Of a stretch of 64,000 nucleotides of DNA, positions 1 through 64,000 are shown in pieces. The position numbers and the translations under genes were made by a program. The notes beneath the pieces were generated by a model. The model was not told the origin of the DNA. It was given only the letters and a program-made list of their open reading frames with translations, and searched no databases. Origin of the DNA: Tessaracoccus palaemonis (GTDB lineage Bacteria > Actinomycetota > Actinomycetes > Propionibacteriales > Propionibacteriaceae). The DNA lies in NCBI RefSeq assembly GCF_019316905.1, contig NZ_CP079216.1, positions 744,001 to 808,000 of the forward strand. The letters are read 5' to 3'. Numbering within the stretch: the stretch's first letter is position 1; every line of letters starts with the position of its first letter.

Positions 1-441
1 GACCTCGTCGCCGATCTTGGCGCCGAGCACGGCGGAGCCGAGCGGGGACTGCGGGGAGTAGACGGAGTAGTCGACGCTGGAGTCGGTGGCCAGCACCTCG
101 CGGGAACCGAGCAGGAACGTGTCGGTGTCATCCTCGTCGCCGTCGAACGCGACGGTGATCAGCTTGCCGGGGGCCACCTCGTCCCTGGACCCGGTGGCCT
201 GGCCGACCTGGGCGCGGCGCAGCAGGTCCTCCAGCTGGCGGATGCGGCCCTCCATCTGGCCCTGCTCCTCGCGTGCGGCGTGGTAACCGCCGTTCTCGGA
301 GAGGTCGCCCTCTTCGCGCGCCTGCGCGATGCGGGAGCTCACGTCGGGGCGCCCCACGGTCTTCAGCTCCGTCAGTTCCGCCTCGAGCTTGTCGTAGGCC
401 TCCTGCGTGAGCCACACCACATTGGAAGAAGATTCGGACAT
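1..441 (-). CDS. greA: Transcription elongation factor GreA (3' end cut by window)
   Basis: GreA binds RNA polymerase in its secondary channel and stimulates cleavage of backtracked transcripts. The first 147 residues are present and the stop lies outside the window. The N-terminal coiled coil carries the acidic tip DLSENGGYH at about residues 46-54, which supplies the residues that coordinate catalytic magnesium. The C-terminal globular domain follows and ends in the window with the family's SPLGSAVLGAKIGDEV run. The ATG at 441 gives the usual N-terminus. The DUF4307 gene lies upstream on the same strand, an arrangement also found in mycobacteria (Rv1081c-greA, recalled). Confidence 0.96.
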   Translation of the reverse strand, partial: MSESSSNVVWLTQEAYDKLEAELTELKTVGRPDVSSRIAQAREEGDLSENGGYHAAREEQGQMEGRIRQLEDLLRRAQVGQATGSRDEVAPGKLITVAFDGDEDDTDTFLLGSREVLATDSSVDYSVYSPQSPLGSAVLGAKIGDEV

Positions 442-453
442 TCTTTGAGCCTA

Positions 454-852
454 TCAGCCCGCCACGCGGCAGTGGTCGATGCTGATCGCCGTGGCCTCTC
501 GCATGGTCTTCACGTCGACGATGACGGTGGTCAGCCTGTCGACGCCGGCGGGGATCTCGACCGAGGCCTCGCCGACGGTCTCGTACGACTCGGCCTGTGC
601 GTACAGCTCACACACGACCGGGGTCGTGGGGTCCTTGCGCTGCACGACGATCTCCGTAGTGACCTGCGTGGCGCTCGGCACGTCGAAGCTGCGGATCATG
701 CCGACGACGTCCGGGTTCGACTGCTCGACGCCCGCCACGACCACCATTGCGATGGCCCCCAGCACGGCCACGGATGCGAGGCCGCCCAGCACGTAGTCGG
801 TGGCGGATCGCTTCGGGTACCTCGCCTGGATGCGGGCTTCGTCTGTGGTCAC
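454..852 (-). CDS. DUF4307 single-pass membrane protein
   Basis: A 132-residue protein with a short basic cytoplasmic N-terminus, one membrane segment at about residues 21-41 and an extracytoplasmic domain of about 90 residues with two cysteines (near 81 and 128). This matches the actinobacterial DUF4307 family, whose function is unknown. It lies 12 nt upstream of greA on the same strand, so the two are probably co-transcribed. It is divergent from mca, with the promoters sharing 853-932. Confidence 0.85.
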   Translation of the reverse strand: MTTDEARIQARYPKRSATDYVLGGLASVAVLGAIAMVVVAGVEQSNPDVVGMIRSFDVPSATQVTTEIVVQRKDPTTPVVCELYAQAESYETVGEASVEIPAGVDRLTTVIVDVKTMREATAISIDHCRVAG

Positions 853-932
853 GGCTCCATTGTGCCCCGAGTTTCCGCCGGGGCCCTGAGATTCGTGGGC
901 ATCGTGGGCGCAGGCGCGGCAGAATACCCACC

Positions 933-1829
933 ATGTCCGAATCCGTGCCCCGCCAGCTCAGGCTGCTCCACGTGCACGCGCACCCCGACGACGAGTCGAG
1001 CAAGGGCGCCGCGACCACGGCCAAGTACGTGGCCGAGGGTGTGGAGGTGATGGTCGCCACCTGCACGGGCGGCGAGCGCGGCTCGGTGCTGAACCCGCAG
1101 CTGGCCGGGCGCCCGGAGATCGAGGACAACGTCGCGGAGATCCGCCGCGCCGAAATGGCCAGGGCGCGCGAGATCCTCGGCATCGAGCAGGTGTGGCTCG
1201 GTTTCGTCGATTCCGGCTTCCCGGAGGGGGACCCGCTGCCTCCGCTGCCCGAGGGCTGCTTCGGGCTGCAGGACCCCACAGTGGCGGCCGGCCGCCTCGT
1301 GAAGGTCATCCGGGACTTCCGCCCGCACGTGGTCACCACCTACGACGAGCACGGCGGCTACCCCCACCCCGACCACGTCATGTGCAACCGCATCACCGTC
1401 GAGGCCTTCAGAGCGGCGGCCGACGGCGACCTGTGGCCCGAGCACGGCACGCCCTGGCAGGCTGCCAAGCTGTACTACCACACGGGATTCCACCGCCGAC
1501 GCGACGAGATGCTCGAGGAGGCCATGCACGCCGCAGGCCTGCACTACGAGGCCCCGCACCGCTCCCAGGACCCGTTCGCCGACGGCCGCGTCACGACGTT
1601 CATCCACTGCGCCGAGTACTTCGAGGTCCGCAACGACGCGCTGCGGGCGCACGCGACGCAGGTGGATCCGGACGGGCCGTGGTTCGCGGTGCCGCTGGCG
1701 ATCCAGCAGGCCGGCTGGCCGACGGAGGACTTCCAGCTCGTGGTCTCGAAGGTGCCCACCATGATCCCCGAGGACGACCTCTTCTCCGGGCTGCGCCCCG
1801 ACGCGCTGGTCCCGGAGTTCATGATCTAG
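933..1829 (+). CDS. mca: Mycothiol S-conjugate amidase Mca
   Basis: Mca hydrolyses mycothiol S-conjugates to release a mercapturic acid and GlcN-Ins, which removes electrophiles and antibiotics from actinobacterial cells. The 298-residue protein has the PIG-L/LmbE zinc site HAHPDDE at residues 15-21 and the second metal motif HPDH at 145-148. The run HPDDESSKGAAT favours Mca over the related deacetylase MshB. The ATG at 933 follows a short leader. An in-frame ATG at 747 would add 62 residues with no family support. The last 4 nt overlap the end of the convergent rhomboid gene. Confidence 0.94.
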   Translation: MSESVPRQLRLLHVHAHPDDESSKGAATTAKYVAEGVEVMVATCTGGERGSVLNPQLAGRPEIEDNVAEIRRAEMARAREILGIEQVWLGFVDSGFPEGDPLPPLPEGCFGLQDPTVAAGRLVKVIRDFRPHVVTTYDEHGGYPHPDHVMCNRITVEAFRAAADGDLWPEHGTPWQAAKLYYHTGFHRRRDEMLEEAMHAAGLHYEAPHRSQDPFADGRVTTFIHCAEYFEVRNDALRAHATQVDPDGPWFAVPLAIQQAGWPTEDFQLVVSKVPTMIPEDDLFSGLRPDALVPEFMI

Positions 1830-2434
1830 CGGCGGCGGCGCTCCCTGCCGTGCAGCCACCAGGCGGCCACGACGCCGCCGACGGCGCCGCCGAGGTGCGC
1901 CTGCCAGCTGATGCCCTCGGCGCCGGGGATCACGCCGAGCAGCACGCTGCCGTAGGCGACGAACACGACCACGGCGATCATGATCTGCACGATGCTGCGT
2001 GCGAAGAAGCCTCTGACGAGCAGGTACGTCAGGTAGCCGAAGATGACGCCGGACGCGCCGGCGGTGATGGACCCGACGGGGGACAGGAACCACGCCGTCA
2101 GGCCGGAGGCCATCGTCGCGATGAACGAGACGGCCCAGAAGTTCGCCCGTCCTGACAGGTAGGTCAGGACTCCGAGCACCAGGAACGGCACCGAGTTCGA
2201 GATGAGGTGCGCCCAGCCGAAGTGCAGGAAGGGGGACCACAGGATGTTGGGCAGGTCGGAGAGCTTCCGCGGCTCGATGCCGTAGGAGTCGAGCGCGTTG
2301 AGCGCGACGGAGTCGATCCCCTCGAGCACCCACATGACGGCCAGCAGCCCGCCGACGACCAGGATCGCCTGCCCGAACGTCGGGCGCTGCTTCGCGCGGG
2401 AGTCCGGCAGGTCGTACGCACGGCTGTAGCTCAT
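1826..2434 (-). CDS. Rhomboid family intramembrane serine protease
   Basis: A 202-residue polytopic membrane protein of the rhomboid family, which cleaves substrates within the membrane. The catalytic pair is visible: Ser128 in GASG and His180 in QAHLGG. His76 and Asn80 in HLISN match the conserved residues of the second core helix. About six membrane helices are predicted by eye. The N-terminus is short and no extra domain is present. The stop overlaps the end of mca tail to tail, so mRNA ends may interfere. Its substrate cannot be told from the sequence. Confidence 0.88.
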   Translation of the reverse strand: MSYSRAYDLPDSRAKQRPTFGQAILVVGGLLAVMWVLEGIDSVALNALDSYGIEPRKLSDLPNILWSPFLHFGWAHLISNSVPFLVLGVLTYLSGRANFWAVSFIATMASGLTAWFLSPVGSITAGASGVIFGYLTYLLVRGFFARSIVQIMIAVVVFVAYGSVLLGVIPGAEGISWQAHLGGAVGGVVAAWWLHGRERRRR

Positions 2435-2506
2435 GGATCCAGTGTGCCCGAGCAAGTCAACGGGCCGGATGTGGGCGCGTCGCGGCGCCGGATTAGGCTG
2501 TCCCCC

Positions 2507-4516
2507 ATGCCCAATCGCCTCAGCGCCTCCACCAGCGACTACCTTCGCCAGCACGCGAGCCAGGCCATCGACTGGTGGGAGTGGTCCGACGAGGCGCTCG
2601 CCAGCGCCGCCGAGCTGGACCGTCCGATCCTGCTCAGCGTCGGCTACGCGTCGTGCCACTGGTGCCACGTGATGAGCGCCGAGTCGTTCGACGACTACGC
2701 GATCGCGCAGTACATCAACGAGAACTTCGTGGCCATCAAGGTCGACCGTCAGCAGCGTCCCGACCTGGACGCGGTGTTCATGACGGCGACGCAGGCGATG
2801 AACAACGGCGCGGGTGGCTGGCCCATGACCGCCTTCCTCACGCCCGACGGCCAACCCTTCTTCACCGGCACGTACTTCCCGCCGACCGCCTCCGATGGCC
2901 TGCCCGCGTTCCGCGATGTGCTCGAGGCGCTGGCCGGCGCCTGGGCGACGCAGCGCGAGTCGCTGGTGCAGACCGCCGACGCCGTCGTGGCGGCCATCAC
3001 CTCCGGCGCTGCCGTTCACGCCGCGCAGACCCCCGACCTGCGCGTCGCCGTCGACTCTGTCGAGGCGACCTTCGACCTCATCCACGGCGGCTTCGGCACC
3101 GCGCCGAAGTTCCCCGCGCCGACGCTGCTCGACGCGCTGCTCGTCAAGGGCGACCCCCGCACGCTCGAGCTGGCCCAGCGGACGCTGGAGCACATGGCCC
3201 GCGGCGGGATCTACGACCAGGTCGGCGGAGGGTTCCACCGCTACGCCGTCGACGCCGGCTGGGTGGTGCCGCACTTCGAGAAGATGCTCTACGACAACGC
3301 CCTCCTGCTCGGCACCTACGTGCGTGGCTGGCGTCGCACAGCCGACCACGACTCCGGCCTGCGGGCGCTGCTCGAGCGCACCGCCTACGGCATCGTCGAG
3401 TGGCTGGAGCGCGAGATGGTCAGCGAGGAGGGCGCGTTCATCGCCGGCCTCGACGCCGACTCGTGCGACATCCGCGGCGCCGTGCACGAGGGCATCTTCT
3501 ACCTCTGGAACCCCGAGCTGCTCTACGATGCGCTCGGCAAGGAGCTCGGCGACTGGGCCGCCACGGCCTTCCACGTCACCGCCGGCGGCACCTTCGACGA
3601 CGGCCTGTCGACGCTGCAGCTGCGCGGCCGTCCCGACTTCGCCAAGCTGCAGCAGGTCTCCGAGACGCTGCTCGCCGAGCGAGAGACGCGCTTCCGCCCC
3701 GCCGCCGACCAGCTCGTCGTCTCCGCCTGGAACGGCTGGGCGATCAGCTCGCTCGTGCAGGGCGCCCTGGTCTTCAACGAGCCCGGCTGGCTCGAGCTTG
3801 CGCTGCGCGCCGCCGAGCACCTCGTCGCGGTTCACCTCGTCGACGGCGACCTGCGCCGCTCGTCGCACGAGGGCGTCGCCGACTCGACCCTGGGCGGAGC
3901 CGAGGACTTCGGGGCCGTCGCGGAGGCCTTCGCCGCGCTCGCGTCCGCCACGGGTGACCCACAGTGGCTGCGCCGCGCCGAGGCCCTCGTCGACCGCGCC
4001 GTCGAGATCTTCTCCCACCCCGACGGCGGGTTCTACGACGCCGTCGACACCGGACTGTTCGACCGCCCGCGCTCGCTGACGGACAACGTGACACCGTCGG
4101 GCACGTCCGCGCTCATCGCTGCGCTGCGGTCGGTCGCGCTGCTGGCGGAGCGCCCGGACCTCGCGGCCCGCGCCGACGAGGCGGCCCGCACGACGTGGGC
4201 TGTCGTCGCCGAGACGCCGCGCTTCGCCGGTGCGGCGCTGGCCGACCTGTTCATCGCCGACGAGGCCCGCCGCGGGCTGAAGCCGGCCGTCGCGGTCGTC
4301 GTCGCGGCCGACCCGTTCGCCGAGCTGGCGCGCGCGTCGTGGCGGCTGGTGCCCGCGGGGTCGGCTGTGCTGACGGCCGCTGAGGGCACTGCGGGCTTCG
4401 GCACACACCTGGAGGGCCGTGTCGACGGCCTCGTCTACGTGTGCCGCGGCACGGTCTGCTTCGACCCCGTCGACGACTACAACGAACTCAAGACCCCACT
4501 CTGGTCGCGCGTCTGA
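2507..4516 (+). CDS. DUF255 protein with thioredoxin-like domain (YyaL/SPATA20 family)
   Basis: A 669-residue cytosolic protein. The N-terminal thioredoxin-like domain carries CHWC at residues 50-53 in the family signature YASCHWCHVM. The long C-terminal part is the alpha-toroid typical of this family, whose fold resembles N-acylglucosamine 2-epimerases. Length is normal for the family. Biochemical function is not established. The ATG at 2507 begins MPNRL, the standard N-terminus; longer in-frame extensions run back through the rhomboid promoter and are not credible. The M. tuberculosis counterpart next to mca is Rv1084 (recalled). Confidence 0.9.
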   Translation: MPNRLSASTSDYLRQHASQAIDWWEWSDEALASAAELDRPILLSVGYASCHWCHVMSAESFDDYAIAQYINENFVAIKVDRQQRPDLDAVFMTATQAMNNGAGGWPMTAFLTPDGQPFFTGTYFPPTASDGLPAFRDVLEALAGAWATQRESLVQTADAVVAAITSGAAVHAAQTPDLRVAVDSVEATFDLIHGGFGTAPKFPAPTLLDALLVKGDPRTLELAQRTLEHMARGGIYDQVGGGFHRYAVDAGWVVPHFEKMLYDNALLLGTYVRGWRRTADHDSGLRALLERTAYGIVEWLEREMVSEEGAFIAGLDADSCDIRGAVHEGIFYLWNPELLYDALGKELGDWAATAFHVTAGGTFDDGLSTLQLRGRPDFAKLQQVSETLLAERETRFRPAADQLVVSAWNGWAISSLVQGALVFNEPGWLELALRAAEHLVAVHLVDGDLRRSSHEGVADSTLGGAEDFGAVAEAFAALASATGDPQWLRRAEALVDRAVEIFSHPDGGFYDAVDTGLFDRPRSLTDNVTPSGTSALIAALRSVALLAERPDLAARADEAARTTWAVVAETPRFAGAALADLFIADEARRGLKPAVAVVVAADPFAELARASWRLVPAGSAVLTAAEGTAGFGTHLEGRVDGLVYVCRGTVCFDPVDDYNELKTPLWSRV

Positions 4517-4557
4517 CGCGGCCCGACCGGGTGCCTGACCAGACCGTCCCCGTCCCT

Positions 4558-4700
4558 CGACGCCACCCTTACCAACCGACGCCACCCTTACGGACAGGCG
4601 CTACCCCTATCGACAGATGCCACCGCCATGGCGGTGGCATCTGCGAACAAGGGTGGTGTCGGTCGAGAAGGGTGGCGTCTGTGAAGAAGGGTGGCGCCTG
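4558..4700. repeat. Modular intergenic palindrome, copy 1
   Basis: The sequence is symmetrical about position 4628.5. The central 30 bp (4614-4643) are a perfect palindrome around CCATGG. Outside it are three copies of a word close to GACGCCACCCTT on the left and three inverted copies (AAGGGTGGCGTC) on the right, each separated by 5-9 variable bases. It lies between two convergent genes, so one transcript from either side could fold into a long hairpin. A related copy lies at 37255-37373. It may be a bidirectional terminator or a REP-like element; which is not known. Confidence 0.75.
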
Positions 4701-4722
4701 CGGTCAGGGGCCGCAGGGTGGC

Positions 4723-6054
4723 TCAGACCTCCTCCAGCAGGTCGGTCACCAGGGCCGCGATCGGGGAGCGCTCCGACCGGGTGAGGGTCACATGCGCGAA
4801 CAGCGGGTTGCCCTTGAGCTTCTCGATCACGGCGACGATGCCGTCATGTCGGCCGACGCGCAGGTTGTCGCGCTGGGCGACGTCGTGCGTCAGGACGACG
4901 CGCGAGTTCTGCCCGATCCGGGAGAGCACCGTCAGCAGCACGTTGCGCTCCAGAGACTGGGCCTCGTCGACGATCACGAACGCGTCGTGCAGCGAGCGCC
5001 CGCGGATGTGGGTCAGCGGGAGCACCTCGATCATGTCCTGGGCGACCAGCTCATCGATGACGTACTTGTTGGTCACGGCCGACAACGTGTCGAAGACCGC
5101 CTCGCCCCACGGCATCATCTTCTCGTCCGCGCTGCCGGGCAGGAAGCCGAGGTCCTGGCCGCCGACGGGGTAGAGCGGGCGGAACACCATCACCTTGGTG
5201 TACTTGTGCTGCTCGAGCGTGGCCTCGAGGCCGGCGCACAGCGCGAGCGCCGACTTGCCGGTCCCGGCGCGGCCGCCGAGCGAGACGATGCCGACCGAGT
5301 CGTCCATCAGGACGTCGAGCGCCACACGCTGCTCGGCCGAGCGGCCCCGCAGCCCGAAGACCTCGCGGTCCTGGCGGATCGCGTGGACCGTGCCGTCGGC
5401 GTGCCGACGACCCAGCGCGCTGGAGGCGGGGGCGCGGAGCACGACCCCGGAGTTGACGGTGATGTCCCGGTCGAGCGTGACGGTCTCGCCCGAGTAGAGG
5501 GCGTCCACATCGTCGGCGGCGACGTCCACCTCGGCCATGCCCGTGTAGCCCGCGTGGGCGGGGAGCTCGTTGCGGTACTCCTCGGCGGCGAGCCCGACGG
5601 CGGCGGCCTTGACGCGCAGCGGCACGTCCTTCGAGACGAGCACGACGTCGTGTCCCTCGTTGGCGTAGTTCAGTGCGACGGCGAGGATACGGGTGTCGTT
5701 GTCACCGAGCCGGAAGCCGACGGGGAGCGAGGACTGGTCGCTGTGGTTGAGCTCGACCCGCAGGTTGCCGCCCTGGTCGTTGATGGGGAGCGGGGTGTCG
5801 AGCCTCCCGTGCTCGACGCGCAGGTCGTCGAGCAGCCGCAGCGCCGACCGGGCGAAGAAGCCCAGCTCCGGGTGGTGCCGCTTGGCCTCCAGCTCCGTGA
5901 TCACGACGATCGGCAGCACCACGTTGTGCTCGGCAAAGCGGAGCATCGCGCGCGGATCTGACAGCAGGACCGAGGTATCGACGACGTAGGTGCGGATGGC
6001 CTGGTCGGCGGGGATGACGGCTGGGGAAGAAGCCTGATCGGACACGTTGAGCAC
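4723..6054 (-). CDS. phoH2: PIN domain-PhoH ATPase (PhoH2 type)
   Basis: PhoH2 proteins couple an N-terminal PIN ribonuclease to a C-terminal RecA-like helicase and are reported to unwind and cut RNA. In this 443-residue protein the PIN domain covers about 20-150 with acidic residues Asp26, Glu54 and Asp118/120. The ATPase has Walker [10 protein letters not shown] at 260-268 and Walker B IVDEAQ at about 361-366. The start chosen is the GTG at 6054, which has GGGAGCG 4 nt upstream; a further ATG at 6099 would add 15 residues. It faces the palindromic element at 4558-4700 downstream. Confidence 0.9.
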
Positions 6055-6219
6055 TTTCGCTCCCTTCGCGGGGGCGGCTCTCGCACAGCCCCCGAACAAG
6101 TGGGTCAGGGGGTCGTGGTGGCTGGGATGGAGCGTCTCTCCATGCAGGGAGACTAACCCCGCCGGGCGTGCACCGGAAGGGGGAATTGCACGGTTGTAAC
6201 TTGATTGTCGCCTGGGCGC
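6055..6219. other. Upstream region of the PIN-PhoH gene
   Basis: This gap between the MarR gene and the PIN-PhoH gene has an imperfect inverted repeat at 6134-6153 (GTCTCTCC/GGGAGAC arms around ATGC) and, on the minus strand close to the start, a G-rich/C-rich pair that could fold just before the ribosome binding site. I do not recognise a named riboswitch. These may be leader structures of the phoH2 transcript. Confidence 0.3.
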
Positions 6220-6639
6220 TCAGCCGCGGCGGCGGATCTCCTTGACCATGCTCGCCATCGAGGCGCCGACCGCCGCGGGGTCGAGGCCGACGACGCGGCA
6301 CACGTCCTCCAGCGTGTCGTCGAGGGCCTCCGCGAGGGGCTCCAGGATGTCACGGCCCTCGTCGGTCAGTTCGAGACGCTGGATGTTGCCCATACCTGCT
6401 GGCTGGGTGTCCTCGACGTAGCCCGCAGCGGTGAGGCGGCTCACGGACTTCGACATCGACGACGGTGTCACCAGCAGCGCGCTGGCGAGGTCTTTGCCGG
6501 CGATGGGCCCCTTCGTCGCGATCGTCCGGAGGATCCGGAACTGGGTATACGTCAGGCCGTACGGCTGGAGCATCGCGTTCGCCTTCATCTCGATGGTCCA
6601 GACGAGGCGGTGCAGTTCGAATCCAAGGCCGTTGATCAT
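6220..6639 (-). CDS. MarR family transcriptional regulator
   Basis: A 139-residue protein with the winged-helix layout of MarR dimers. It has the N-terminal dimerisation helix, the recognition region near LLVTPSSMSKSVSRLTAAGYV (about residues 57-77) and the wing before LTDEGRDIL. Such proteins bind palindromes and release them on ligand or oxidant binding. It is on the same strand as the PIN-PhoH gene but 165 bp away, and 98 bp from the hemolysin III gene, so its target cannot be assigned from position. Confidence 0.88.
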   Translation of the reverse strand: MINGLGFELHRLVWTIEMKANAMLQPYGLTYTQFRILRTIATKGPIAGKDLASALLVTPSSMSKSVSRLTAAGYVEDTQPAGMGNIQRLELTDEGRDILEPLAEALDDTLEDVCRVVGLDPAAVGASMASMVKEIRRRG

Positions 6640-6737
6640 GCGCAGTCAGTTCCGTGTGGGCGGCGGGAGAGGCGTCACGGGTGACGCGATGACCAACCGT
6701 ACACAAGGGCCGAAGCGGCTTTGCCGGTGCCCCGGGC

Positions 6738-7430
6738 TCAGCCGAAGACCGCCAGCCCGATCGCCACGGCGTGCAGGACGGCGGCGACGATGGTGCAGGA
6801 GTGGAAGACCTCGTGGAAGCCGAACCAGGTCGGGGACAGGGCCGGTCTCTTGGTGGCGTACGCGACGGCGCCCAGGGAGTACACGAGCCCGCCCGCCAGC
6901 AGCAGGACGACGACGGCCGGGCCGCCCGCTGCCCAGAACTGATTCAACCAACCCAGCGCCGCCCAACCCATCGCGACGTACAGCATGGTGTAGAGCCAGC
7001 GTGGGGCGCTGAGCCAGACGATGCGGAACGCGACGCCGAGCAGCGCGATGGACCAGATCAGGATGAGCAGGCTCCAGCGCGACGGGCCGGTCAGCATCGT
7101 CAGGGCGAGCGGCGTGTAGGTACCCGCGATGAAGATGAAGATGTTCGAGTGGTCGACGCGTCGGAAGATGCCGAGCGCGCGGACCGACCAGTTGCCGCGG
7201 TGGTAGACGGCGCTGGTGCCGAACAGCTGGACGGCGGCCAGTGTGTAGACGCCGCAGCCGATCCTGGCGTCGAGCGTGGGCGCGAAGATGGTGAAGACCA
7301 GCCCCGTGATGAAGACCAGCGGGGCCATGCCGAGGTGCAGCCAGCCGCGCAGCTTCGGCTTGGCCGGCAGGGTGGGGAGGGTGATGTCCATGGTGAGACC
7401 GCCTGTAGTGACCGCGGGTGCAGCGCTCAT
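6738..7430 (-). CDS. Hemolysin III / PAQR family membrane protein
   Basis: A 230-residue seven-helix membrane protein of the HlyIII/PAQR family. The zinc-site motifs are present: the His in SAVYHRGNW, the Asp/His of RVDHSNIFIFIAGTYTP and the C-terminal FHEVFHSCTIVAAVLH. Members of this fold include ceramidase-like hydrolases; the bacterial role is unclear and true haemolysis is doubtful. A second in-frame ATG at 7391 is possible, because residues 1-13 look like leader. It is divergent from the prenyl transferase gene, as Rv1085c is from Rv1086 in M. tuberculosis (recalled). Confidence 0.87.
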   Translation of the reverse strand: MSAAPAVTTGGLTMDITLPTLPAKPKLRGWLHLGMAPLVFITGLVFTIFAPTLDARIGCGVYTLAAVQLFGTSAVYHRGNWSVRALGIFRRVDHSNIFIFIAGTYTPLALTMLTGPSRWSLLILIWSIALLGVAFRIVWLSAPRWLYTMLYVAMGWAALGWLNQFWAAGGPAVVVLLLAGGLVYSLGAVAYATKRPALSPTWFGFHEVFHSCTIVAAVLHAVAIGLAVFG

Positions 7431-7445
7431 GCTCGATACCTACGC

Positions 7446-7462
7446 TTCCGTAACTTACGCAA
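7446..7462. promoter_or_regulatory. Candidate operator between hemolysin III and prenyl transferase genes
   Basis: A 17-bp near-perfect palindrome with the perfect core CGTAACTTACG lies in the 87-bp divergent promoter. A further related half site (CCGTAGGTTA) follows at about 7463-7473. The A/T-rich, symmetric sequence stands out in GC-rich DNA and looks like a site for a dimeric TetR-type repressor. No cognate regulator is adjacent; the MarR gene at 6220-6639 is one candidate. Confidence 0.45.
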
Positions 7463-7517
7463 CCGTAGGTTAACCCGTCCGGGCTGGAAATCCAACTGTC
7501 GCGCTAGTCTTTCACGC

Positions 7518-8318
7518 ATGTCCTGGTATGCGAGCCTCGCGAACAGGTGGTGGCCGCCGCGATGGCTGTACGCCACCTACGAACGAAGCGTGCTCGGGCA
7601 CCTCGACCGTAGTGCGCTCCCGCGCCACGTCGCCGTGCTCGCCGACGGCAATCGTCGGTGGGCCCGCATGAACGCCCCCGGCCAGCCGCTGGTCGCGGGC
7701 TACCGGGCCGGCGCAGAGCGGCTCGAGGAGTTCGTCGAGTGGTGCGACGACGCCGATCTGCAGGTCATCACATTGTGGGTGTTGAGCACCGAGAACCTGC
7801 AGCGCTCCCAGGCGGACGAGTTGGGCGACCTGCTCGGCGTCATCGAGCAGCTCGTGGCGGACCTCGCGGCCACGAAGCGGTGGCGGGTTCGCGCCGTCGG
7901 GGCGCTCGAGCTGCTGCCCGACGATGTGGCCTCCTCGCTGCAGACCTCGTCGGACTCGACGGCGGGCGTCGACGGGATGCAGGTCAACGTCGCGGTGGCC
8001 TACGGAGGCCGCATGGAGCTGCGCGACGCCGTGCGCTCGCTGCTGCTGGAGAAGGCGGCCCAGGGCAGGACCCTCGAGGAGGTGGCCGCCACCGTCGACA
8101 TCGACGAGATCTCGCAGCACCTCTACACCAAGGGCCAGCCCGACCCCGACCTGATCATCCGCACGTCGGGCGAGCAGCGGCTGTCCGGGTTCCTGCTGTG
8201 GCAGTCGGCGCACAGCGAGTTCTACTTCTGCGAGGCGCTCTGGCCTGACTTCCGGCGCGTCGACTTCGTGCGCGCCCTGCGTTCCTACACGCAGCGCGAG
8301 CGTCGCTTCGGCAAGTGA
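7518..8318 (+). CDS. uppS: Cis-prenyl transferase (undecaprenyl / Z-farnesyl diphosphate synthase family)
   Basis: A 266-residue enzyme that adds isopentenyl diphosphate in cis configuration to an allylic diphosphate. Visible motifs are HVAVLADGNRRWAR (residues about 37-50, catalytic Asp43), ITLWVLSTENL, and the C-terminal PDPDLIIRTSGEQRLSGFLLWQSAHSE region that binds isopentenyl diphosphate. The position next to the hemolysin III gene matches Rv1086, a short-chain Z-farnesyl diphosphate synthase in mycobacteria. The product may therefore be C15 rather than C55, and the symbol is a family label. The ATG at 7518 gives the usual start. Confidence 0.9.
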   Translation: MSWYASLANRWWPPRWLYATYERSVLGHLDRSALPRHVAVLADGNRRWARMNAPGQPLVAGYRAGAERLEEFVEWCDDADLQVITLWVLSTENLQRSQADELGDLLGVIEQLVADLAATKRWRVRAVGALELLPDDVASSLQTSSDSTAGVDGMQVNVAVAYGGRMELRDAVRSLLLEKAAQGRTLEEVAATVDIDEISQHLYTKGQPDPDLIIRTSGEQRLSGFLLWQSAHSEFYFCEALWPDFRRVDFVRALRSYTQRERRFGK

Positions 8319-8371
8319 GGGCCCGCCGTTGCGAGGCCGCGAACCTTGGCGGCGCGCTCTAGGATGCCCGC

Positions 8372-8938
8372 ATGGCAGGACCCAACAAGAACGCCCGCAC
8401 GCGCGACATGGTCATCTCGATGGCGGTCATCGTCATCCCGGTCCTGCTGATCATGTGGATCTTCACCACGCCCGCCGACGAGGGGGCTGAGCGGGTCGAC
8501 GTGGCCGCCACCCTTGCCGTCGCGCAGGAGCAGTCGTCGTATCCGCTGCTGGTGGCGGACGGGCTCGAGGAGGACTGGATCCCGACCCGCGTCGCATGGG
8601 CACTGTCGGGGCAGCCCTGGATCACATCCGAGCCGGCGGTCGGCGACTCGTGGCAGGTGGGCTACCTGTCGCCAGACGACGTGTACTACGGCGTCCAGCA
8701 GCGAGACGAATCGCGTGCGGAGTTCATCAGCGCCACGACCCGGGAGGGATCCCTGGTGGGTGAGCAGGTCGAGATCGCCGGCCTGACGTGGGAGCGCTAC
8801 GAGAGCGACGACGAGCGGACCCGCAGCCTGGTGTCGACCGATGGGGACGTGACGTCCATCGTCAGCGCCGACACGGACTTCGTATCGCTGGAGGCCTTCG
8901 CGGCGATGCTCGTCGAGGTCGCCCCGACAGCGGACTAG
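8372..8938 (+). CDS. DUF4245 single-pass membrane protein
   Basis: A 188-residue protein with a basic N-terminus, one membrane helix at about residues 13-32 and an extracytoplasmic domain containing the DUF4245 pattern (YPLLVADGLEEDWIPT, then WQVGYLSPDDVYYGVQQ). The family is restricted to actinobacteria and has no known function. Its end overlaps the end of xseB by 4 nt in convergent orientation. In mycobacteria a DUF4245 protein also sits beside xseBA. Confidence 0.83.
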   Translation: MAGPNKNARTRDMVISMAVIVIPVLLIMWIFTTPADEGAERVDVAATLAVAQEQSSYPLLVADGLEEDWIPTRVAWALSGQPWITSEPAVGDSWQVGYLSPDDVYYGVQQRDESRAEFISATTREGSLVGEQVEIAGLTWERYESDDERTRSLVSTDGDVTSIVSADTDFVSLEAFAAMLVEVAPTAD

Positions 8939-9144
8939 TCGGAGTCCTCCGCGTCCTCCGCCTGGCGCTTGGCGACCTGTTCCCTGGCCCCGTCGAGGAA
9001 TCCCTGGCAGATGTCCGCCAGCTTCTCCCCGCGTTGCCACAACGCCATGGAGTCGGCCAGCGAGGCCCCGCCGGACTCCAGCTTCGCGACGACCTGCATC
9101 AGCTCGTCGCGGGCCTGTTCGTAGGTGAGTTCTTCCTCAGGCAT
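8935..9144 (-). CDS. xseB: Exodeoxyribonuclease VII small subunit
   Basis: This 69-residue protein matches the XseB helical hairpin with the pattern LTYEQARDELMQVVAKLESGGASLADSM followed by GEKLADICQGFLDGAR. XseB packs along XseA in the enzyme that degrades single-stranded DNA from both ends. It overlaps the upstream xseA gene by 8 nt, which indicates translational coupling. Confidence 0.93.
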   Translation of the reverse strand: MPEEELTYEQARDELMQVVAKLESGGASLADSMALWQRGEKLADICQGFLDGAREQVAKRQAEDAEDSD

Positions 9145-10363
9145 GCTGCTCCTTGGGGGTGGTGGCGACGACGTCGAGCGTAAGGGTTCCGTCGGAGAGG
9201 TAGGCCTCGATGCGCTCGCCCGCGGAGGCGTCGGCGGTGCTGGAGACCGACCCGCCCGAGGCGTCGACGAGCACGGCGTAGCCGCGCTCCAGGGTGCGCT
9301 TGGGGGACAGCGCGCGGATGGTCGAGACGGCGGATCGGAGGTCCGCTTCCTGCGCGGTGAGGTGTCGCTCGATCGCCGTGTCGAGCCGGTGGCGGAGGTG
9401 GTCGAGACGGGCGTAGTGGGCCGCGAACGCGCTGGTCGGGTCGAGCATCACGGGCCGCGAGCGCTGCTGTTCGAGCCATGCCTGCTCGCGGGAGAGCCTG
9501 TGCTCCAGCGCCCGGCCGAGGCGCAGCCGCGCCTGGGAGAGGTGCATGAGTTCGTCGTTGCGATCGGGCACGACGCGTTTGGCTGCGTCGGTGGGGGTCG
9601 AGGCGCGCACGTCGGCGACGTAGTCGAGCAGCGGGACGTCGGCCTCGTGACCGATGGCGCTCACGACGGGGGTCCGGGCCGCGGCGACGGCGCGGACGAG
9701 CCCCTCGTCGGAGAACGAGAGCAGGTCCTCCAGCGAGCCGCCGCCGCGGGCGATGATGATGACGTCGACCTCCGCGTCGGCATCGAGGGCCGCGAGCGCC
9801 GTCATGACAGACTCTGCGGACGTCGGCCCCTGCACGAGGGCGTGCCGGACGCGGATCTGTGCGGCGGGCCAGCGTCGGGCGATGTTGGTCACGACGTCGC
9901 GCTCGGCGTCGGAGTCCTTGCCCGTCACGAGCCCGATCACGCGGGGGAGGGCCGGGAGACGCTTCTTTCGATAGTCGTCGAACAGCCCCTCGGCCTGGAG
10001 CTTGCGGCGGCGCTGCTCCAGCTGGGCCAGGAGCCTGCCCTCGCCTGCCACGTGCAGCTCGAGGCATTCGAAGGTGAGGGAGGCGCTCCGCTCCCAGACA
10101 CGGGGTCGGACCCGGGCCGTCACACGTGAGCCCTCCGGCAGGGGGCCCGCGGCGTCGAGCACGAAGGCGGACACGGTCACCCGGGCGGACATGTCCGCGG
10201 TCCGGTCGCGGAAGGTCAGGTACTGTGTCGCGCCGCTGCGCCGTTTGATCTCGACGACCTGAGCGTCGACCCAGATATCTCCGCAGCGCCCGACCCAGCC
10301 CTTGACCGCGCCGATGACGCGGCCCAGCGGCTGCGGCCGCTCGCGGGAGTTCTCCAGCGCCAT
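9137..10363 (-). CDS. xseA: Exodeoxyribonuclease VII large subunit
   Basis: The 408-residue catalytic subunit has an N-terminal OB fold (about 1-110, with WVDAQVVEIKR) and a catalytic core with the family signature VDVIIIARGGGSLEDLLSFSDE at about residues 195-216, plus ISAIGHE-like VVSAIGHEADVPLLDYVADVRASTPTDAA. A long helical region follows and binds XseB. The start ATG shares one base with the stop of the upstream Rv1109c-like gene, so the three genes form an operon. Confidence 0.95.
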   Translation of the reverse strand: MALENSRERPQPLGRVIGAVKGWVGRCGDIWVDAQVVEIKRRSGATQYLTFRDRTADMSARVTVSAFVLDAAGPLPEGSRVTARVRPRVWERSASLTFECLELHVAGEGRLLAQLEQRRRKLQAEGLFDDYRKKRLPALPRVIGLVTGKDSDAERDVVTNIARRWPAAQIRVRHALVQGPTSAESVMTALAALDADAEVDVIIIARGGGSLEDLLSFSDEGLVRAVAAARTPVVSAIGHEADVPLLDYVADVRASTPTDAAKRVVPDRNDELMHLSQARLRLGRALEHRLSREQAWLEQQRSRPVMLDPTSAFAAHYARLDHLRHRLDTAIERHLTAQEADLRSAVSTIRALSPKRTLERGYAVLVDASGGSVSSTADASAGERIEAYLSDGTLTLDVVATTPKEQHA

Positions 10364-11115
10364 CAGGCGTCCCAGAGGCCGCTCGATGCACCGGCCTGGA
10401 AGGTGCCGAAGATGATGTTGCCCGCCTCGACGGGAGTGTCGAGGGGGAGGGCGACACCGAAGGTGGCCTCGCTGGTCACCGTCGCGTACTGGAAGTCGAT
10501 GCCGGTGAGCGCGTTTCGGCGGACCTCCACGGCGTCGACCACAGCGGACATCAGCACGTTGGGCGTGGCCTCGTCCGGCGAGATGGAGCCGGCGAACAGC
10601 GCCATCAGACTGGGCGACATCAGGGCGTGGGTGTCGAGCAGCACGTTGCCGATGCGGGCCTCATCGGAGGCGAGGAAGGTCTCCTCGTCGTCGAAGACGG
10701 CAACGTCGAGGGCCAGCATGCCCACCTGCAGAGCGTCGATCAGGGAGTCGTGGCCGTCGGCGCTCGGGTCGTGCTGCTCGTAGCAGACCGGGTCGTCGAC
10801 CAGGGCGAGGTACTGCGCAAGCTGCTCGCCCTCGGCGTCGTTCGCGTAGAGCGTGACACGTGCCATGTGGTCGCTGAAGCGCAGCACCTGGGCGCGGTAG
10901 GAGGCATCCGACTTCAGCGTCGCGGCGGTGTCGATGGGATGCCCGTCGCGCTGCACGAAGGCCAGCCGCGCGCCGCTCGGGTCGGTGTAGGTGCCGATCA
11001 GTGCGAAGCCTGGCACCTGGTCGATGCCCCGCACGCCGGCGCTGAAGGCGGCCGACGTGAGGCTTTCGAGGTCTTCGGTGTCGAATCCGAGGGAGTGGAG
11101 CTGCGGCGAATCCAT
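10363..11115 (-). CDS. Conserved hypothetical protein (Rv1109c-like by position)
   Basis: A 250-residue soluble, acidic protein with no signal peptide, membrane segment or catalytic motif that I recognise. It is the first gene of the operon with xseA and xseB and is divergent from ispH. M. tuberculosis has a hypothetical gene, Rv1109c, in the same place, so conserved gene order is the main evidence that it is real. The start ATG at 11115 follows a short leader, and the longer in-frame extension to 11352 would cross the ispH promoter. Confidence 0.75.
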
Positions 11116-11266
11116 GCGGCAAGGGTACCGACGCGTGCCGACGACGTGCGGGCGGCGCGGAGGTGGGTCCGGTTGCGTCCCGGCGCGTCCGGCCGGGGTC
11201 CCGCCGGTGCCGCTGTGCGCCAGACGCGAAGCTGGGATCCGGTGCCCACCACTTAGACTGGACCAT

Positions 11267-12244
11267 ATGACCAGCACCAGTGAGACCAGCAAGCGCGTCG
11301 TCGTCGCGGCCCCCCGCGGGTACTGCGCGGGCGTCGACAGGGCCGTCGTCACCGTCGAGAAGGCGCTGGACCTGTACGGCCCGCCGGTCTACGTGCGCAA
11401 GCAAATCGTGCACAACAAGCACGTCGTCGAGACCCTCGAGCATCGCGGCGCGGTCTTCGTCGAGGAGCTCGACGAGGTTCCCGAGGGCGCGACCGTCGTG
11501 TTCTCCGCTCACGGCGTGTCTCCCGCCGTGCACGCCGAGGCGGCCGAGCGGCACCTCAAGACCATCGACGCCACCTGCCCGCTGGTGACGAAGGTGCACC
11601 ACGAGGCGAAGAGGTTCGCCAAGGAGAACACGCAGATCCTGCTCATCGGCCACGGCGGCCACGAGGAGGTCGAGGGCACCATGGGCGAGGCGCCGGAGAG
11701 CACGACGCTGGTGCAGTCCCCCGCCGACGTCGAGCACGTCGAGCTCCCCGAGGGCACGAACGTCGCCTGGCTGAGTCAGACCACGCTGTCGGTCGACGAG
11801 ACGATGGAGACCGTGACCCGGCTGCGGGAGAAGTTCCCGCTGCTGATGGATCCGCCGTCTGACGACATCTGCTACGCCACGCAGAACCGCCAGCTGGCCG
11901 TCAAGCAGATCGCCAGCGCCGGCTGCGACCTGATGATCGTCGTCGGCTCCCAGAACTCGTCGAACTCAGTCCGCCTGGTCGAGGTCGCCCTCGAGGCGGG
12001 GGCCAAGGCCTCCTACCGCGTCGACAACGCCGGCGAGATCGACCCCGCGTGGCTCGAGGGCGTGGACACCGTCGGCGTCACGAGCGGCGCGTCGGTCCCC
12101 GACGACCTGGTCCAGGGTGTGCTGAACTTCCTCCAGGAGCGCGGTTTCCCGGCCGCGGTCGAGGAACGCCTGACGGAGGAGACCCTCACCTTCGCGCTGC
12201 CCCCGGAGCTCCGCAAGGATCTCCGCCGCGCCGTCAAGCACTGA
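11267..12244 (+). CDS. ispH: 4-hydroxy-3-methylbut-2-enyl diphosphate reductase
   Basis: IspH is the last enzyme of the MEP isoprenoid pathway and makes IPP and DMAPP through a [4Fe-4S] cluster. The 325-residue protein has all three cluster cysteines: Cys20 in [11 protein letters not shown], Cys104 in DATCPLVTK and Cys202 in [10 protein letters not shown]. Substrate-binding [10 protein letters not shown] and [12 protein letters not shown] are also present. The ATG at 11267 gives the standard N-terminus. The prenyl transferase at 7518 uses the product of this pathway. Confidence 0.97.
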
Positions 12245-12536
12245 CCCCAGGTCGCCCCAGCCCGACCCCTGCCTGTCCCGGCGCTCGCCTCCCGCGTCGG
12301 TCACCCTGGGCCGCGATGAGCACGACACACTTGTCGTCGCGCCGCGTGGGCGGTTTGAACGGTTTTCGGGAGTTGAGCAGGAGGATCTGCTCACTGTGCC
12401 TGCGCGGCCCGCTGCCGCCGCAGATCGATCGTCTGGTTGCGCCCCCCGTCACGGTTTATCCACAGGTCGGCGTCCTGTCTGTCAGGTGACCCGTCCGGTC
12501 GCTAGATTCACCGCACTCGACGGAGAGGACAGGCGC
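12245..12536. other. Gap between ispH and the secreted-protein pair
   Basis: This gap of 292 bp holds no gene that I can support. The first half is GC-rich like the backbone, while from about 12400 the base composition falls toward that of the following two genes. TAGATT at about 12503 could be a -10 box for the lipoprotein gene. No clear hairpin terminator for ispH was found by eye. Confidence 0.4.
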
Positions 12537-13127
12537 ATGCGGGCTTCAGTGATGCTGATTGCAGTTGTGCTGCTCGTCGGGTGCGCTGGCGACGGTGTGG
12601 AGTCGGTGTCGCCGGAGCCGACAGCCGTGACGACGTCGATCCCTGTTGCATCGCCGACTCCGAGCGCCAGTCCGTCGCCCACTGTGATGCCGACGTACCC
12701 GAGCGATCTGCCGACGGAGTCGGCAGAGGAAGCGGCAATCATCGCCGGCTGGCAGGAGTACTGGCGGGTCTATGCAAAATTCACTGCGGACCCAAATGGG
12801 TACACTGATTTCTCCGAGGTGTCGTATGTTACCACCGATGAGAGGGGTCGGATACTCCTGAACTTTCTCACTTATATGCGCGAGAACGACCTCAAGACCT
12901 TGGGTGGTCAGGTATTTAGGGATGTACGGGTGAAGCGGGTCGATAAGGGCATTGCTGAGGTTCAATACTGCTTCGATACCCGCCACGTTGACGTGCGGCA
13001 CGCAGATACCGGTGAGGTGTTCGAGCGAGACGTGGCGGATACCTATGTGGAGACGGCCACGATGCACGAGGGTGCGGATGGCATCTGGCGGGTGGCGAGA
13101 ATTCACGACAAGGAAGCCAAGTGCTGA
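12537..13127 (+). CDS. Predicted secreted lipoprotein, unknown function
   Basis: A 196-residue protein with a short signal peptide and lipobox LLVGC (lipidated Cys about residue 16), then a Ser/Thr/Pro-rich linker with repeated SPSP/TPSA runs to about residue 60. A compact domain of about 130 residues ends in Cys. The domain resembles the SnoaL/NTF2-like lipoproteins often found in pairs with secreted proteins in actinobacteria, but I do not recognise it firmly. Base composition is AT-richer than the neighbours. The last 7 nt overlap the next gene, so they are co-translated. Confidence 0.75.
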   Translation: MRASVMLIAVVLLVGCAGDGVESVSPEPTAVTTSIPVASPTPSASPSPTVMPTYPSDLPTESAEEAAIIAGWQEYWRVYAKFTADPNGYTDFSEVSYVTTDERGRILLNFLTYMRENDLKTLGGQVFRDVRVKRVDKGIAEVQYCFDTRHVDVRHADTGEVFERDVADTYVETATMHEGADGIWRVARIHDKEAKC

Positions 13128-14059
13128 GAGTTCCGACCTCGTTAATCCTAATTGTGTTGGTTTCATGTGCTGGGGTCTCTAGTGTGCATGCCGATGTGTC
13201 GTGTCCCGAGGAGTTCGATGCGTCAATGGGTGCATGTGATAACTCGGAAGTGATTCCAGGTTCACCTGCCAGTACATCGCCTGGTTCTGATGGTAGTTCC
13301 CAGGGTGGTGGTGCCCCGGGAGATCGGCGGACTTGCCTCTTCGTTGGCCGAGAGGTTGCATGCCAGACGGGCTTCGGGTGGTGGAGTGACGTGGTCCAGG
13401 GTTGGTGCAAGCGCGTGGAACCGCAGCCTCCTAAAGGTGACGCCGTCTGGCGCGGAAGAGAGGACGGAGCGATCTACCAGTGCACCCGACCCTCCTTCGA
13501 CGGGACTCCGGACCCGGCGATGACCACCATCCGTTGGCTGCCCACACCGCCCGAGGAGGCGAGCGTCGATCCGGAGGAACTCGCGCAGCGGATTCTGGCC
13601 CGGCTGGAACTGCAGGCTCCCGAGATGGCTCTCCATCCCCGGGGTGGGGAGTGGCCGTTGTCTGGGGTCACTGGCTGGAAGATGTGGATGTGGGTGGAGC
13701 CTGCGTCCGAGCGGCAGTGGGGTCCGATCTCTGATTCGGATTCGGAGGGTGGCGTCACAGTGACGCTGTCAGCCCGGGTAGGCAACGTCGAATGGGACAT
13801 GGGCAATGGCGACACGGTGACGTGCGACAAGGGCGCCGTCTGGTCGGAGGCCCGCACCAATGGCGGGCAGAACATCGCTTCTCCGGACTGCGGCTACATG
13901 TACGAGTCGCGGGGCGACTACACGGTGACGGCGACGGCACACTGGCTGGTTGAGTGGACCGGGGGTGGGCAGTCGGGAACGATCCCGCTGGATCTGCGCC
14001 GCGAGCAGGCCTACGAGGTAGTGGAGCTGCAGTCGGTCAACATCCCCGTCGGCGGCTGA
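13121..14059 (+). CDS. Predicted secreted protein with PKD-like region
   Basis: A 312-residue exported protein. The N-terminus has a hydrophobic stretch with either a lipobox (LVSC, Cys about 16) or a signal peptidase I site after SVHA. A low-complexity Ser/Gly region follows. The C-terminal half has the pattern WDMGNGDTVTC...SPDCGYMYESRGDYTVTATAHW, which resembles PKD-like beta-sandwich domains of actinobacterial exported proteins, with a likely disulfide between the two cysteines. It forms a two-gene unit with the lipoprotein upstream. Function unknown. Confidence 0.75.
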   Translation: MLRVPTSLILIVLVSCAGVSSVHADVSCPEEFDASMGACDNSEVIPGSPASTSPGSDGSSQGGGAPGDRRTCLFVGREVACQTGFGWWSDVVQGWCKRVEPQPPKGDAVWRGREDGAIYQCTRPSFDGTPDPAMTTIRWLPTPPEEASVDPEELAQRILARLELQAPEMALHPRGGEWPLSGVTGWKMWMWVEPASERQWGPISDSDSEGGVTVTLSARVGNVEWDMGNGDTVTCDKGAVWSEARTNGGQNIASPDCGYMYESRGDYTVTATAHWLVEWTGGGQSGTIPLDLRREQAYEVVELQSVNIPVGG

Positions 14060-15328
14060 TCACACCAGGAACTGGAAGTACGGGCTGTCGTAGGCCACCT
14101 CGTGTGCCTCCATGCCAGATGCCTCGATGCGCTCCACCAGGAATCGATAGTCGCTCGGGTTGCCCAGCTCGACGCCCACCAGGGCGGGGCCGGTGTCGCG
14201 GTTGTTGCGCTTGATGTACTCGAAGAACGTGATGTCGTCCTCCGGCCCGAGCACGGAGTCGAGGAAGGACCGCAGCGCGCCCGGCTGCTGAGGGAACTCG
14301 ATCAGGAAGTAGCGCTTGCGACCCTCATGGATCAGCGACCGCTCGACGATCTCGCCGTAGCGCGACACGTCGTTGTTGCCGCCCGAGACCAGCACAAGCA
14401 CCCGTGAACCTGGCGTGATCGCCACCCTCGGCCCGACTCCGCCCGTGGGCAGCGCGGCCGCGGCCAGGGCGCCGGCAGGCTCGGCGATGATGCCGTCGGT
14501 CTGGTACATCGCGAGCATCTCGGTGCAGATCTGCCCCTCAGGGACTCGGGTGAGTTCGATGCCCGCCTCGCGCACGACCTCGAACGTGAAGTCGCCGGCC
14601 CGACGGACGGCGGCGCCGTCGACGAAGGTGTCGATCTCCTTGAGCGTCACCGGGTGACCGGCGGAGATGGCGGCCGCCATGCAGGGGGCGCCCTCGGGCT
14701 CGACGCCGACGATGCGGACCTCGGGGTGGTGGGTCCGGAGCCAGGCGCTGACCCCGGCGACCAGCCCGCCGCCACCGATGGGCAGGACCACCACGTCGGG
14801 CACGAAGCCCAGCTGCTCGATGGCCTCCACGATGATCGTGCCCTGGCCGGCGGCCGTGCGGGGGTCGTTGAATGCCGGTACGGGAGCCATGCCCTCCTCG
14901 ACGGCGAGGCGGGTGGCCTCCTCGGAGGCGGCGTCGTAGGTGGCTCCGTGGTAGACGAGGTTGATGAAGCCGTCGCCGAGATCTTGGATGCGGTCGCGCT
15001 TCTGCCGGGGCGTCGTCAGGGGAACGACGATGGTGGCCCGGACCCCGAGTGCGGCAGCGGAGTACGCGACGCCCTGGGCGTGGTTGCCCGCGGATGCGCA
15101 GACGACACCGGCAGCCTTCTCCTCGGGGCTGAGCTGCGCCATGAGGTTGTAGGCGCCGCGCAGCTTGTACGACCGCACGGGTTGGAGATCTTCACGCTTA
15201 AGCCAGATCTGCGACCCCGTCGCCTTCGTCAGGCGCGGGTCAAGGTGCACCGGGGTGGGCCGGGTGACATCCGCCAGCCGCGTGAGGGCGTCGGGGATCT
15301 GCGCGGCGAGATCGGTGAGGAGGCTCAT
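14060..15328 (-). CDS. ilvA: Threonine ammonia-lyase (biosynthetic)
   Basis: IlvA deaminates threonine to 2-oxobutanoate, the first step of isoleucine synthesis. The PLP lysine is Lys55 in SYKLRGAYN and the phosphate-binding loop is PIGGGGLVAG at about 185-195. At 422 residues it carries one C-terminal ACT-like regulatory domain (about 335-422), the short form common in actinobacteria, which is usually feedback-controlled by isoleucine. It converges with the secreted-protein pair, with stop codons directly adjacent. Confidence 0.94.
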   Translation of the reverse strand: MSLLTDLAAQIPDALTRLADVTRPTPVHLDPRLTKATGSQIWLKREDLQPVRSYKLRGAYNLMAQLSPEEKAAGVVCASAGNHAQGVAYSAAALGVRATIVVPLTTPRQKRDRIQDLGDGFINLVYHGATYDAASEEATRLAVEEGMAPVPAFNDPRTAAGQGTIIVEAIEQLGFVPDVVVLPIGGGGLVAGVSAWLRTHHPEVRIVGVEPEGAPCMAAAISAGHPVTLKEIDTFVDGAAVRRAGDFTFEVVREAGIELTRVPEGQICTEMLAMYQTDGIIAEPAGALAAAALPTGGVGPRVAITPGSRVLVLVSGGNNDVSRYGEIVERSLIHEGRKRYFLIEFPQQPGALRSFLDSVLGPEDDITFFEYIKRNNRDTGPALVGVELGNPSDYRFLVERIEASGMEAHEVAYDSPYFQFLV

Positions 15329-15376
15329 GGGACGTCATTCTTGCCGCTGCCTGGGCGCCGCGCCAGCTCTCGACGA

Positions 15377-16885
15377 TCAGGCCCCGGCCTGTTCGATGCC
15401 GCGCAGCTGCTGAGGGGCGCGCACATCCAGGTCGGGATCGTCGGCTGCCAGCAGGCCGCGCTCGCGTTCCCTTTCCTCCGCGTAGTTGATCATCTCGGTG
15501 ACGGCCAGCTGACGCGTCGACTCCGTGATGGGATCGAGATCGCCAAGTTCCTCGTCGGTAACCTGCAGGTCGCGGAAACGTCGGGCCTGGACCATCACTC
15601 GGGTCTCGAGGGTGGCGACGGCGCTGTTGTAGCTCTTCACCGTCGCGGTGAGCGAGCGGCCCAGCTTGTCGAAATGCGAGCCGAGCGTGGCCAGCCTCTT
15701 GTAGAGCTCGCGCCCGAGTGCGGAGATCTCCTGAGCCGTCGTGGCTAGCGCCACCTGCTTCCAGCCGTTCGCGACCACCTGCAACATCGGGATCAGCAGG
15801 CCGGGGCTCGACAGCACGATGTGCTTACGCGTGGCGTACTCGTGGAGGTCGGGCAACTGCTCGAGCGCCAGGCGGTAGATCTCGTCCGACGGCAGGTACA
15901 GCACGACGAACTCGGGCGACCCCAGATCCAGCTGCCAGTAGCCCTTTGCGGAGAGCTGGTCGATGTGGGCGCGGACGTGGCGGGCGAAGCGGGCGAAATG
16001 TTCGCGCTGTTCGGCCTCGTCAGCAGTGTTGTAGGCATCGAGGGCCGCCTGCAGGGGGGCCTTGGAGTCGACGAAGATGACCTTGTCGCTGGGCAGGTTG
16101 ACGCGGAGATCGGGGCGGAACGGCCCCTCCTCGGACTGGTAGGTGGTCTGCGTGTCGAAGTCGCAGCGTTCCGACAGCCCCGAGATCTCGACGATCCTGC
16201 GGAGCGACTGCTCGCCCCACGCGCCGCGGACCTGCGGCGTGCGGAGCGCGTTGCTCAGCGTCGTGGTCTCCCGGCGGATGGCCTCACCGGACTCGCGCAC
16301 TACCTTCACCTGCTCGCCCAGCTCCGCCGCCATGCGGGCGCGGGTGGTCTCCACAGTCTGCAGCTTCTCCTGCATCTGCTTGAGCCCGTCGGTCAGCGGG
16401 GCGACGAGCTGCTCGGTGGCCTTCAGCCGCTGCTCGGCGGCCGCGTCGGCCTGCTTGCCCTGGCGCTCCAGCGACTCGGCGGACAACACCTTGAACTGGT
16501 TCAGGAGCGTCTCGCGGTCGGCAGCCTGCTCGGCCGCCTTCTCGCGGGCCGCGTCCCGCTCCGCCGTCAGCGCCGCGACGTTCGCCGCGACGCGCGAGGT
16601 CTCGGCGTGCGCCTCCGCCACGAGCCGACGGGCCTCCTCCGCCAGTGTCCTGAGATCCGCCTTGTCTGCCAGATGCTGCGCGATCTCGGCTTTGACCATG
16701 GCCGACTCCTCGCGTGCGCGGCTTGCCTCGGCGCGGGCGGTGGCCGCGTCCTGGCGCGCGTCGGTCAGCGCCCGCGCATCCGGCTCGGCGGCGGTGCCGG
16801 ACTGCCCCCGTCGGCCGAACAGGAATCCGCCCACGGCGCCGATGATGAGGGTGAGCAGCGCGATCACGATGGTCAGTGCGTCCAT
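15377..16885 (-). CDS. rmuC: DNA recombination protein RmuC homologue
   Basis: About 502 residues. An N-terminal membrane anchor (MDALTIVIALLTLIIGAVGG) is followed by a long Ala/Glu/Arg coiled coil (about 30-200) and the RmuC nuclease-like domain with RGAWGEQSLRRIVEISGL and VDSKAPL. RmuC limits inversions at short inverted repeats; here it sits in a genome segment full of palindromes, which may be coincidence. I chose the ATG at 16885 because the membrane helix starts there. A TTG at 16915 would add ten residues and has its AGGAA too close. Confidence 0.9.
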   Translation of the reverse strand: MDALTIVIALLTLIIGAVGGFLFGRRGQSGTAAEPDARALTDARQDAATARAEASRAREESAMVKAEIAQHLADKADLRTLAEEARRLVAEAHAETSRVAANVAALTAERDAAREKAAEQAADRETLLNQFKVLSAESLERQGKQADAAAEQRLKATEQLVAPLTDGLKQMQEKLQTVETTRARMAAELGEQVKVVRESGEAIRRETTTLSNALRTPQVRGAWGEQSLRRIVEISGLSERCDFDTQTTYQSEEGPFRPDLRVNLPSDKVIFVDSKAPLQAALDAYNTADEAEQREHFARFARHVRAHIDQLSAKGYWQLDLGSPEFVVLYLPSDEIYRLALEQLPDLHEYATRKHIVLSSPGLLIPMLQVVANGWKQVALATTAQEISALGRELYKRLATLGSHFDKLGRSLTATVKSYNSAVATLETRVMVQARRFRDLQVTDEELGDLDPITESTRQLAVTEMINYAEERERERGLLAADDPDLDVRAPQQLRGIEQAGA

Positions 16886-16971
16886 ATCTCTCAGCTTTGC
16901 AGGCCGGTCCGACAATTCCTGAACGGCACACCGCGGAGGGGTGCCAGCGGGCGGGGTCTAGCCTTGGGGCC

Positions 16972-18234
16972 ATGCTCGGAACTGCCCTCGAACACATCGA
17001 CGACCTTGCCGACTTCGTGTCGGTCTCGCCCACCAGCTACCACGCAGCCGATCAGATTGCCGTGCGGCTGCGGCTCGCAGGTTTCGAGGGGGTCGACCCG
17101 ACCCGCCCCTTCGGCGACGTGACCGGCCGACGCTTCGTCCTGCGCGAGGGCGCCGTCATTGCCTGGGTGGCCCCCGAGACGGTCAGGGCCGAGACGGGCT
17201 TCCGCATTGTCGGCACCCACACCGATTCCCCCGCCTTCAAGGTCAAGCCAGGGCCGCTGCTGCGCTCGGCGGGGTGGACGGGAATCGGGGTCGAGATCTA
17301 CGGAGGGCCGCTCATCAACTCGTGGCTCGACAGGGACCTCGGCCTCGCTGGGCGCATCGTCACCCGCGACGGGCAGGCGCACCTCGTGAGGACGGGCCCG
17401 ATCGCGCGCATTCCGCAGCTCGCCATCCATCTCGACCGCGGCGCCAACGACGGTCTGAAGCTCGACCGCCAGGCCCACACGCAGCCGATCGTCGCCCTCG
17501 ACCTCAAGCAGCCGCTGCTCGAGACGCTGTGCGCGCTCGCCGGCGTGGCGGTGGAGGACGCCGTCGCGACCGACCTGTTCACCTTCGACACCCAGCGGCC
17601 GGCGGTCATCGGCGTCGAGCGCGAGTTCTTCGCCTCGGCGCGCCTGGACAACCTGTTGTCCACGCATGCGGCCCTGACCGCCATGGAGTCGCTGACAGCC
17701 ACCGATGACGTGGCGGTATTCGCAGCCTTCGACCACGAGGAGGTCGGCTCCGCGACGGCGACCGGCGCGGCCGGGCCGATTCTCGGTGACGTGCTCGAAC
17801 GCATTGCCGCCGGTTATGGCCTCGGCCTCGACGAGACCCGCGCCATGTACGCGCGGTCCTCCTGCGTCTCCGCCGACTGCGGACACGTCGTCCACCCGAA
17901 CTACGCGGGCAAGCATGATCCGGTGAACCAGCCGCTCCCCAACAGTGGTCCACTGCTGAAGATCAACGCCAGCCAGCGTTACGCCACCGACGCCATCGGC
18001 ACGGCCATCTGGGTCAACGCGTGTGAGAAGGCCGGGGTGCCGACGCAACCCTTCGTCTCGAACAACGACGTGCCCTGCGGGTCGACGATCGGCCCCATCA
18101 CGGCGACCAGGCTCGGCATCAGGACCGTCGACGTCGGCGCCGGGCTGCTGAGCATGCACTCTGCCCGCGAGATGTGTGGGGTTGAGGACCCGTGGTTCAC
18201 CGCACGCGCCATGGAGGCCTACTGGGCGGGCTGA
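16972..18234 (+). CDS. M18 family aminopeptidase
   Basis: A 420-residue zinc aminopeptidase of the M18 family (aspartyl aminopeptidase type). Metal and catalytic motifs are visible: GTHTDSPAFKVKP (His about 81), the bridging Asp in SARLDN, the Glu pair in FDHEEVGSATA and the C-terminal His in LLSMHSAREM. It removes N-terminal residues from peptides in the cytoplasm. The ATG at 16972 follows a short leader and faces away from rmuC. A heptamer repeat array begins 9 bp after its stop. Confidence 0.93.
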   Translation: MLGTALEHIDDLADFVSVSPTSYHAADQIAVRLRLAGFEGVDPTRPFGDVTGRRFVLREGAVIAWVAPETVRAETGFRIVGTHTDSPAFKVKPGPLLRSAGWTGIGVEIYGGPLINSWLDRDLGLAGRIVTRDGQAHLVRTGPIARIPQLAIHLDRGANDGLKLDRQAHTQPIVALDLKQPLLETLCALAGVAVEDAVATDLFTFDTQRPAVIGVEREFFASARLDNLLSTHAALTAMESLTATDDVAVFAAFDHEEVGSATATGAAGPILGDVLERIAAGYGLGLDETRAMYARSSCVSADCGHVVHPNYAGKHDPVNQPLPNSGPLLKINASQRYATDAIGTAIWVNACEKAGVPTQPFVSNNDVPCGSTIGPITATRLGIRTVDVGAGLLSMHSAREMCGVEDPWFTARAMEAYWAG

Positions 18235-18242
18235 CCCTCGGG

Positions 18243-18291
18243 CTGTCGGCTGTCGGCTGTCGGCTGTCGGCTGTCGGCTGTCGGCTGTCGG
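18243..18291. repeat. Seven tandem copies of CTGTCGG
   Basis: Seven exact head-to-tail copies of the heptamer CTGTCGG begin 9 bp after the M18 aminopeptidase stop codon, preceded by a partial unit (GG). Perfect identity suggests recent slippage. Seven bases is not a multiple of three and the array is intergenic, so length changes would not affect a reading frame. Confidence 0.95.
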
Positions 18292-18315
18292 AGCCTGCCG
18301 TGGCCATCCCATCCA

Positions 18316-18389
18316 GACGCCAACGAACTAGACGGACGCCAACGATATTCACGTGAATGCCGTTGGCGTCTGTCTATTTCGTTGGCGTC
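18316..18389. repeat. Modular intergenic palindrome built on GACGCCAACG
   Basis: The element is symmetrical about 18352.5, with a perfect central ATTCACGTGAAT and two copies of GACGCCAACG on the left mirrored by two CGTTGGCGTC on the right. Arms match except for scattered changes. It uses the same design as the elements at 4558 and 37255 (repeated GACGCCA word, inverted copies, short palindromic core), but the sequence is different. A strong hairpin is expected. It lies between M18 and the OhrR-like gene and may end transcription of the former. Confidence 0.75.
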
Positions 18390-18451
18390 CGCGGGAGGGG
18401 TGGGATGCGGGTGGTGGAGACCTCGCGGTGAGAATGGTTGTGCGCAGTTGA

Positions 18452-18463
18452 ATTGTGTGCAAT
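18452..18463. promoter_or_regulatory. Candidate OhrR-type operator
   Basis: The dyad ATTG-TGTG-CAAT lies directly upstream of the MarR/OhrR-like gene and its ohr partner. It resembles the A/T-rich TTG...CAA dyads bound by OhrR repressors. Because it covers the first possible GTG (18455), translation more likely begins at the GTG at 18473. Binding would repress both genes until an organic peroxide oxidises the regulator. Confidence 0.5.
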
Positions 18464-18472
18464 ACTTCTGAC

Positions 18473-18946
18473 GTGGCAACAGTTGACCAGATGCTCTGCT
18501 TCGCGCTCTACTCCGCGAGTCGCGCGACGACCCAGGCGTACCGTCGCCTGCTCGAGCCCTGGGGGCTGACCTACCCGCAGTACCTGGTGCTCGTCGAGCT
18601 CTGGGATCGGGGGGAGCTGTCGGTCCGCGAGCTGGGCGACGACCTTGGCCTCGACTCGGGGACGCTCTCGCCGCTGCTCAAGCGGATGGAGGTCGCCGGG
18701 TTCGTCACGAGGACCCGACAGGCCGACGACAACCGCGTTGTCGTCGTCGCCCCGACAGCCCGCGCCGAGGAGCTGCGCACCGAGATGCTCGTGGTCCCGA
18801 CGGAGCTCATCCGCTGCACCGGCGTGACCGCCGACGGGATCGCCGACCTCGTCGGCCGACTCCACGAGCTCACCGACAGGCTCGCAACCGCCACATCCAC
18901 TGACTCACCGGAACTGCAGACCGCGGCTCCGTCGAACGAAAGGTGA
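18473..18946 (+). CDS. ohrR: MarR family peroxide regulator, OhrR-like
   Basis: About 157 residues from the chosen GTG at 18473. The signature VDQMLCFALYSASRA, then LTYPQYLVLVELWDRGELSVRELGDDLGLDSGTLSPLLKRME is characteristic of OhrR. The redox cysteine is Cys9 in MLCFALY (counted from this start). Oxidation by organic hydroperoxide releases DNA. It is followed at once by ohr, and the intergenic overlap shows that both are on one transcript. A GTG at 18455 would add six residues but lies in the operator. Confidence 0.9.
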   Translation: MATVDQMLCFALYSASRATTQAYRRLLEPWGLTYPQYLVLVELWDRGELSVRELGDDLGLDSGTLSPLLKRMEVAGFVTRTRQADDNRVVVVAPTARAEELRTEMLVVPTELIRCTGVTADGIADLVGRLHELTDRLATATSTDSPELQTAAPSNER

Positions 18947-18951
18947 CCACC

Positions 18952-19374
18952 ATGCAGGCCATTTACACCATCGAGGCCCTCGCAACCGGCGACGGCCGCA
19001 ACGGCCACGTCGCATCCGCCGACGGGCTGGTCAACACCGACGTGCGCGTCCCCAAGGAGATGGGCGGCACGGGCGGCGCCCCGAACCCCGAGATGCTGTT
19101 CGCCGCCGGCTACGCCGCCTGCTTCCACAGCGCGCTGCAGGCCGTCGCCCGCGCGCAGAAGGTCGCGATCCACGACACCTCCGTCGGCGCCCGCGTCGGC
19201 ATCGGCTCCAACGGCCAGGGCGGCTTCCAGCTCGCCGTCGACCTCGAGGTCGTCATCCCCGACGTGCCCAAGGAGCAGGCCCAGGCGCTGGCCGACGCCG
19301 CCCACCAGGTGTGCCCCTACTCCAACGCGACCCGCGGCAACATCGAGGTGAACGTCACCGTCTCCGACGACTGA
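18952..19374 (+). CDS. ohr: Organic hydroperoxide resistance protein Ohr
   Basis: Ohr reduces organic hydroperoxides with a pair of cysteines. From the ATG at 18952 the protein has 140 residues with Cys57 in AACFHSAL and Cys121 in HQVCPYSNATRGN, both conserved. The start was chosen because GAAAGG lies 8 nt upstream (18938-18943) and MQAIYT is the normal N-terminus; a GTG at 18943 overlaps the stop of the regulator. Its partner ohrR precedes it and a hairpin terminator follows. Confidence 0.95.
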   Translation: MQAIYTIEALATGDGRNGHVASADGLVNTDVRVPKEMGGTGGAPNPEMLFAAGYAACFHSALQAVARAQKVAIHDTSVGARVGIGSNGQGGFQLAVDLEVVIPDVPKEQAQALADAAHQVCPYSNATRGNIEVNVTVSDD

Positions 19375-19390
19375 CCCCTCGCACCGCACG

Positions 19391-19428
19391 ACCGGCCATG
19401 CCGGGTCCACCGACCCGGCATGGCCGGT
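19391..19428 (+). terminator. Hairpin terminator after ohr
   Basis: A perfect 16-bp stem (ACCGGCCATGCCGGGT with its complement) with a 6-base loop lies 16 bp after the ohr stop. There is no long T run, which is common for actinobacterial terminators. Confidence 0.8.
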
Positions 19429-19459
19429 TCCGTGTCCGCGGACGGTAAGCTGTCCCCTC

Positions 19460-20533
19460 GTGGCACTCACTATCGGAATCGTCGGCCTCCCCAACGCCGG
19501 CAAGTCGACCCTGTTCAACGCGCTGACCCGCAACGACGTCCTCGCGGCGAACTACCCGTTCGCGACGATCGAGCCGAACGTCGGCGTCGTCGGCGTCCCC
19601 GACGAGCGCCTCCCCGCGCTCGCGAGAGTGTTCAGCTCCGAGCGCATCGTGCCCGCCACCGTGAGCTTCGTCGACATCGCCGGCATCGTGAAGGGCGCCT
19701 CGCAGGGCGAGGGTATGGGCAACGCCTTCCTCGCCAACATCCGTGAGGCCGACGCCATCTGCCAGGTCACGCGCGTCTTCGACGACGAGGACGTCACGCA
19801 CGTCGACGGCAAGGTCGACCCCGCCAGCGACATCGACACCATCACCACCGAGCTGATCCTCGCCGACCTCGCCACCGTCGAGAAGGCGCTGCCGCGCATC
19901 GAGAAGGAGGCGCGGATCAAGAAGGAGTCGCAGCCCAAGGCCGCCGCCTTCAAGGAGGCGAAGGACGCCCTCGAGTCCGGCAAGGGCGTCCGTACCGCGG
20001 GCCTGGATCTCGAGCCCCTCTACGAGCTGCACCTCCTCACGGCGAAGCCCTACCTGTACGTCTTCAACTGCGACCAGGACGAGCTGGTCGACGAGGACCT
20101 GAAGGCCAGGATGCGCGACCTCGTCGCGCCCAACGAGGCGATCTTCCTCGACGCGAAGTTCGAGTCCGAGCTCGTCGAGATGGATGCGGACGAGGCCCGC
20201 GACTTCCTCGCCGAGATGGGTGTCGAGGAGCCCGGCCTCGACGTGCTCGCGCGCGTCGGCTACGACACGCTGGGCCTGCAGAGCTACCTGACCGCCGGTC
20301 CCAAGGAGGCCCGCGGCTGGACGATCAGGAAGGGCGCCACCGCGCCCGAGGCCGCCGGCGTCATCCACACGGACTTCCAGAAGGGCTTCATCAAGGCAGA
20401 GGTCGTCAGCTTCGACGACCTCGTCGCCGCAGGCTCGATGGCGGCCGCCAAGTCGGCCGGCAAGGTCCGCCTCGAGGGCAAGGACTACGTCATGGCCGAC
20501 GGCGACGTGGTGGAGTTCCGGTTTAACGTCTAG
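19460..20533 (+). CDS. ychF: Redox-regulated ATPase / GTPase YchF (Obg family)
   Basis: A 357-residue P-loop protein that binds ATP in preference to GTP and associates with ribosomes. The P-loop GLPNAGKST is at residues 9-17, DIAG is the switch motif, and the G4 motif is the divergent NCDQDE. A coiled-coil insertion covers about 130-200 and the TGS domain ends in VVEFRFNV. The last 26 bp recur at 21812-21837, so the current 3' end may come from an inserted element. The start is the GTG at 19460. Confidence 0.96.
   Translation: MALTIGIVGLPNAGKSTLFNALTRNDVLAANYPFATIEPNVGVVGVPDERLPALARVFSSERIVPATVSFVDIAGIVKGASQGEGMGNAFLANIREADAICQVTRVFDDEDVTHVDGKVDPASDIDTITTELILADLATVEKALPRIEKEARIKKESQPKAAAFKEAKDALESGKGVRTAGLDLEPLYELHLLTAKPYLYVFNCDQDELVDEDLKARMRDLVAPNEAIFLDAKFESELVEMDADEARDFLAEMGVEEPGLDVLARVGYDTLGLQSYLTAGPKEARGWTIRKGATAPEAAGVIHTDFQKGFIKAEVVSFDDLVAAGSMAAAKSAGKVRLEGKDYVMADGDVVEFRFNV
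20506..20531. other. Left boundary repeat of the ychF-linked insertion (attL-like)
   Basis: These 26 bp form the end of ychF (beginning CGTGGTGGAGTTCCG and ending AACGTCT). They match 21812-21837 at 24 of 26 positions; the two differences are synonymous third-position changes. This is the pattern left when an element integrates in the 3' end of a gene and restores it. Confidence 0.75.
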
Positions 20534-20566
20534 CGGCTGCCTCCCTGATGCCCTACCTTGACGGAA

Positions 20567-20581
20567 GGTCGGTCTCCGACC
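20567..20581 (+). terminator. Short hairpin after the present ychF stop
   Basis: A 6-bp perfect stem (GGTCGG/CCGACC) with a 3-base loop follows ychF inside the insertion. It is weak compared with the longer hairpin beyond the right boundary, and may or may not end transcription. Confidence 0.3.
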
Positions 20582-20629
20582 GGTTGCGACGATAGGGGCC
20601 GACAACTGCGGGAGCGTGGAGCTAGCGAT

Positions 20630-21442
20630 ATGATCCCAACTATGAAAGACATGCCGTGGCGACGCGCCATTCTCAAGGTAGTGTCGGAGGCCACGGAGCC
20701 TCTGCATTACGCCGAGATTGCTCAGCGGATACTGGACAACGGCCTGCGTGGTGAAGGCGGAGCTACTCCAGCTGCGACCGTTGCGGCCACCATCTCAATG
20801 TACCTGCAGAATGACCTCGTTCGCGTAGACAGGGGTGTCTACGCATTGGCTTCCTCGTCGCCGACCCCGGTGAGCCCCAAGGGTGCCGACCGTCCAGTCT
20901 CTTCGAGCAGCGAGGGATCAGCGGCTACCGAAGTCGATGCGGAAGACACAGGCTTCCTGAACGCTTTCGGTATGTTCTGGCGTCGCGAGGAGGTCGATTG
21001 GGAGCAGCGCGGACAGTCGCTTCTCGGTGCTCAGCTGAAGGCAGCGCAGCCGATCAACTTTGCTGATCAGGTCGGGGTCTACATCCTATATTCTGGTGAC
21101 CGTGTCATCTATGTAGGTCGCATCACCGAGCCCCGACTCGGACCCCGTCTCTGGGACCACACACGTGACCGGTTGACTGGTCGCTGGGACAGATTTTCGT
21201 GGTTCGGCGTCCGGGCGGTCGCTGATGACGGCAGTCTCGGTCAGGTCCCAGCAGGCAACTTCGCCGTCGATATGCTCGTAGCCACGATGGAGGCACTGCT
21301 GATCGAGGGGCTGGAACCCCCGCAGAATAGGCGCCGCGGCGACGGATTTAGCGCCACGGAGTTTATTCAGACTGTGGATCCTCAGATTGAACGCCGACGC
21401 GCACAGCAGTTCTTTCAGCGCCTTACCGGTGGGGAGCAATGA
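20630..21442 (+). CDS. HARE-HTH and GIY-YIG nuclease domain protein
   Basis: A 270-residue protein. Residues about 8-74 form a HARE-HTH (HB1/ASXL) winged helix with LHYAEIAQRIL and GATPAATVAATIS. A Ser-rich linker (about 75-105) follows. Residues about 147-240 form a GIY-YIG nuclease: GVYILY at 149-154, YVGR at 161-164, Arg173 and His177 in GPRLWDHTRDR, and the metal ligand Glu221 in MEALLIEGLEPPQN. All catalytic positions are intact. The ATG at 20630 has GGAG 9 nt upstream. HARE domains are known from restriction systems and chromatin proteins, so a DNA-targeting or defence role is possible but unproven. AT-richer than the neighbours. Confidence 0.8.
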   Translation: MIPTMKDMPWRRAILKVVSEATEPLHYAEIAQRILDNGLRGEGGATPAATVAATISMYLQNDLVRVDRGVYALASSSPTPVSPKGADRPVSSSSEGSAATEVDAEDTGFLNAFGMFWRREEVDWEQRGQSLLGAQLKAAQPINFADQVGVYILYSGDRVIYVGRITEPRLGPRLWDHTRDRLTGRWDRFSWFGVRAVADDGSLGQVPAGNFAVDMLVATMEALLIEGLEPPQNRRRGDGFSATEFIQTVDPQIERRRAQQFFQRLTGGEQ

Positions 21443-21811
21443 CGGTCTCCGTGGTCGTAGGGTTGCGGCGCGTCCAGTTCACCCCGGATTGACACAGCTG
21501 ACGCTGACGGAGGTCAACTCCTCTGACTCAGAGAGCAGCTGTCGCGCGCTCTCGTCCATCCGCGCTCTGACTTCGAGCGAGCGCTCGTCGATCCAGAGTC
21601 TTTCAAGGTGGGTGAGGCCGGTGGGATGACGTCAGTTTCACAAGCATGTGGTCGCGCACCGCGCGTTGTGTACGAGGTCCAGGAGGATGAGCTGCTGGTT
21701 CTTGTGCTGCGCGCCGGGCACCGCCGCGACCCCTACCGATGATCCGATGCGTCTGCCACTCTTACCCAAAGATGCTCACGGATGCCCAGCAAATGCTCAC
21801 AACGCGCGGAG
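21443..21811. other. Degraded segment of the insertion
   Basis: No complete gene. On the minus strand 21479-21631 is open and ends with a clean stop after SVSCVNPG; it reads like a protein C-terminus (ERLWIDERSLEVRARMDES) but has no start codon in its first half. The plus strand has the toxin fragment at 21662-21742. These look like leftovers of accessory genes. Confidence 0.4.
21662..21742 (+). pseudogene. C-terminal fragment of a RelE/ParE-family toxin
   Basis: The frame reads RVVYEVQEDELLVLVLRAGH followed by RRDPYR and a stop, which is the typical last beta strands and C-terminus of RelE toxins (YRVVYEV...VGHRRDVY). No N-terminus, start codon or antitoxin gene is present upstream. It is too short to act as a toxin. 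It marks the former presence of a toxin-antitoxin module in the insertion. Confidence 0.6.
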
Positions 21812-21837
21812 CGTGGTGGAGTTCCGCTTCAACGTCT
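21812..21837. other. Right boundary repeat (attR-like copy of the ychF 3' end)
   Basis: A second copy of the last 26 bp of ychF, encoding VVEFRFNV and a stop in a frame that has no gene before it. Two of 26 bases differ from the copy in ychF. It is followed at 21850 by a strong hairpin, as expected if this was the original end of ychF. Confidence 0.75.
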
Positions 21838-21849
21838 GATCTTGCCGTC

Positions 21850-21882
21850 GCGGCGAGGTGAAGGCCCCGAACGCCTCGCCGC
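21850..21882 (+). terminator. Displaced original ychF terminator (candidate)
   Basis: A perfect 9-bp stem (GCGGCGAGG/CCTCGCCGC) with a 15-base loop lies 12 bp after the second ychF end. With no gene directly before it, the simplest reading is that it terminated ychF before the insertion. Confidence 0.6.
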
Positions 21883-21924
21883 TCTGTGCCGAGCCACAGT
21901 GTCCGAGGTGCGCAGTACCGTCGG

Positions 21925-22163
21925 ATGATGAGTGTGCACTTCTACACCGCGACCAGCCTCGACGGGTTCATCGCCACGCCCGAGCACTCTGTGGACTGGC
22001 TACTTTCGCAGGCCTTCGCCGAAGCAGGCCCTATGAAACCATGCCGAGTTCCTCATCGGGATCGGTGCGCTCGTCATGGGGCTGGAAACATGGGAGTGGG
22101 TGCGTGGAGCCGGGGAGAAGTGGTCAAAGTGAGGCGCCGTCGTTCGTGCTGACACGTCGCGAG
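21925..22163 (+). pseudogene. Decayed RibD-C/dihydrofolate reductase-like gene
   Basis: The N-terminus MSVHFYTATSLDGFIATPEH and DWLL match small bacterial dihydrofolate-reductase-like proteins. Near 22036 an extra A shifts the frame: after it, the sequence continues in another frame as HAEFLIGIGALVMGLETWEWV. A second shift near 22125-22131 leads to EAPSFVLTRRE. The C-terminal half of the family is missing and replaced by unrelated sequence. At least two frameshifts plus truncation mean that it cannot make a working enzyme. Confidence 0.75.
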
Positions 22164-22332
22164 GACGACCCTCACCAAGGCCGAGAACTTCACTGTCAAG
22201 GTGCCGGCCTCGAAGGTCGGCGTCGCCATCAACCCGACGATGCGCGTGTCGTACACGCCGGACTCGAAGACGTCGAAGCACACGTCCAAGGGCCACGTCG
22301 TGGTGAAGTCGTCGCTGAAGGTCCGCCGCTGA
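22153..22332 (+). pseudogene. C-terminal fragment of an unrecognised, probably secreted protein
   Basis: An open stretch of 59 codons with strong high-GC codon bias encodes a Lys/Ser/Thr/Val-rich tail (TKAENFTVKVPASKVGVAIN to the terminal SSLKVRR) and then a stop. There is no start codon or upstream domain; it begins inside the end of the decayed reductase gene. A strong hairpin terminator follows at 22372, so this is likely the true 3' end of a gene whose front was deleted. Family not recognised. Confidence 0.5.
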
Positions 22333-22371
22333 CGCGACGGTCACCGTCGGCCGAAGGCTGACATCTGATTC

Positions 22372-22410
22372 CCACGGGGTGGGCGGCGCTGCCGCCCACC
22401 CCGTGGTTTC
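22372..22410 (+). terminator. Strong hairpin terminator
   Basis: A perfect 16-bp stem (CCACGGGGTGGGCGGC and its complement) with the loop GCT, followed by TTTC. It lies 39 bp after the orphan gene fragment ending at 22332. Confidence 0.85.
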
Positions 22411-22417
22411 TCTCGGT

Positions 22418-22433
22418 ATGTGATCGTTCACAT
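22418..22433. promoter_or_regulatory. Candidate LacI-family operator before the GH43 gene
   Basis: The palindrome ATGTGA-TCGT-TCACAT is symmetrical over 16 bp apart from its centre and lies about 110 bp upstream of the GH43 start. Its size and central CG resemble LacI/GalR-family operators that control sugar use. The half sites also resemble CRP boxes, but the 4-base spacer is too short for the usual 6. No LacI gene is in the window. Confidence 0.5.
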
Positions 22434-22541
22434 TTTTGCGCCCCCGCGCTGGTCCGAGTCGGGGCCTTCGCCTACTGTGGATGCTGTGCGACCGGGATTC
22501 CGGATCGCCGGACCCGACTCTCACCGCTGAGGAGCACACCT

Positions 22542-23558
22542 GTGGCCACGGACCTGAACGTCAACCCCATCGTCCTGCAGCGCGCCGATCCGTGCGTCCT
22601 GCGCCACGACGGGCAGTACTACTTCACCGGTTCCTACCCGCTCTACGACCGCATCGTGCTGCGCCGAGCCGCGCGGCTCGATGACCTCCAGTCGGCCGAC
22701 GAGGTCACCATCTGGACCAAGCACGAGTCGGGGCCGCAGTCGCAGCTGATCTGGGCTCCAGAGATCCACCGCGTGGGCGACGCCTGGTACATCTACTACG
22801 CGGCGGCGCCGAACACGGACGGAACCGCCGACGCTCCGGGCGCCGACGAGACCTTCAACCACCGCGTCTTCGTGCTCGAGTGCACCGACGACGACCCCCT
22901 GACTGGAACCTGGGTCGAGAAGGGACAGGTCAACACGGGCTGGGAGTCGTTCGCACTGGACGCCACCTCGTTCGTGCACCGTGGCGAGCAGTACCTCGTC
23001 TGGGCGCAGCAGGACGTTGCCGTCAAGGGCCACTCCAACCTCTACATCGCGCGCATGGAGAACCCCTGGACGCTCGCGACCGATGCCGTGATGCTCTGCA
23101 AGCCCGAGTACGACTGGGAGATCGTCACGTTCTGGGTCGCCGAAGGGCCGTCTGTCCTCATCCGCGACGGCAAGGTTTTCCTGACCTACAGCGCGTCGGG
23201 CACCGGCATCGAGTACGCGATGGGCGTGCTCACCGCCGACGCCGACGCGGACCTCCTCGATCCGGCGTCGTGGACCAAGAGCCCCGACCCGGTCTTCGCC
23301 TCCGACCCCGAAGTCGGCATCTACGGGCCCGGTCACAACAGCTTCACCGAGACCGCCGACGGGCAGACCGTGCTCGTGTACCACGCCCGCACCTACACCG
23401 AACTCGTCGGCGATCCCCTCTGGGAGCCGAACCGCCAGGCCTGCGCCCAGATCCTGCCGTTCGACGCCGATGGGAACCCCGTCTGGGGCACGCCGATCCC
23501 TCTGACGCGACCGGCCCCGACATCGGTCGACGTCCTCGGCCTCGACGGCAGCTTCTGA
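22542..23558 (+). CDS. Glycoside hydrolase family 43 protein (alpha-L-arabinofuranosidase or beta-xylosidase type)
   Basis: A 338-residue, five-bladed propeller glycosidase without signal peptide, so it acts on imported oligosaccharides. Catalytic residues by position: base Asp16 in RADPCVL, pKa-modulating Asp139 in ALDATSFVH and acid Glu200 in WVAEGPSVL. QLIWAPEIHRVGDAWYIYYA is a GH43 hallmark. The GTG at 22542 has AGGAG 7 nt upstream. No transporter or other sugar gene is beside it, which is unusual; the LacI-type palindrome upstream suggests sugar control from a distant regulator. Confidence 0.87.
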   Translation: MATDLNVNPIVLQRADPCVLRHDGQYYFTGSYPLYDRIVLRRAARLDDLQSADEVTIWTKHESGPQSQLIWAPEIHRVGDAWYIYYAAAPNTDGTADAPGADETFNHRVFVLECTDDDPLTGTWVEKGQVNTGWESFALDATSFVHRGEQYLVWAQQDVAVKGHSNLYIARMENPWTLATDAVMLCKPEYDWEIVTFWVAEGPSVLIRDGKVFLTYSASGTGIEYAMGVLTADADADLLDPASWTKSPDPVFASDPEVGIYGPGHNSFTETADGQTVLVYHARTYTELVGDPLWEPNRQACAQILPFDADGNPVWGTPIPLTRPAPTSVDVLGLDGSF

Positions 23559-23597
23559 CACCAGGACCCTTACCGATCCGCCGGAGCCCCGAGCCCG

Positions 23598-23666
23598 GCA
23601 CAACTGTGGCCAGAGCCGCAGCACTCTCGTTATTTCCGAGTGCTGCGGCTCTGGCCACTTTTGTGC
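23598..23666. repeat. Intergenic palindrome between convergent genes
   Basis: Arms of about 32 bases, sharing GTGGCCAGAGCCGCAGCACT exactly, flank a short A/T-rich loop (TTATTTC). The outer ends GCACAA/TTGTGC also pair. It lies between the convergent GH43 and GNAT genes and could end transcripts from both sides. The design differs from the GACGCCA elements because each arm is one long word and not repeated units. Confidence 0.75.
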
Positions 23667-23731
23667 ACGGAAGTGGAAGGTGAAGAGGGCGGGAAGGGAT
23701 GGTGATGGGTCGTAGAGGGTGGCGGGGGAGG

Positions 23732-24151
23732 TCAGCTGGACTTCAGGAACGCCCGCAGCGGGTGCTCCAGGATGCCGATGTCGCGGAAGCCCATCTGCTG
23801 GTAGAACTCGCTCTGCCGGGACCGCTCATCGGTGAGGAGCACCTTCCGCCGCACGCCCGCGTAGGGCTCGAAGACGCGTTCGAACAGGGCCCGCCCCAGA
23901 CCCGCGTGGCGGTGCGAGGGTGCGACCAGGATGTCCTGCAGGAACACGACCGTCAGTCCGTCGCCGACGACGCGGGCCAGCCCCACGAGTCGGCCGTCCT
24001 CGCGTGCGCAGACGACCCGGAGCGACCGGCGCAGCGCGTCCTGCAGCCTCGACGGCTCCCGGGTGTACATGTTCCACCCGACGCTTCCGTAGAGCTCCAC
24101 GAGCTCGGCCGCCGACGGAAGATCATGATCTGTCAGTTCGATGTCCCCCAT
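23732..24151 (-). CDS. GNAT family N-acetyltransferase
   Basis: A 139-residue single GNAT domain. The acetyl-CoA loop is HRHAGLGRALFERVF (about 85-99), preceded by VVFLQDILVAPS and followed by the C-terminal YQQMGF. The start MGDIELTD at 24151 is preferred; an upstream in-frame ATG at 24172 adds seven residues. Substrate unknown. Confidence 0.88.
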   Translation of the reverse strand: MGDIELTDHDLPSAAELVELYGSVGWNMYTREPSRLQDALRRSLRVVCAREDGRLVGLARVVGDGLTVVFLQDILVAPSHRHAGLGRALFERVFEPYAGVRRKVLLTDERSRQSEFYQQMGFRDIGILEHPLRAFLKSS

Positions 24152-24231
24152 GGGCCGAGCATAGGGCCACACCTGTTCGCGACGGTCGGCCTTGAGGGCG
24201 GCTGGCCGTCGCGGTGCGGGAGGATTGTCGC

Positions 24232-24699
24232 GTGACGATCGGGATCACGGCCTACCGACCTCAGGACGCTGCCCTCACCCGCGACCTGTTCCAGGCGGCC
24301 ATCCGCGGTACCGCCTCTCGGGACTACACGCCCGAGCAGGTGGTGGTGTGGTCGCGCGTCGACGACCTCGGCCTCTGGAACGACAACCGGATGAAGGCGC
24401 ACTGCCTGATCGCCCGCATCGACGGGGTGCCCGCGGGGTTCACCGAGATCGACGACGAGGCCTACCTCAACATGATGTTCGTCGACCCACGCTTCGCCGG
24501 CCGGGGAGTGGCCACGGCCCTGCTACAGGTGGCACTCGGCCTCGTCGACCCGACGGCGACCGTCACCGCCCGCGCAAGCCTGACCGCACGGCCGTTCTTC
24601 GAGGCCCGCGGCTTCCGCGTCGACGCGGAGCACCACCCGGTGATCAGGGGCGTGCGGCTCACGAACTTCTCCGTCAGCCTCGCTCCGCGCGGGAGATGA
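24232..24699 (+). CDS. GNAT family N-acetyltransferase
   Basis: A 155-residue GNAT protein with the acetyl-CoA motif FAGRGVATALLQVAL, preceded by AYLNMMFVDPR and followed by FFEARGF. The pattern resembles putative acetyltransferases of the YafP type. The GTG at 24232 has GGGAGG 8 nt upstream, so it is preferred over the GTG at 24214. Its last 26 nt overlap the end of the convergent MFS gene. Substrate unknown. Confidence 0.88.
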   Translation: MTIGITAYRPQDAALTRDLFQAAIRGTASRDYTPEQVVVWSRVDDLGLWNDNRMKAHCLIARIDGVPAGFTEIDDEAYLNMMFVDPRFAGRGVATALLQVALGLVDPTATVTARASLTARPFFEARGFRVDAEHHPVIRGVRLTNFSVSLAPRGR

Positions 24700-26065
24700 C
24701 CGGCAGCAGCAGCGCCACGAGCATCGACACCGCCGCGAAGCCCGTTGCCCACCAGAACGCCACGTGGAACGCGTCGACGGGCGTCCCGCCGCCGTTCAGC
24801 GATGCCTGCAGCAGCACGGCGAGCAGCGCGGTGCCGAGCGCCCCGCCGAGTTGCTGCGCGATGCGAGTGATGATGCTCGCGTCTGCGACGTCGCCGCCGG
24901 GCAGGCCGGTGTAGGCGGCGGCCATGATCGGGATGAACACAGTCCCGAGCCCGCAGCCGCGCAGGAACAGCACGATCCCCAGCCAGACGGGGCTGGTCGA
25001 GGCGTCGGCGAATGCGAACGGGGCCGTCGCGAGAGCCGCCACCGCGAAGCCGGTCACCGCGATCCAGCGGGGCCCGATCCGGTCCGTCAGGCGGCCGGCC
25101 TGGGTCCGCACGACGAGCGTGCCGATCCCCTGCGGGATCATCATCAGCCCGGCCCCCAGCGCATCCGTGCCGCGCACCGTCTGCCAGAACAGCGGGAGCA
25201 GGAACACCGCGCCGAACAGGGCCGCTCCCGTGAACACCATCGCCACGGTGGCGACCTTCAGCTCCCGCGCACGCAGCAGCCCGAGCCGCACCAGCGCCGT
25301 GTCGCCGCGCCGCAGGGCGTGCCACGTGAACGCGGCGAGCAGCAGCGCCCCGACGGCCAGCGGCCACCCGACGTCGGGGCGGGCGAAACCCCCGTCGTCG
25401 TGGGAGTTCGACAGGGCGAGCAGCACGGCGGCCAGACCGGGGGAGACGAGCAGGAAGCCGAGCCAGTCGAACGGGCGGCGCGCCCCCAGCGCCTCCCCGG
25501 GGACCCAGCGCAGCGCGAGCACGACTCCGACGAGGCACAGCGGCACGTTGACGAGGAACAGCCAGCGCCACGACGCGACCGCGAGGATGCCGCCGCCGAT
25601 CACAGGCCCGAGGATCGGGCCGAGCGCGATGGGCAGCGACACGATGCCCATCAGCGTCCCGATGTTCCTGCCTCCCGCCTGCCGCATCAGCACCGACTGC
25701 ATCAGCGGCATCATCAGGCCGGCGCCGAACCCCTGTACGACGCGGAACGCGATCAGAGACCCGGCGTCCCACGCGAGGGAGCAGGCGACCGAGCCGACGA
25801 GGAAGACCAGCAGAGCGGCGATCCAGACCCGTCGGCTCCCGAACCTCAGTTCGGCCCACGCGACGACAGGGATGGAGATCGCCAGGGACAGCAGATACGC
25901 CGTCGACACCCACTGGATCGTCGCGATCTGCACGCCGAGGTCGGCGGCCAGCGACTTGAGCGCGACGTTGACGATCGTCGAGTCGAAGATCGGCGCGAGG
26001 CCGCCGACGATCAGCGCGATCGCCGTGAGCCACTGGGCCCGAGTCAGTGTCGGGGCATCGGACAT
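24674..26065 (-). CDS. MFS multidrug exporter, DHA2 (EmrB/QacA) family
   Basis: A 463-residue transporter with about 14 hydrophobic segments. The first helix motif APIFDSTIVNVALKSLAADLG and motif A/C elements (WAELRFGSRRVW, ALGPILGPVIGGGI) fit DHA2 drug/H+ antiporters. It likely exports toxic compounds using the proton gradient. No regulator is adjacent; substrate cannot be told. Confidence 0.9.
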   Translation of the reverse strand: MSDAPTLTRAQWLTAIALIVGGLAPIFDSTIVNVALKSLAADLGVQIATIQWVSTAYLLSLAISIPVVAWAELRFGSRRVWIAALLVFLVGSVACSLAWDAGSLIAFRVVQGFGAGLMMPLMQSVLMRQAGGRNIGTLMGIVSLPIALGPILGPVIGGGILAVASWRWLFLVNVPLCLVGVVLALRWVPGEALGARRPFDWLGFLLVSPGLAAVLLALSNSHDDGGFARPDVGWPLAVGALLLAAFTWHALRRGDTALVRLGLLRARELKVATVAMVFTGAALFGAVFLLPLFWQTVRGTDALGAGLMMIPQGIGTLVVRTQAGRLTDRIGPRWIAVTGFAVAALATAPFAFADASTSPVWLGIVLFLRGCGLGTVFIPIMAAAYTGLPGGDVADASIITRIAQQLGGALGTALLAVLLQASLNGGGTPVDAFHVAFWWATGFAAVSMLVALLLPVISRAERG

Positions 26066-26188
26066 CCGCGTTCCTTCCGTGCAGCGCAGTCGAACCCTAC
26101 GGCCAGGGGGTCGCGCCGCGGGGAGGCGACCCTGCCGGGTCCCGAAGGCTGGACGACGGTGCGGGCGCGAGCCGACCGTCGCTGAGTC

Positions 26189-27010
26189 CTACGCGGCGCC
26201 GACGAGCTCGGCTGAGCGCTCCCACATGCGTCTTGCCAGGTCCCGGTCGCGCGCTGCCGTGCCGACGATGAGGCGATTCTCGTAGTACTCGCCGGAATGC
26301 CCGTCGAAGTAGGGAGGCGATGTCGCCAGCCAGACCAGCTGGTCGGCGCCCTGCTCCGGCGTCACGGTGATCAGCCGTTTCAGCGGCGAGTGGTAGGCCA
26401 GCCGGATCAACCGGGAGCTGTCGGCGCCGAAGTTCGACCCGACGATGCCCGGATGGAAGGCAGCGGCGAGCAGCCCCTGCGCCCCGTAGCGGCGGGCGAG
26501 CTCGCGCGTGAACATGTTCTGCGCCAGCTTCGCCCTCCCGTAGGCCTTGAGCACGGCATAGTGGCGCTCGGACTGGAGGTCGTCGAGGTCGATGCCCCCG
26601 ATGAGCCGCGACGCGATGCTCGAGGTCTGGATCACCACCGCCTTGCTCGCGATCAGCTTCGGGAGCAGTAGGGAGGTCAGCAGGAACGGCGCGAGGTGGT
26701 TGACCTGCAGCGTCGCCTCAAAGCCGTCGACCGTGATCCGACGGTGCAGCATCGCCGCGCCGGCATTGTTCGCCAGCACGTCGATGCGCGGCAGTCGGTC
26801 GAGGGCGGCGGCCAGCGAGCGCACCTGGGCCAGGTCCGCGTAGTCCGCGACGTGGAACTCGGCGTCGAGTTCGCGCGCGACCGCCTCGGTCTTCGCCGGG
26901 TTGCGGCCCACCACGACGACGCGGTCGCCGCGCGCATGCAGCGCCCTGGCCGCGGCCGCGCCGATGCCGTCGGATGCCCCGGTGATGACGACGATGCGTT
27001 CGGTTCCCAC
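26189..27010 (-). CDS. Short-chain dehydrogenase/reductase
   Basis: A 273-residue SDR of the retinol-dehydrogenase/oxidoreductase-like subgroup. Cofactor motif TGASDGIGAAAARAL, Arg after the second strand (VVGRNP, pointing to NADP), NNAG, the active-site Tyr/Lys in YGRAKLAQNMFTRELAR, and HPGIVGSNFG are all present. The GTG at 27010 is the start that fits; longer forms reach into the lipoprotein gene. Substrate unknown. Confidence 0.9.
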   Translation of the reverse strand: MGTERIVVITGASDGIGAAAARALHARGDRVVVVGRNPAKTEAVARELDAEFHVADYADLAQVRSLAAALDRLPRIDVLANNAGAAMLHRRITVDGFEATLQVNHLAPFLLTSLLLPKLIASKAVVIQTSSIASRLIGGIDLDDLQSERHYAVLKAYGRAKLAQNMFTRELARRYGAQGLLAAAFHPGIVGSNFGADSSRLIRLAYHSPLKRLITVTPEQGADQLVWLATSPPYFDGHSGEYYENRLIVGTAARDRDLARRMWERSAELVGAA

Positions 27011-27033
27011 GCCGCCATCCTGCCAGCCCGGTG

Positions 27034-27552
27034 TCAGCCCATCCTGCCGAGCTCGACGGTGCTCGCCTCGTCGTCGACGGTGACGGAGTAGCTGAGCACG
27101 CCGTCGGCGTAGGAGAACTTCTTGGTGTCCTCCTTGGAGCCCTGCGCCGCGCCGTCGGTCTGGCCATGGTCGTTCTTCGACGTCCAGGAGTACGTGCCGC
27201 CCTTCTCGGTGGGCGCGTCGAAGCTGCCGGCCCAGTAGAGCGTGGTGGTGTCGCCTCCGTCGCTCACCCACAGGATGGTGATCATGCCGTCGGCGATCGT
27301 CGCGGCCTGCCAGGCGTCGGGGGACTCGGCGTCGGTCTGCTTCCAGTCGCCGTCCAGGTCGAGGACCTTGTCGGGGTCGTCCGGGGAGGGTGAGGCGGGC
27401 ATCGGGGTGCTCTCCTCGGGAGTCGCCGCGGGCGAGGAGGACGTCGCGGACGCGGTGGGCGTCGGGGACGGCGTGGAGGGCTCGGGCGAGCCGGAGCAGC
27501 CCGCGACCGCGAGCGCGGCGAGCGGGATCAGGAAGAGGAGGAGGCGTCGCAT
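27034..27552 (-). CDS. Predicted lipoprotein, unknown function
   Basis: A 172-residue exported protein with a signal peptide and the lipobox AVAGC (Cys19), then a Ser/Pro/Thr linker to about residue 60 and a beta-rich domain of about 110 residues (GDWKQTDAESPDAWQAATIADG). The domain resembles small lipoproteins of actinobacteria. No function known. It ends 23 bp before the SDR gene on the same strand. Confidence 0.8.
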   Translation of the reverse strand: MRRLLLFLIPLAALAVAGCSGSPEPSTPSPTPTASATSSSPAATPEESTPMPASPSPDDPDKVLDLDGDWKQTDAESPDAWQAATIADGMITILWVSDGGDTTTLYWAGSFDAPTEKGGTYSWTSKNDHGQTDGAAQGSKEDTKKFSYADGVLSYSVTVDDEASTVELGRMG

Positions 27553-27600
27553 GCCGGAAGCCTACGTCCGGGGAGGGCGCCATGGTCCCACAATGGTGCG

Positions 27601-29040
27601 ATGACCTCCCAGCTGCTGCGTCGCCTGCGACCCCTTCGCGCCGACAGCCCCGTCGACGTGCGCGTCCGCGACGGGGCGATTGTCGAGGTCGGGGACCTCA
27701 CGCCCGGGGCAGCCGAGGAGGTCCGCGACTTCGACGGGCGCCGCGTCATGCCTGGCCTGGTCGACCACCACGTGCACGTCACGCAGTGGGCGACGCTGTC
27801 CCGGCGCCTCGATCTGAGCGCCTCGGCGTCCGCCTCGGACGCGACGGCCAGGGTCGCGGCCGCGCTGGCCGGCAACACGGACGAGGTGTTCGTCGGGTTC
27901 GGCTTCAGGGCCCCGCTCTGGACCGACCGCCCGACCGTCGCCGGCCTCGACGCGGCGACCGGCGCCCGCCCCGTCGTGCTGGCCTCAGCCGACCTGCACA
28001 GCGTGTGGCTGAACTCCGCGGCGCTGCACCGTTTCGGTTACGACCCGGCCGACGTCGACTCCCCGCTCACAGAGGATGCGGCGTTCGCGGTCCTGAGGGC
28101 TCTCGACACCGTTCCTGTCGAGAGCTCGGACGCCTGGGTCGACGAGGCGTTGCGTCAGGCGGCCGCGCGCGGGGTCACCCGGATCGTCGACTTCGAGATG
28201 GCCTGGAACCTCGAGAGCTGGACCCGACGCGCCTCGACCAGACCGCTGGCGGCCCGCGTCGACTTCGGCATCTACCCACAGGACCTCGCCCGCGCCCTGG
28301 ACGAGGGCCTCACCACGGGGCGGGAGATCGCCGGGCTGCTCCGCGTCGGATCGCTGAAGATCATCTCCGACGGCTCCCTGACGACCCGCACGGCCTGCTG
28401 CGTCGACCCGTACCCCGGCACGGCCGACCGGGGCGTCCTCAACGTCAACCCCCTTCAGCTCACCGACCTCCTCGCCACCGCCCGCGGCCACGGGCTGCAC
28501 GTCGCGGTGCACGCCATCGGCGACGAGGCCAACCGACTGGCGCTCGACGCCTTCGCGATCAGCCGCGCCAGCGGCTCCATCGAGCACGCGCAGCTGCTCC
28601 GACATGCCGACGCGCCCCGGTTCGCGGACCTCGGCATCGTCGCCAGCGTCCAGCCCGAGCACGCGATGGACGACCGCGACGCTGCCGAGGCGCTCTGGCC
28701 CGCCCGCACCGGCCGCGCGTTCCCGCTGCGCACCCTGCTCGACGCCGGGGTCACGCTCGCGTTCGGGTCCGACGCCCCCGTCGCGCCGCTCGACCCCTGG
28801 CAGGCCATCAGCGCAGCCGTGTTCCGCACGCGTGACGAGCGCGCTCCCTGGCACCCGGAACAGCGGATCACACTCGACGAGGCGGTCACCGCCAGCGTCG
28901 ACGGTCCGCTGGCGCCCGGCGCACGGGCCGACATCGCGATCCTCGACGGGGACCCCGTCGGCGCCGACGCCGCGGCACTGCGGGCCATGCCGGTCGCCGC
29001 GACCATGGTCGACGGCCGCTGGACCCACGGCCCGTCCTGA
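27601..29040 (+). CDS. Amidohydrolase family protein (YtcJ-like)
   Basis: A 479-residue cytosolic metal-dependent hydrolase of the amidohydrolase 3 group. Metal motifs are HHVHV after VMPGLVD, the His in HVAVHAIGDEAN, the IEHAQLL histidine and the final Asp in FGSDAPVAPLDPW. The N- and C-terminal strands make the composite beta-sandwich (ADIAILDGDPV). The substrate is likely a cyclic amide or N-acyl compound but is not defined. It is divergent from the lipoprotein gene and converges with putP. Confidence 0.88.
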   Translation: MTSQLLRRLRPLRADSPVDVRVRDGAIVEVGDLTPGAAEEVRDFDGRRVMPGLVDHHVHVTQWATLSRRLDLSASASASDATARVAAALAGNTDEVFVGFGFRAPLWTDRPTVAGLDAATGARPVVLASADLHSVWLNSAALHRFGYDPADVDSPLTEDAAFAVLRALDTVPVESSDAWVDEALRQAAARGVTRIVDFEMAWNLESWTRRASTRPLAARVDFGIYPQDLARALDEGLTTGREIAGLLRVGSLKIISDGSLTTRTACCVDPYPGTADRGVLNVNPLQLTDLLATARGHGLHVAVHAIGDEANRLALDAFAISRASGSIEHAQLLRHADAPRFADLGIVASVQPEHAMDDRDAAEALWPARTGRAFPLRTLLDAGVTLAFGSDAPVAPLDPWQAISAAVFRTRDERAPWHPEQRITLDEAVTASVDGPLAPGARADIAILDGDPVGADAAALRAMPVAATMVDGRWTHGPS

Positions 29041-29047
29041 CGCCAGA

Positions 29048-30550
29048 TCAGTCCGCGGCGAGGATCCTCGACATCGCGTCGAACTCCTCGTCGACCTTCG
29101 GCTCATCGCCCTTCCAGGTCAGTCGGGAGACGACGTATCCGACGAGCAGGTTCAGCAGGAAGCCGGGCACGATCTCGTACATCGCGGAGTGCAGCGCCGG
29201 GATGTTCCCCCAGATGAGCACGACCACGCCGCCGGTGACCATGCCGGCCAGCGCGCCGGCGGCCGTGTACCGACGCCAGTAGAGGCACATCAGCACGACG
29301 GGGCCGAAGGCGGCGCCGAACCCGGCCCACGCGAAGGACACCAGTTCGAGGATCGCGGAGTCCTGGTCGAGTGCGAGCAACGCAGCGACCACCGCGATGA
29401 TCAGGACGCCGACCCGGCCGAGCAGCAACTCCACGCGCGGGTTGCTGCGCCTCCCGGCCAGGTTGTAGAGGTCCTCCACCAGCGCCGACGAGCACACCAC
29501 GAGCTGGCTCGACATCGTCGACATGATGGCCGCCAGCACCGCGGCGAGCACCAGTCCGGCGACGAAGGGGTGGAAGAAGATCTGGCTGAGCAGGAGGAAC
29601 ACCGTCTCGGGATCCTCCAGCTTCTTGGCGGGGTCCCCGGCGAAGTAGCCGACGCCGATGAGCGCGGTCAGGATCGCGCCACCGCAGGTCAGGATCATCC
29701 AGCCGAGGCTGATGCGGCGGGCGGTCTTCGCCTCGCGCGCCGTGCGCAGCGCCATGAACCGGACGATGATGTGCGGCTGCCCGAAGTAGCCGAGCCCCCA
29801 GGCGGCGGTGGAGATGATCCCCACGGTCCACAGGAAGGCGCCCTTGTCGTCGATGCCGGCGAACAGGTTGAACGCGTCGGCGTTCTGCGCGGTGATCTGC
29901 GCCGTCGCCGCGTCCCAGCCGCCGATCGACACGATCGCGACGATCGGCACCACGATCAGGGCGGTCAGCATCAGGACGCCCTGCGCGACGTCGGTCAGCG
30001 TCGCGCCCAGGAAGCCGCCGATGAACGTGTACAGCACCGTGATGGTCGCGACGAGCGCCATGCCCGCGAGGTAGTGCCAGCCGAAGGTGCTGGCGAAGAA
30101 CTTGCCGGCGGCCACCATGCCGCTGGAGACGTAGAACGTGAAGAAGACGAGGATCACCGCGGCGGCCGCGATCCGGACGGGGCGCGTCTCGCCGGGCAGC
30201 CGCTTGCCGAAGAAGCTCGGGATGGTGATGGCGTTCTCGGCGATCTCGGTGTAGGCCCGCAGCCGCGGCGCGACGACCTTCCAGTTCACCCAGGCGCCGA
30301 GCGTGAGCCCGATCGCGATCCACGCCTCGACCAGTCCCGACAGGTAGATCGCTCCGGGCAGGCCCATGAGCAGCCAGCCGGACATGTCCGACGCGTTCGC
30401 CGACAGTGCCGCCACCCCAGGCCGGAGGTTCCGCTCGGCCAGCATGTAGCCGTCGATGGTGGACGTGCGTCGGAAGGCGTAGTAGCCGATGCCGAGCATC
30501 GCCGCGAAGTACACGACAATGGCCAGCAGTTGGAATGCGTGCTCGGACAT
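29048..30550 (-). CDS. putP: Sodium/proline symporter
   Basis: A 500-residue SSS-family transporter with about 13 membrane segments. Early motifs are YAFRRTSTIDGYMLAERNL and SANASDMSGWLLMGLPG (Na+ and proline site, Asp/Ser/Trp as in E. coli PutP). The family signature GYFGQPHIIVRFMALR follows. It imports proline with sodium, for nutrition or osmotic balance. No putA is nearby. Confidence 0.93.
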   Translation of the reverse strand: MSEHAFQLLAIVVYFAAMLGIGYYAFRRTSTIDGYMLAERNLRPGVAALSANASDMSGWLLMGLPGAIYLSGLVEAWIAIGLTLGAWVNWKVVAPRLRAYTEIAENAITIPSFFGKRLPGETRPVRIAAAAVILVFFTFYVSSGMVAAGKFFASTFGWHYLAGMALVATITVLYTFIGGFLGATLTDVAQGVLMLTALIVVPIVAIVSIGGWDAATAQITAQNADAFNLFAGIDDKGAFLWTVGIISTAAWGLGYFGQPHIIVRFMALRTAREAKTARRISLGWMILTCGGAILTALIGVGYFAGDPAKKLEDPETVFLLLSQIFFHPFVAGLVLAAVLAAIMSTMSSQLVVCSSALVEDLYNLAGRRSNPRVELLLGRVGVLIIAVVAALLALDQDSAILELVSFAWAGFGAAFGPVVLMCLYWRRYTAAGALAGMVTGGVVVLIWGNIPALHSAMYEIVPGFLLNLLVGYVVSRLTWKGDEPKVDEEFDAMSRILAAD

Positions 30551-30632
30551 GGGCTCACCCCTGGGGACGTCGACAGGGGCACCAGCTTGCCATGACGGGC
30601 AGGTTCGCCGTCGACGCGCCCACGGCCCCGGA

Positions 30633-31883
30633 TCAGATCGGCGAGATGTTGGTGTCGGGGATGCCGTCCTCGTTCATGTCGGAGTTGCGGGCGAGGCGGG
30701 CGTCGCGGCGGAGCATCATGGCCCCGATGATGGCCGCCAGGGTCGAGCCCATCAGCACCGCCAGCTTCGCGCCGGCCGTGTGCTCGGAGTCGGGGAAGGA
30801 CAACTCGGCGATCAGCAACGCGACAGTGAAGCCGATGCCGCAGAGCATGCCGACGGGCAGCAGGTCCCGCAGGCCGATGGCGTCCGGCAGCCGCAGCGGC
30901 GTCAGCCGGGTGACCAGCGCGGTGGTGCCGAGGACGCCGACGATCTTGCCGACCACGAGGCCGCCGACGATCGCGAGCACCACGGGCTGGCCGATCACCG
31001 CGGCGGGACCCTCGCCGTCGACGATCGTGACACCCGCGGAGAAGAAGGCGAACACCGGCAGCGCGAGGCCGGCGGACCAGGGCTTGACCAGCGTCTCGAA
31101 GCGGTGCGTCCGTGCATCGTCCTCGCTGTGGAGGGGCTTCGCGGCGACCGTCAGGCCGCACAGCACGGCCGCGATGGTCGCATGCACGCCCGAGGCGTGC
31201 ATCAGGGCCCAGGCGAGCACCGCCAGCGGGATCAGCAGCCACCACCGTGTCCGCTTCATGCGGGCCGCGAATGCGAACGCGGCGACGCTCACCAGTGAGA
31301 GGGCGAGCATGCCGAGGCTGAGATGGTCGGTATAGAAGACGGCGATCACGATGATGGCCAGCAGATCGTCGACGACGGCCAGCGTGAGCAGGAACACGCG
31401 CAGAGCGCGGGGCAGGCCTTTGCCGAAGATGGCGAGGACGGCCAGCGCGAACGCGATGTCCGTGGCCGTGGGGATGGCCCAGCCGTGCAGGGCCGTCGGA
31501 TCGAGAGTCGCGGTCACCGTCACGAAGATCACCGCGGGAACGACCATGCCGCCCACTGCAGCCAGCACGGGGACGGCCGCCTCCTTCGGCCTGCTGAGGC
31601 TGCCGGCCACGATCTCGTGCTTGAGCTCGACGCCGACCACAAAGAAGAAGATGGCGAGTAGGCCGTCGGCTGCCCAGTCGGCGAAGTCGAGGCTCAGGTG
31701 CAGGGCCTCCGGGCCGAACTCGAAGGCCGCGAGAGCGTGGTAGGTCTCCCGCCAGGGGGAGTTCGCCCAGATCAGCGCGACCGCGGCGGCTACGAGCAGC
31801 AGGATGCCGCCCGATGTCTCGCGGGTCACCCAAGCATGCAGCCTGGAGAGGGCTCCGGGGGGCGCGGTCGTCTCAGTCATCAC
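30633..31883 (-). CDS. nhaA: Na+/H+ antiporter NhaA
   Basis: A 416-residue antiporter with about 12 membrane helices. The ion-binding Asp pair is in LAVVDDLLAIIVIAVFYT, and the VGVELKHEIVAGSLS and TDIAFALAVLAIFG motifs are typical. NhaA exports sodium in exchange for protons at high pH. A tail of about 30 residues after the last helix is hydrophilic. It lies beside putP on the same strand, so sodium cycling may link the two. A start at the second Met is equally possible. Confidence 0.93.
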   Translation of the reverse strand: MMTETTAPPGALSRLHAWVTRETSGGILLLVAAAVALIWANSPWRETYHALAAFEFGPEALHLSLDFADWAADGLLAIFFFVVGVELKHEIVAGSLSRPKEAAVPVLAAVGGMVVPAVIFVTVTATLDPTALHGWAIPTATDIAFALAVLAIFGKGLPRALRVFLLTLAVVDDLLAIIVIAVFYTDHLSLGMLALSLVSVAAFAFAARMKRTRWWLLIPLAVLAWALMHASGVHATIAAVLCGLTVAAKPLHSEDDARTHRFETLVKPWSAGLALPVFAFFSAGVTIVDGEGPAAVIGQPVVLAIVGGLVVGKIVGVLGTTALVTRLTPLRLPDAIGLRDLLPVGMLCGIGFTVALLIAELSFPDSEHTAGAKLAVLMGSTLAAIIGAMMLRRDARLARNSDMNEDGIPDTNISPI

Positions 31884-31932
31884 GGGTGAGTCTATCCCCG
31901 CCCTGCCACGATGAACGCGGCCAGGTGGTCAG

Positions 31933-31950
31933 TATCGCCGTGTAGCGATA
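31933..31950. promoter_or_regulatory. Candidate ArsR-family operator
   Basis: The perfect dyad TATCGC-N6-GCGATA is 10 bp upstream of the ArsR-type regulator start, a place where repressor binding would block its own transcription. ArsR/SmtB repressors bind A/T-flanked 12-2-12 or shorter dyads, so this is a natural target for self-regulation together with the efflux gene. Confidence 0.6.
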
Positions 31951-31960
31951 GGATCGCATC

Positions 31961-32317
31961 ATGACGATGCAAACTGCGGAGGTCGTGATCGACCCCGACT
32001 CGACCGCCACGTTCGCGAGGCTCTTCCACGCGCTCTCCGATCCCAACCGGCTCGCGATCCTCCAGCACCTGGCCGGGGGTGAGCACCGCGTGCGTGACCT
32101 CGTCGACCACCTCGGCTTCGCGCAGTCGACGGTGAGTGCCCACCTGCGCTGCCTGCACGAGTGCGGCCTTGTCGTGGTGCGTGCGGAGGGGAGGGCATCC
32201 TGGTACGCGCTGGCTGACGCCGACGACCTGGCCGGCCTGCTGCAGGCCTCGGGGCACCTGCTCGACGCGACAGGGTCGCGTGTGCGGCTCTGCACACAGC
32301 TGATGGGAGGGCAGTGA
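31961..32317 (+). CDS. ArsR/SmtB family metal-responsive regulator
   Basis: A 118-residue winged-helix regulator: FHALSDPNRLAILQHL, then VRDLVDHLGFAQSTVSAHLRCLHECGLV (helix-turn-helix about residues 44-70). Cys64 and Cys68 in RCLHECG may join metal binding. It overlaps the CDF transporter gene by 4 nt, so they are one operon. The likely role is to release the operator when zinc or a similar metal is high. A start at the second Met (31967) is possible. Confidence 0.9.
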   Translation: MTMQTAEVVIDPDSTATFARLFHALSDPNRLAILQHLAGGEHRVRDLVDHLGFAQSTVSAHLRCLHECGLVVVRAEGRASWYALADADDLAGLLQASGHLLDATGSRVRLCTQLMGGQ

Positions 32318-33258
32318 CCATGGCCCACGACCACGCAGGGCACAGCCATGGCCCGGGGACCGCGGACCTGGCGGCGGCGCCGTCGCACCGTCGCCGCCTG
32401 CTCGTCGTCGTCTGCCTCACCTCGGTGGTGCTGCTTGCCCAGGTCGTCGGCGCCGCCATCACCGGCTCGCTGGCACTGCTGACCGACACGGTGCACGCCG
32501 CGACCGACGTCGGCGGCCTCGTCGTCGCGCTGACCGCGGCGACGCTGATGCTGCGCCCCGCAGACCCCCGCCGCACCTGGGGCTTCCGCCGCGTCGAGAT
32601 CATCGCCGCGCTCGGGCAGGCGGTGCTGCTCCTCGGAGTTGGCCTCTTCGCCGCCATCGAGGGTGTCCGGCGCCTGTTCGAGCCCCCCGAGGTCCCGGCG
32701 ACCGAACTGCTGATCTTCGGCATCGTCGGCCTGATGGCGAACGTCGCCTCGATGCTCATCCTGTACTCAGGCCGCTCCGCGAACTTCAACATGAAGGCCG
32801 CGTTCCTGGAGGTGGTCAACGACGCACTCGGCTCGCTTGGCGTGATTGTCGCGGCGATCGTGATCTCGACCACCGGCTTCCAGCAGGCCGACGCGCTGGC
32901 CGCGCTGTTCATCGCCGCACTCATCGTGCCGCGCGCCGTCGTCATCATGCGCGGCACCGCCCGGGTGCTGATGGAGTTCACCCCCGACGGCCTTGACCTC
33001 GACGAGGTCCGCAGCCACCTGCTCGACGTCGAGCATGTCCGCGAGGTCCACGACCTGCACGCCTCTACGGTCGCGACAGGGCTGCCGGTGCTGACCGCGC
33101 ACCTGGTCGTGGGTGAGAAGTGCTTCCAGAACGGTCACGCCCTGGAGATTCTCGACGAGGTCCGCGACTGTGTCGAGACGCACTTCGAGGTTGCCCACAC
33201 CACCTTCCAGCTGGAGAGTGCAGCCTTCCGGCAGGGTGAGCCGGCGGGTCACGACTGA
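32314..33258 (+). CDS. Cation diffusion facilitator (zinc/cobalt-type efflux)
   Basis: A 314-residue CDF exporter with six membrane helices. The N-terminus is His-rich (HDHAGHSHG). Metal-site motifs are LLTDTVHAATDVGG in helix 2 and EVVNDALGSLGV in helix 5. The cytoplasmic C-terminal domain has HDLHASTVATGLPVLTAHLVV. It exports divalent metal, probably Zn2+, in exchange for protons. GTG at 32314 overlaps the regulator stop; an ATG at 32320 is the alternative start. Confidence 0.92.
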   Translation: MTMAHDHAGHSHGPGTADLAAAPSHRRRLLVVVCLTSVVLLAQVVGAAITGSLALLTDTVHAATDVGGLVVALTAATLMLRPADPRRTWGFRRVEIIAALGQAVLLLGVGLFAAIEGVRRLFEPPEVPATELLIFGIVGLMANVASMLILYSGRSANFNMKAAFLEVVNDALGSLGVIVAAIVISTTGFQQADALAALFIAALIVPRAVVIMRGTARVLMEFTPDGLDLDEVRSHLLDVEHVREVHDLHASTVATGLPVLTAHLVVGEKCFQNGHALEILDEVRDCVETHFEVAHTTFQLESAAFRQGEPAGHD

Positions 33259-33265
33259 CGCGGTC

Positions 33266-33451
33266 GTTGAGCACTTCGACAAGCTCAGCACATGCCTGTC
33301 GAAACGCCGTGAACGCAGTGAAAGGTCAAACCTGCGCGACGCTTCGTCAGCGCTGGCGCGCTTCCTCACCGCCCTTCGACGAGCTCAGGGAACCGCGAAG
33401 CCTCAACCCCTTCGACAGGCTCAGGGCCCTTCGACAAGCTCAGGGAACCGG
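33266..33451. repeat. Cluster of four CTTCGACAAGCTCAG-type repeats
   Basis: Copies lie at 33266-33289, 33372-33395, 33407-33426 and 33427-33451, all in the same direction, with the core CCCTTCGACAAGCTCAGGG and small variants (GAGCTC, AGGCTC). The outer bases pair (CCCT...AGGG; GTTGAGC...GCTCAGC), so each can form a short hairpin. This sequence type is scattered through many actinobacterial genomes as far as I recall. The last copy overlaps the 3' end of the DoxX-like gene and supplies its stop. Confidence 0.85.
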
Positions 33452-33820
33452 TTTCGTGGCGCGGGCCACGCGCAGTGCCGAGCGGATCATCGGCCACTGC
33501 AGGGGCAGCCGGGCTATCGCGATGAGCCGGTATCCCAGGGGCCGGTCCCACCACAGCCGCACCATGTTGAGGTTGCCGGGGAACACGGCGACGAACAGGC
33601 CCGCGGCCGCCCAGCCCGCGGCCCTGCGCGTCGCGGGTACGGCCAGCCCGGCCGCGACGGCCAGCTCGGCGACGCCCGACGCGTACGTCCACGTCCTGGC
33701 CGACCCGGGCAGCTCGTCGGGGACGAGGCCATCGAACGGGGCCGGTCGTGCGAAGTGGAGCGTGCCCATGAGCGCGAGGGCTCCCGCCATCAGGTTCGCT
33801 GTCGTCGTCGTGCTGGCCAT
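33440..33820 (-). CDS. DoxX-like family membrane protein
   Basis: A 126-residue protein with about four membrane helices and the pattern LMGTLHFARPAPFDGLVPDELPG, typical of the DoxX-like proteins of actinobacteria. YASGVAELAVAAGL and FPGNLNMVRLW also fit. Its function is unknown; relatives take part in redox balance at the membrane. The last two residues and the TGA stop are encoded by a copy of the CTTCGACAAGCTCAG repeat, so the C-terminus has probably been altered by that insertion. Confidence 0.83.
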   Translation of the reverse strand: MASTTTTANLMAGALALMGTLHFARPAPFDGLVPDELPGSARTWTYASGVAELAVAAGLAVPATRRAAGWAAAGLFVAVFPGNLNMVRLWWDRPLGYRLIAIARLPLQWPMIRSALRVARATKPVP

Positions 33821-34065
33821 GGTCCTGCCTCCGGTCGGTGGTCGTCACCTGAAACTAGCCCTCACCAGGGCTGGCTGGCGGGAGATTGGCCGATGGCCGT
33901 GGCAGAAAGGGACGAGCTTCCGGCGGAGATCTACGACGCCGGGTGCCGCAGGGGCTCCCCGACACTGAGCTCCGCCACGGGTCCGCGGATCGCCAGTAGA
34001 GAAGACCTGCGCCGCCGTCCCCCCGCATCGGTAGCCTGGGGCCCGCACCACCGCAGAGGAGAGTC

Positions 34066-34881
34066 ATGGACCCGTCGAAGATCGTTCCCGACGACCAGAT
34101 CTGGAACGCCATCAAGGAGGAGTGCGCCCAGGCCGCGGCCAACGAGCCCCTCCTGGCGGGCTTCCTGCACGCCACGGTGCTGAGCAAGGCGGACATCGAG
34201 GAGTCGCTGAGCTACCTGCTGGCCAGCAAACTCGACAACTCGACGCTGCCGGCGCTCGGCCTGCGCGACATCTTCCAGCAGGTCCTGGAGGAGGACGAGT
34301 GCGTGCAGCGCTCGATCCGCGCCGACCTGCAGGCCGTCGTCAGCCGCGATCCGGCCTGCCCGGGCTACTCCAACCCGCTGCTCTACTTCAAGGGCTTCCA
34401 GTCCATCCAGGCGTACCGCGTCGCGCACGCCTACTGGAACCTCGGCCGCAAGCCGCTGGCCTGGTACCTGCAGTCGCGTATCTCCGAGGTGTTCGCCGTC
34501 GACATCCACCCCGCCGCCCGCATCGGCAAGGGCATCATGTTCGACCACGCCACCTCCGTGGTGATCGGCGAGACCGCCGTCGTCGAGGACGACTTCTCGA
34601 TGCTGCACGAGGTCACCCTCGGCGGCTCCGGCAAGGAGGGCGGCGACCGCCACCCGAAGATCGGCCGCGGCGTGCTGATCGGCGCCGGCGCGAAGGTGCT
34701 CGGCAACATCCGCGTCGGCACCGGCGCGAAGATCGGCGCAGGCTCCGTCGTGCTGCGCGATGTCCCCGACCACACCACCGTCGCCGGTGTGCCCGCCAAG
34801 GTCGTCAACGTGCCCGCCAGTTCGCTGCCCGCCTTCGACATGGACCAGAGCATCGACGACAGCTTCGATCCGTGCATCTGA
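34066..34881 (+). CDS. cysE: Serine O-acetyltransferase
   Basis: CysE acetylates serine with acetyl-CoA, the first step of cysteine synthesis. At 271 residues this is the long form with an N-terminal helical domain (about 1-140) and a left-handed beta-helix of hexapeptide repeats (IHPAARIGKG, IGETAVV, GDRHPKIGRG, IGAGAKVLG). Catalytic His residues are in DIHPAA and LHEVTLGG. The C-terminal tail ends in DDSFDPCI; an Ile end is what binds cysteine synthase. The ATG at 34066 has GAGGAGAG upstream. Confidence 0.94.
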   Translation: MDPSKIVPDDQIWNAIKEECAQAAANEPLLAGFLHATVLSKADIEESLSYLLASKLDNSTLPALGLRDIFQQVLEEDECVQRSIRADLQAVVSRDPACPGYSNPLLYFKGFQSIQAYRVAHAYWNLGRKPLAWYLQSRISEVFAVDIHPAARIGKGIMFDHATSVVIGETAVVEDDFSMLHEVTLGGSGKEGGDRHPKIGRGVLIGAGAKVLGNIRVGTGAKIGAGSVVLRDVPDHTTVAGVPAKVVNVPASSLPAFDMDQSIDDSFDPCI

Positions 34882-35690
34882 CGGGCGGACCAGACGAGAT
34901 CCCGCTGCTCGGCGGCGACGTCACCGACGGCGTCGTGCGCGTCGGCGACACCGTCCGGCGACCCGTCACCTCCCGCAGCCCGTTCATCCACACGGTCCTG
35001 CGGCACCTCGAGCACGCCGGCTTTGACGGCGCCCCCCGCTTCCTCGGCCTCGATGCCAAGGGACGCGAGATCCTCGATTTCGTCGACGGCGAGGTGGCGG
35101 GCAGGCCGTGGCCCTCCTGGGTCGCCGACCACGACCGCGGAATCAGCGTCGCGAGGCTGCTGAGGAGGCTCGACGATGCCATGCAGCCGTTCGGGGTCCC
35201 CGACGCCGCAGAACCCGGTGCCCGGCCAGCCGGATCACCCGAGCCGGTAGGCCCGCCGGACACCTTCGTCAGCCACTGCGACGTCACGCCGGAGAACACC
35301 GTCTTCCGCGACCAGGTGGCCTACGCCTTCATCGACTTCGACCTCGCCAGGCCGACCTCGCGCGCGGTGACGGTGGCGAACCTGCTGCTGTGGTGGGCAG
35401 GCTGGCACCACCCGAACGACCGTAACCCGGTCTTCGACGACGTCGACGTGGCGGTCCGGGGAAGGGCCCTTGCGGATGCCTACGGCCTCGACCGCGCCGA
35501 CCGCGAGTGGGTCCCGCGCGTCTCCGTGTCCATCGCGGAGCGCTCCTGGTACTCCATGAAGGACCGAGCCGAGCGGCTCGGCGGAGGATGGCAGCGCATG
35601 TGGGACGAGGGTGTCGGCGACGCCATCCGCCGTCGCGAGGAGTGGCTGCGCGACTCTCAGGTGGGTCTGCACGAAGCACTGATGATGTGA
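34872..35690 (+). CDS. Aminoglycoside phosphotransferase (APH) family protein
   Basis: About 272 residues with a kinase-like fold. The catalytic loop is SHCDVTPENTVF (Brenner-type H-x-D-x4-N), followed by the metal motif AFIDFDLARP. The N-lobe is short and starts with a strand-rich region (IPLLGGDVTDGVVRVGDTVRRP). Such proteins phosphorylate small molecules such as choline, macrolides or fructosamines; the substrate here is unknown. The GTG at 34872 overlaps cysE by 10 nt, which suggests coupled translation. Confidence 0.82.
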   Translation: MHLTGGPDEIPLLGGDVTDGVVRVGDTVRRPVTSRSPFIHTVLRHLEHAGFDGAPRFLGLDAKGREILDFVDGEVAGRPWPSWVADHDRGISVARLLRRLDDAMQPFGVPDAAEPGARPAGSPEPVGPPDTFVSHCDVTPENTVFRDQVAYAFIDFDLARPTSRAVTVANLLLWWAGWHHPNDRNPVFDDVDVAVRGRALADAYGLDRADREWVPRVSVSIAERSWYSMKDRAERLGGGWQRMWDEGVGDAIRRREEWLRDSQVGLHEALMM

Positions 35691-35728
35691 CCGATCACCT
35701 GCCCTTGCGGCGGGGATACCCTCCCTCC

Positions 35729-36157
35729 ATGCGGATCAACGACATCATTCAAGCCAAGGGCGCCTCGGTGGTCACCGCAGGCGCGGACGACACCGTCGCC
35801 CACCTGATTGAACTGCTCAACGAGCACCGCATCGGCGCGGTCGTCATCACCGATGCCGAGGCACACGTGGTCGGCGTCGCCGGCGAGCGGGACGTGGTGC
35901 GGGCCATCGGCGCGCATGGCGCCGCCGCGCTGGAGCTGCCGATCGGCGAACTCCTCGACGCCCCGGTGCACACCTGTGGGCTCAACGACGACCTGGTGCA
36001 GGTCGCCGAGTCGATGACCGAACTCCGCACGCGACATGTACCGGTCATCTGCGATGGGCGACTCGCCGCCATCGTGTCGATCGGCGACATCGTCAAGCAC
36101 CGGATCGACCTGCTGCAGTCCGAGACCGACCACCTCGTGAGTTACCTCCACGGCTGA
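35729..36157 (+). CDS. CBS domain pair protein
   Basis: A 142-residue protein made of two CBS motifs (about 8-62 and 75-130), which bind adenosine nucleotides as a Bateman module. VVGVAGERDVVRAI and LAAIVSIGDIVKHRI are the conserved second halves of each motif. There is no attached enzyme domain. Stand-alone pairs like this sense AMP, ATP or NAD and regulate partners; the partner is unknown. Confidence 0.9.
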   Translation: MRINDIIQAKGASVVTAGADDTVAHLIELLNEHRIGAVVITDAEAHVVGVAGERDVVRAIGAHGAAALELPIGELLDAPVHTCGLNDDLVQVAESMTELRTRHVPVICDGRLAAIVSIGDIVKHRIDLLQSETDHLVSYLHG

Positions 36158-36183
36158 CCTCGCCGGCTGGCAGAGTCACGCAG

Positions 36184-37239
36184 GTGTTGACCTGGACCTG
36201 GCTCGACGACTCCTCCGTGCCCGCCTGGGCGGTGCTGACCAGCGCGCTCGCGACGGCCGACGGCACGAATGAGTTCTACGAGGCCGAGGACCTGGCCGAG
36301 GAGCTGACCGAGACCGGCTTCGACCCCGTCCTGGACAGCTGGGCTGTGTGGGACGGTGCTCAGCTCGTCGCCTACGGTCAGCTGAGAGTGGGGTCGGGTC
36401 CCCAGGAGGACGGCACGGTCCGCTGCCAGCTCGATGGGGGCGTGCTACCCCGGTGGCGGGGCAGGGGCATCGGACGCGTCCTGCTCTCGCAGATGGAGAC
36501 CAGGGCGGCGGAGCTCAGCGCCCACCGGAATCCGGGGCTGCCGTTCCACCTCCGCGCCTCCGGCGGGTTGGAAGGCTCGTCCGCGTCCAGGCTGCTGTCG
36601 CGCTCGGGATACCGGGTCGTGCGCTGGTTCACCGACATGGAGCGCTCGCTGCCAGGGCCTGATATCCCCGAAGCACCGATCTGTGTGCCGGCGCCGACAG
36701 CCGACACTGGGGCGACCGGTGCAGGGACGCCCTTCGGGAGCTCGTCCGAGCCATCTGGTGGTGGCGCGACGGCCGGGCAGGAGAGCTCGGGGATCGTGGT
36801 CGTCTCGCCGACCCTCGACGACGAGGAAGCCGTGCGTCTGGCGCACAACGCAGCGTTCGCCGACCACTATGGGTTCGCGCCGCACGATGTCGACCGCTGG
36901 CGCGACCTCGTCCGCGGTCGCCCCGCCCGTCCCGAGTTCTCGACGCTGGTCAAGGGCCACGACGGGTCGGTCCTGGCGTACGTGCTGGCGCAGCAGTACG
37001 CCCCCCACGAGCTGTACATCGCGCTGGTGGGGACAGTGCGTGAGGCCCGCGGGCGGGGACTCGCCCGGCTCGCCCTCTCCCGCACGCTTGACCTGGCGCG
37101 GCGCGACGGGAGCTTCACCGTCGTCGAGCTGAGCGTCGACTCCGAGAGCCCTACCGGGGCCGACCGGCTCTACACGTCGCTGGGGTTCACGGTCGCACGC
37201 TCCACGCAGGCCATGCGCAAGGACCCGCCGGTCGGCTGA
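36184..37239 (+). CDS. Tandem GNAT-domain acetyltransferase
   Basis: A 351-residue protein with two GNAT domains (about 1-155 and 205-345) joined by a Ser/Gly/Thr linker. The first has PRWRGRGIGRVLLSQM as acetyl-CoA loop, and the second EARGRGLARLALSRT, so both may bind the cofactor. The arrangement resembles mycothiol synthase MshD, which also has two GNAT domains, but the substrate residues cannot be judged here. It starts with GTG at 36184 and ends just before the palindromic element at 37255. Confidence 0.8.
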   Translation: MLTWTWLDDSSVPAWAVLTSALATADGTNEFYEAEDLAEELTETGFDPVLDSWAVWDGAQLVAYGQLRVGSGPQEDGTVRCQLDGGVLPRWRGRGIGRVLLSQMETRAAELSAHRNPGLPFHLRASGGLEGSSASRLLSRSGYRVVRWFTDMERSLPGPDIPEAPICVPAPTADTGATGAGTPFGSSSEPSGGGATAGQESSGIVVVSPTLDDEEAVRLAHNAAFADHYGFAPHDVDRWRDLVRGRPARPEFSTLVKGHDGSVLAYVLAQQYAPHELYIALVGTVREARGRGLARLALSRTLDLARRDGSFTVVELSVDSESPTGADRLYTSLGFTVARSTQAMRKDPPVG

Positions 37240-37254
37240 GCCCCCCCGGTGCCC

Positions 37255-37373
37255 CGCCACCGTTCTCAGCAGACGCCACCCTTACCGACCGACGCCACCG
37301 CTTTCAGCAGATGCCACCGCCATGGCGGTGGCATGTGCGAAGAAGGGTGGCGTGTGTCGGTAAGGGTGGCGTC
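37255..37373. repeat. Modular intergenic palindrome, copy 2
   Basis: It is symmetrical about 37322.5 with a perfect 24-bp core around CCATGG (37311-37334) that is identical to the core of copy 1. Left units are CGCCACCGTT, GACGCCACCCTT and GACGCCACCGCTTT; right units are AAGGGTGGCGTG and AAGGGTGGCGTC. As at copy 1, it lies between two convergent genes (tandem-GNAT and nicotinamidase). Unit number and spacers differ from copy 1. Confidence 0.75.
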
Positions 37374-37383
37374 GGGGGTTCGG

Positions 37384-37959
37384 TCAGCGTTCCGGGGAGA
37401 CCCACTCCACGCCGGCGGCCGTCAGCTCGTCGACGACGGCGGGGACGCCATCAGGGTGGACGGCGGCGGTCAGGCCGCCGAGGACGCGGGTCGCGAAGCC
37501 CTCGCGGGCGGCGTCGAGGGCCGTGGCCTTCACGCAGAAGTCGGTGGCGATGCCGACGACGTCGACCGCGGTGATGCCGTGGCGACCCAGCCAGGGGGCC
37601 AGTCGCTCGCCGTCGGCTCCGCCGCCGACGGATCCCTCGAAGCCCGAGTAGGCCGCCTCGTAGCTGCCCTTGTCGAAGGTCGCGCCGAACGCGACGCCAC
37701 GCAGGTCGGGGTGGAGCTCCTGTCCGGGCGTGCCGACGACGCAGTGCGGCGGCCAGCTGTCGACGAAATCGGGCGTGTCCGAGAAGTGGGGGCCCGGGTC
37801 GATGTGGTGGTCGCGGGTCGCGACGACCTGCGCATAGCCCGGCTCCAGCGCCAGGAACGCGGCCACCTGCTCCGCGACGGCGTTACCGCCGTCGACGCCG
37901 AGCGCGCCGCCCTCGCAGAAGTCCACCTGCACGTCCACCACGATCAGAGCCCTGGCCAT
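37384..37959 (-). CDS. pncA: Nicotinamidase
   Basis: PncA hydrolyses nicotinamide to nicotinate for NAD salvage. The 191-residue enzyme has the catalytic triad: Asp9 in VVDVQVDF, Lys97 in FDKGSYEAAYSGFEG and Cys142 in ATDFCVKATALDA. Metal ligands are Asp50 and His52 in RDHHIDPGPHF, with His58. Length and motifs match the mycobacterial enzyme that activates pyrazinamide, so the host may be sensitive to it. Confidence 0.95.
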   Translation of the reverse strand: MARALIVVDVQVDFCEGGALGVDGGNAVAEQVAAFLALEPGYAQVVATRDHHIDPGPHFSDTPDFVDSWPPHCVVGTPGQELHPDLRGVAFGATFDKGSYEAAYSGFEGSVGGGADGERLAPWLGRHGITAVDVVGIATDFCVKATALDAAREGFATRVLGGLTAAVHPDGVPAVVDELTAAGVEWVSPER

Positions 37960-38049
37960 GAATCACCCTTTCCTCGGTTGCGGCCACCCTACGCGGCCGG
38001 GCCGGCGGCGCGTGTGGATCCAGGCGCCGGGCCGCTAGCCTGCTGGGTC

Positions 38050-38448
38050 ATGGAACCTGTGATCGTCGTGTCCGCCGTCGTCCTCCGCGACGAGGCCGGC
38101 CGGGTGCTCCTGGTCCGCAAGCGCGGAACCACGATGTGGATGAACCCGGGTGGCAAGCCCGAGGCGGGGGAGAGCGCCGCGGACTGCGCCGTCCGCGAGG
38201 TGCGCGAGGAACTGGGCCTCGCCCTCGACGCTGCCCGTCTCGTCGACCTCGGTGAGCACTCCGCCCGCGCCGCCAACGAGTCCGGGCACCTGGTCCTCGC
38301 CCGGGTGTTCCAGTGGCCCGATCCGGTCGCGACGCCGACGCCGGCAGCCGAGATAGAGGCGGTCCGATGGGTTGAGACGACCCTGCGCGATGCGGATCTG
38401 GCCCCGCTGTTCACCGGGCAGATCGCGCCGCAGTTGAGCCGAAGCTAG
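38050..38448 (+). CDS. NUDIX hydrolase
   Basis: A 132-residue protein with the complete NUDIX box ([20 protein letters not shown] followed by ELGL), at about residues 36-58, matching GX5EX7REUXEEXGU. It likely cleaves a nucleoside diphosphate derivative such as an oxidised nucleotide. Substrate cannot be told from sequence. It lies 14 bp before the mycothiol-linked dehydrogenase gene. Confidence 0.9.
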
Positions 38449-38462
38449 CTAGGCTGCGGCCC

Positions 38463-39548
38463 ATGCAGCAGGTCAAAGGCGTAGTCGCCCGCGCCAAGGG
38501 CGCCCCGGTCACCCTTGAAACCATCGTCATCCCCGACCCCGGCCCCGGCGAGGCGGTGGTGCGGATCCAGGCGTGCGGCGTGTGCCACACGGACCTCCAT
38601 TACCGTGAGGGCGGGATCAACGACGACTTCCCGTTCCTGCTCGGCCACGAGGCCGCCGGCATCGTCGAGTCCGTCGGCGCGGGCGTGACCTCCGTCGCGC
38701 CCGGCGACTTCGTCATCCTGAACTGGCGCGCCGTCTGCGGCGACTGCCGCGCGTGCCGTCGCGGCGAGCCGCAGTACTGCTTCGCCACCTTCAACGCGAC
38801 GCAGAGGATGACGCTCGCCGACGGTACGGAGCTGACCCCCGCGCTGGGCATCGGCGCCTTCGCCGAGAAGACTCTCGTCGCGGCGGGGCAGTGCACCAAG
38901 GTCGACCCGGACGCGCGCCCCGCGGCGGTCGGGCTGCTCGGCTGCGGCATCATGGCCGGCATCGGCGCGGCCATCAACACCGGAGGCGTCACCCGCGGGA
39001 AGTCTGTCGCGGTCATCGGCTGCGGCGGGGTCGGCTGCGCAGCCATCGCCGGCTCCGCGCTCGCCGGTGCGGGCACGATCATCGCCGTCGACATCGACGA
39101 CACCAAGCTCGCGCGGGCCGCCGCCCTCGGCGCGACGCACGCCGTCAACTCCGCGGACCTGGACCCGGTCGAGGCCATCCGTGAGCTCACCGGAGGGTTC
39201 GGCGCCGACGTCGTGATCGACGCCGTGGGCATCCCGCAGACGTGGAAGCAGGCGTTCTACGCCCGCGATCTTGCCGGAACGGTCGTCCTGGTCGGCGTCC
39301 CGCGCCCCGACATGACGGTCCCCGACATCCCGCTCCTCGACGTGTTCGGCCGCGGCGGCTCGCTCAAGTCCTCCTGGTACGGCGACTGCCTCCCGTCGCG
39401 CGACTTCCCGATGCTCGTGGACCTGTACCGCCAGGGCAGGCTCGACCTCGACGCGTTCGTCTCTGAGGAGATCGGCATCGGCGACATCGAGGAGGCCTTC
39501 GAGAAGATGCACCGCGGCGAGGTCCTGCGCTCGGTGGTGGTCCTGTGA
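38463..39548 (+). CDS. mscR: S-(hydroxymethyl)mycothiol dehydrogenase
   Basis: A 361-residue zinc alcohol dehydrogenase that oxidises the adduct of formaldehyde and mycothiol and also acts on S-nitrosomycothiol. Catalytic zinc ligands include Cys41 in [10 protein letters not shown] and His62/Glu63 in GHEAAG; structural zinc Cys92, Cys95, Cys98 and Cys106 are present. The Rossmann motif is [30 protein letters not shown] and NATQRMTL are typical of the mycothiol-dependent group. It overlaps the metallo-beta-lactamase gene by 4 nt. Confidence 0.92.
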
Positions 39549-40150
39549 GCATCACGCACGCCGTCACCAGCGGCACCTTCTCCCTCGACGGGCAGACCTT
39601 CGACGTCGACAACAACCTGTGGCTGGTCGGCGACGAGGACGAGGTCATCGTCATCGACGCCCCGCACGACGTCGACGCCATCCTGAAGGCCGTCGACGGT
39701 CGTCGCGTCCAGGCCATCATCTGCACGCACGCGCACGACGACCACGTCCGCGTCGCCCCCGAGCTGGCCGATGCCACCGGCGCCCCCATCTGGCTGCATC
39801 CGGCCGACGAGCCCGTCTGGAACCTCACACACCCTCACCGACGCTGGGACCACGACCTGTTCGACGGGCAGGAGTTCACGGTCGGGTCAGTGACGCTCAC
39901 GGTGATCCACACGCCCGGCCACGCGCCCGGAGCCGTGTGCCTCTACGCGCCGGAACTCGGCTGCGTATTCACCGGCGACACGCTCTTCAACGGTGGGCCC
40001 GGCGCCACCGGGCGCTCCTTCAGCAGCCGCGACACCATCGAAGAGTCGATCAGGGCACGGCTGTTCGAGCTGCCCGACGCCACGGTCGTGCACACGGGCC
40101 ATGGTGACGACACGACCATCGGCGCCGAGGCGGATGCCCTCGGCCGCTGA
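39545..40150 (+). CDS. Metallo-beta-lactamase fold hydrolase, partner of the formaldehyde dehydrogenase
   Basis: A 201-residue MBL-fold protein with the metal motif THAHDDH (about residues 60-66), [13 protein letters not shown], the Asp of FTGDTLF and a final His in HTGHGDDT. It starts with GTG inside the stop of mscR. In many actinobacteria an MBL gene follows this dehydrogenase, and it is thought to hydrolyse the S-formylmycothiol product to formate and mycothiol. That role is inferred from context. Confidence 0.87.
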
Positions 40151-40152
40151 GG

Positions 40153-40980
40153 TCAGGCGCGGGTCAGGCGGATCCCGAGGCGGTGGGACCCGCCGGCCTG
40201 CAGATCGACGGCGCCGGCGGCGGCGTTGCCGAACTCGACGCACAGGAAGCGCTGCCACTCCCGGGGCGCGAAGCCGCCGTCGACGATGCCCGGGTTCCAC
40301 ACCACGGCAGTGGCCGCCCCCTCGGGGGCGAGGTCGAGGCTGCCCGACGAGTCCTGGATGGTGACCCGTGCCGCCGCGTCGTACACCCGGTCCAGCGCGC
40401 CGTCGATAGCCAGGGGAGAGACCTCGACGCCCTGCGTCCCGTCGCTGTAGTCGCGGTACGAGATGCCCCCGAGCCCGGTGAGGCGGGCGCTCGGCACGTC
40501 TGTGGCAAGGTACGGGTGGAACATGGCCTCGATCCGGGTGGGCTGGGTCGGGCTCGTGATCGTCAGGCTCAGCGCCAGTTCGCGCGCGTCGGCCTCGACC
40601 CGCAGCTCGTAGCCGAGGTCCGCGGGGAACCTGTCCGATCCGGCAAGGTGGCACGTCGACCTCGCGTCCGTGCGCAGCACGATCGTGGCGCCGTCGTCGC
40701 CGGACGTGCTGTGCACCACCTGCCATGCGACGCGCGAGACGAGACCGTGGCGGAACGGCACCTCCCAGTCGAGCCCCATGCCGCTGCCGAACCATGGGGC
40801 GCAGATGGGGACGCCGCCGTGCCACATCCGGCCGGGCGAGGGTTCGGCGTCCTCACAGGTGAAGAGCTGTTCGACTCCCCCCGGTGCCCACGACGTCACC
40901 GTCGCGCCGAGTGCGTGTATGTCGAGACGGCCCCACCGGCCGCTGAGTCGATGGACATCGGCTGAGACGGTCGCGGGCAT
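40153..40980 (-). CDS. D-hexose-6-phosphate mutarotase
   Basis: A 275-residue aldose-1-epimerase-like protein of the YeaD group: VPICAPWFGSG, FRHGLVSRVAWQV, the catalytic His in AMFHPYLATDV and Glu in LCVEFGNAAAG. It speeds anomer exchange of glucose-6-phosphate and related sugars. The ATG at 40980 is preferred to an in-frame ATG at 41013. It converges with the MBL gene with 2 bp between stops. Confidence 0.88.
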   Translation of the reverse strand: MPATVSADVHRLSGRWGRLDIHALGATVTSWAPGGVEQLFTCEDAEPSPGRMWHGGVPICAPWFGSGMGLDWEVPFRHGLVSRVAWQVVHSTSGDDGATIVLRTDARSTCHLAGSDRFPADLGYELRVEADARELALSLTITSPTQPTRIEAMFHPYLATDVPSARLTGLGGISYRDYSDGTQGVEVSPLAIDGALDRVYDAAARVTIQDSSGSLDLAPEGAATAVVWNPGIVDGGFAPREWQRFLCVEFGNAAAGAVDLQAGGSHRLGIRLTRA

Positions 40981-41027
40981 GGGACAACCGTACCGGGGCC
41001 GCCGGTGACTCACTTAGGATCGCGGAC

Positions 41028-41543
41028 ATGCTCACCATCAGGCCCGCGTCCGCGCGCGACATCGACACCATCACGGAGATCTACAACACGGCCGGCGTCG
41101 GCACGACCGCCTCGTACGCACTGGATCCCGTCTCGGTCGAGGACCGCCGTGCGTGGCTCGAGGCGCATGTCGTCGCCGAGCAGCCGGTGCTGGTGCTCGA
41201 GGACGACGGTGAGGTCGTCGGGTACGCGGCCTACGGACCCTTCAGGAGCCTCGCAGGCTACGTCCACACGGTCGAGCACAGCGTCTACATCGCCGAGGGG
41301 CGGCGTGCGGTCGGCGGCGGCCGGATGCTGATGAATGCGCTGATCGACCACGCGCTGGGCCGCGACGTGCACGTCATGGTCGGCGTCATCGACGCAACCA
41401 ACGAGGCCTCCATCGAGTTCCACCGCAGGCTCGGCTTCGAGGAAACCGGCAGACTCCCGGAGGTCGGGCTCAAGTTCGGTCAGTGGCGCACGGTGGTGTT
41501 CATGACCCTGATCCTCGACGGTGGGCGCGACCCCCTCGCCTGA
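41028..41543 (+). CDS. GNAT acetyltransferase, phosphinothricin acetyltransferase-like
   Basis: A 171-residue GNAT protein with the order seen in the PAT/Bar group: LTIRPASARDIDTITEIYN, YVHTVEHSVYI, GRRAVGGGRMLMNALID as the acetyl-CoA loop, and IEFHRRLGFEETGRLPEVGLKFGQW. The family acetylates phosphinothricin or methionine sulfoximine/sulfone. Chromosomal copies usually serve amino acid analog detoxification. Confidence 0.88.
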   Translation: MLTIRPASARDIDTITEIYNTAGVGTTASYALDPVSVEDRRAWLEAHVVAEQPVLVLEDDGEVVGYAAYGPFRSLAGYVHTVEHSVYIAEGRRAVGGGRMLMNALIDHALGRDVHVMVGVIDATNEASIEFHRRLGFEETGRLPEVGLKFGQWRTVVFMTLILDGGRDPLA

Positions 41544-41590
41544 CGTGGACCTCCCGCCGGTCGGAAAATCCGCCCGACTACCATACGTCC

Positions 41591-42094
41591 ATGGCTTACC
41601 ACGCGGACTCCAATGAACTGATGACAAAAGAGATCCTGACCTGGGACGGGTTCGGGTCCGCGTCGCGCGAACTCGCGCAGGACATCGCCTACTCGGGCTT
41701 CGAACCGGAGGTGATCATCGGCGTCGCCCGCGGCGGCCTGCCCCTGGCCGGAGCGCTGACCTACGCGCTGGGCGTCAAGCTGTGTGATGCGATCAACGTC
41801 GAGTTCTACACCGACGTCAACCAGACCCTGCCCGACCCGGTGCTGCTCGCCCCGATGCTCGACACCGACTCCATCGTCGGCAAGAAGATCCTCGTGGTCG
41901 ACGATGTCGCCGACTCCGGCCGCACCCTCGGCCTGGTCATCAAGCTGCTGCGCGGCTTTGGCGGGGAGGTCCGCTCCGCGGTCCTCTACTCCAAGTCCCG
42001 CACGCTGATCCAGCCCGACTACGTGTGGTGCGCCACGGACGAGTGGATCGTCTTCCCGTGGTCGGCGGAGCCGCCGGTCACGCAGGAGGCCTGA
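41591..42094 (+). CDS. Phosphoribosyltransferase family protein
   Basis: A 167-residue type I PRTase fold with the PRPP loop ILVVDDVADSGRTLGLV (about 99-115) and IIGVARGGLPLAGAL. The pattern resembles xanthine/hypoxanthine-type PRTases of archaea and actinobacteria. Substrate uncertain. The tail has WCATDEWIVFPWSAEP, common in this subgroup. It is followed 3 bp later by a small gene, so the two are co-transcribed. Confidence 0.87.
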   Translation: MAYHADSNELMTKEILTWDGFGSASRELAQDIAYSGFEPEVIIGVARGGLPLAGALTYALGVKLCDAINVEFYTDVNQTLPDPVLLAPMLDTDSIVGKKILVVDDVADSGRTLGLVIKLLRGFGGEVRSAVLYSKSRTLIQPDYVWCATDEWIVFPWSAEPPVTQEA

Positions 42095-42097
42095 GCC

Positions 42098-42298
42098 ATG
42101 CCGGAGACCCGCATGTTCGATGGATCCTCCGCCGAGGGGATCCAGAAGCTCGTCCGTGAGGCGCTCGGGGAGACGATCCGCCCGGTGGACCCCGGCCACC
42201 CCTCCCAGATCGTCGAGGCCGAGCAGTCCGAGGATCCTGCCCCGACAAGCGCCGCGGCCGATCTCGACACGGTCTCCTGGCCGTTTCCCCAGGACTGA
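42098..42298 (+). CDS. Small hypothetical protein
   Basis: A 66-residue acidic protein without membrane segment or recognisable motif. It begins 3 bp after the phosphoribosyltransferase stop and has codon bias like the neighbours, which is the main reason to accept it. The C-terminal half is Pro/Asp/Ala-rich and may be unstructured. Function unknown. Confidence 0.6.
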   Translation: MPETRMFDGSSAEGIQKLVREALGETIRPVDPGHPSQIVEAEQSEDPAPTSAAADLDTVSWPFPQD

Positions 42299-42377
42299 GC
42301 AGATGCCGCTGGGGCCACCGTGACCCCGCACGATACGATTTGTTGCGCAGAGAAGCACCCCTAGGTAAGGACCAACT

Positions 42378-44435
42378 GTGACTTTTGAGTGGACGGAAAA
42401 GGACGCCCGAGCCGTTGACACGGCGCGCATCCTGGCGGCCGACGCCGTGGAGAAGGTCGGCAACGGCCACCCCGGTACCCCGATCTCCCTGGCGCCCGTG
42501 GCGTACCTCCTGTACCAGAAGGTCATGAACACCGACCCGACAGACGACAAGTGGATCGGTCGCGACCGGTTCGTGCTGTCTGCGGGCCACGCGTCCCTGA
42601 CCCAGTACACCCAGCTGTACCTCGGCGGCCTGGGCCTCGAGCTCGGCGACCTCGAGTCGCTGCGCACCTGGGGCGCGAAGACGCCCGGCCACCCCGAGTA
42701 CGGGCACACCGCCTTCGTCGAGACCACCACCGGCCCGCTGGGCGCCGGCATCAGCAACGCCGTCGGCATGGCCATGGCCGCCCGCCGTGAGCGCGGCCTG
42801 TTCGAGCCCGACGCGCCGGCCGGCGAGTCCCTGTTCGACCACTACGTCTACACGATCGCCGGCGACGGCTGCCTGCAGGAGGGCGTCTCCTCCGAGGCCT
42901 CGTCGCTCGCCGCGACGCAGGAACTCGGCAACCTCGTCCTGATCTACGACGACAACCGCATCACGATCGAGGGCGAGACCGACATCTCGTTCACCGAGGA
43001 CGTCGAGGCCCGCTACGCCGCCTACGGGTGGCACGTGCAGCACGTCGACTGGACGAGCGGTGGCACCGGATACCGCGAGGACGTCGAGGCGCTCTACAAC
43101 GCCATCGAGGCCGCCAAGGCCGTCACCGACAAGCCCAGCTTCATCAAGCTGACCACCGTCATCGGCTGGCCGCTGCCGAACAAGCAGGGCAACCACGCCG
43201 TCCACGGCTCCAAGATCGGCGCCGACGAGATCGCCGCCCTCAAGGAGGTGCTCGGCTTCGAGCAGAAGCCCTTCGCCGTCGACCAGGACGCCGTCGACGC
43301 GGCCCGCGCCAACGTCGCTGCCCGCGGCAAGGCCGCCCGCACCGCGTGGGACGAGCAGTTCGAGGCCTGGGCCAAGGCCAACCCCGAGAAGGTCGCGTTG
43401 CTGCAGCGCGTCCAGGCCGGGAAGCTGCCCGAGACGCTGAGCCTGCCGGTGTTCGAGGAGGGCAAGAAGTCCACCCGCGCCGCCTCCGGCGAGGTCCTCT
43501 CCGCGCTGGCCGACCAGCTGCCCGAGCTCTGGGGCGGCTCCGCCGACCTCGCAGGCTCGAACAACACCACCATGAAGGGCGAGCCGTCCTTCCTGCCCGC
43601 CAACCGCACCACCAAGGAGTGGTCGGGCAACGAGTACGGCCGCACGCTGCACTTCGGCATCCGCGAGCACGCCATGGGCGGCATCCTCAACGGCATCGCC
43701 GTGTCCGGCCTGACCCGTCCCTACGGCGGCACGTTCCTCGTCTTCGCGGACTACATGCGCCCCGCCGTCCGGCTGGCCGCGCTCATGAAGGTCCCGTCGA
43801 TCTTCGTCTGGTCGCACGACTCCGTCGGCGTCGGCGAGGACGGCCCGACGCACCAGCCGATCGAGCACCTGGCCGCGCTGCGCGCCATCCCCGGCCTCGA
43901 CATCGTGCGTCCCGCCGACGCCAACGAGACCTCGGTCGCGTGGGGCGAGATCCTGCGCCGCAACGACCGTCCCGCCGGCCTCATCCTGTCGCGTCAGGAC
44001 CTCCCGATCGTCGCCCGCGGTGAGCGCTACGCCTCCGCGGAGGGCGTCGCGAAGGGCGCATACGTCCTGAGCGAGGAGGAGGGCGACCTCAAGGTCATCC
44101 TCATCGCCACCGGCTCCGAGGTCCCCGTCGCGCTCGCCGCGCAGGAGAAGCTGCAGGCCGCCGGCGTGCCCACCCGCGTCGTGTCCATGCCCTGCCAGGA
44201 GTGGTTCGACGAGCAGAGCGCCGAGTACAAGGAGTCCGTGCTCCCCGCCGCCGTCACCGCGCGCGTCAGCGTCGAGGCCGGCATCGCCATGGGCTGGGCC
44301 AAGTACGTCGGCTCGGCCGGCGCCTCGGTGAGCATCGAGCACTTCGGCGCCTCCGCGTCGGGTGCGAAGTGCTTCGAGGAGTTCGGCATCACCGCCGACA
44401 ACGTGGCCGCCACCGCCACCTCGCTGCTCGGCTGA
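42378..44435 (+). CDS. tkt: Transketolase
   Basis: Transketolase moves two-carbon ketol units between sugar phosphates in the pentose phosphate pathway with thiamine diphosphate. The 685-residue protein is of normal length. The ThDP motif is GDGCLQEGVSSEASSLA...DDN (about 160-200), the transketolase signature is VEKVGNGHPGTPISLAP at the start, and the catalytic Glu is in FGIREHAMGG. The second signature is SHDSVGVGEDGPTHQPIEHL. The GTG at 42378 has AAGGACC upstream. A hairpin terminator follows. Confidence 0.97.
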   Translation: MTFEWTEKDARAVDTARILAADAVEKVGNGHPGTPISLAPVAYLLYQKVMNTDPTDDKWIGRDRFVLSAGHASLTQYTQLYLGGLGLELGDLESLRTWGAKTPGHPEYGHTAFVETTTGPLGAGISNAVGMAMAARRERGLFEPDAPAGESLFDHYVYTIAGDGCLQEGVSSEASSLAATQELGNLVLIYDDNRITIEGETDISFTEDVEARYAAYGWHVQHVDWTSGGTGYREDVEALYNAIEAAKAVTDKPSFIKLTTVIGWPLPNKQGNHAVHGSKIGADEIAALKEVLGFEQKPFAVDQDAVDAARANVAARGKAARTAWDEQFEAWAKANPEKVALLQRVQAGKLPETLSLPVFEEGKKSTRAASGEVLSALADQLPELWGGSADLAGSNNTTMKGEPSFLPANRTTKEWSGNEYGRTLHFGIREHAMGGILNGIAVSGLTRPYGGTFLVFADYMRPAVRLAALMKVPSIFVWSHDSVGVGEDGPTHQPIEHLAALRAIPGLDIVRPADANETSVAWGEILRRNDRPAGLILSRQDLPIVARGERYASAEGVAKGAYVLSEEEGDLKVILIATGSEVPVALAAQEKLQAAGVPTRVVSMPCQEWFDEQSAEYKESVLPAAVTARVSVEAGIAMGWAKYVGSAGASVSIEHFGASASGAKCFEEFGITADNVAATATSLLG

Positions 44436-44448
44436 CCAGCCGCTGCCT

Positions 44449-44482
44449 GACGCGGGCCCTTCCCTGCGGGAGGGCCCGCGTC
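44449..44482 (+). terminator. Hairpin terminator after tkt
   Basis: A perfect 12-bp stem (GACGCGGGCCCT/AGGGCCCGCGTC) around the loop TCCCTGCGGG lies 14 bp after the transketolase stop, followed by a few T residues. Confidence 0.8.
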
Positions 44483-44512
44483 GCGTTTCCGCCCTTCCGT
44501 AAGCTGGGACGC

Positions 44513-46177
44513 ATGGCAGTCTTCGATGTCCTCGGACGTGACAGGCAGGTGGTCCTCGAGCTGGACCTGGCGCGCGGGGTGCTGACCGCCCGGCCCGACA
44601 ATCCGCTCGAGGCGATCCAGCTGATCAACAGCCCCACCCTGCAGGGCCTGCGCGACCACCTCGCCGACGCCGCGACCGACGAGCACGTGCGCGGCCTCAT
44701 CGTGCACGCCGTGCCGGGCCTCGACCTCGCGCACGCCGAGGAGGTCGCCGAGCTCATCGAGACCTTCGGCAGGCATCGGCCGACCATGGCCTGGGCCGAG
44801 TCCTTCGGCGAACTCAGCGGCGGCCTCGTCGCGTATGCCGTCGCCGCCGCAGCGCACCGCGTCTGGGTGCAGCCGACGGGGATGCTCAGCATCGAGGGCC
44901 TCCAGCTGGAGATCACCCTGCTGCGCGGGCTCTTCGAGAAGGCGGGCCTGACCCCGCAGTTCGGCCAGCGCCACGAGTACAAGACGGCGGCCAACACCTA
45001 CGCCGCGGAGACCGTCACCGGACCGCACCGCGAGATGATGCAGCGGATCGGCGAGTCCATCACCGACGGGCTCGTGGCCGCGATCGCCCGACGCCGTTGC
45101 GTCGACGAGACGATCGTCCGCGCGGCGATGGATGCGTCGCCGGTCGACCCGGAGCGGGCGCTCGAACTCGGACTGATCGACCGCATCGGCTACCGCGACG
45201 AGGCCTACGCCGCCGCGCTCGAGGAATGGGGCGCCGCGACCGAGGCGCTGGTGTTCGCGCACCGGCACACGACGCCCGCAGCCAGGCTCGCGAAGCTGCG
45301 CCGTTCACAGCCGAAGGTTGCCGTCGTCACGCTGCGCGGCGCCATCGTCACCGGCCGCGGAACCCGCTCGCTGGCCGGTGGCCAGTCCGCCGGCGCGGAC
45401 GTGGTCGACGAGCAGCTGCGCCACGCCCTGCGCGATGACGAGGTCCGCGCCGTCGTGTTCGCCGTCGACTCGCCCGGCGGGTCTGCCGTAGCCTCCGACT
45501 TCATCCGGCGCTCGGTCCTGAGGCTGAGGCAGGCGGGCAAGCCGGTCGTCGCGCACATGGGCACCATGGCGGCCTCCGGCGGGTACTACGTCTCGATGGC
45601 GAGCAACGAGATCGTCGCGCAGGCCGCCACCCTGACCGGATCCATCGGCGTCCTCGGCGGCAAGATCGTCACGCAGGGCCTCTACGAGAGGCTCGGACTG
45701 GTCCGCGAGACCCTGCCGTTCAGCGAGGCCGCCGGCACCTTCTCTCCTGCGACGGCGTTCAGCGACGCCGACTGGGAGCGGCTCGACCGCTGGCTCGACC
45801 GCGTCTACCTGGACTTCACGACCTTCGCGGCACGGGACCGGGGCATGGACCACGACGACCTGGAGAAGCTTGCGCGCGGCCGGGTCTGGACCGGCGAGGA
45901 CGCCCGCGCCCGGGGCCTGGTGGACCACATCGGCGGTCGGCGGCGCGCCGTCGAGCGGGCCTGCGCACTCGCCGGCATCGACGAGTCGAAGGCTCGCGTG
46001 ACGCATCTCGGGGAGAACGGCCTGGCGCAACTGCTCCGACCCGCCAGATCCAGCGAGCACACGGGCTCCGGGGCGAACCTCGGCGGCATCGAGGCCATGG
46101 CCACGACCCTGCTCGGCCGGGCAGGGATCGTCGCGCCCGGGGTGCTCAGCACCCCGTGGGCCTTCCGCCTGCGGTGA
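44513..46177 (+). CDS. sppA: Signal peptide peptidase SppA, long form without membrane anchor
   Basis: A 554-residue protein with two tandem S49 peptidase repeats, as in the 67-kDa SppA. The likely general-base Lys lies in the N-terminal repeat in HEYKTAANTY and the nucleophile Ser in the C-terminal repeat in HMGTMAASGGYYVSMA; FAVDSPGGSAVAS forms the oxyanion part. Unlike E. coli SppA, no N-terminal membrane helix is visible (MAVFDVLGRDRQVVLEL). Actinobacterial forms may attach peripherally or be cytosolic. It degrades cleaved signal peptides or other small proteins. Confidence 0.88.
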   Translation: MAVFDVLGRDRQVVLELDLARGVLTARPDNPLEAIQLINSPTLQGLRDHLADAATDEHVRGLIVHAVPGLDLAHAEEVAELIETFGRHRPTMAWAESFGELSGGLVAYAVAAAAHRVWVQPTGMLSIEGLQLEITLLRGLFEKAGLTPQFGQRHEYKTAANTYAAETVTGPHREMMQRIGESITDGLVAAIARRRCVDETIVRAAMDASPVDPERALELGLIDRIGYRDEAYAAALEEWGAATEALVFAHRHTTPAARLAKLRRSQPKVAVVTLRGAIVTGRGTRSLAGGQSAGADVVDEQLRHALRDDEVRAVVFAVDSPGGSAVASDFIRRSVLRLRQAGKPVVAHMGTMAASGGYYVSMASNEIVAQAATLTGSIGVLGGKIVTQGLYERLGLVRETLPFSEAAGTFSPATAFSDADWERLDRWLDRVYLDFTTFAARDRGMDHDDLEKLARGRVWTGEDARARGLVDHIGGRRRAVERACALAGIDESKARVTHLGENGLAQLLRPARSSEHTGSGANLGGIEAMATTLLGRAGIVAPGVLSTPWAFRLR

Positions 46178-46262
46178 TCGGCGGACGGCTCTTTGAGTCA
46201 CACAGTCGGGTTCCGTACGATGTTGGACTGGTGCGACCGCCGAGGTCGCTGAGGAGAGTCTT

Positions 46263-47960
46263 GTGAAGAAGTCTGCAAAGGTCGGCATCGGGATCGGCAT
46301 CGGGCTTGTTGCCGTGGTGGGCGGCGCATACGTAGCGTCCTACTTCGTCGCGGGCAACCAGCTTCCTGCCAAGGCATCCGTGTCGGGCGTCGCCATCGGC
46401 GGCATGTCGCCGGAGCAGGCGAGGCAGACCCTCGAGGCCGAACTGAGCGACAGTGTCGCCAAGCCCGTCTCACTTGTCGACGGCTCCCACTCCGCCACCC
46501 TGGACCCCGCTGACGCCGGGCTCGGCGTCGACTACGACGCGACGGTGCGCGAGGCCGGGGGAGGGTTCAGCTGGAACCCCCTCGAGATCGTCACGACCTT
46601 CACCGGCGGCCACGAGATCGACCTGGTCCGCACGGTCGACGAGGACAAGCTGAGCGCGGCCGTCGCAGCCACGGCCGACGAGTTCGAGGTCAAGGGCACC
46701 GACGCGAGCATCTCGTTCAAGGAGGGCAAGGTCGTCACGACCGAGGCGGTCGACGCGACCGTCCTCGACGTGGACGCCGCCGTCGACGCCACGAGTCAGG
46801 CGTGGGAGGCCGGCCGGAACACGGTCCAGGCCCCCGTCACCGCCACCGCACCGGCGGTGACAGACGCCATGGTGGCTGAGGCCGTCGACAGCTTCGCTGA
46901 CCCGCTCGTCAGCGGGCCCGTCACCCTGACGCTCGGCGACGACTCCATGGAGATCGCACCCGGCTCGCTCGCCGCAGTCGCCTCCTTCGAGGTCAAGGAC
47001 GGCAAGCTGGTCGGATCCCTCGACGGGGCCAAGCTGTTCAAGGACACCAAGGAGGCGCAGCGCTCCCTGAAGCTGACCGCAGCCAAGGACGCCAGCTTCA
47101 AGTTCTCCGACGGCGAGGTCGTCGTCGTGAAGGCGAAGACGGGCCAGTCCCTCGACCAGGACTCCTTCATGGAGGCTGTCGAGAAGACCGCCACCGCCAC
47201 GGGCGACGCACGCACCGCCGAGGTCACGGCCACCAAGGAGGAGCCGGACTACACGACCAAGGAGGCCCAGGCGGACGTCAAGGACTTCGAGGTCATCGGC
47301 GAGTTCACGACGTACTACCCGCACGCCGACTACCGCAACACCAACCTCGGCCGGGCCGCCAGCAGCGTCAACGGCACCGTGCTGATGCCGGGCGACATCT
47401 TCTCGCTCAACGACACCCTCGGGGAGCGCACCCCGGCCAACGGCTACGTCGACGGCTACGTCATCAACGGCGGCCGCCTGGTGAAGGAGTCCGGCGGCGG
47501 CATCTCGCAGTCGGCGACGACGCTCTTCAACGCCGCCTTCTTCGCCGGCTACAAGGACATCGAGCACAAGCCCCACTCGCTGTTCTTCGACCGCTACCCA
47601 CCCGGCCGGGAGGCCACCGTCTACTACGGCAGCCTCGACATGCGCTTCCAGAACGACACGAAGTACCCCTCGATCATCCAGGGCTACATCAACAAGTCCA
47701 GCGGCAGCAGCCGAGGCTCCATCACGTTCAGGATCTGGTCCAAGCGGACCTGGGACAAGGTCGCGTCCTCCGAACTGAAGAAGTCGAACTTCTACTCGGG
47801 TACCAAACGCACCGTCACGGCGGCCAACTGCAGCCCCCAGGCGGCCATCCAGGGATTCACCGTCAACTACTCGCGGCTGTTCTACATGGACGGGGAGGTC
47901 GTTCGCCGCGAGCCCTTCACGTGGACCTACAGTGCAGGCGACCAGATCGTCTGCGAGTAG
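46263..47960 (+). CDS. VanW family protein with peptidoglycan-binding-like repeats
   Basis: A 565-residue exported protein. One membrane helix (about 7-30) anchors it. Two repeats of the PG_binding_4 type follow (about 40-320, e.g. VSGVAIGGMSPEQARQTLE), then the VanW domain (about 345-500) with FTTYYPHADYRNTNLGRAAS, LMPGDIFSLNDTLGERT and GGGISQSATTLFNAAFFAG. A C-terminal region with two cysteines ends in DQIVCE. The VanW function is unknown despite its link to vancomycin gene clusters; a role in cell-wall assembly is likely. Confidence 0.9.
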   Translation: MKKSAKVGIGIGIGLVAVVGGAYVASYFVAGNQLPAKASVSGVAIGGMSPEQARQTLEAELSDSVAKPVSLVDGSHSATLDPADAGLGVDYDATVREAGGGFSWNPLEIVTTFTGGHEIDLVRTVDEDKLSAAVAATADEFEVKGTDASISFKEGKVVTTEAVDATVLDVDAAVDATSQAWEAGRNTVQAPVTATAPAVTDAMVAEAVDSFADPLVSGPVTLTLGDDSMEIAPGSLAAVASFEVKDGKLVGSLDGAKLFKDTKEAQRSLKLTAAKDASFKFSDGEVVVVKAKTGQSLDQDSFMEAVEKTATATGDARTAEVTATKEEPDYTTKEAQADVKDFEVIGEFTTYYPHADYRNTNLGRAASSVNGTVLMPGDIFSLNDTLGERTPANGYVDGYVINGGRLVKESGGGISQSATTLFNAAFFAGYKDIEHKPHSLFFDRYPPGREATVYYGSLDMRFQNDTKYPSIIQGYINKSSGSSRGSITFRIWSKRTWDKVASSELKKSNFYSGTKRTVTAANCSPQAAIQGFTVNYSRLFYMDGEVVRREPFTWTYSAGDQIVCE

Positions 47961-48032
47961 GCGACCGCGAATTTAGCAACGAACAGGCGCTAAGCTGTCA
48001 GGCGTCAGCGCCTCTCCAAGGAGTCAAATAAA

Positions 48033-48353
48033 GTGACGTACATCATCGGCCTGCCCTGCGTCGACGTGAAGGACCGCGCCTGCGTCGAGGAATGCCCCGT
48101 GGACTGCATCTACGAAGGCAACCGCATGCTCTACATCCACCCGGAGGAGTGTGTCGACTGCGGCGCCTGTGAGCCCGTCTGCCCCGTCGAGGCCATCTAC
48201 TACGAGGATGACGTCCCCGAGGAGCAGGCCGAGTTCTACGACATCAACGTGCAGTTCTTCGACGACCTGGGCTCCCCGGGCGGCGCCGCGAAGCTCGGCG
48301 CGATGGACAAGGACCACCCGGCCGTCGTCGCGCTGCCGCCTCAGGGCGAGTGA
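48033..48353 (+). CDS. fdxA: Seven-iron ferredoxin
   Basis: A 106-residue ferredoxin with one [3Fe-4S] and one [4Fe-4S] cluster. Cys9, Cys17 and Cys21 ([14 protein letters not shown]) begin the first site; [12 protein letters not shown] is the C-x2-C-x2-C-x3-CP motif of the second. The C-terminal extension ([16 protein letters not shown]) is common in actinobacteria. The GTG at 48033 has AAGGAG upstream. dapC overlaps the stop, as fdxC precedes dapC in M. tuberculosis (recalled). Confidence 0.95.
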
Positions 48354-49444
48354 TGTCGGGGCTGGGCTCCCGCCTGCCCGACTTCCCCTGGGACACGATC
48401 GCCGAGGCCCGGCGCGTCGCGTCCGCGCACCCGGGCGGCATCGTCGACCTGTCCGTCGGCACGCCCGTCGACCCGACGCCTGAGCTCGTCATCGACGCGC
48501 TCGCGGCGGCCGGGCAGTCGCCGGGCTACCCGACGGTGTGGGGGGACCCGGCCACCCGCCGCGCCGTCGCCGGCTATCTCGAGTCGCGCTGGGGATCGGT
48601 GCCCCTGGCCGACGAGTCCGTCATGGTGACCGTCGGCTCCAAGGAACTCGTCGCCTGGCTGCCGACACTGCTGGGCCTCGGCTCCGACGACGCGGTCGTG
48701 TTCCCCGCCTGCGCCTACCCGACCTACGCCGTCGGCGCGCTGACGGCCGGGGCCAAGCCCGTCGCGCTCGACGACCCCGCGGAGATCCCGGCCGACGCCC
48801 GGCTGATCTGGGTGAACTCCCCGGCCAACCCGACGGGCAGGATCCTCGGCGTCGACGAGCTGCGCGCCTTCGCTGCCCGCGCCCGCGAACTAGGCGCGGT
48901 GCTCGCCAGCGACGAGTGCTACGGAGAGTTCGGCTGGGACGCCGAACCCGTCTCGGTGCTCGACCCGCGCGTCAACGACGGCGACCTCACCGGGCTGCTT
49001 GCCGTCCACTCGCTCTCCAAGCGCTCGAACGCGGCCGGCTACCGCGCCGCGTTCGTCGCGGGCGACCCCTCCGTGGTGCAGGAACTCGTCGCCGTGCGCA
49101 AGCACCTCGGCATGATGCTGCCCCGGCCCGTGCAGGCGGCGATGGTCGCCATGCTGGGAGACCAGGACCACGTCGAGGAGCAGCGGGAACGCTACCTGGC
49201 CCGTCGCGCCCTGCTCCGCCCGGCGCTCGAGGCGGCCGGATTCACCATCGACCACTCCGAGGGGGCCCTGTACCTGTGGGCCACCCGTGGCGAGAACTGC
49301 CGCGACACCGTCGCCTGGCTCGCCGAGCGCGGGATCCTGGCCGCACCCGGCGACTTCTACGGCCCCGCTGCCGCCGACCACGTGCGCATCGCCCTGACGG
49401 CGACCGACGAGCGGATCGCCGCAGCGGCCGGGAGGCTCGGCTGA
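48353..49444 (+). CDS. dapC: Succinyldiaminopimelate transaminase
   Basis: A 363-residue class I/II PLP aminotransferase. The PLP lysine is in HSLSKRSNAAGYR, with NSPANPTG and the Asp/Tyr of SDECYGEFGW. The location after ferredoxin and near dapD and dapE matches the actinobacterial DapC, which makes N-succinyl-2,6-diaminopimelate in lysine and cell-wall synthesis. The ATG shares one base with the ferredoxin stop. Confidence 0.93.
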   Translation: MSGLGSRLPDFPWDTIAEARRVASAHPGGIVDLSVGTPVDPTPELVIDALAAAGQSPGYPTVWGDPATRRAVAGYLESRWGSVPLADESVMVTVGSKELVAWLPTLLGLGSDDAVVFPACAYPTYAVGALTAGAKPVALDDPAEIPADARLIWVNSPANPTGRILGVDELRAFAARARELGAVLASDECYGEFGWDAEPVSVLDPRVNDGDLTGLLAVHSLSKRSNAAGYRAAFVAGDPSVVQELVAVRKHLGMMLPRPVQAAMVAMLGDQDHVEEQRERYLARRALLRPALEAAGFTIDHSEGALYLWATRGENCRDTVAWLAERGILAAPGDFYGPAAADHVRIALTATDERIAAAAGRLG

Positions 49445-49499
49445 GCCCACGGACCTGAGACGGCCGGCGCCGCGACCCGGCGCCCGGCAGGATGGCGCC

Positions 49500-50219
49500 A
49501 TGCCCGGATCCGACAGGCCAGACCTCGACGCCCTCACTCTGCTCCAGGAGCAGTTCCGGGACTCGATCGACGAGGTGTCCCCCGACGCCCCCATGCCGTG
49601 GGGCGGGCGGTGGAAGGCCCGCAACCTCGTCAACCACCTCGCCCGCGTGCACCACTGGGCCGCCGCGCAGGCGTCGCGGTCCAGGGAACTGCCGCTCGGC
49701 CGTGACGCGCTGACGACCAGCGACGCCTACGCGACCCACGCCGGTGCCCTCGCAGCGACGCTCGCCGGCCTCGATCCCAGGCAGCCTGCCTGGACCCTCC
49801 TCGACGACGGGGCAGCCCCGGGGGACCGGACGGGCACCGTCGGGTTCTGGGACCGCAGGCAGAAGCTTGAGACCCTGATCCACCTGTGGGACCTGCGCAC
49901 CGCGGGCGGCCTGGCCATGGAGGCGGACGACTCCCTGTGGCGCGACTGCGTCGCCGAGGTCGTCGAGGTGATGCATCCTCGCCAGCTGCGCCTGGCGCGC
50001 GTGTCGGCGCCCGTCGCACGGCTCGTGCTCGTCGCCGCCGACGACGCGTGGGAGGTGTCCGGGGCGCCGCACGGGGCGCCGTCGGTGGAGATCTTCGGTG
50101 CCCCGCGCGACCTGGCGCTGCTCTGCTGGGGTCGGCTTCCGCTGGACGGCGGTTCGCTGCGGGTCGCTGGCGATTCGCTGCTGGCGCGGGAAGTTCTCGA
50201 CGAAGGCCTGACCCCCTGA
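49500..50219 (+). CDS. Maleylpyruvate isomerase-like, mycothiol-dependent DinB-fold protein
   Basis: A 239-residue protein of the MDMPI_N/TIGR03083 group with a DinB-like four-helix bundle. Putative metal histidines are in NLVNHLARVHHWAA (about 43-56) and LETLIHLWDLR (Glu/His/Asp, about 122-132). The C-terminal domain with GAPRDLALLCWGRLP matches the MDMPI C-terminal region. These proteins use mycothiol as thiol cofactor; the substrate is unknown. The fit with other mycothiol enzymes in the window supports the call. Confidence 0.82.
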   Translation: MPGSDRPDLDALTLLQEQFRDSIDEVSPDAPMPWGGRWKARNLVNHLARVHHWAAAQASRSRELPLGRDALTTSDAYATHAGALAATLAGLDPRQPAWTLLDDGAAPGDRTGTVGFWDRRQKLETLIHLWDLRTAGGLAMEADDSLWRDCVAEVVEVMHPRQLRLARVSAPVARLVLVAADDAWEVSGAPHGAPSVEIFGAPRDLALLCWGRLPLDGGSLRVAGDSLLAREVLDEGLTP

Positions 50220-50221
50220 GA

Positions 50222-51028
50222 TCAGCCGAGCGTCAGGACGGCGTCCGCGCCGTCGGTCTCCGCGTCGCGCCAGCCGGACTTCTCGGGCGTCCAGACCTTG
50301 CCGAGCACCTCGACCCTCGACAGCCCGGCGGCGTAGCCGTTGGCCATCGCCATGTTGACCCCGGACCAGACCTCGTCCTCGTCGCCGGAGATCGTGACGG
50401 TGTCGGCGTCCACGACGAAGTCCGCGTCGATCGCCTCCAACACGGCGGCGAACTCGTCGGGCTCCGGGTCTGCCAGCTCGAAGTTCACGCAGCTGATCGA
50501 CGCGGGCTCGCCGAGCAGCGATTTCGCCACCGCGGTCGCGTTGGCCGTGTGCTTGCCGTAGGCGTCCGGGTAGGCGCTGATCTGTACCTTCTGGGCGATG
50601 TCGTTGATGTCGACGTCCTCCCAGCCGTCGATCTTCGCGAGAGCCTCGTAGAACTTCTCCGAGGAGTACCAGGGATCCATGATCTCCTCGACGGTGCCCC
50701 AGCCCTGCGACGGCCGCTGCTGGAAGAGGCCGACCGAGTCGCGGTCGCCGTAGTCGAGGTTCCGCAGCCCGGACTCCTGGTAGGCGGTCACCAGTGCGAC
50801 GATCGCCGCGCGCTCCGGCAGGCCGTTGCTCACCGACGCGGCGACGATGATCGATGCGTTGGTCGCCTGCTCCCGGGTCAGCGTGACGGTCTGGTCGTCG
50901 ACCACGACCGTGCAGCGCTCGGGCGTCAGCCGCTGGCGGACCTTCTCGTAGACGACGTACCCGCCGAAGCCGAGCCCGGCGAGCAGCGCAACGGTGAGGA
51001 GGAGGACGGCCCAGCGCTTCGGCGACAT
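50222..51028 (-). CDS. Membrane-anchored lysozyme-like protein
   Basis: A 268-residue protein with an N-terminal membrane helix (about 5-27) and an outer domain with AYQESGLRNLDYGDRDSVGLFQQRPSQGWG at about 82-111. This pattern, with a Glu before SGLRN and SVGLFQQ, resembles lytic transglycosylase or lysozyme-like folds common in actinobacteria. Glu85 could be catalytic. Its ATG shares one base with the dapD stop, so it is translated with dapD, linking it to wall precursor synthesis. Activity unproven. Confidence 0.75.
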   Translation of the reverse strand: MSPKRWAVLLLTVALLAGLGFGGYVVYEKVRQRLTPERCTVVVDDQTVTLTREQATNASIIVAASVSNGLPERAAIVALVTAYQESGLRNLDYGDRDSVGLFQQRPSQGWGTVEEIMDPWYSSEKFYEALAKIDGWEDVDINDIAQKVQISAYPDAYGKHTANATAVAKSLLGEPASISCVNFELADPEPDEFAAVLEAIDADFVVDADTVTISGDEDEVWSGVNMAMANGYAAGLSRVEVLGKVWTPEKSGWRDAETDGADAVLTLG

Positions 51029-51960
51029 CAGTTCGCGTGCAGCGCGGAGTTGAGCTCGACCTTCGACCCGCGGCGGTTCTTCACCAGCACCGAGCCGTGC
51101 ACAGAGTCGCGCAGGAACAGCAGATCGTTCTGGCCGCTGAGCTCCCGCGCCTTCACGACGGCGCCGTCGGCCAGCGTCACCTTGGTGCCGGCGGTGACGT
51201 ACAGCCCGGCCTCGACGACGCAGTCGTCGCCCAGCGAGATGCCGATGCCGGAGTTGGCTCCGAGCAGCACCCGCTCGCCCAGCCGGATGACCTCCTGGCC
51301 GCCGCCGGACAGCGTGCCCATGATGGAGGCGCCGCCGCCGACGTCGGTGCCGTCGCCCACGACGACGCCCGCGGAGATGCGGCCCTCGACCATGGACGTG
51401 CCGAGCGTGCCTGCGTTGAAGTTCACGAAGCCCTCGTGCATCACGGTGGTGCCCTCGGCCAGGTGGGCGCCGAGCCGGACGCGGTCCGCGTCGGCGATGC
51501 GCACGCCCTTGGGGACGACGTAGTCGACCATGCGCGGGAACTTGTCGATCCCGTAGACGGTCAGCTGCTCGCCGCGGGCGCGCAGCAGGGCGCGCACGCG
51601 GGTCACGTCGACGACGCGGACAGGGCCGACGGTGGTCCAGGCGTTGTTCGGCAGCACGCCGAACAGCCCGTTCAGGTTGAGGCCGTGCGGGGCGACGAGG
51701 CGGGAGCTCAGCAGGTGGAGCCTCAGATAGGCGTCCTCCACGCTGGCGGGAGCCTCGTCGAGGTCGATCTCGACGCGCACGACCCGGGTCTCCACCTGGC
51801 GGATCTCATCGGCTCCCTGCGCCTCGGCCAGCGTCGACGCCGGCTCGTCGGTCACGTCGGAGCCCAGCCGGGGCTCGGGGAACCAGGCGTCCAGCACAGC
51901 GCCGGTGTTGTGGACGGTGGCTAGGCCCCAGGCCCACGCGAAACGGGTCTCATCGCTCAT
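51028..51960 (-). CDS. dapD: Tetrahydrodipicolinate N-succinyltransferase
   Basis: DapD transfers succinyl from succinyl-CoA to tetrahydrodipicolinate. The 310-residue protein has the actinobacterial N-terminal domain and a left-handed beta-helix of hexapeptide repeats ([48 protein letters not shown]). Glu/Gly-rich motifs of the acceptor site are in [14 protein letters not shown]. It is divergent from the ATP-grasp operon and precedes the lysozyme-like gene. Confidence 0.95.
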
Positions 51961-52093
51961 GCGGCCAGTCTAGAGGGCGCCGGCGACGAGGCCTGAAACC
52001 CGGCGCGTGACGGGGGCGTTACACGCGTTACAGTCCTGAGTTTGTGGCGGCTCCCGCCCGTCCGGGCCGCGTCGAGCCAATACCCTCTCAGAC

Positions 52094-53683
52094 ATGAGCG
52101 TGCTGTTTGACGGGTACCCGCGGGGGCAGGCCGCCTATGACGAGATGGTCGGCCCGGACGGCGTTCGGGCCGAGCTCGCGTCCGTGGCCGCCGAACTCGA
52201 CGACCTCGGCATCGAGGAGGTCCGGGCGAGGGCCGAGTACCTGCGCAGCGTCTACATCGACCAGGGTGTGACGTTCGACATCGGCGGCGAGGAGCGGCCC
52301 TTCCCGCTCGACATCGTGCCCCGCGTCATGCAGGCGGCCGAGTTCGCCCACATCGAGGAGGGCAGCCGGCAGCGGGTCAGAGCCATGGAGGCCTTCCTGT
52401 CCGACATCTACACCGAGGGACGCTGCTTCGCCGAGGGAGTCGTCCCGCGGCACGTCGTGGCGACCTCACCCCACTTCCACCGGGTCATGGCGGGCATCAC
52501 GATGCCGAACGGCGTGCGCGTGCACGTCGCCGGCATCGATCTCATCCGTGGCGACGACGGCGTCTACCGCGTGCTCGAGGACAACGTGCGTTGCCCGTCG
52601 GGCGTGTCCTATGTGATGACCAACCGACGCGCGATCAACTCGGCCCTGCCGGAGGTGGCGGGCAAACACCGCATCCAGCCCGTCGAGGACTACCCGTCGC
52701 AGCTGCTCAAGGCCCTGCGGGCGGCCGCCCCGTCGGGCGTCGCCGACCCCACCGTCGTCGTGCTGACCCCGGGCGTCTACAACTCCGCCTACTTCGAGCA
52801 CGCGCTGCTGGCCCGCATGATGGGCGTCGAACTCGTCGAGGGCCGTGACCTGGTCGCGCACGGCGGACACGTGTCGCTGCGCACCACCCGTGGGCTGAGG
52901 CCGGTGCACGTCATCTACCGGCGCATCGACGACGACTTCCTCGACCCGGCGGTGTTCAGGGCCGACTCGCTGCTCGGCTGCGCCGGGCTGCTGAACGCCG
53001 CCCGGGCCGGCAACGTCACCCTCGCCAACGCTGTCGGCAACGGCGTCGCCGACGACAAGCTCGTCTACACCTACATGCCGGACCTGATCCGCTTCTACCT
53101 CGGCGAGGATCCGATCCTGGCGAGCGTCGACACCTGGCGGCTCGAGGAGAAGGAGGCCCGCGAGGAGGTGCTCGACCGGCTGCACGAACTCGTCGTCAAG
53201 CCCGTCGACGGGTCGGGTGGCAAGGGCATCGTGATCGGTCCCCGCGCGAACGCCGAGACCCTCGAGAAGCTGCGCAGGCAGATCCTCCGCGACGCCCGTG
53301 GCTGGATCGCCCAGCCCGTCGTGCAGCTGTCCACGGTGCCGACCATGATCGAGGGTCAGCTCAAGCCCCGCCACGTCGACCTGCGGCCTTTCGTCGTCAA
53401 CGCGGGCGCCGAGGGCATGTACGTGCTGCCCGGCGGCCTGACCCGCGTGGCTCTACCCGAGGGGGAGCTCATCGTGAACTCGTCGCAGGGCGGCGGGTCC
53501 AAGGACACCTGGGTGCTCACCGAGACGCGGCCCACCGTCACCGTGCGTCGCCCCGTCGAGGTGCGGCCGCCGTCGGTGCCTCTCTCGGAGCAGATCGTCG
53601 ACCGTGTGATCCGCCACCAGCACGAGCAGCAGCAGCAGTCGCACGCCGCGCGTGCCGCGCAGGGAGGGGAGTCGTCGTGCTGA
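52094..53683 (+). CDS. Circularly permuted ATP-grasp type 2 protein
   Basis: A 529-residue protein of the CP_ATPgrasp_2 family. YRVLEDNVRCPSGVSYVMTNR and VVKPVDGSGGKGIVIGPRA are the nucleotide-binding and metal-binding motifs in permuted order, and RPFVVNAGAEGMYVLPGGLTRVAL is the family tail. The end is Gln/His-rich and disordered. Together with an alpha-E protein and a transglutaminase, it belongs to a predicted peptide-ligation system found in many bacteria (the M. tuberculosis version is Rv2411c-Rv2409c, recalled). Product unknown. Confidence 0.9.
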   Translation: MSVLFDGYPRGQAAYDEMVGPDGVRAELASVAAELDDLGIEEVRARAEYLRSVYIDQGVTFDIGGEERPFPLDIVPRVMQAAEFAHIEEGSRQRVRAMEAFLSDIYTEGRCFAEGVVPRHVVATSPHFHRVMAGITMPNGVRVHVAGIDLIRGDDGVYRVLEDNVRCPSGVSYVMTNRRAINSALPEVAGKHRIQPVEDYPSQLLKALRAAAPSGVADPTVVVLTPGVYNSAYFEHALLARMMGVELVEGRDLVAHGGHVSLRTTRGLRPVHVIYRRIDDDFLDPAVFRADSLLGCAGLLNAARAGNVTLANAVGNGVADDKLVYTYMPDLIRFYLGEDPILASVDTWRLEEKEAREEVLDRLHELVVKPVDGSGGKGIVIGPRANAETLEKLRRQILRDARGWIAQPVVQLSTVPTMIEGQLKPRHVDLRPFVVNAGAEGMYVLPGGLTRVALPEGELIVNSSQGGGSKDTWVLTETRPTVTVRRPVEVRPPSVPLSEQIVDRVIRHQHEQQQQSHAARAAQGGESSC

Positions 53684-54594
53684 GCCGCATCGCCGAGGCG
53701 CTGTTCTGGATCGGCCGCTACGTCGAGCGGGCCGAGGACACGTGCCGGATCGTGGAGGTCCACCTCCACCAGGGGCTCGACGACCCCACGCTCGACGCCA
53801 ACGGGGCAGCCCGCGATCTGCTCCTGCTGATGGGGCAGCCGGCCGTCGAGCAGCCGGACGTGCTGCACCAGTTCTGCTACGACGAGCGCTCGCCGATCAG
53901 CTTCCTCAACGCGCTCGGCAGCGCCCGGGAGTCGGCCCGCCGGGCCCGCGAGACCGTCTCGACGGAGGTGTGGGAGTCGATCAACACCACATGGCTGGCG
54001 GTGCGGGGCGGCCGCCTGCAGCGCATGCGTCCCGCGTCGATGTTCAAGGTCATCCGTGAACGCTGCGCGGTCATCGCCGGGCTCGCCGACAACACCATGA
54101 GCCACGACGAGGGTTGGCTGTTCCTCACCCTTGGCCGCAGCATCGAGAGACTCGACATGACCTCGAGGCTGCTGTCGACGCCGTCACTGGCCGGCAACTC
54201 CCCGCGCGCCTGGGACCACGTGCTGAGCGGATGTGGGGCGCACCACGCGTTCGTGCAGCGCTACGGGGCGCTCGCCTCCGAGAGAGACGCCGCCGAGTTC
54301 CTCATCCTCGACAGGCTCTTCCCCAGGTCGTTGATCTACACTCTGGGCACCGCGACGCAGGCGCTCACGCAGCTCGGCCCCAGCAACCTGCGGATCCGCC
54401 CGGACGACCCGGCGGCGCGCCTCCTCGGGGCCGCAAGGGCGAGCCTCGAGTATCTGCCCCCGGACGAGATCCAGGTGGACCTTCCCGCGGAGATGGCGAA
54501 GCTGCAGGTGGTCTGCTCGCAGGCGACGCAGTCGATCTCCGCACGCTACTTCGAGGGCTCCGCCGCGGCGGAGTGGGTGGGAGGTGTCTGGTGA
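53677..54594 (+). CDS. Alpha-E domain protein
   Basis: A 305-residue, almost all-helical protein of the Alpha-E (DUF403) family. Conserved motifs are LSRIAEALFWIGRYVERAEDTCRIVE at the N-terminus, SAREVART-like GSARESARRARETVS and TMSHDEGWLFLTLGRSIERLDMTSRLL. It overlaps the ATP-grasp gene by 7 nt and the transglutaminase gene by 4 nt. It probably forms a complex with the ATP-grasp partner. No catalytic activity has been assigned. Confidence 0.9.
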   Translation: MLSRIAEALFWIGRYVERAEDTCRIVEVHLHQGLDDPTLDANGAARDLLLLMGQPAVEQPDVLHQFCYDERSPISFLNALGSARESARRARETVSTEVWESINTTWLAVRGGRLQRMRPASMFKVIRERCAVIAGLADNTMSHDEGWLFLTLGRSIERLDMTSRLLSTPSLAGNSPRAWDHVLSGCGAHHAFVQRYGALASERDAAEFLILDRLFPRSLIYTLGTATQALTQLGPSNLRIRPDDPAARLLGAARASLEYLPPDEIQVDLPAEMAKLQVVCSQATQSISARYFEGSAAAEWVGGVW

Positions 54595-55433
54595 GCCAGT
54601 ACCGCATCGTGCACACGACAGGGTACCGCTACGGCACCGGCGCGAACGACTCCTTCAACGAGGCCCGCATGACGCCACTGACGTCGCGCAGGCAACTCGT
54701 GCTGAGCTCCAAGCTGGACATCTCGCCCGTCGCGTGGACGCACAGCTACCGCGACTACTGGGGCACGTCGACCGTCGCATTCGAGATCCACGAGCCGCAC
54801 AAGGACCTGCGTGTGGTGGCGACCTCCACCGTCGACATCCACGACGTCGTCCGAGCCGCAGAGCCCGTGGGCTGGGAGGGACTCGCCGACCCGCGACTCA
54901 GGGACCGGTTCGTGGAGTTCCTGAGCGAGACGAGCTACGTCAAGCCGCACCGCGACGTCGTGCGGATCGCCGACGCAGTCCGGAAGAGTTCCGCCAACCC
55001 GGGCGAGGCCGTGCAGAAGCTGTCGCACCGGCTGCGGGAACGCGTCGAATACCTGCCGGGCGTCACGCAGGTCCACACGCTCGCCGCCGAGGTGTGGGAG
55101 GCGGGGGCCGGCGTCTGCCAGGACATCGCGCACCTGACGCTCGGGGCGCTCAGGCACATCGGCATCCCGGCCCGCTACGTGTCCGGCTACGTCGTGCAGA
55201 GCTCAGACCCCGCGGTCGGCGAGGTGCAGGTCGGGGAGTCGCACGCCTGGATCCAGTACTTCGACGGGGAGTGGCTCGGGTACGACCCGACCAACGAGGC
55301 CGTCCCGAGCGGGACGCACGTCGAGGTCGGGTTCGGCCGTGACTACTCCGATGTCGCGCCGCTCAAGGGCATCTACACCGGCGCCGGAGGGTCCGAGATG
55401 TACGTCTCGGTGGAGATGACCCGGCTGACCTGA
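54591..55433 (+). CDS. Transglutaminase-like cysteine protease
   Basis: A 280-residue protein with an N-terminal beta domain (RIVHTTGYRYGTGANDSFNEARM) and a transglutaminase core: the active Cys in GAGVCQDIAHLTLGALRHIGIPARYVSGY, His in GESHAWIQYF and Asp in GYDPTNE. The cysteine protease fold suggests that it cuts or rearranges the peptide made by the upstream ATP-grasp protein. The GTG at 54591 lies on the alpha-E stop and has GGGAGG upstream. Confidence 0.92.
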   Translation: MSQYRIVHTTGYRYGTGANDSFNEARMTPLTSRRQLVLSSKLDISPVAWTHSYRDYWGTSTVAFEIHEPHKDLRVVATSTVDIHDVVRAAEPVGWEGLADPRLRDRFVEFLSETSYVKPHRDVVRIADAVRKSSANPGEAVQKLSHRLRERVEYLPGVTQVHTLAAEVWEAGAGVCQDIAHLTLGALRHIGIPARYVSGYVVQSSDPAVGEVQVGESHAWIQYFDGEWLGYDPTNEAVPSGTHVEVGFGRDYSDVAPLKGIYTGAGGSEMYVSVEMTRLT

Positions 55434-55467
55434 TCCGACGTTGTGCCGGGGCGGCTAGGGTTTGTGC

Positions 55468-56526
55468 ATGACCGAGCCACTCGCCGTGCTGTTGCAGGAG
55501 ATCATGGACATCGAGTCCGTCTCGGGGAACGAGGCGCGGCTCGCCGACCTCGTCGAGGCGCGGCTGCGCTCGAGCGCGCACCTGAGCGTGGAGCGTGACG
55601 GCGACTGCGTGGTCGCCCGGACGACGCTCGGTCTGGCCGAGCGGGTCGTGATCGCCGGACACCTCGACACCGTGCCGCTGCTCGACAACCTGCCGAGCCG
55701 CTACGTCGTCGACCCCGCAGGCGACCGGGTCTGGGGCCGTGGGGCCTGCGACATGAAGGGTGGCGTAGCGGTCATGCTTGCTCTCGCCGCCGAACTGGTC
55801 GCCCCCAACCGCGACATCACGTGGATCTTCTACGACCACGAGGAGGTGGCCGCCACGCTGAACGGGCTCGGGCGCCTGTCGCGCAACCGGCCGGACCTCG
55901 TCGAGGCGGACTTCGCCGTGCTGATGGAGCCGACGGGGGCACACATCGAGGGAGGCTGCCAGGGCACGATCCGCGTCGAGCTGGACGCTGCCGGCGTCGC
56001 CGCGCACAGCGCGCGCGCCTGGATGGGACACAACGCGATCCACGACCTGACCCCCGCGTTGATCACGTTGGCGGGCTACGAGCCCGAGGAGATCGACGTC
56101 GACGGGCTGCTGTACCGCGAGGGCCTCAACGCGGTGGCGGTGAGCGGGGGAGTTGCCTCCAACATGATCCCGCCGTCGGCCACGCTGACCGTCAACTACC
56201 GCTACGCGCCGGACAAGTCCCCCGACGAGGCGCTCGCGCGGGTCCGCGCCTGGTTCGCGGGCTACGAGCTGCGCGTGACCGACGTCTCGCCCGCTGCGCG
56301 GCCCGGGCTGCACCTGCCCGCCGCACGGGCCTTTGTCGATGCGATCGGCGAGCCCGCCCACCCCAAGTACGGCTGGACCGACGTTGCGCGCTTCAGTTCA
56401 CTGGGCGTCCCCGCCGTGAACTACGGGCCGGGGGACCCCGCCTACGCCCACCGCGCCGACGAGTTCTGCCCCGTCGCCGACCTGACCCGCTGCGCCGACG
56501 GACTGCGCCGTTGGCTGGGCAACTGA
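55468..56526 (+). CDS. dapE: Succinyl-diaminopimelate desuccinylase
   Basis: DapE hydrolyses N-succinyl-LL-diaminopimelate. The 352-residue M20 metallopeptidase has AGHLDTVPLLDNL (His metal ligand and Asp), GRGACDMKGGVAVMLALA, the catalytic Glu pair in YDHEEVAATLNGL, MEPTG and the closing GDPAYAHRADE. Motif details fit the actinobacterial DapE. It follows the ATP-grasp operon at 34 bp and precedes the LOG gene. Confidence 0.93.
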   Translation: MTEPLAVLLQEIMDIESVSGNEARLADLVEARLRSSAHLSVERDGDCVVARTTLGLAERVVIAGHLDTVPLLDNLPSRYVVDPAGDRVWGRGACDMKGGVAVMLALAAELVAPNRDITWIFYDHEEVAATLNGLGRLSRNRPDLVEADFAVLMEPTGAHIEGGCQGTIRVELDAAGVAAHSARAWMGHNAIHDLTPALITLAGYEPEEIDVDGLLYREGLNAVAVSGGVASNMIPPSATLTVNYRYAPDKSPDEALARVRAWFAGYELRVTDVSPAARPGLHLPAARAFVDAIGEPAHPKYGWTDVARFSSLGVPAVNYGPGDPAYAHRADEFCPVADLTRCADGLRRWLGN

Positions 56527-56543
56527 AATCCAGGAGGACAGAG

Positions 56544-57281
56544 ATGAGCGAACCGAAGCGCCGTCAGGGAGCGGTCCTGCTCGGCGGCAGGGAACACTCC
56601 CAGCCGACGGCGGACCAGTCCCTGCTCCAGCACCACCGTGGCTCGGCCTGGAACCAGCGCGACCCGTGGCGCGTGCTGCGCATCCAGTCGGAGTTCGTGG
56701 AGGGCTTCGACGCGCTGAGCCACCTCGAGCCCGCCGTGTCCGTCTTCGGGTCGGCCCGCACGCCCGTGGACTCGCCCATGTACGAGGCCGCGGAGCGGAT
56801 CGGCGGCCTGCTCGCGCAGCGTGGCTTCGCCGTCATCACGGGCGGCGGCCCCGGTGTGATGCAGGCGGCCAACAAGGGCGCGCACGGGGCCGACGGCTGC
56901 TCGGTCGGGCTCGGCATCGAGCTGCCCCACGAGCAGGGGATGAACGACTACGTGAACCTCGGCGTGAACTTCCGGTACTTCTTCGCCCGCAAGACCATGT
57001 TCCTGAAGTACAGCCAGGGCTTCATCACCATGCCCGGCGGGTTCGGGACCCTCGACGAGCTGTTCGAGGCGCTGACGCTGATCCAGACCGGGAAGGTCGG
57101 CCACTTCCCCGTCGTCCTGTTCGGGTCGGCGTACTGGTCCCCGCTGCTCACCTGGGTGCGCGACACGGTGCTGGAGGGTGGCTACGTCGCCGCCGCCGAC
57201 CTCGAGCTCGTGACGCTCACCGACGACATCGAGGAGGCCGTCGCGGCGATGGGCGAGCCTGGGCAGTTCGGGAACGCCTGA
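56544..57281 (+). CDS. LOG family protein (Rossmann fold, TIGR00730)
   Basis: A 245-residue protein with the LOG signature GGGPGVMQAANKGAH and PGGFGTLDELFEALTLIQ. LOG enzymes cleave cytokinin ribotides or other nucleotide 5'-monophosphates; bacterial roles include purine salvage and cytokinin production. The extended N-terminus (about 50 residues) has no known motif. AGGAGG 6 nt before the ATG at 56544 is a strong ribosome binding site. It is the Rv1205-like gene by position, after dapE. Confidence 0.9.
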   Translation: MSEPKRRQGAVLLGGREHSQPTADQSLLQHHRGSAWNQRDPWRVLRIQSEFVEGFDALSHLEPAVSVFGSARTPVDSPMYEAAERIGGLLAQRGFAVITGGGPGVMQAANKGAHGADGCSVGLGIELPHEQGMNDYVNLGVNFRYFFARKTMFLKYSQGFITMPGGFGTLDELFEALTLIQTGKVGHFPVVLFGSAYWSPLLTWVRDTVLEGGYVAAADLELVTLTDDIEEAVAAMGEPGQFGNA

Positions 57282-57282
57282 C

Positions 57283-57657
57283 ATGGGGATGTGGATCGCC
57301 ATCATCTGCGGGCTGATCGTGCTCGGCGCGGCCGCCTACGTGGCGCTCGGCCACTTCGGCGAGATGCAGACCGAGCCCGTCCTCGACCGGCCGCGCGGCC
57401 GGATACCCGACGGCCCCGTGACGGCGGGCTTCCTGGCCGAGGCGCGCCTGCCGACGGCGTCGGCCGGGTACGACCGCCCCGAGGTCGACGCCTATCTCGT
57501 CGAGATCGCGGCGGGGACGGCCGGTCCGGCCGCGGACGCGGTGTTCGTGGTCCGACGCGGGGGCTACGACATGCAGGTGATCGACGAGCTCCTGCGTCGT
57601 CCGCGGGTCGAGTTCGACCCCGCTCAGGCTGTCGCGCCGGAGCCAACCACGGCCTGA
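57283..57657 (+). CDS. Membrane protein with DivIVA-type motifs
   Basis: A 124-residue protein with one membrane helix (about 4-24) and two short DivIVA-like motifs: GYDRPEVDAYLVEIA (about 64-78) and RRGGYDMQVIDELLRRP (about 91-107). Such motifs occur in proteins at the actinobacterial cell pole. The start lies 1 bp after the LOG gene stop, so they are co-transcribed. The M. tuberculosis counterpart by position is Rv1209 (recalled). Function unknown. Confidence 0.8.
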   Translation: MGMWIAIICGLIVLGAAAYVALGHFGEMQTEPVLDRPRGRIPDGPVTAGFLAEARLPTASAGYDRPEVDAYLVEIAAGTAGPAADAVFVVRRGGYDMQVIDELLRRPRVEFDPAQAVAPEPTTA

Positions 57658-57716
57658 GTAGGTCGCTTCCGTGCTCCGGAATCCAGATGGTGGCGCGGGG
57701 AGTTGGTCCGGTGCGA

Positions 57717-57722
57717 CATAAT
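57717..57722 (+). promoter_or_regulatory. Possible -10 box for the DUF3117 gene
   Basis: CATAAT, part of an A/T-rich patch in GC-rich DNA, lies 45 bp upstream of the DUF3117 start. No clear -35 box at the right distance was found, so this is a weak call. Confidence 0.3.
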
Positions 57723-57766
57723 AGGGGCCACGACCACAGTTCGACTCAAAGGAATGAGGGTGGCAG

Positions 57767-57934
57767 ATGGCAGCGATGAAGCCCCGCACAGGTGACGGTC
57801 CGATGGAAGTCACGAAGGAGGGCCGCGGGATCGTGATGCGGGTCCCCGTCGATGGCGGCGGCCGCCTCGTCGTAGAGATGAACGCCGCTGAGGCGACCGA
57901 CCTGCTCAACGCGCTCAAGGATGTCGTCGGCTGA
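57767..57934 (+). CDS. DUF3117 small conserved protein
   Basis: A 55-residue protein beginning MAAMKPRTGDGPMEVTKEGR, with a strand-rich core and the helix AAEATDLLNALKDVVG. It matches the DUF3117 family, which is nearly universal in actinobacteria and of unknown role (Rv1211 in M. tuberculosis, recalled). AAGGA is placed before it and a hairpin terminator follows 24 bp after the stop. Strong conservation of so short a protein suggests an essential or regulatory function. Confidence 0.9.
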   Translation: MAAMKPRTGDGPMEVTKEGRGIVMRVPVDGGGRLVVEMNAAEATDLLNALKDVVG

Positions 57935-57957
57935 GCAGCCGCATCGATAGAACGAGC

Positions 57958-57989
57958 AGACGGAGCCGCCCCTCGGGGCGGCTCCGTCT
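57958..57989 (+). terminator. Hairpin terminator after the DUF3117 gene
   Basis: A perfect 15-bp stem (AGACGGAGCCGCCCC with its complement) with a 2-base loop, followed by ACGTTTGTC. It should form a very stable RNA hairpin. Confidence 0.85.
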
Positions 57990-58127
57990 ACGTTTGTCTA
58001 TTACCGGGATTAAAGGACCGGGCCACCGGGTGTTTTCCCGGTGCGGAAAGTTACATTAAACGGAGAATACCAGGGCGGAACCGGGGCCAACTCCGGAAAA
58101 GAGGTGGCCCGGGTTCCGGCTATTTCG
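57990..58127. other. Structured, AT-richer gap between DUF3117 and glgA genes
   Basis: After the terminator there is about 140 bp containing a 7-bp perfect hairpin CACCGGG/CCCGGTG at 58024-58043 and an A/T-rich run (GTTACATTAAACGGAGAATA). A long imperfect hairpin at 58077-58117 ends 10 bp from the glgA stop. No reading frame fits. It may be the glgA terminator plus an unrecognised RNA. Confidence 0.45.
58077..58117 (-). terminator. Candidate terminator of glgA
   Basis: A 13-bp stem with one mismatch (GGAACCGGGGCCA against TGGCCCGGGTTCC) and a 15-base loop lies directly after the glgA stop on the minus strand. Confidence 0.6.
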
Positions 58128-59318
58128 TCAGGCGCGTCGCCCCAGCGCCGTCTCGTACACGGCGACGGTCTCACGGGCGATCTTCGCCCACGAGAACTCG
58201 TCGATGCAGCGCTGACGGCCGGCCACGCCGAAGCGGTGTGCCTTGTCGCCGTCGCGGGTCAGCTCATTGACCTTCGCCGCGAACTCGGCCTCGAATCCGG
58301 CCACGAAGGCGGGATCGCCGGCCCGGGCGGCGTCGTAGTCGACCAGCAGTCCTGTCTCGCCGTCCACGACGACCTCGGGGATGCCTCCGACGGCGCTGGC
58401 GACCACGGGCGTCTCGCAGGCCATCGCCTCCAGGTTCACGATGCCGAGCGGTTCGTAGACCGACGGGCAGGCGAACACCGACGCGTTGGTCAGCACCTGG
58501 CGCACCGACTGGCGCGGCAGCATCTCGGGGACCCAGATCACCGGGGCGGTCCGGGAGGCCTTCAGCTCCGCGAAGGCGCCCTCGAACTCTGCGGCGATCT
58601 CCGGGGTGTCTGGGGCCCCCGCGAGCAGCACGAGCTGCGTGTCGGGATCGAACTGCTGGGCCGCGCGGACGAGGTGCACAAGGCCCTTCTGCCGCGTGAT
58701 CCTGCCCACGAACACCACGGACGGACGGCCGGGCTCCATGCCGAGCGAGGTCACGACGTCCGTGCCGGCGTCGGGCTTGAACTCCTCGGTGTCGATGCCG
58801 TTGCGCACGACATGCACGCGCTCCGGGTCGAGGGCCGGGTAGCTCTCCAGCACGCCCGTACGCATGCCGTCGCTGACCGCGATCACGGCGTCGGCGGCCT
58901 CGTATGCGGTCTTCTCGGCCCAGGACGACACCCGGTAGCCGCCGCCGAGCTGCTCGGCCTTCCAGGGGCGGTGCGGTTCGAGGGAGTGGGCCGTCACGAC
59001 GTGCGGGATGTCGCGCAGCAGCGAGGCGAGGTGGCCGGCCATGTTGGCGTACCAGGTGTGGGAGTGCACAAGCTGGATGTCGTCGCCGATCGCGGCGGCC
59101 ATCGACAGGTCCGCACCGAGCACTCGCAGCGCCTGGTTGGCCCCCGCGGGGTAGTCCTCGGCGTGCGCGGTCGCTCCCTCGCGAGGCTCGCCCATGCACT
59201 GCACGTCGACGTCGACGAGCCTGCGCAGTTGCGGCACGAGCTGGGCCACATGGACCCCGGCGCCACCATAAATGGTCGGCGGGTATTCTCTTGTGAGCAC
59301 GGATAGCTTGATCGTCAT
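58128..59318 (-). CDS. glgA: Glycogen synthase / alpha-glucan glycosyltransferase (GlgA, GlgM type)
   Basis: A 396-residue GT4 glycosyltransferase: [21 protein letters not shown] at the N-terminus, [28 protein letters not shown] and the EX7E motif in [15 protein letters not shown]. In actinobacteria the enzyme in this place uses ADP-glucose, either to extend glycogen or to make maltose-1-phosphate (GlgM). The divergent glgC supplies ADP-glucose. The ATG at 59318 gives the normal N-terminus. Confidence 0.92.
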
Positions 59319-59407
59319 GCCACAATCGTTCCATACCGAGTGGAACATTGTGCGTCGGGCAAGGTGTCTCCACCGGTCGAGATGGAAACGAGCGCATAGG
59401 TTCATCA
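59319..59407. promoter_or_regulatory. Shared divergent promoter region of glgA and glgC
   Basis: An 89-bp gap between the two glycogen genes, AT-richer than both. I see no clear operator palindrome. Coordinated expression from one region is likely because the gene products act in sequence. Confidence 0.4.
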
Positions 59408-60634
59408 ATGGTGAAACGTCCCGAAGTCCTGTCCATCGTCCTCGCGGGGGGTGAGGGTAAGCGGCTGATGCCGCTGACGGCAGACCGAGCCAAGCCCGCC
59501 GTGCCCTTCGGAGGCACCTACCGCCTGATCGACTTCGTCTTGTCGAACCTGGCGAACTCCAACCTGCGACAGATCGCGGTGCTGACGCAGTACAAGTCCC
59601 ACTCGCTCGACCGTCACATCTCCAAGACGTGGCGCTTCTCGACGATGCTGGGCAACTATGTGGCTCCCGTGCCCGCCCAGCAGCGCCTCGGCCCACGCTG
59701 GTACCAGGGCAGCGCCGACGCGATCTACCAGTCGCTGAACCTGATCCTGGACGCAGCCCCCGACTACATCGTCGTGTTCGGCGCCGACAACATCTACCGG
59801 ATGGACATCGAGCAGATGCTGGATGCCCATATCGACTCCGGACTCGCCGCGACGATCGCAGGCATCCGCGTGCCGCGGCACGAGGCCTCAGCGTTCGGCA
59901 TCATCGATGCCGCGGCGGACCACAAGATCAAGAGCTTCCTCGAGAAACCGGCCGACCCGCCGTCGCTGCCGGACTCTCCCGACGAATCGTTCGCCTCCAT
60001 GGGCAACTACGTCTTCACCACCAAGGCGCTCGTCGAGGCACTGCGCGAGGACGGCGACGACCCGACGTCGCGCCACGACATGGGCGGCAACATCATCCCC
60101 TGGTTCACGGAGCAGGGGCAGGCGCAGGTCTACGACTTCAAGGACAACAAGGTTCCCGGCGCCACCGAGAAGGACATCAACTACTGGCGGGACGTGGGCA
60201 CGATCGACGCGTTCCACGAGGCCCACATGGACCTCGTCAGCGTCGAGCCCGAGTTCAACCTCTACAACGACGACTGGCCGATCTGGACCGATCAGGTGCA
60301 GGCGCCCGGCGCGAAGTTCGTCATCCGCGGCCGCGCCGAGGATTCGATCGTCGCGCCCGGCTGCATCATCTCGGGCGGCGAGGTCGACAGGACGGTGCTG
60401 AGCCCGAACGTGCGCGTCGAGAAGTGGGCGCAGATCTCGGAGTCGGTGTTGATGGACTCGGTGAGCATCGGTCGCGACGCCGTCGTGCGCCGAGCCATCC
60501 TGGACAAGAACGTCGTCGTGCCGGACGGCGTCCAGATCGGCGTGGACCACGAGCATGACCGCTCCCGGGGCTTCCAGGTCTCCGACAACGGCATCGTCAC
60601 CGTCGGCAAGGGCATCACGGTGCCGCGCGACTGA
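59408..60634 (+). CDS. glgC: Glucose-1-phosphate adenylyltransferase
   Basis: GlgC makes ADP-glucose from glucose-1-phosphate and ATP, the control step of glycogen synthesis. The 408-residue protein has the nucleotidyltransferase motif [35 protein letters not shown], the catalytic Asp in [10 protein letters not shown] and FLEKP. The C-terminal beta-helix holds the regulatory interface. The ATG at 59408 is the standard start. Confidence 0.96.
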
Positions 60635-60644
60635 CGAGACGACA

Positions 60645-60678
60645 CACGCCCCCGGCGCCGCGAGGCGCCGGGGGCGTG
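60645..60678 (+). terminator. Hairpin terminator after glgC
   Basis: A perfect 15-bp GC-rich stem (CACGCCCCCGGCGCC and its complement) with the loop GCGA, 10 bp after the glgC stop. It lies between glgC and the convergent methyltransferase gene and may serve both. Confidence 0.85.
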
Positions 60679-60696
60679 GTGCGTCGAGGGATGTGT

Positions 60697-61362
60697 TCAG
60701 TCCTTGACGGCCACCAGGAGCCCGTTGCCGACGGGCAGCAGAGCCTGCGTGTAGGACTCGCTGGCCGTGACGGCTTCGAGCGCCTCGCGGATGATGATGG
60801 CCTCGTCCGACTCGTCGGAGGTCTTGGCGACCTTGTTGTGCCACAGCGCGTCGTTGACCACGAGCAGGCCGCCGTGGCGGAGCAGCCGCAGCGAGCCGGC
60901 GACGTACTCGACGTACTCGAGCTTGTCGGCGTTGATGAAGACGATGTCGTAGGCGCCGTCGCGGAGCTTCGGCAGCACGTCGAGTGGCGCGCCGGCGATG
61001 AGACGGAAGCGGGACGACGGGTAGCCGGCCCGGGTGATGAACCTGCGCGCGGGCAGCTGGTTGTCGGCCTCGGAGTCGATGGAGGTCACGATGCCTCCCT
61101 CGCCCATGCCCTCCAGGAAGCTGAGCGCCGATGCGCCCATCAGCGTCCCGACCTCGACGACATGCTTCGCATCGATGGCCCTGGCCAGGACCTTCAGGGT
61201 GGCGGCGACCCCGGTGGTGATGGGGGTCAGGTCGGCTACGATCGCTTCGTCGCGGGCCTCGGCGACCTCCGGGGAGGGCGCGACGTGGTCCTCCGCGAAG
61301 GACCAGCTGGCTGCGTTGGGGTGCTCCACTGCGTTGCTCACGATCCACAGCCTACTTGGCAT
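60697..61362 (-). CDS. O-methyltransferase (SAM-dependent, class I)
   Basis: A 221-residue protein of the methyltransferase_3 family: VVEVGTLMGASALSFLEGM binds SAM, TSIDSEADN is the acidic loop, and VFINADKLEYVEYV and LLVVNDALWHNKVA carry metal-site residues. Related enzymes methylate catechols. By position it matches Rv1220c beside sigE in M. tuberculosis (recalled). An alternative GTG start at 61338 removes eight residues. Confidence 0.9.
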   Translation of the reverse strand: MPSRLWIVSNAVEHPNAASWSFAEDHVAPSPEVAEARDEAIVADLTPITTGVAATLKVLARAIDAKHVVEVGTLMGASALSFLEGMGEGGIVTSIDSEADNQLPARRFITRAGYPSSRFRLIAGAPLDVLPKLRDGAYDIVFINADKLEYVEYVAGSLRLLRHGGLLVVNDALWHNKVAKTSDESDEAIIIREALEAVTASESYTQALLPVGNGLLVAVKD

Positions 61363-61379
61363 TGTCCTAAGATGACGGC

Positions 61380-61604
61380 ATGAACCATGTCGTCCGCGCC
61401 GAGATCCCGGCCACCGTCGCGACCGTTGCCGTGGAGGCCGGGCAGCAGGTGGGCGAATCGGACGTGGTCGTGCAGCTGGAGTCCGTGACGTCGGAGGTGC
61501 CCGTACCCGCGGGAGTGGCCGGCATCGTCATGGAGGTTCTGGTCAGCGACGGTGACGTCGTCGAGGTGGGCGACCCGCTGCTGGCCATCGCGGAGGATTC
61601 ATGA
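61380..61604 (+). CDS. Biotin/lipoyl carrier-like protein lacking the modified lysine
   Basis: A 74-residue single biotinyl/lipoyl-type domain. The fold pattern is complete (VRAEIPATVATVAVEAGQQV, then PAGVAGIVMEVLVSDGDVV), but the hairpin that normally reads E-S/A-M-K-M reads E34-S-V-T-S38, with Thr37 in place of the lysine. It therefore cannot carry biotin or lipoate in the usual way. It overlaps dapA by 4 nt. The role is unknown; a structural or regulatory part is possible. Confidence 0.8.
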   Translation: MNHVVRAEIPATVATVAVEAGQQVGESDVVVQLESVTSEVPVPAGVAGIVMEVLVSDGDVVEVGDPLLAIAEDS

Positions 61605-62500
61605 TTGACGACACCCAGCCCGTGTTCGGGCGCGTCCTGACGGCGATGGTCACGCCGTTCACCGCCGACGGGTCGGAGACCGACTACGCGCAGGTGGCGA
61701 GGCTCGCCGCGCATCTGGTCGACGACCTCGGCAACGACGGACTCATCATCAACGGCACGACGGGGGAGTCGCCCACCACGAGCGACGCGGAGAAGCGCAA
61801 CATCCTTGACGCCGTGGTCACGGCCGTCGGCGACCGCGCCTCGGTCGTCGCGGGCGTCGGTACCTTCTCCACCCGGCACAGCATCCAGCTGGCGCGCCAG
61901 GCGGCCGACGTCGGCGCAGACGGCGTGCTGGTCGTCACCCCGTACTACTCACGGCCGCCGCTGGACGCGCTGGAGGACCACTTCCTCGCCGTCGCCGACG
62001 CGACGGAACTGCCCGTCATGCTGTACGACATCCCGCACCGCGCCGGGATCGAGATCCCGGAGAGCATGCTCATCAGGCTCGATGCGCACCCGAGGATCCG
62101 CGCGGTCAAGGACGCCAAGGGCTCGATCGTGTCGTCCTCGGTCGTGATGGCCAACACCAATCTCGCCTACTACGCGGGAGATGACGCGTACCTGCTGCCG
62201 CTGCTCAGCGTCGGCGGCGTCGGCGTCGTCGGGACCTCGACTCACTTCACCGCGCCGGCCGCCCGCGAGATCATCGACCACTTCCTGGCGGGCCGGATCG
62301 ACGAGGCGGTGCTGGCCAACCGCCACGCGCTGCCCGCTTTCCAGGGGGTGTTCGCGACGCAGGGCTGCATGATGGTGAAGGAGACCCTCGCCGCCCGCGG
62401 ATTCGACGTGGGTCCCTGCCGTGCGCCGATGGGGTCTGCCCCCGAGGACGCCGTCCACCGCTATGTGAACCTGCTTGAGGCGCTGGGCTACGGAGCCTGA
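61601..62500 (+). CDS. dapA: 4-hydroxy-tetrahydrodipicolinate synthase
   Basis: DapA condenses pyruvate with aspartate semialdehyde, the first step toward diaminopimelate and lysine. The 299-residue TIM barrel has GTTGESPT (pyruvate site), TPYYSRP with the catalytic Tyr, YDIPHRAG with the substrate Arg, and the Schiff-base Lys in RAVKDAKGS (about 165). Its ATG lies within the stop of the carrier-like gene, so they are translated together. The usual dapB neighbour is absent. Confidence 0.93.
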   Translation: MIDDTQPVFGRVLTAMVTPFTADGSETDYAQVARLAAHLVDDLGNDGLIINGTTGESPTTSDAEKRNILDAVVTAVGDRASVVAGVGTFSTRHSIQLARQAADVGADGVLVVTPYYSRPPLDALEDHFLAVADATELPVMLYDIPHRAGIEIPESMLIRLDAHPRIRAVKDAKGSIVSSSVVMANTNLAYYAGDDAYLLPLLSVGGVGVVGTSTHFTAPAAREIIDHFLAGRIDEAVLANRHALPAFQGVFATQGCMMVKETLAARGFDVGPCRAPMGSAPEDAVHRYVNLLEALGYGA

Positions 62501-62511
62501 CCCCACGGGCG

Positions 62512-62538
62512 GGAACGATCCGGGCCGCCGGAGCGTTA
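62512..62538 (+). promoter_or_regulatory. Candidate ECF-sigma promoter of sigE
   Basis: GGAAC (62512-62516) and CGTT (62534-62537) are separated by 17 bp, the spacing and sequence expected for actinobacterial ECF sigma promoters (GGAAC-N17/18-CGTT or GTT). It lies about 85 bp upstream of the chosen sigE start. If the sigma factor uses it, sigE controls its own gene. Confidence 0.6.
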
Positions 62539-62620
62539 TACGGGTCGTAGCGCAGTCCGCCGATCCGCGGCAGTATCACAGGATCGTCACAGACTCGTGT
62601 GGGAAGATCAGGAGATGGAG

Positions 62621-63211
62621 ATGCCGAAGGTGTTCCGGGGCGGTAAGCAGGCCAAGGCGGCCGCAGTAGACGCGTCCTGGACCGCGCCCACCTGGCAGGA
62701 GCTCGTCCGTGACCATTCCGCGCAGGTGTACCGCCTCGCGTACCGCCTGACCGGCAATGCCTACGACGCCGAGGACCTGACGCAGGACGTGTTCGTGCGG
62801 GTCTTCAAGTCGATCCACACGTTCCAGCCGGGCACTCTCGAGGGCTGGCTGCACCGCATCACCACGAATCTCTTCCTCGACCAGGCTCGTCGCCGTCAGC
62901 GGATCCGGATGGACTCGATGAGCGTGGCCCCCGACCACGTGTGGGGCTCGGCCACCGGCCCCGAGGACCTGCACGTCGACGCCGAACTCGACGCCGACGT
63001 CGCCGCGGCGCTGGAGGCGCTGAGCCCCGAGCAGCGCGTGGCCGTCGTCCTGTGCGACATCGAGGGCCTCAGCTACGAGGAGATCGCCTCCGTGCTCGAC
63101 GTGAAGATCGGCACCGTGCGCAGCCGCATCGCCCGCGGACGTGCGGCGCTGCGCGAGGCGCTCGCCCACCGCGCCCCGACGGGAGACCGCACCCGCTACG
63201 CCGGGGTGTGA
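62621..63211 (+). CDS. sigE: ECF RNA polymerase sigma factor SigE
   Basis: A 196-residue extracytoplasmic-function sigma factor. Region 2 ([35 protein letters not shown], about 30-66) binds the -10 element. Region 4 ([46 protein letters not shown]) binds the -35 element. The ATG at 62621 is chosen because AGGAG (62610-62614) is 6 nt upstream; the ATG at 62615 touches it. Followed by an anti-sigma gene as in M. tuberculosis sigE-rseA; both respond to envelope stress there. Confidence 0.93.
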
Positions 63212-64000
63212 CCATGGCCTCCGTCCACGAGCGCGTCCGCGAGGACCTCAACGCCTATGTCGACCAGACCCTGCCCCCGCGCCGCTGGGAGCAGATCAGC
63301 TACCACCTCGCCGGCTGCGAGGACTGCCGCGCGGAGATGCTGGCGCTGTGCTCCGTGCGCAACACGCTGGGCGCCTGCCGGGCCTCCAAGGCCCCCAGCT
63401 CACTCGCCGCCCGGCTCGAACAGATCGCAGGCGATCACGCCGACGCCCCGCTCTACCTGGCCGCCGGCCAGGGGCAGCTGCCCACCTCGCGCGTCGCCCG
63501 CCGCATCGCAGCCTCCGGGGCCGCGCTCCTGACCTTCGCCGTCGTCATCGTGGTCCTCGCCGCCCTCGTCGCGCCGGAGCCCGTCCGCATCGCCGACCCC
63601 GTCGGCTCCGCGCGCGAGCAGTTCTCCCTGTCCGCCTCCGCAGTCAGCATCAACGAGGCTGTCGGCGCGGTGCTGCTCGCCTACGAGAAGGGCGCCGATC
63701 TCGGCGCCTCGATCACGTACCAGCCGCGCGGCTTCGACGGCGATACGCACGCCGTGACCGCCGACGATGCGGCCGCGCTGCTGCAGAGCGCCACGGAAGC
63801 CGACGTCGCCTACAGCGGCACACAGCGGGTCTGGGTCTCCGACGGCCAGGGCTACTACCGCAGTGCCGCCGTCCGCGTCGCCAAGCAGCCTGGGGAGGGG
63901 GCGCTGCTCAGCGTGCTCGACGCGCGCGGAGACGAGTTCAGCTCCAGCTTCCTGCCTGACTACATCTCCCGCGAGTACGAGGCACCCGAGGGGTGGAGCT
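63208..64000 (+). CDS. rseA: Anti-sigma factor with zinc-binding domain (3' end cut by window)
   Basis: At least 264 residues are in the window and no stop is reached. The N-terminal anti-sigma domain has the ZAS motif H-x3-C-x2-C in YHLAGCEDC (about residues 33-41), which coordinates zinc and can respond to oxidation. A membrane helix follows at about 110-133 ([22 protein letters not shown]) and then an outer domain of at least 130 residues. It should hold SigE inactive until stress. The GTG at 63208 overlaps the sigE stop; an ATG at 63214 is the alternative start. Confidence 0.88.

Follow-up and report, generated by a model that had tools for sequence, protein, structure and literature searches.

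The 3' end of ychF probably serves one clade of large serine integrases as their attB site, and the insert described here would be a recombinase-free cassette left behind after an integrase-bearing element excised; we give this reading a probability of about 0.7. Comparison of genome sequences establishes this gene end as a hotspot associated with the integrases, along with the anatomy of its sites and the occurrence of the same cassettes in different genera. The nuclease-like gene of the insert is best read as the cargo of the left-behind cassette. A preliminary description of this DNA had proposed site-specific integration at the ychF 3' end with restoration of the gene end, and the genome comparison supports that proposal.

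The window, the whole stretch of 64,000 nucleotides of the Tessaracoccus palaemonis genome (G000) that was analysed, contains the following features, in window coordinates:

19460..20533, + strand: ychF, whose last codons form the proposed attB-type attachment site (Pfam YchF-GTPase_C, 9.8e-39; the sole full-length match in the genome)
20510..20520, + strand: core GTGGAGTTCCG of the ychF-proximal site, read from the sequence and used to find other sites
20510-20511, + strand: proposed crossover dinucleotide GT, which is the symmetry centre in free attP sites
20525..20531, + strand: AACGTCT motif at +14 from the centre, read from the sequence as an attB-type right half (B')
20521..21815, + strand: cassette (insert) with no recombinase found and 61% G+C, delimited by a core at each end
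20642..21442, + strand: cargo gene, 266 aa, with a HARE-HTH domain (Pfam, 5.2e-08)
21784..21815, + strand: right cassette end, an attP-type left half (P arm) recognised by eye and from the consensus of 75 distinct internal arms
21791-21797, minus strand: AACNTCT variant at outward +19, found by eye, with only 4/6 motif bases matching in this P arm
21816..21839, + strand: distal site, comprising the core and the displaced ychF end (VEFRFNV and stop), with AACGTCT at +14 (attB-type right half)
21850..21882, + strand: hairpin downstream of the displaced end, which may once have terminated ychF

As first reported, the last 26 bp of ychF (20506-20531) recur 1,306 bp downstream at 21812-21837 with 24/26 identical positions (92%), and the two differences (CGG TTT / CGC TTC) are synonymous. 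A 25-nt form of the repeat, with up to three mismatches allowed, occurs at only two places in the 3,204,344-base genome, so that the repeat is neither scattered nor due to chance; a control pattern gave 0 matches across 149 family genomes, and we reject a chance repeat. The intervening DNA is indeed AT-richer (61.4% G+C against 69.5% for the window, with 1.1% of 1,280-bp window steps equally low), but the statement that nothing else lies there has to be given up, as the 266-aa gene occupies 20642-21442. No tRNA genes were found within the window. The absence of an integrase from the insert was borne out by a domain scan of the three ORFs at or behind it. Comparison of nine serine integrases with the insert gave no convincing match, the sole hit covering 27 aa at E 0.037, and we do not accept it as an integrase remnant. 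The hairpin beyond the second copy is present, with an 11-bp stem, and the folding energy of the 63 nt at 21838-21900 is -27.2 kcal/mol (z -1.99); since a terminator scan gave no site, it may or may not be the displaced terminator of ychF that had been expected there. With att sites at both ends and no recombination genes found between them, the insert resembles a CIME, and the 1.3-kb segment has the look of a single unit from the rows of mobile gene cassettes that phage-type serine integrases seem to build behind ychF in many actinobacteria.

The cargo protein is a putative nuclease, judging from its sequence. It contains a stretch that looks GIY-YIG-like by its motif, though no model matched it. 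Searches with the protein returned 0 PADLOC or NCBIfam matches and, by sequence, none among solved structures. A 79% identical protein is encoded in G002 at a location away from ychF, and the DNA similarity of that genome to the insert is confined to the cargo gene itself.

Behind ychF, tandem repeats of its end are found in the genus and in its family, Propionibacteriaceae. At least two ychF ends on one strand were present in 21/149 family genomes (T. palaemonis included; control pattern 0) and in 21/294 others of the class sample (control pattern 1), sites from related genomes not being independent. Leaving out ychF's own end, and allowing for a second ychF in L037, we counted 63 further cores in the direction of ychF and 4 in reverse in 50 loci; six additional loci gave 22 forward and 0 reverse cores, a ratio that is no control because these loci were oriented by the core itself. 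Nineteen ychF ends were classed as 'alt', four unreadable ends being left out. Many of the cassette units span only 0.35-3 kb, and some have defence or toxin-antitoxin cargo (among the best 25 of 118 and the best 25 of 184 matched families, counted without background control). Larger, integrase-bearing islands, whose search had been proposed, were found at the same ychF point in relatives. Loci with a single ychF end likewise exist (e.g., L017, L027 and L030), but none from a close relative shares the right flank, and no exact empty-site partner for T. palaemonis was found among the relatives; the array in its nearest genome (G010) is a separate one with other content, and collinearity returns 1.5 kb further on. 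Displaced ychF ends also occur in relatives that lack the nuclease, a finding that the preliminary description had listed as a refutation. Because these ends belong to other cassettes of the same kind, they count only against a one-off event.

An integrase of one large serine clade (at least 52% identity over the catalytic part) lies in the ychF-proximal element in 10/10 genomes. These are 10 of the 30 family genomes, out of 149, with an integrase match, at most 11 candidates being scored per genome. Both of the two integrases scanned have Resolvase and Recombinase domains, and the elements, 8.5-21 kb long where both ends are seen, are satellite- or island-like. Class-wide, ychF lies within the fetched flank in 45/80 loci found with the integrase profile. 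T. palaemonis has no integrase of the ychF clade; the best match is 37% identical and located elsewhere. No tyrosine recombinase was found near ychF in the 14 relatives searched (T. palaemonis not among them), nor did the insert's ORFs contain a tyrosine-integrase domain, and we reject a tyrosine-integrase island or an integron integrase. Searches of 50,697 phage records with two integrases (E<=1e-30) matched 113 and 30 records, 0 of them at 60% identity or more; in a Microbacterium phage with a 43% integrase match, the 3.9 kb that were read contained no core.

The anatomy of the sites points to the same type of enzyme. Class-wide, we scored 69 ychF ends beside or with an integrase (8 native and 61 non-native, leaving out 5 ends without a readable core and 35 loci without ychF in reach), the tails being free of any right-arm filter. 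AACGTCT fitted best at +14 in 8/8 native ends and at +19 in 58/61 non-native ones. Such spacing fits the known 5-bp difference between attB and attP of serine integrases, whose attP has the motif 5 bp more distant from the centre (excerpt of PMC3783163). Of the ten integrase-bearing family genomes, 7 had the best match of the ychF end at +19 alone, 2 (G077 and G113) showed a tie between +19 and another offset, and G022 had no best match at +19.

The internal sites of the arrays were drawn from 131 sites, pre-filtered by the right-arm motif at three offsets or by the last 12 left-arm bases, and reduced to 129 by the manual removal of two (L038 17865 and L044 11167). This filter does not touch the left-arm motif at +19, which was met uniquely at +19 with at least 5/6 bases in 21/75 internal left arms, where shuffles expect 0.39, and 0/38 ychF-like left arms reached 5 bases there. 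In 63/77 internal sites an attB-type (+14) right half follows, and +19 right halves were found at 17/52 ychF-like left arms vs 3/77 internal ones, with a +21 motif in 9/129 sites; because of the filter, these right-arm counts lean toward the three offsets. The 52 ychF-like left arms were set by letter patterns and take in the second ychF ends of L037 and L057 as well as sites in L051 and L060. Internal array boundaries appear mostly attR-like, their left half being of attP type and their right half of attB type. On viral contigs (12/80 viral loci read), three of five hand-picked core sites had 13-14 of 19 symmetric positions about a 2-bp centre, and 0/2,000 shuffles had as many; of the other two, one was weakly symmetric (P 0.0125) and one was not (P 0.18).

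Two recombinase-free cassettes recur in different genera, in both cases with both ends at cores. One, common to G025 and G112, is 97% identical over 745 bp and 85% over 314 bp; the other, common to G006 and G039, is 96% identical over 2,369 bp and 96% over 207 bp. The shared cassettes differ internally by 0.6-1.1 kb, and two of them lie behind an integrase element. The remaining eight cassette pairs compared share less.

We infer from this picture a step of carrying and leaving, by which the insert in the window may also have arisen. Integrase elements would integrate within the last codons of ychF, replacing the protein tail, and short recombinase-free cassettes, mostly ending attR-like, would line up behind them. 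At times an element might excise via a distal attR rather than its own, taking the neighbouring cassette into the same circle, and the joint circle would integrate at ychF in another cell. If the element afterwards excised alone via its own attR, the cassette would remain, ychF would regain its normal FNV ending from the left end of the cassette, and the old ychF end would be moved to the far side. The restored ychF end in the window is of attB type, vs the attP-type end expected from direct integration. Several results weigh against this reading: T. palaemonis lacks an integrase of the clade, its P arm matches the motif at 4/6 bases and it has no exact empty-site partner; 8/69 ends beside or with an integrase are native; G077, G113 and G022 do not show a clear +19; two of the five viral sites have weak or no symmetry; +21 right halves occur; and the shared cassettes differ internally. 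More tentatively, and at somewhat less than even odds, one might see here an integron-like capture of genes by serine integrases. In that view ychF anchors arrays across Actinomycetes, recombinase-free cassettes are collected, delivered and left via attR by phage-type integrase elements acting as shuttles, and the arrays form a stock of defence and toxin-antitoxin genes.

Small cassettes could also be decayed integrase elements whose integrase was lost by internal deletion, the remnants piling up as in CIME decay with no carrying, which we consider quite possible, if on balance doubtful. Traces of such decay exist: in L053 and L060 a truncated integrase N-terminus survives next to the P arm, roughly 60 bp from the core; the integrase of G133 is broken; and L029 and L043 contain small cassettes with attP-type tails and no integrase. 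Decay alone would leave a +19 tail at ychF, yet most internal sites continue with the +14 half, and two cassettes followed by +14 recur across genera, cut at both cores. It seems rather unlikely that a different recombinase, unseen here, uses the P-arm/B' junction to move the cassettes as integron-like units. The likeness of left ends such as GTTTAACGTCTAGCGTTAWTGAC extends past the bases that belong to ychF, GTTTAACGTCTAGCG, a part of such ends, precedes the window's nuclease as well as higBA, and the third class of right halves (+21) would suit another enzyme; against it stand the 0/14 genomes with tyrosine-recombinase matches near ychF and the agreement of the cassette halves with the serine integrase's own halves.

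An origin of the second ychF end by local duplication, or as a scar of homologous recombination, with no site-specific recombination involved is very improbable: longer duplicated ychF ends occur in L057 and L059, but most internal sites cease to match ychF left of the core and have a common P arm instead, and the shared cassette ends likewise disfavour duplication. Homing, in which the nuclease would cut element-free ychF ends and be copied in by repair while two synonymous changes protect the carrier, is scarcely credible. It would account for the nuclease-like gene being the only clear gene in the insert and for the synonymous recoding of the ychF end; however, the gene is present in only 1/38 other genomes of the genus, there remote from ychF, and other cassettes at this site bear different genes, so that the nuclease is not common to the elements found there.

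If the preferred reading, a cassette left at ychF by a serine-integrase element, is true, a conserved translation-related GTPase gene joins the known docking sites for mobile DNA, and the variety of YchF C-termini seen in actinobacteria is explained. The arrays would parallel integrons and CIME accretion on a serine-integrase basis, their half-sites being readable by eye, and would be a place to seek new phage-defence genes; they would also supply integrases for which attB and attP sites are predicted in pairs.

Finally, we would compare the ychF arrays with known systems. Integron gene cassettes are small units in rows of one orientation, with new units added at the anchored end and with toxin-antitoxin and defence cargo. 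The ychF arrays share all of these traits; unlike integrons, they have no tyrosine integrase found at ychF, and their att halves are double-stranded, in contrast to integron attC. CIME accretion and cis-mobilisation are reportedly treated in Pavlovic 2004 and Bellanger 2011.

Both processes are described beside ICEs and IMEs (excerpt of PMC5704250). Similarly to CIMEs as presented there, the ychF cassettes are recombinase-free elements between att sites that accrete in tandem at one gene end, and we propose joint excision with a neighbouring complete element for them. Unlike those CIMEs, they use a serine integrase and ychF, many units span just 0.35-3 kb, and the carrying is what we infer; they also mostly start with an attB-type half, so that the gene regains its normal end. 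With SCC and the enterococcus cassette chromosome at rlmH, as far as an excerpt of PMC6222049 describes them, they have in common large serine recombinases, the 3' end of a conserved gene as target, direct repeats at both ends and remnants beside the site, while the target is ychF, not rlmH, and the hosts are actinobacteria. The Resolvase and Recombinase domains and an attP motif that lies 5 bp farther outward than its attB equivalent recall the phage integrases of the A118/phiC31 type (PMC3783163, in excerpt), from which the system differs in its ychF target, in an attL that swaps the last residues of the protein and in the rows of attR-like sites behind. A prophage next to ychF is also described in pneumococci, upstream of the gene (excerpt of PMC10383233) and between the DUF951 gene and ychF, where the 26-bp site is of another sequence (excerpt of PMC8637289). 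The literature that we searched does not name ychF as such a target in actinobacteria. Overall, the closest known systems appear to be CIME accretion and SCC at rlmH.

The preliminary description had claimed that the final 26 bp of ychF recur at 21812-21837 with two differences, both synonymous, and this holds in the sequence. Nor is the repeat scattered, its 25-nt form (up to three mismatches) lying in only two places of the 3,204,344-base genome. The 1.3-kb insert between the copies has 61% G+C, as against 69.5% for the window, and contains one clear gene. The features of the locus are as follows, in window positions:

19460-20533, forward strand: ychF, product ending in ...VVEFRFNV
20642-21442: gene of the insert, product with a HARE-HTH domain (Pfam, 5.2e-08)
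21812-21837: displaced copy of the ychF end
21850-21882: hairpin
21886-22333: apparent degraded gene pieces, one a gene start with weak RibD_C similarity (E 0.15 only), the other short and C-terminal-like
22542-23558: GH43 gene, after the degraded pieces

The hairpin, which had been expected to terminate ychF, is present, but a scan found no terminator-like site at that place. One stretch of the product of the insert gene resembles a GIY-YIG motif; Pfam, PADLOC, NCBIfam and, by sequence, solved structures gave no GIY-YIG match for it. A relative of this nuclease-like gene, 79% identical, lies away from ychF in a related genome (G002; locus L008, 1501-2298), and a 33% relative was seen on a Solidesulfovibrio plasmid.

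Displaced ychF ends recur in relatives. Among 39 genus genomes, pairs 0.8-1.3 kb apart occur in four, including the source genome (G000); ychF was located in 36 of the 39, and, set against its position, other single pattern matches are displaced ends too, up to 20 kb behind the gene. Counting same-strand copies, which gives lower bounds because a ychF gene with a different tail escapes the pattern, we found at least two in 21 of 149 family genomes (a count that takes in G000 but neither G106 nor G145, the last of which has copies on both strands), with no match to a reversed control pattern, and in 21 of 294 genomes besides G000 in a class sample of 295, with one control match. The class-sample pairs with positions listed, from 13 of the 21 genomes, all lie within 6.1 kb. 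The core common to these sites, GTSGARTTYMG, was found in 50 loci 63 times in the ychF direction and four times in reverse, ychF's own end excluded. With that end included, G038 has a row of eight cores in 20 kb and G058 one of seven, while G133 has seven besides it. The row of G038 also holds a second, broken ychF with an attP-type tail, FNATSGERK (L037, 8786-10025, oriented as ychF). A longer piece of the ychF end is present twice in L057 (G101) and L059 (G145); the L059 copy lies some 13 kb off, on the other strand. Relatives with a single end do exist (G001, G014 and G030; loci L017, L030 and L027), with no second copy in the 11-20 kb read. An empty-site partner with the flank of G000 was not found: its nearest relative, G010, holds another array, beside which similarity is confined to the end of the GH43 gene.

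Larger islands with an integrase at the same point, which the preliminary description had proposed to look for, were recovered, among them the following:

L013, 348-8874: element of G022, 8.5 kb, directly behind ychF, satellite-like

At its far end this element encodes a large serine integrase with Resolvase (5.1e-31) and Recombinase (2.3e-19) domains. A primase and a phage capsid protein are also encoded. The YchF tail of G022 is shortened to HS. With its integrase as query, and at most 11 candidates scored per genome, 30 of the 149 family genomes gave a match; ten are at least 52% identical in the catalytic part, and the other matches are 30-37% alike. All ten integrases belong to the first element behind ychF (placing them took additional sequence in G039, G062, G077 and G133), and no core lies between ychF and the end of that element in any of the ten genomes. 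Elements with both ends seen measure 8.5-20.8 kb. A tyrosine-recombinase match near ychF was absent from all 14 genomes searched. Across the class, a profile built from nine of the serine integrases yielded 130 relatives; among the best 80 loci, from Corynebacterium, Nocardia, Actinomyces, Rothia, Kocuria, Mycobacterium and others, ychF lay inside the fetched flank in 45, and for 29 of the remaining 35 it was read elsewhere in the genome (19 non-native, six native FNV, four unreadable).

YchF beside an integrase mostly lacks the FNV end, having tails such as TGLTSGGKK, SGLTSGGKK, HGATSKK and FNVT; in the genus, the product of 19 of 35 ychF genes ends in FNV, that of one in FNI and those of the other 15 differently. 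Taking the GT of GTGGAGTTCCG as origin, AACGTCT lies at +14 in native ends. When 69 class-wide ychF ends were scored, all eight native ones were best at +14, and 58 of the 61 non-native ones at +19; in the ten integrase-bearing family genomes +19 was sole best in seven, tied in two (G077, G113) and unseen in G022. The zinc-ribbon domain of serine integrases is described as binding attP 5 bp further out than attB (PMC3783163). In left arms of internal sites, AACNTCT read outward scored a mean of 3.45/6 at +19 (other offsets at most 1.97), and 21 of 75 distinct arms had at least 5/6 motif bases uniquely there, where shuffles expect 0.39. None of 38 ychF-like left arms, the contrast set, reached 5/6, although their mean was also highest at +19, level with +23 (2.89). 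Right halves differed as well: internal sites (n=77) had +14 in 63 and +19 in 3, ychF-like left arms (n=52) had +14 in 30 and +19 in 17 (Fisher P 2e-5, uncorrected for kinship). Twelve viral contigs (12 of 80 viral loci), with integrases at least 44% alike, provided five attP-looking sites for comparison; in three, the two sides agreed at 13-14 of 19 outward positions, equalled in 0 of 2,000 shuffles, and the remaining two had 10/19 (P 0.0125) and 7/19 (P 0.18). The IMG/VR viral contigs L181-L189 carry integrases of the ychF type, and three of these contigs have attP-like sites of clear symmetry. Because of the motif offsets, the left-arm motif and the viral-site symmetry, we read the ychF end as a putative attB, at which integrase elements would leave an attL-type end, and the boundaries within rows as mostly attP-left/attB-right, that is, apparently of attR type.

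Cassettes that occupy different places in different genomes share sequence starting at the core. The cassette at ychF in G025 matches one behind an integrase element in G112 (97% over 745 bp from the left core, 85% over 314 bp to the right core), and that at ychF in G006 matches the second in a row, behind an integrase element, in G039 (96% over 2,369 bp and 96% over 207 bp). In both pairs, each from different genera, similarity stops at both cores; despite their common cassette, YchF of G006 is 91% and that of G039 74% identical to that of G000. The other eight pairs compared had just a part in common or were less alike. Duplicate cassettes inside one row occur in L037, L046 and L010. Among the families listed for 120 cassette-region proteins, picked by a simple ORF rule that admits some weak ORFs and counted without a background control, there were 15 HTH_3, four HigB-like toxin and two PIN matches; six proteins matched the candidate system PDC-S01, and one each an oligonucleotide cyclase, a 2TM effector, a type III methyltransferase and SoFic in the defence library. 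Two of ten proteins examined further were HigA antitoxins.

How could recombinase-free cassettes move? Serine integrases are described as recombining attP with attB, attL x attR requiring a phage factor and other pairings being inert (PMC3783163). With several attR in a row, attL might, in principle, recombine with one further out, and the resulting circle, element plus next cassette, would be a normal attP circle able to integrate at ychF elsewhere. Were the element later to exit via its own attR, the cassette would be left with ychF on one side and the old site on the other; ychF would get its FNV end back from the left half of the cassette, and the former ychF end would be displaced. Such an outcome would give the layout of the window: a +14 right half at ychF, and an attP-type left half (P arm) with a +14 right half at the far end. 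The same scheme predicts, as seen, that integrase elements come first behind ychF, that +19 tails occur mainly at ychF and that recombinase-free cassettes mostly have +14 left ends. We consider this the most likely working mode; its chemistry is known, while the carrying step itself is what we infer. Decay of integrase elements contributes too: a truncated integrase N-terminus persists next to the P arm in L053 and L060. Several points do not fit this reading: the P arm of G000, whose motif is matched at only 4/6 bases, the absent empty-site partner, the lack of the motif at the ychF end of G022, the eight native ends among the 69 scored, the three internal +19 right halves, and right halves with the motif at +21. 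The latter make up 9 of 129 sites and occur in L012, L018, L025, L032 7858, L044 3266, L051 8919 and L052 5146 (positions oriented as ychF), three with YchF tails FAL, FAV and FSL. The L012, L018 and L025 stretches showed no integrase of this clade, and the +21 class perhaps belongs to another integrase lineage.

None of the open-licence papers listed by our searches reports ychF as an integrase target in actinobacteria; YchF is not named in the main text of a survey of thousands of serine integrases (PMC10083194), nor in a Mycobacterium prophage survey (PMC10654092). Pneumococcal prophages are described on the other side of ychF (PMC8637289, PMC10383233). Serine-recombinase cassettes at a gene end are known from SCC and ECC at rlmH (PMC6222049), and tandem accretion with cis-mobilisation has been described for the ICE-related CIMEs (PMC5704250).
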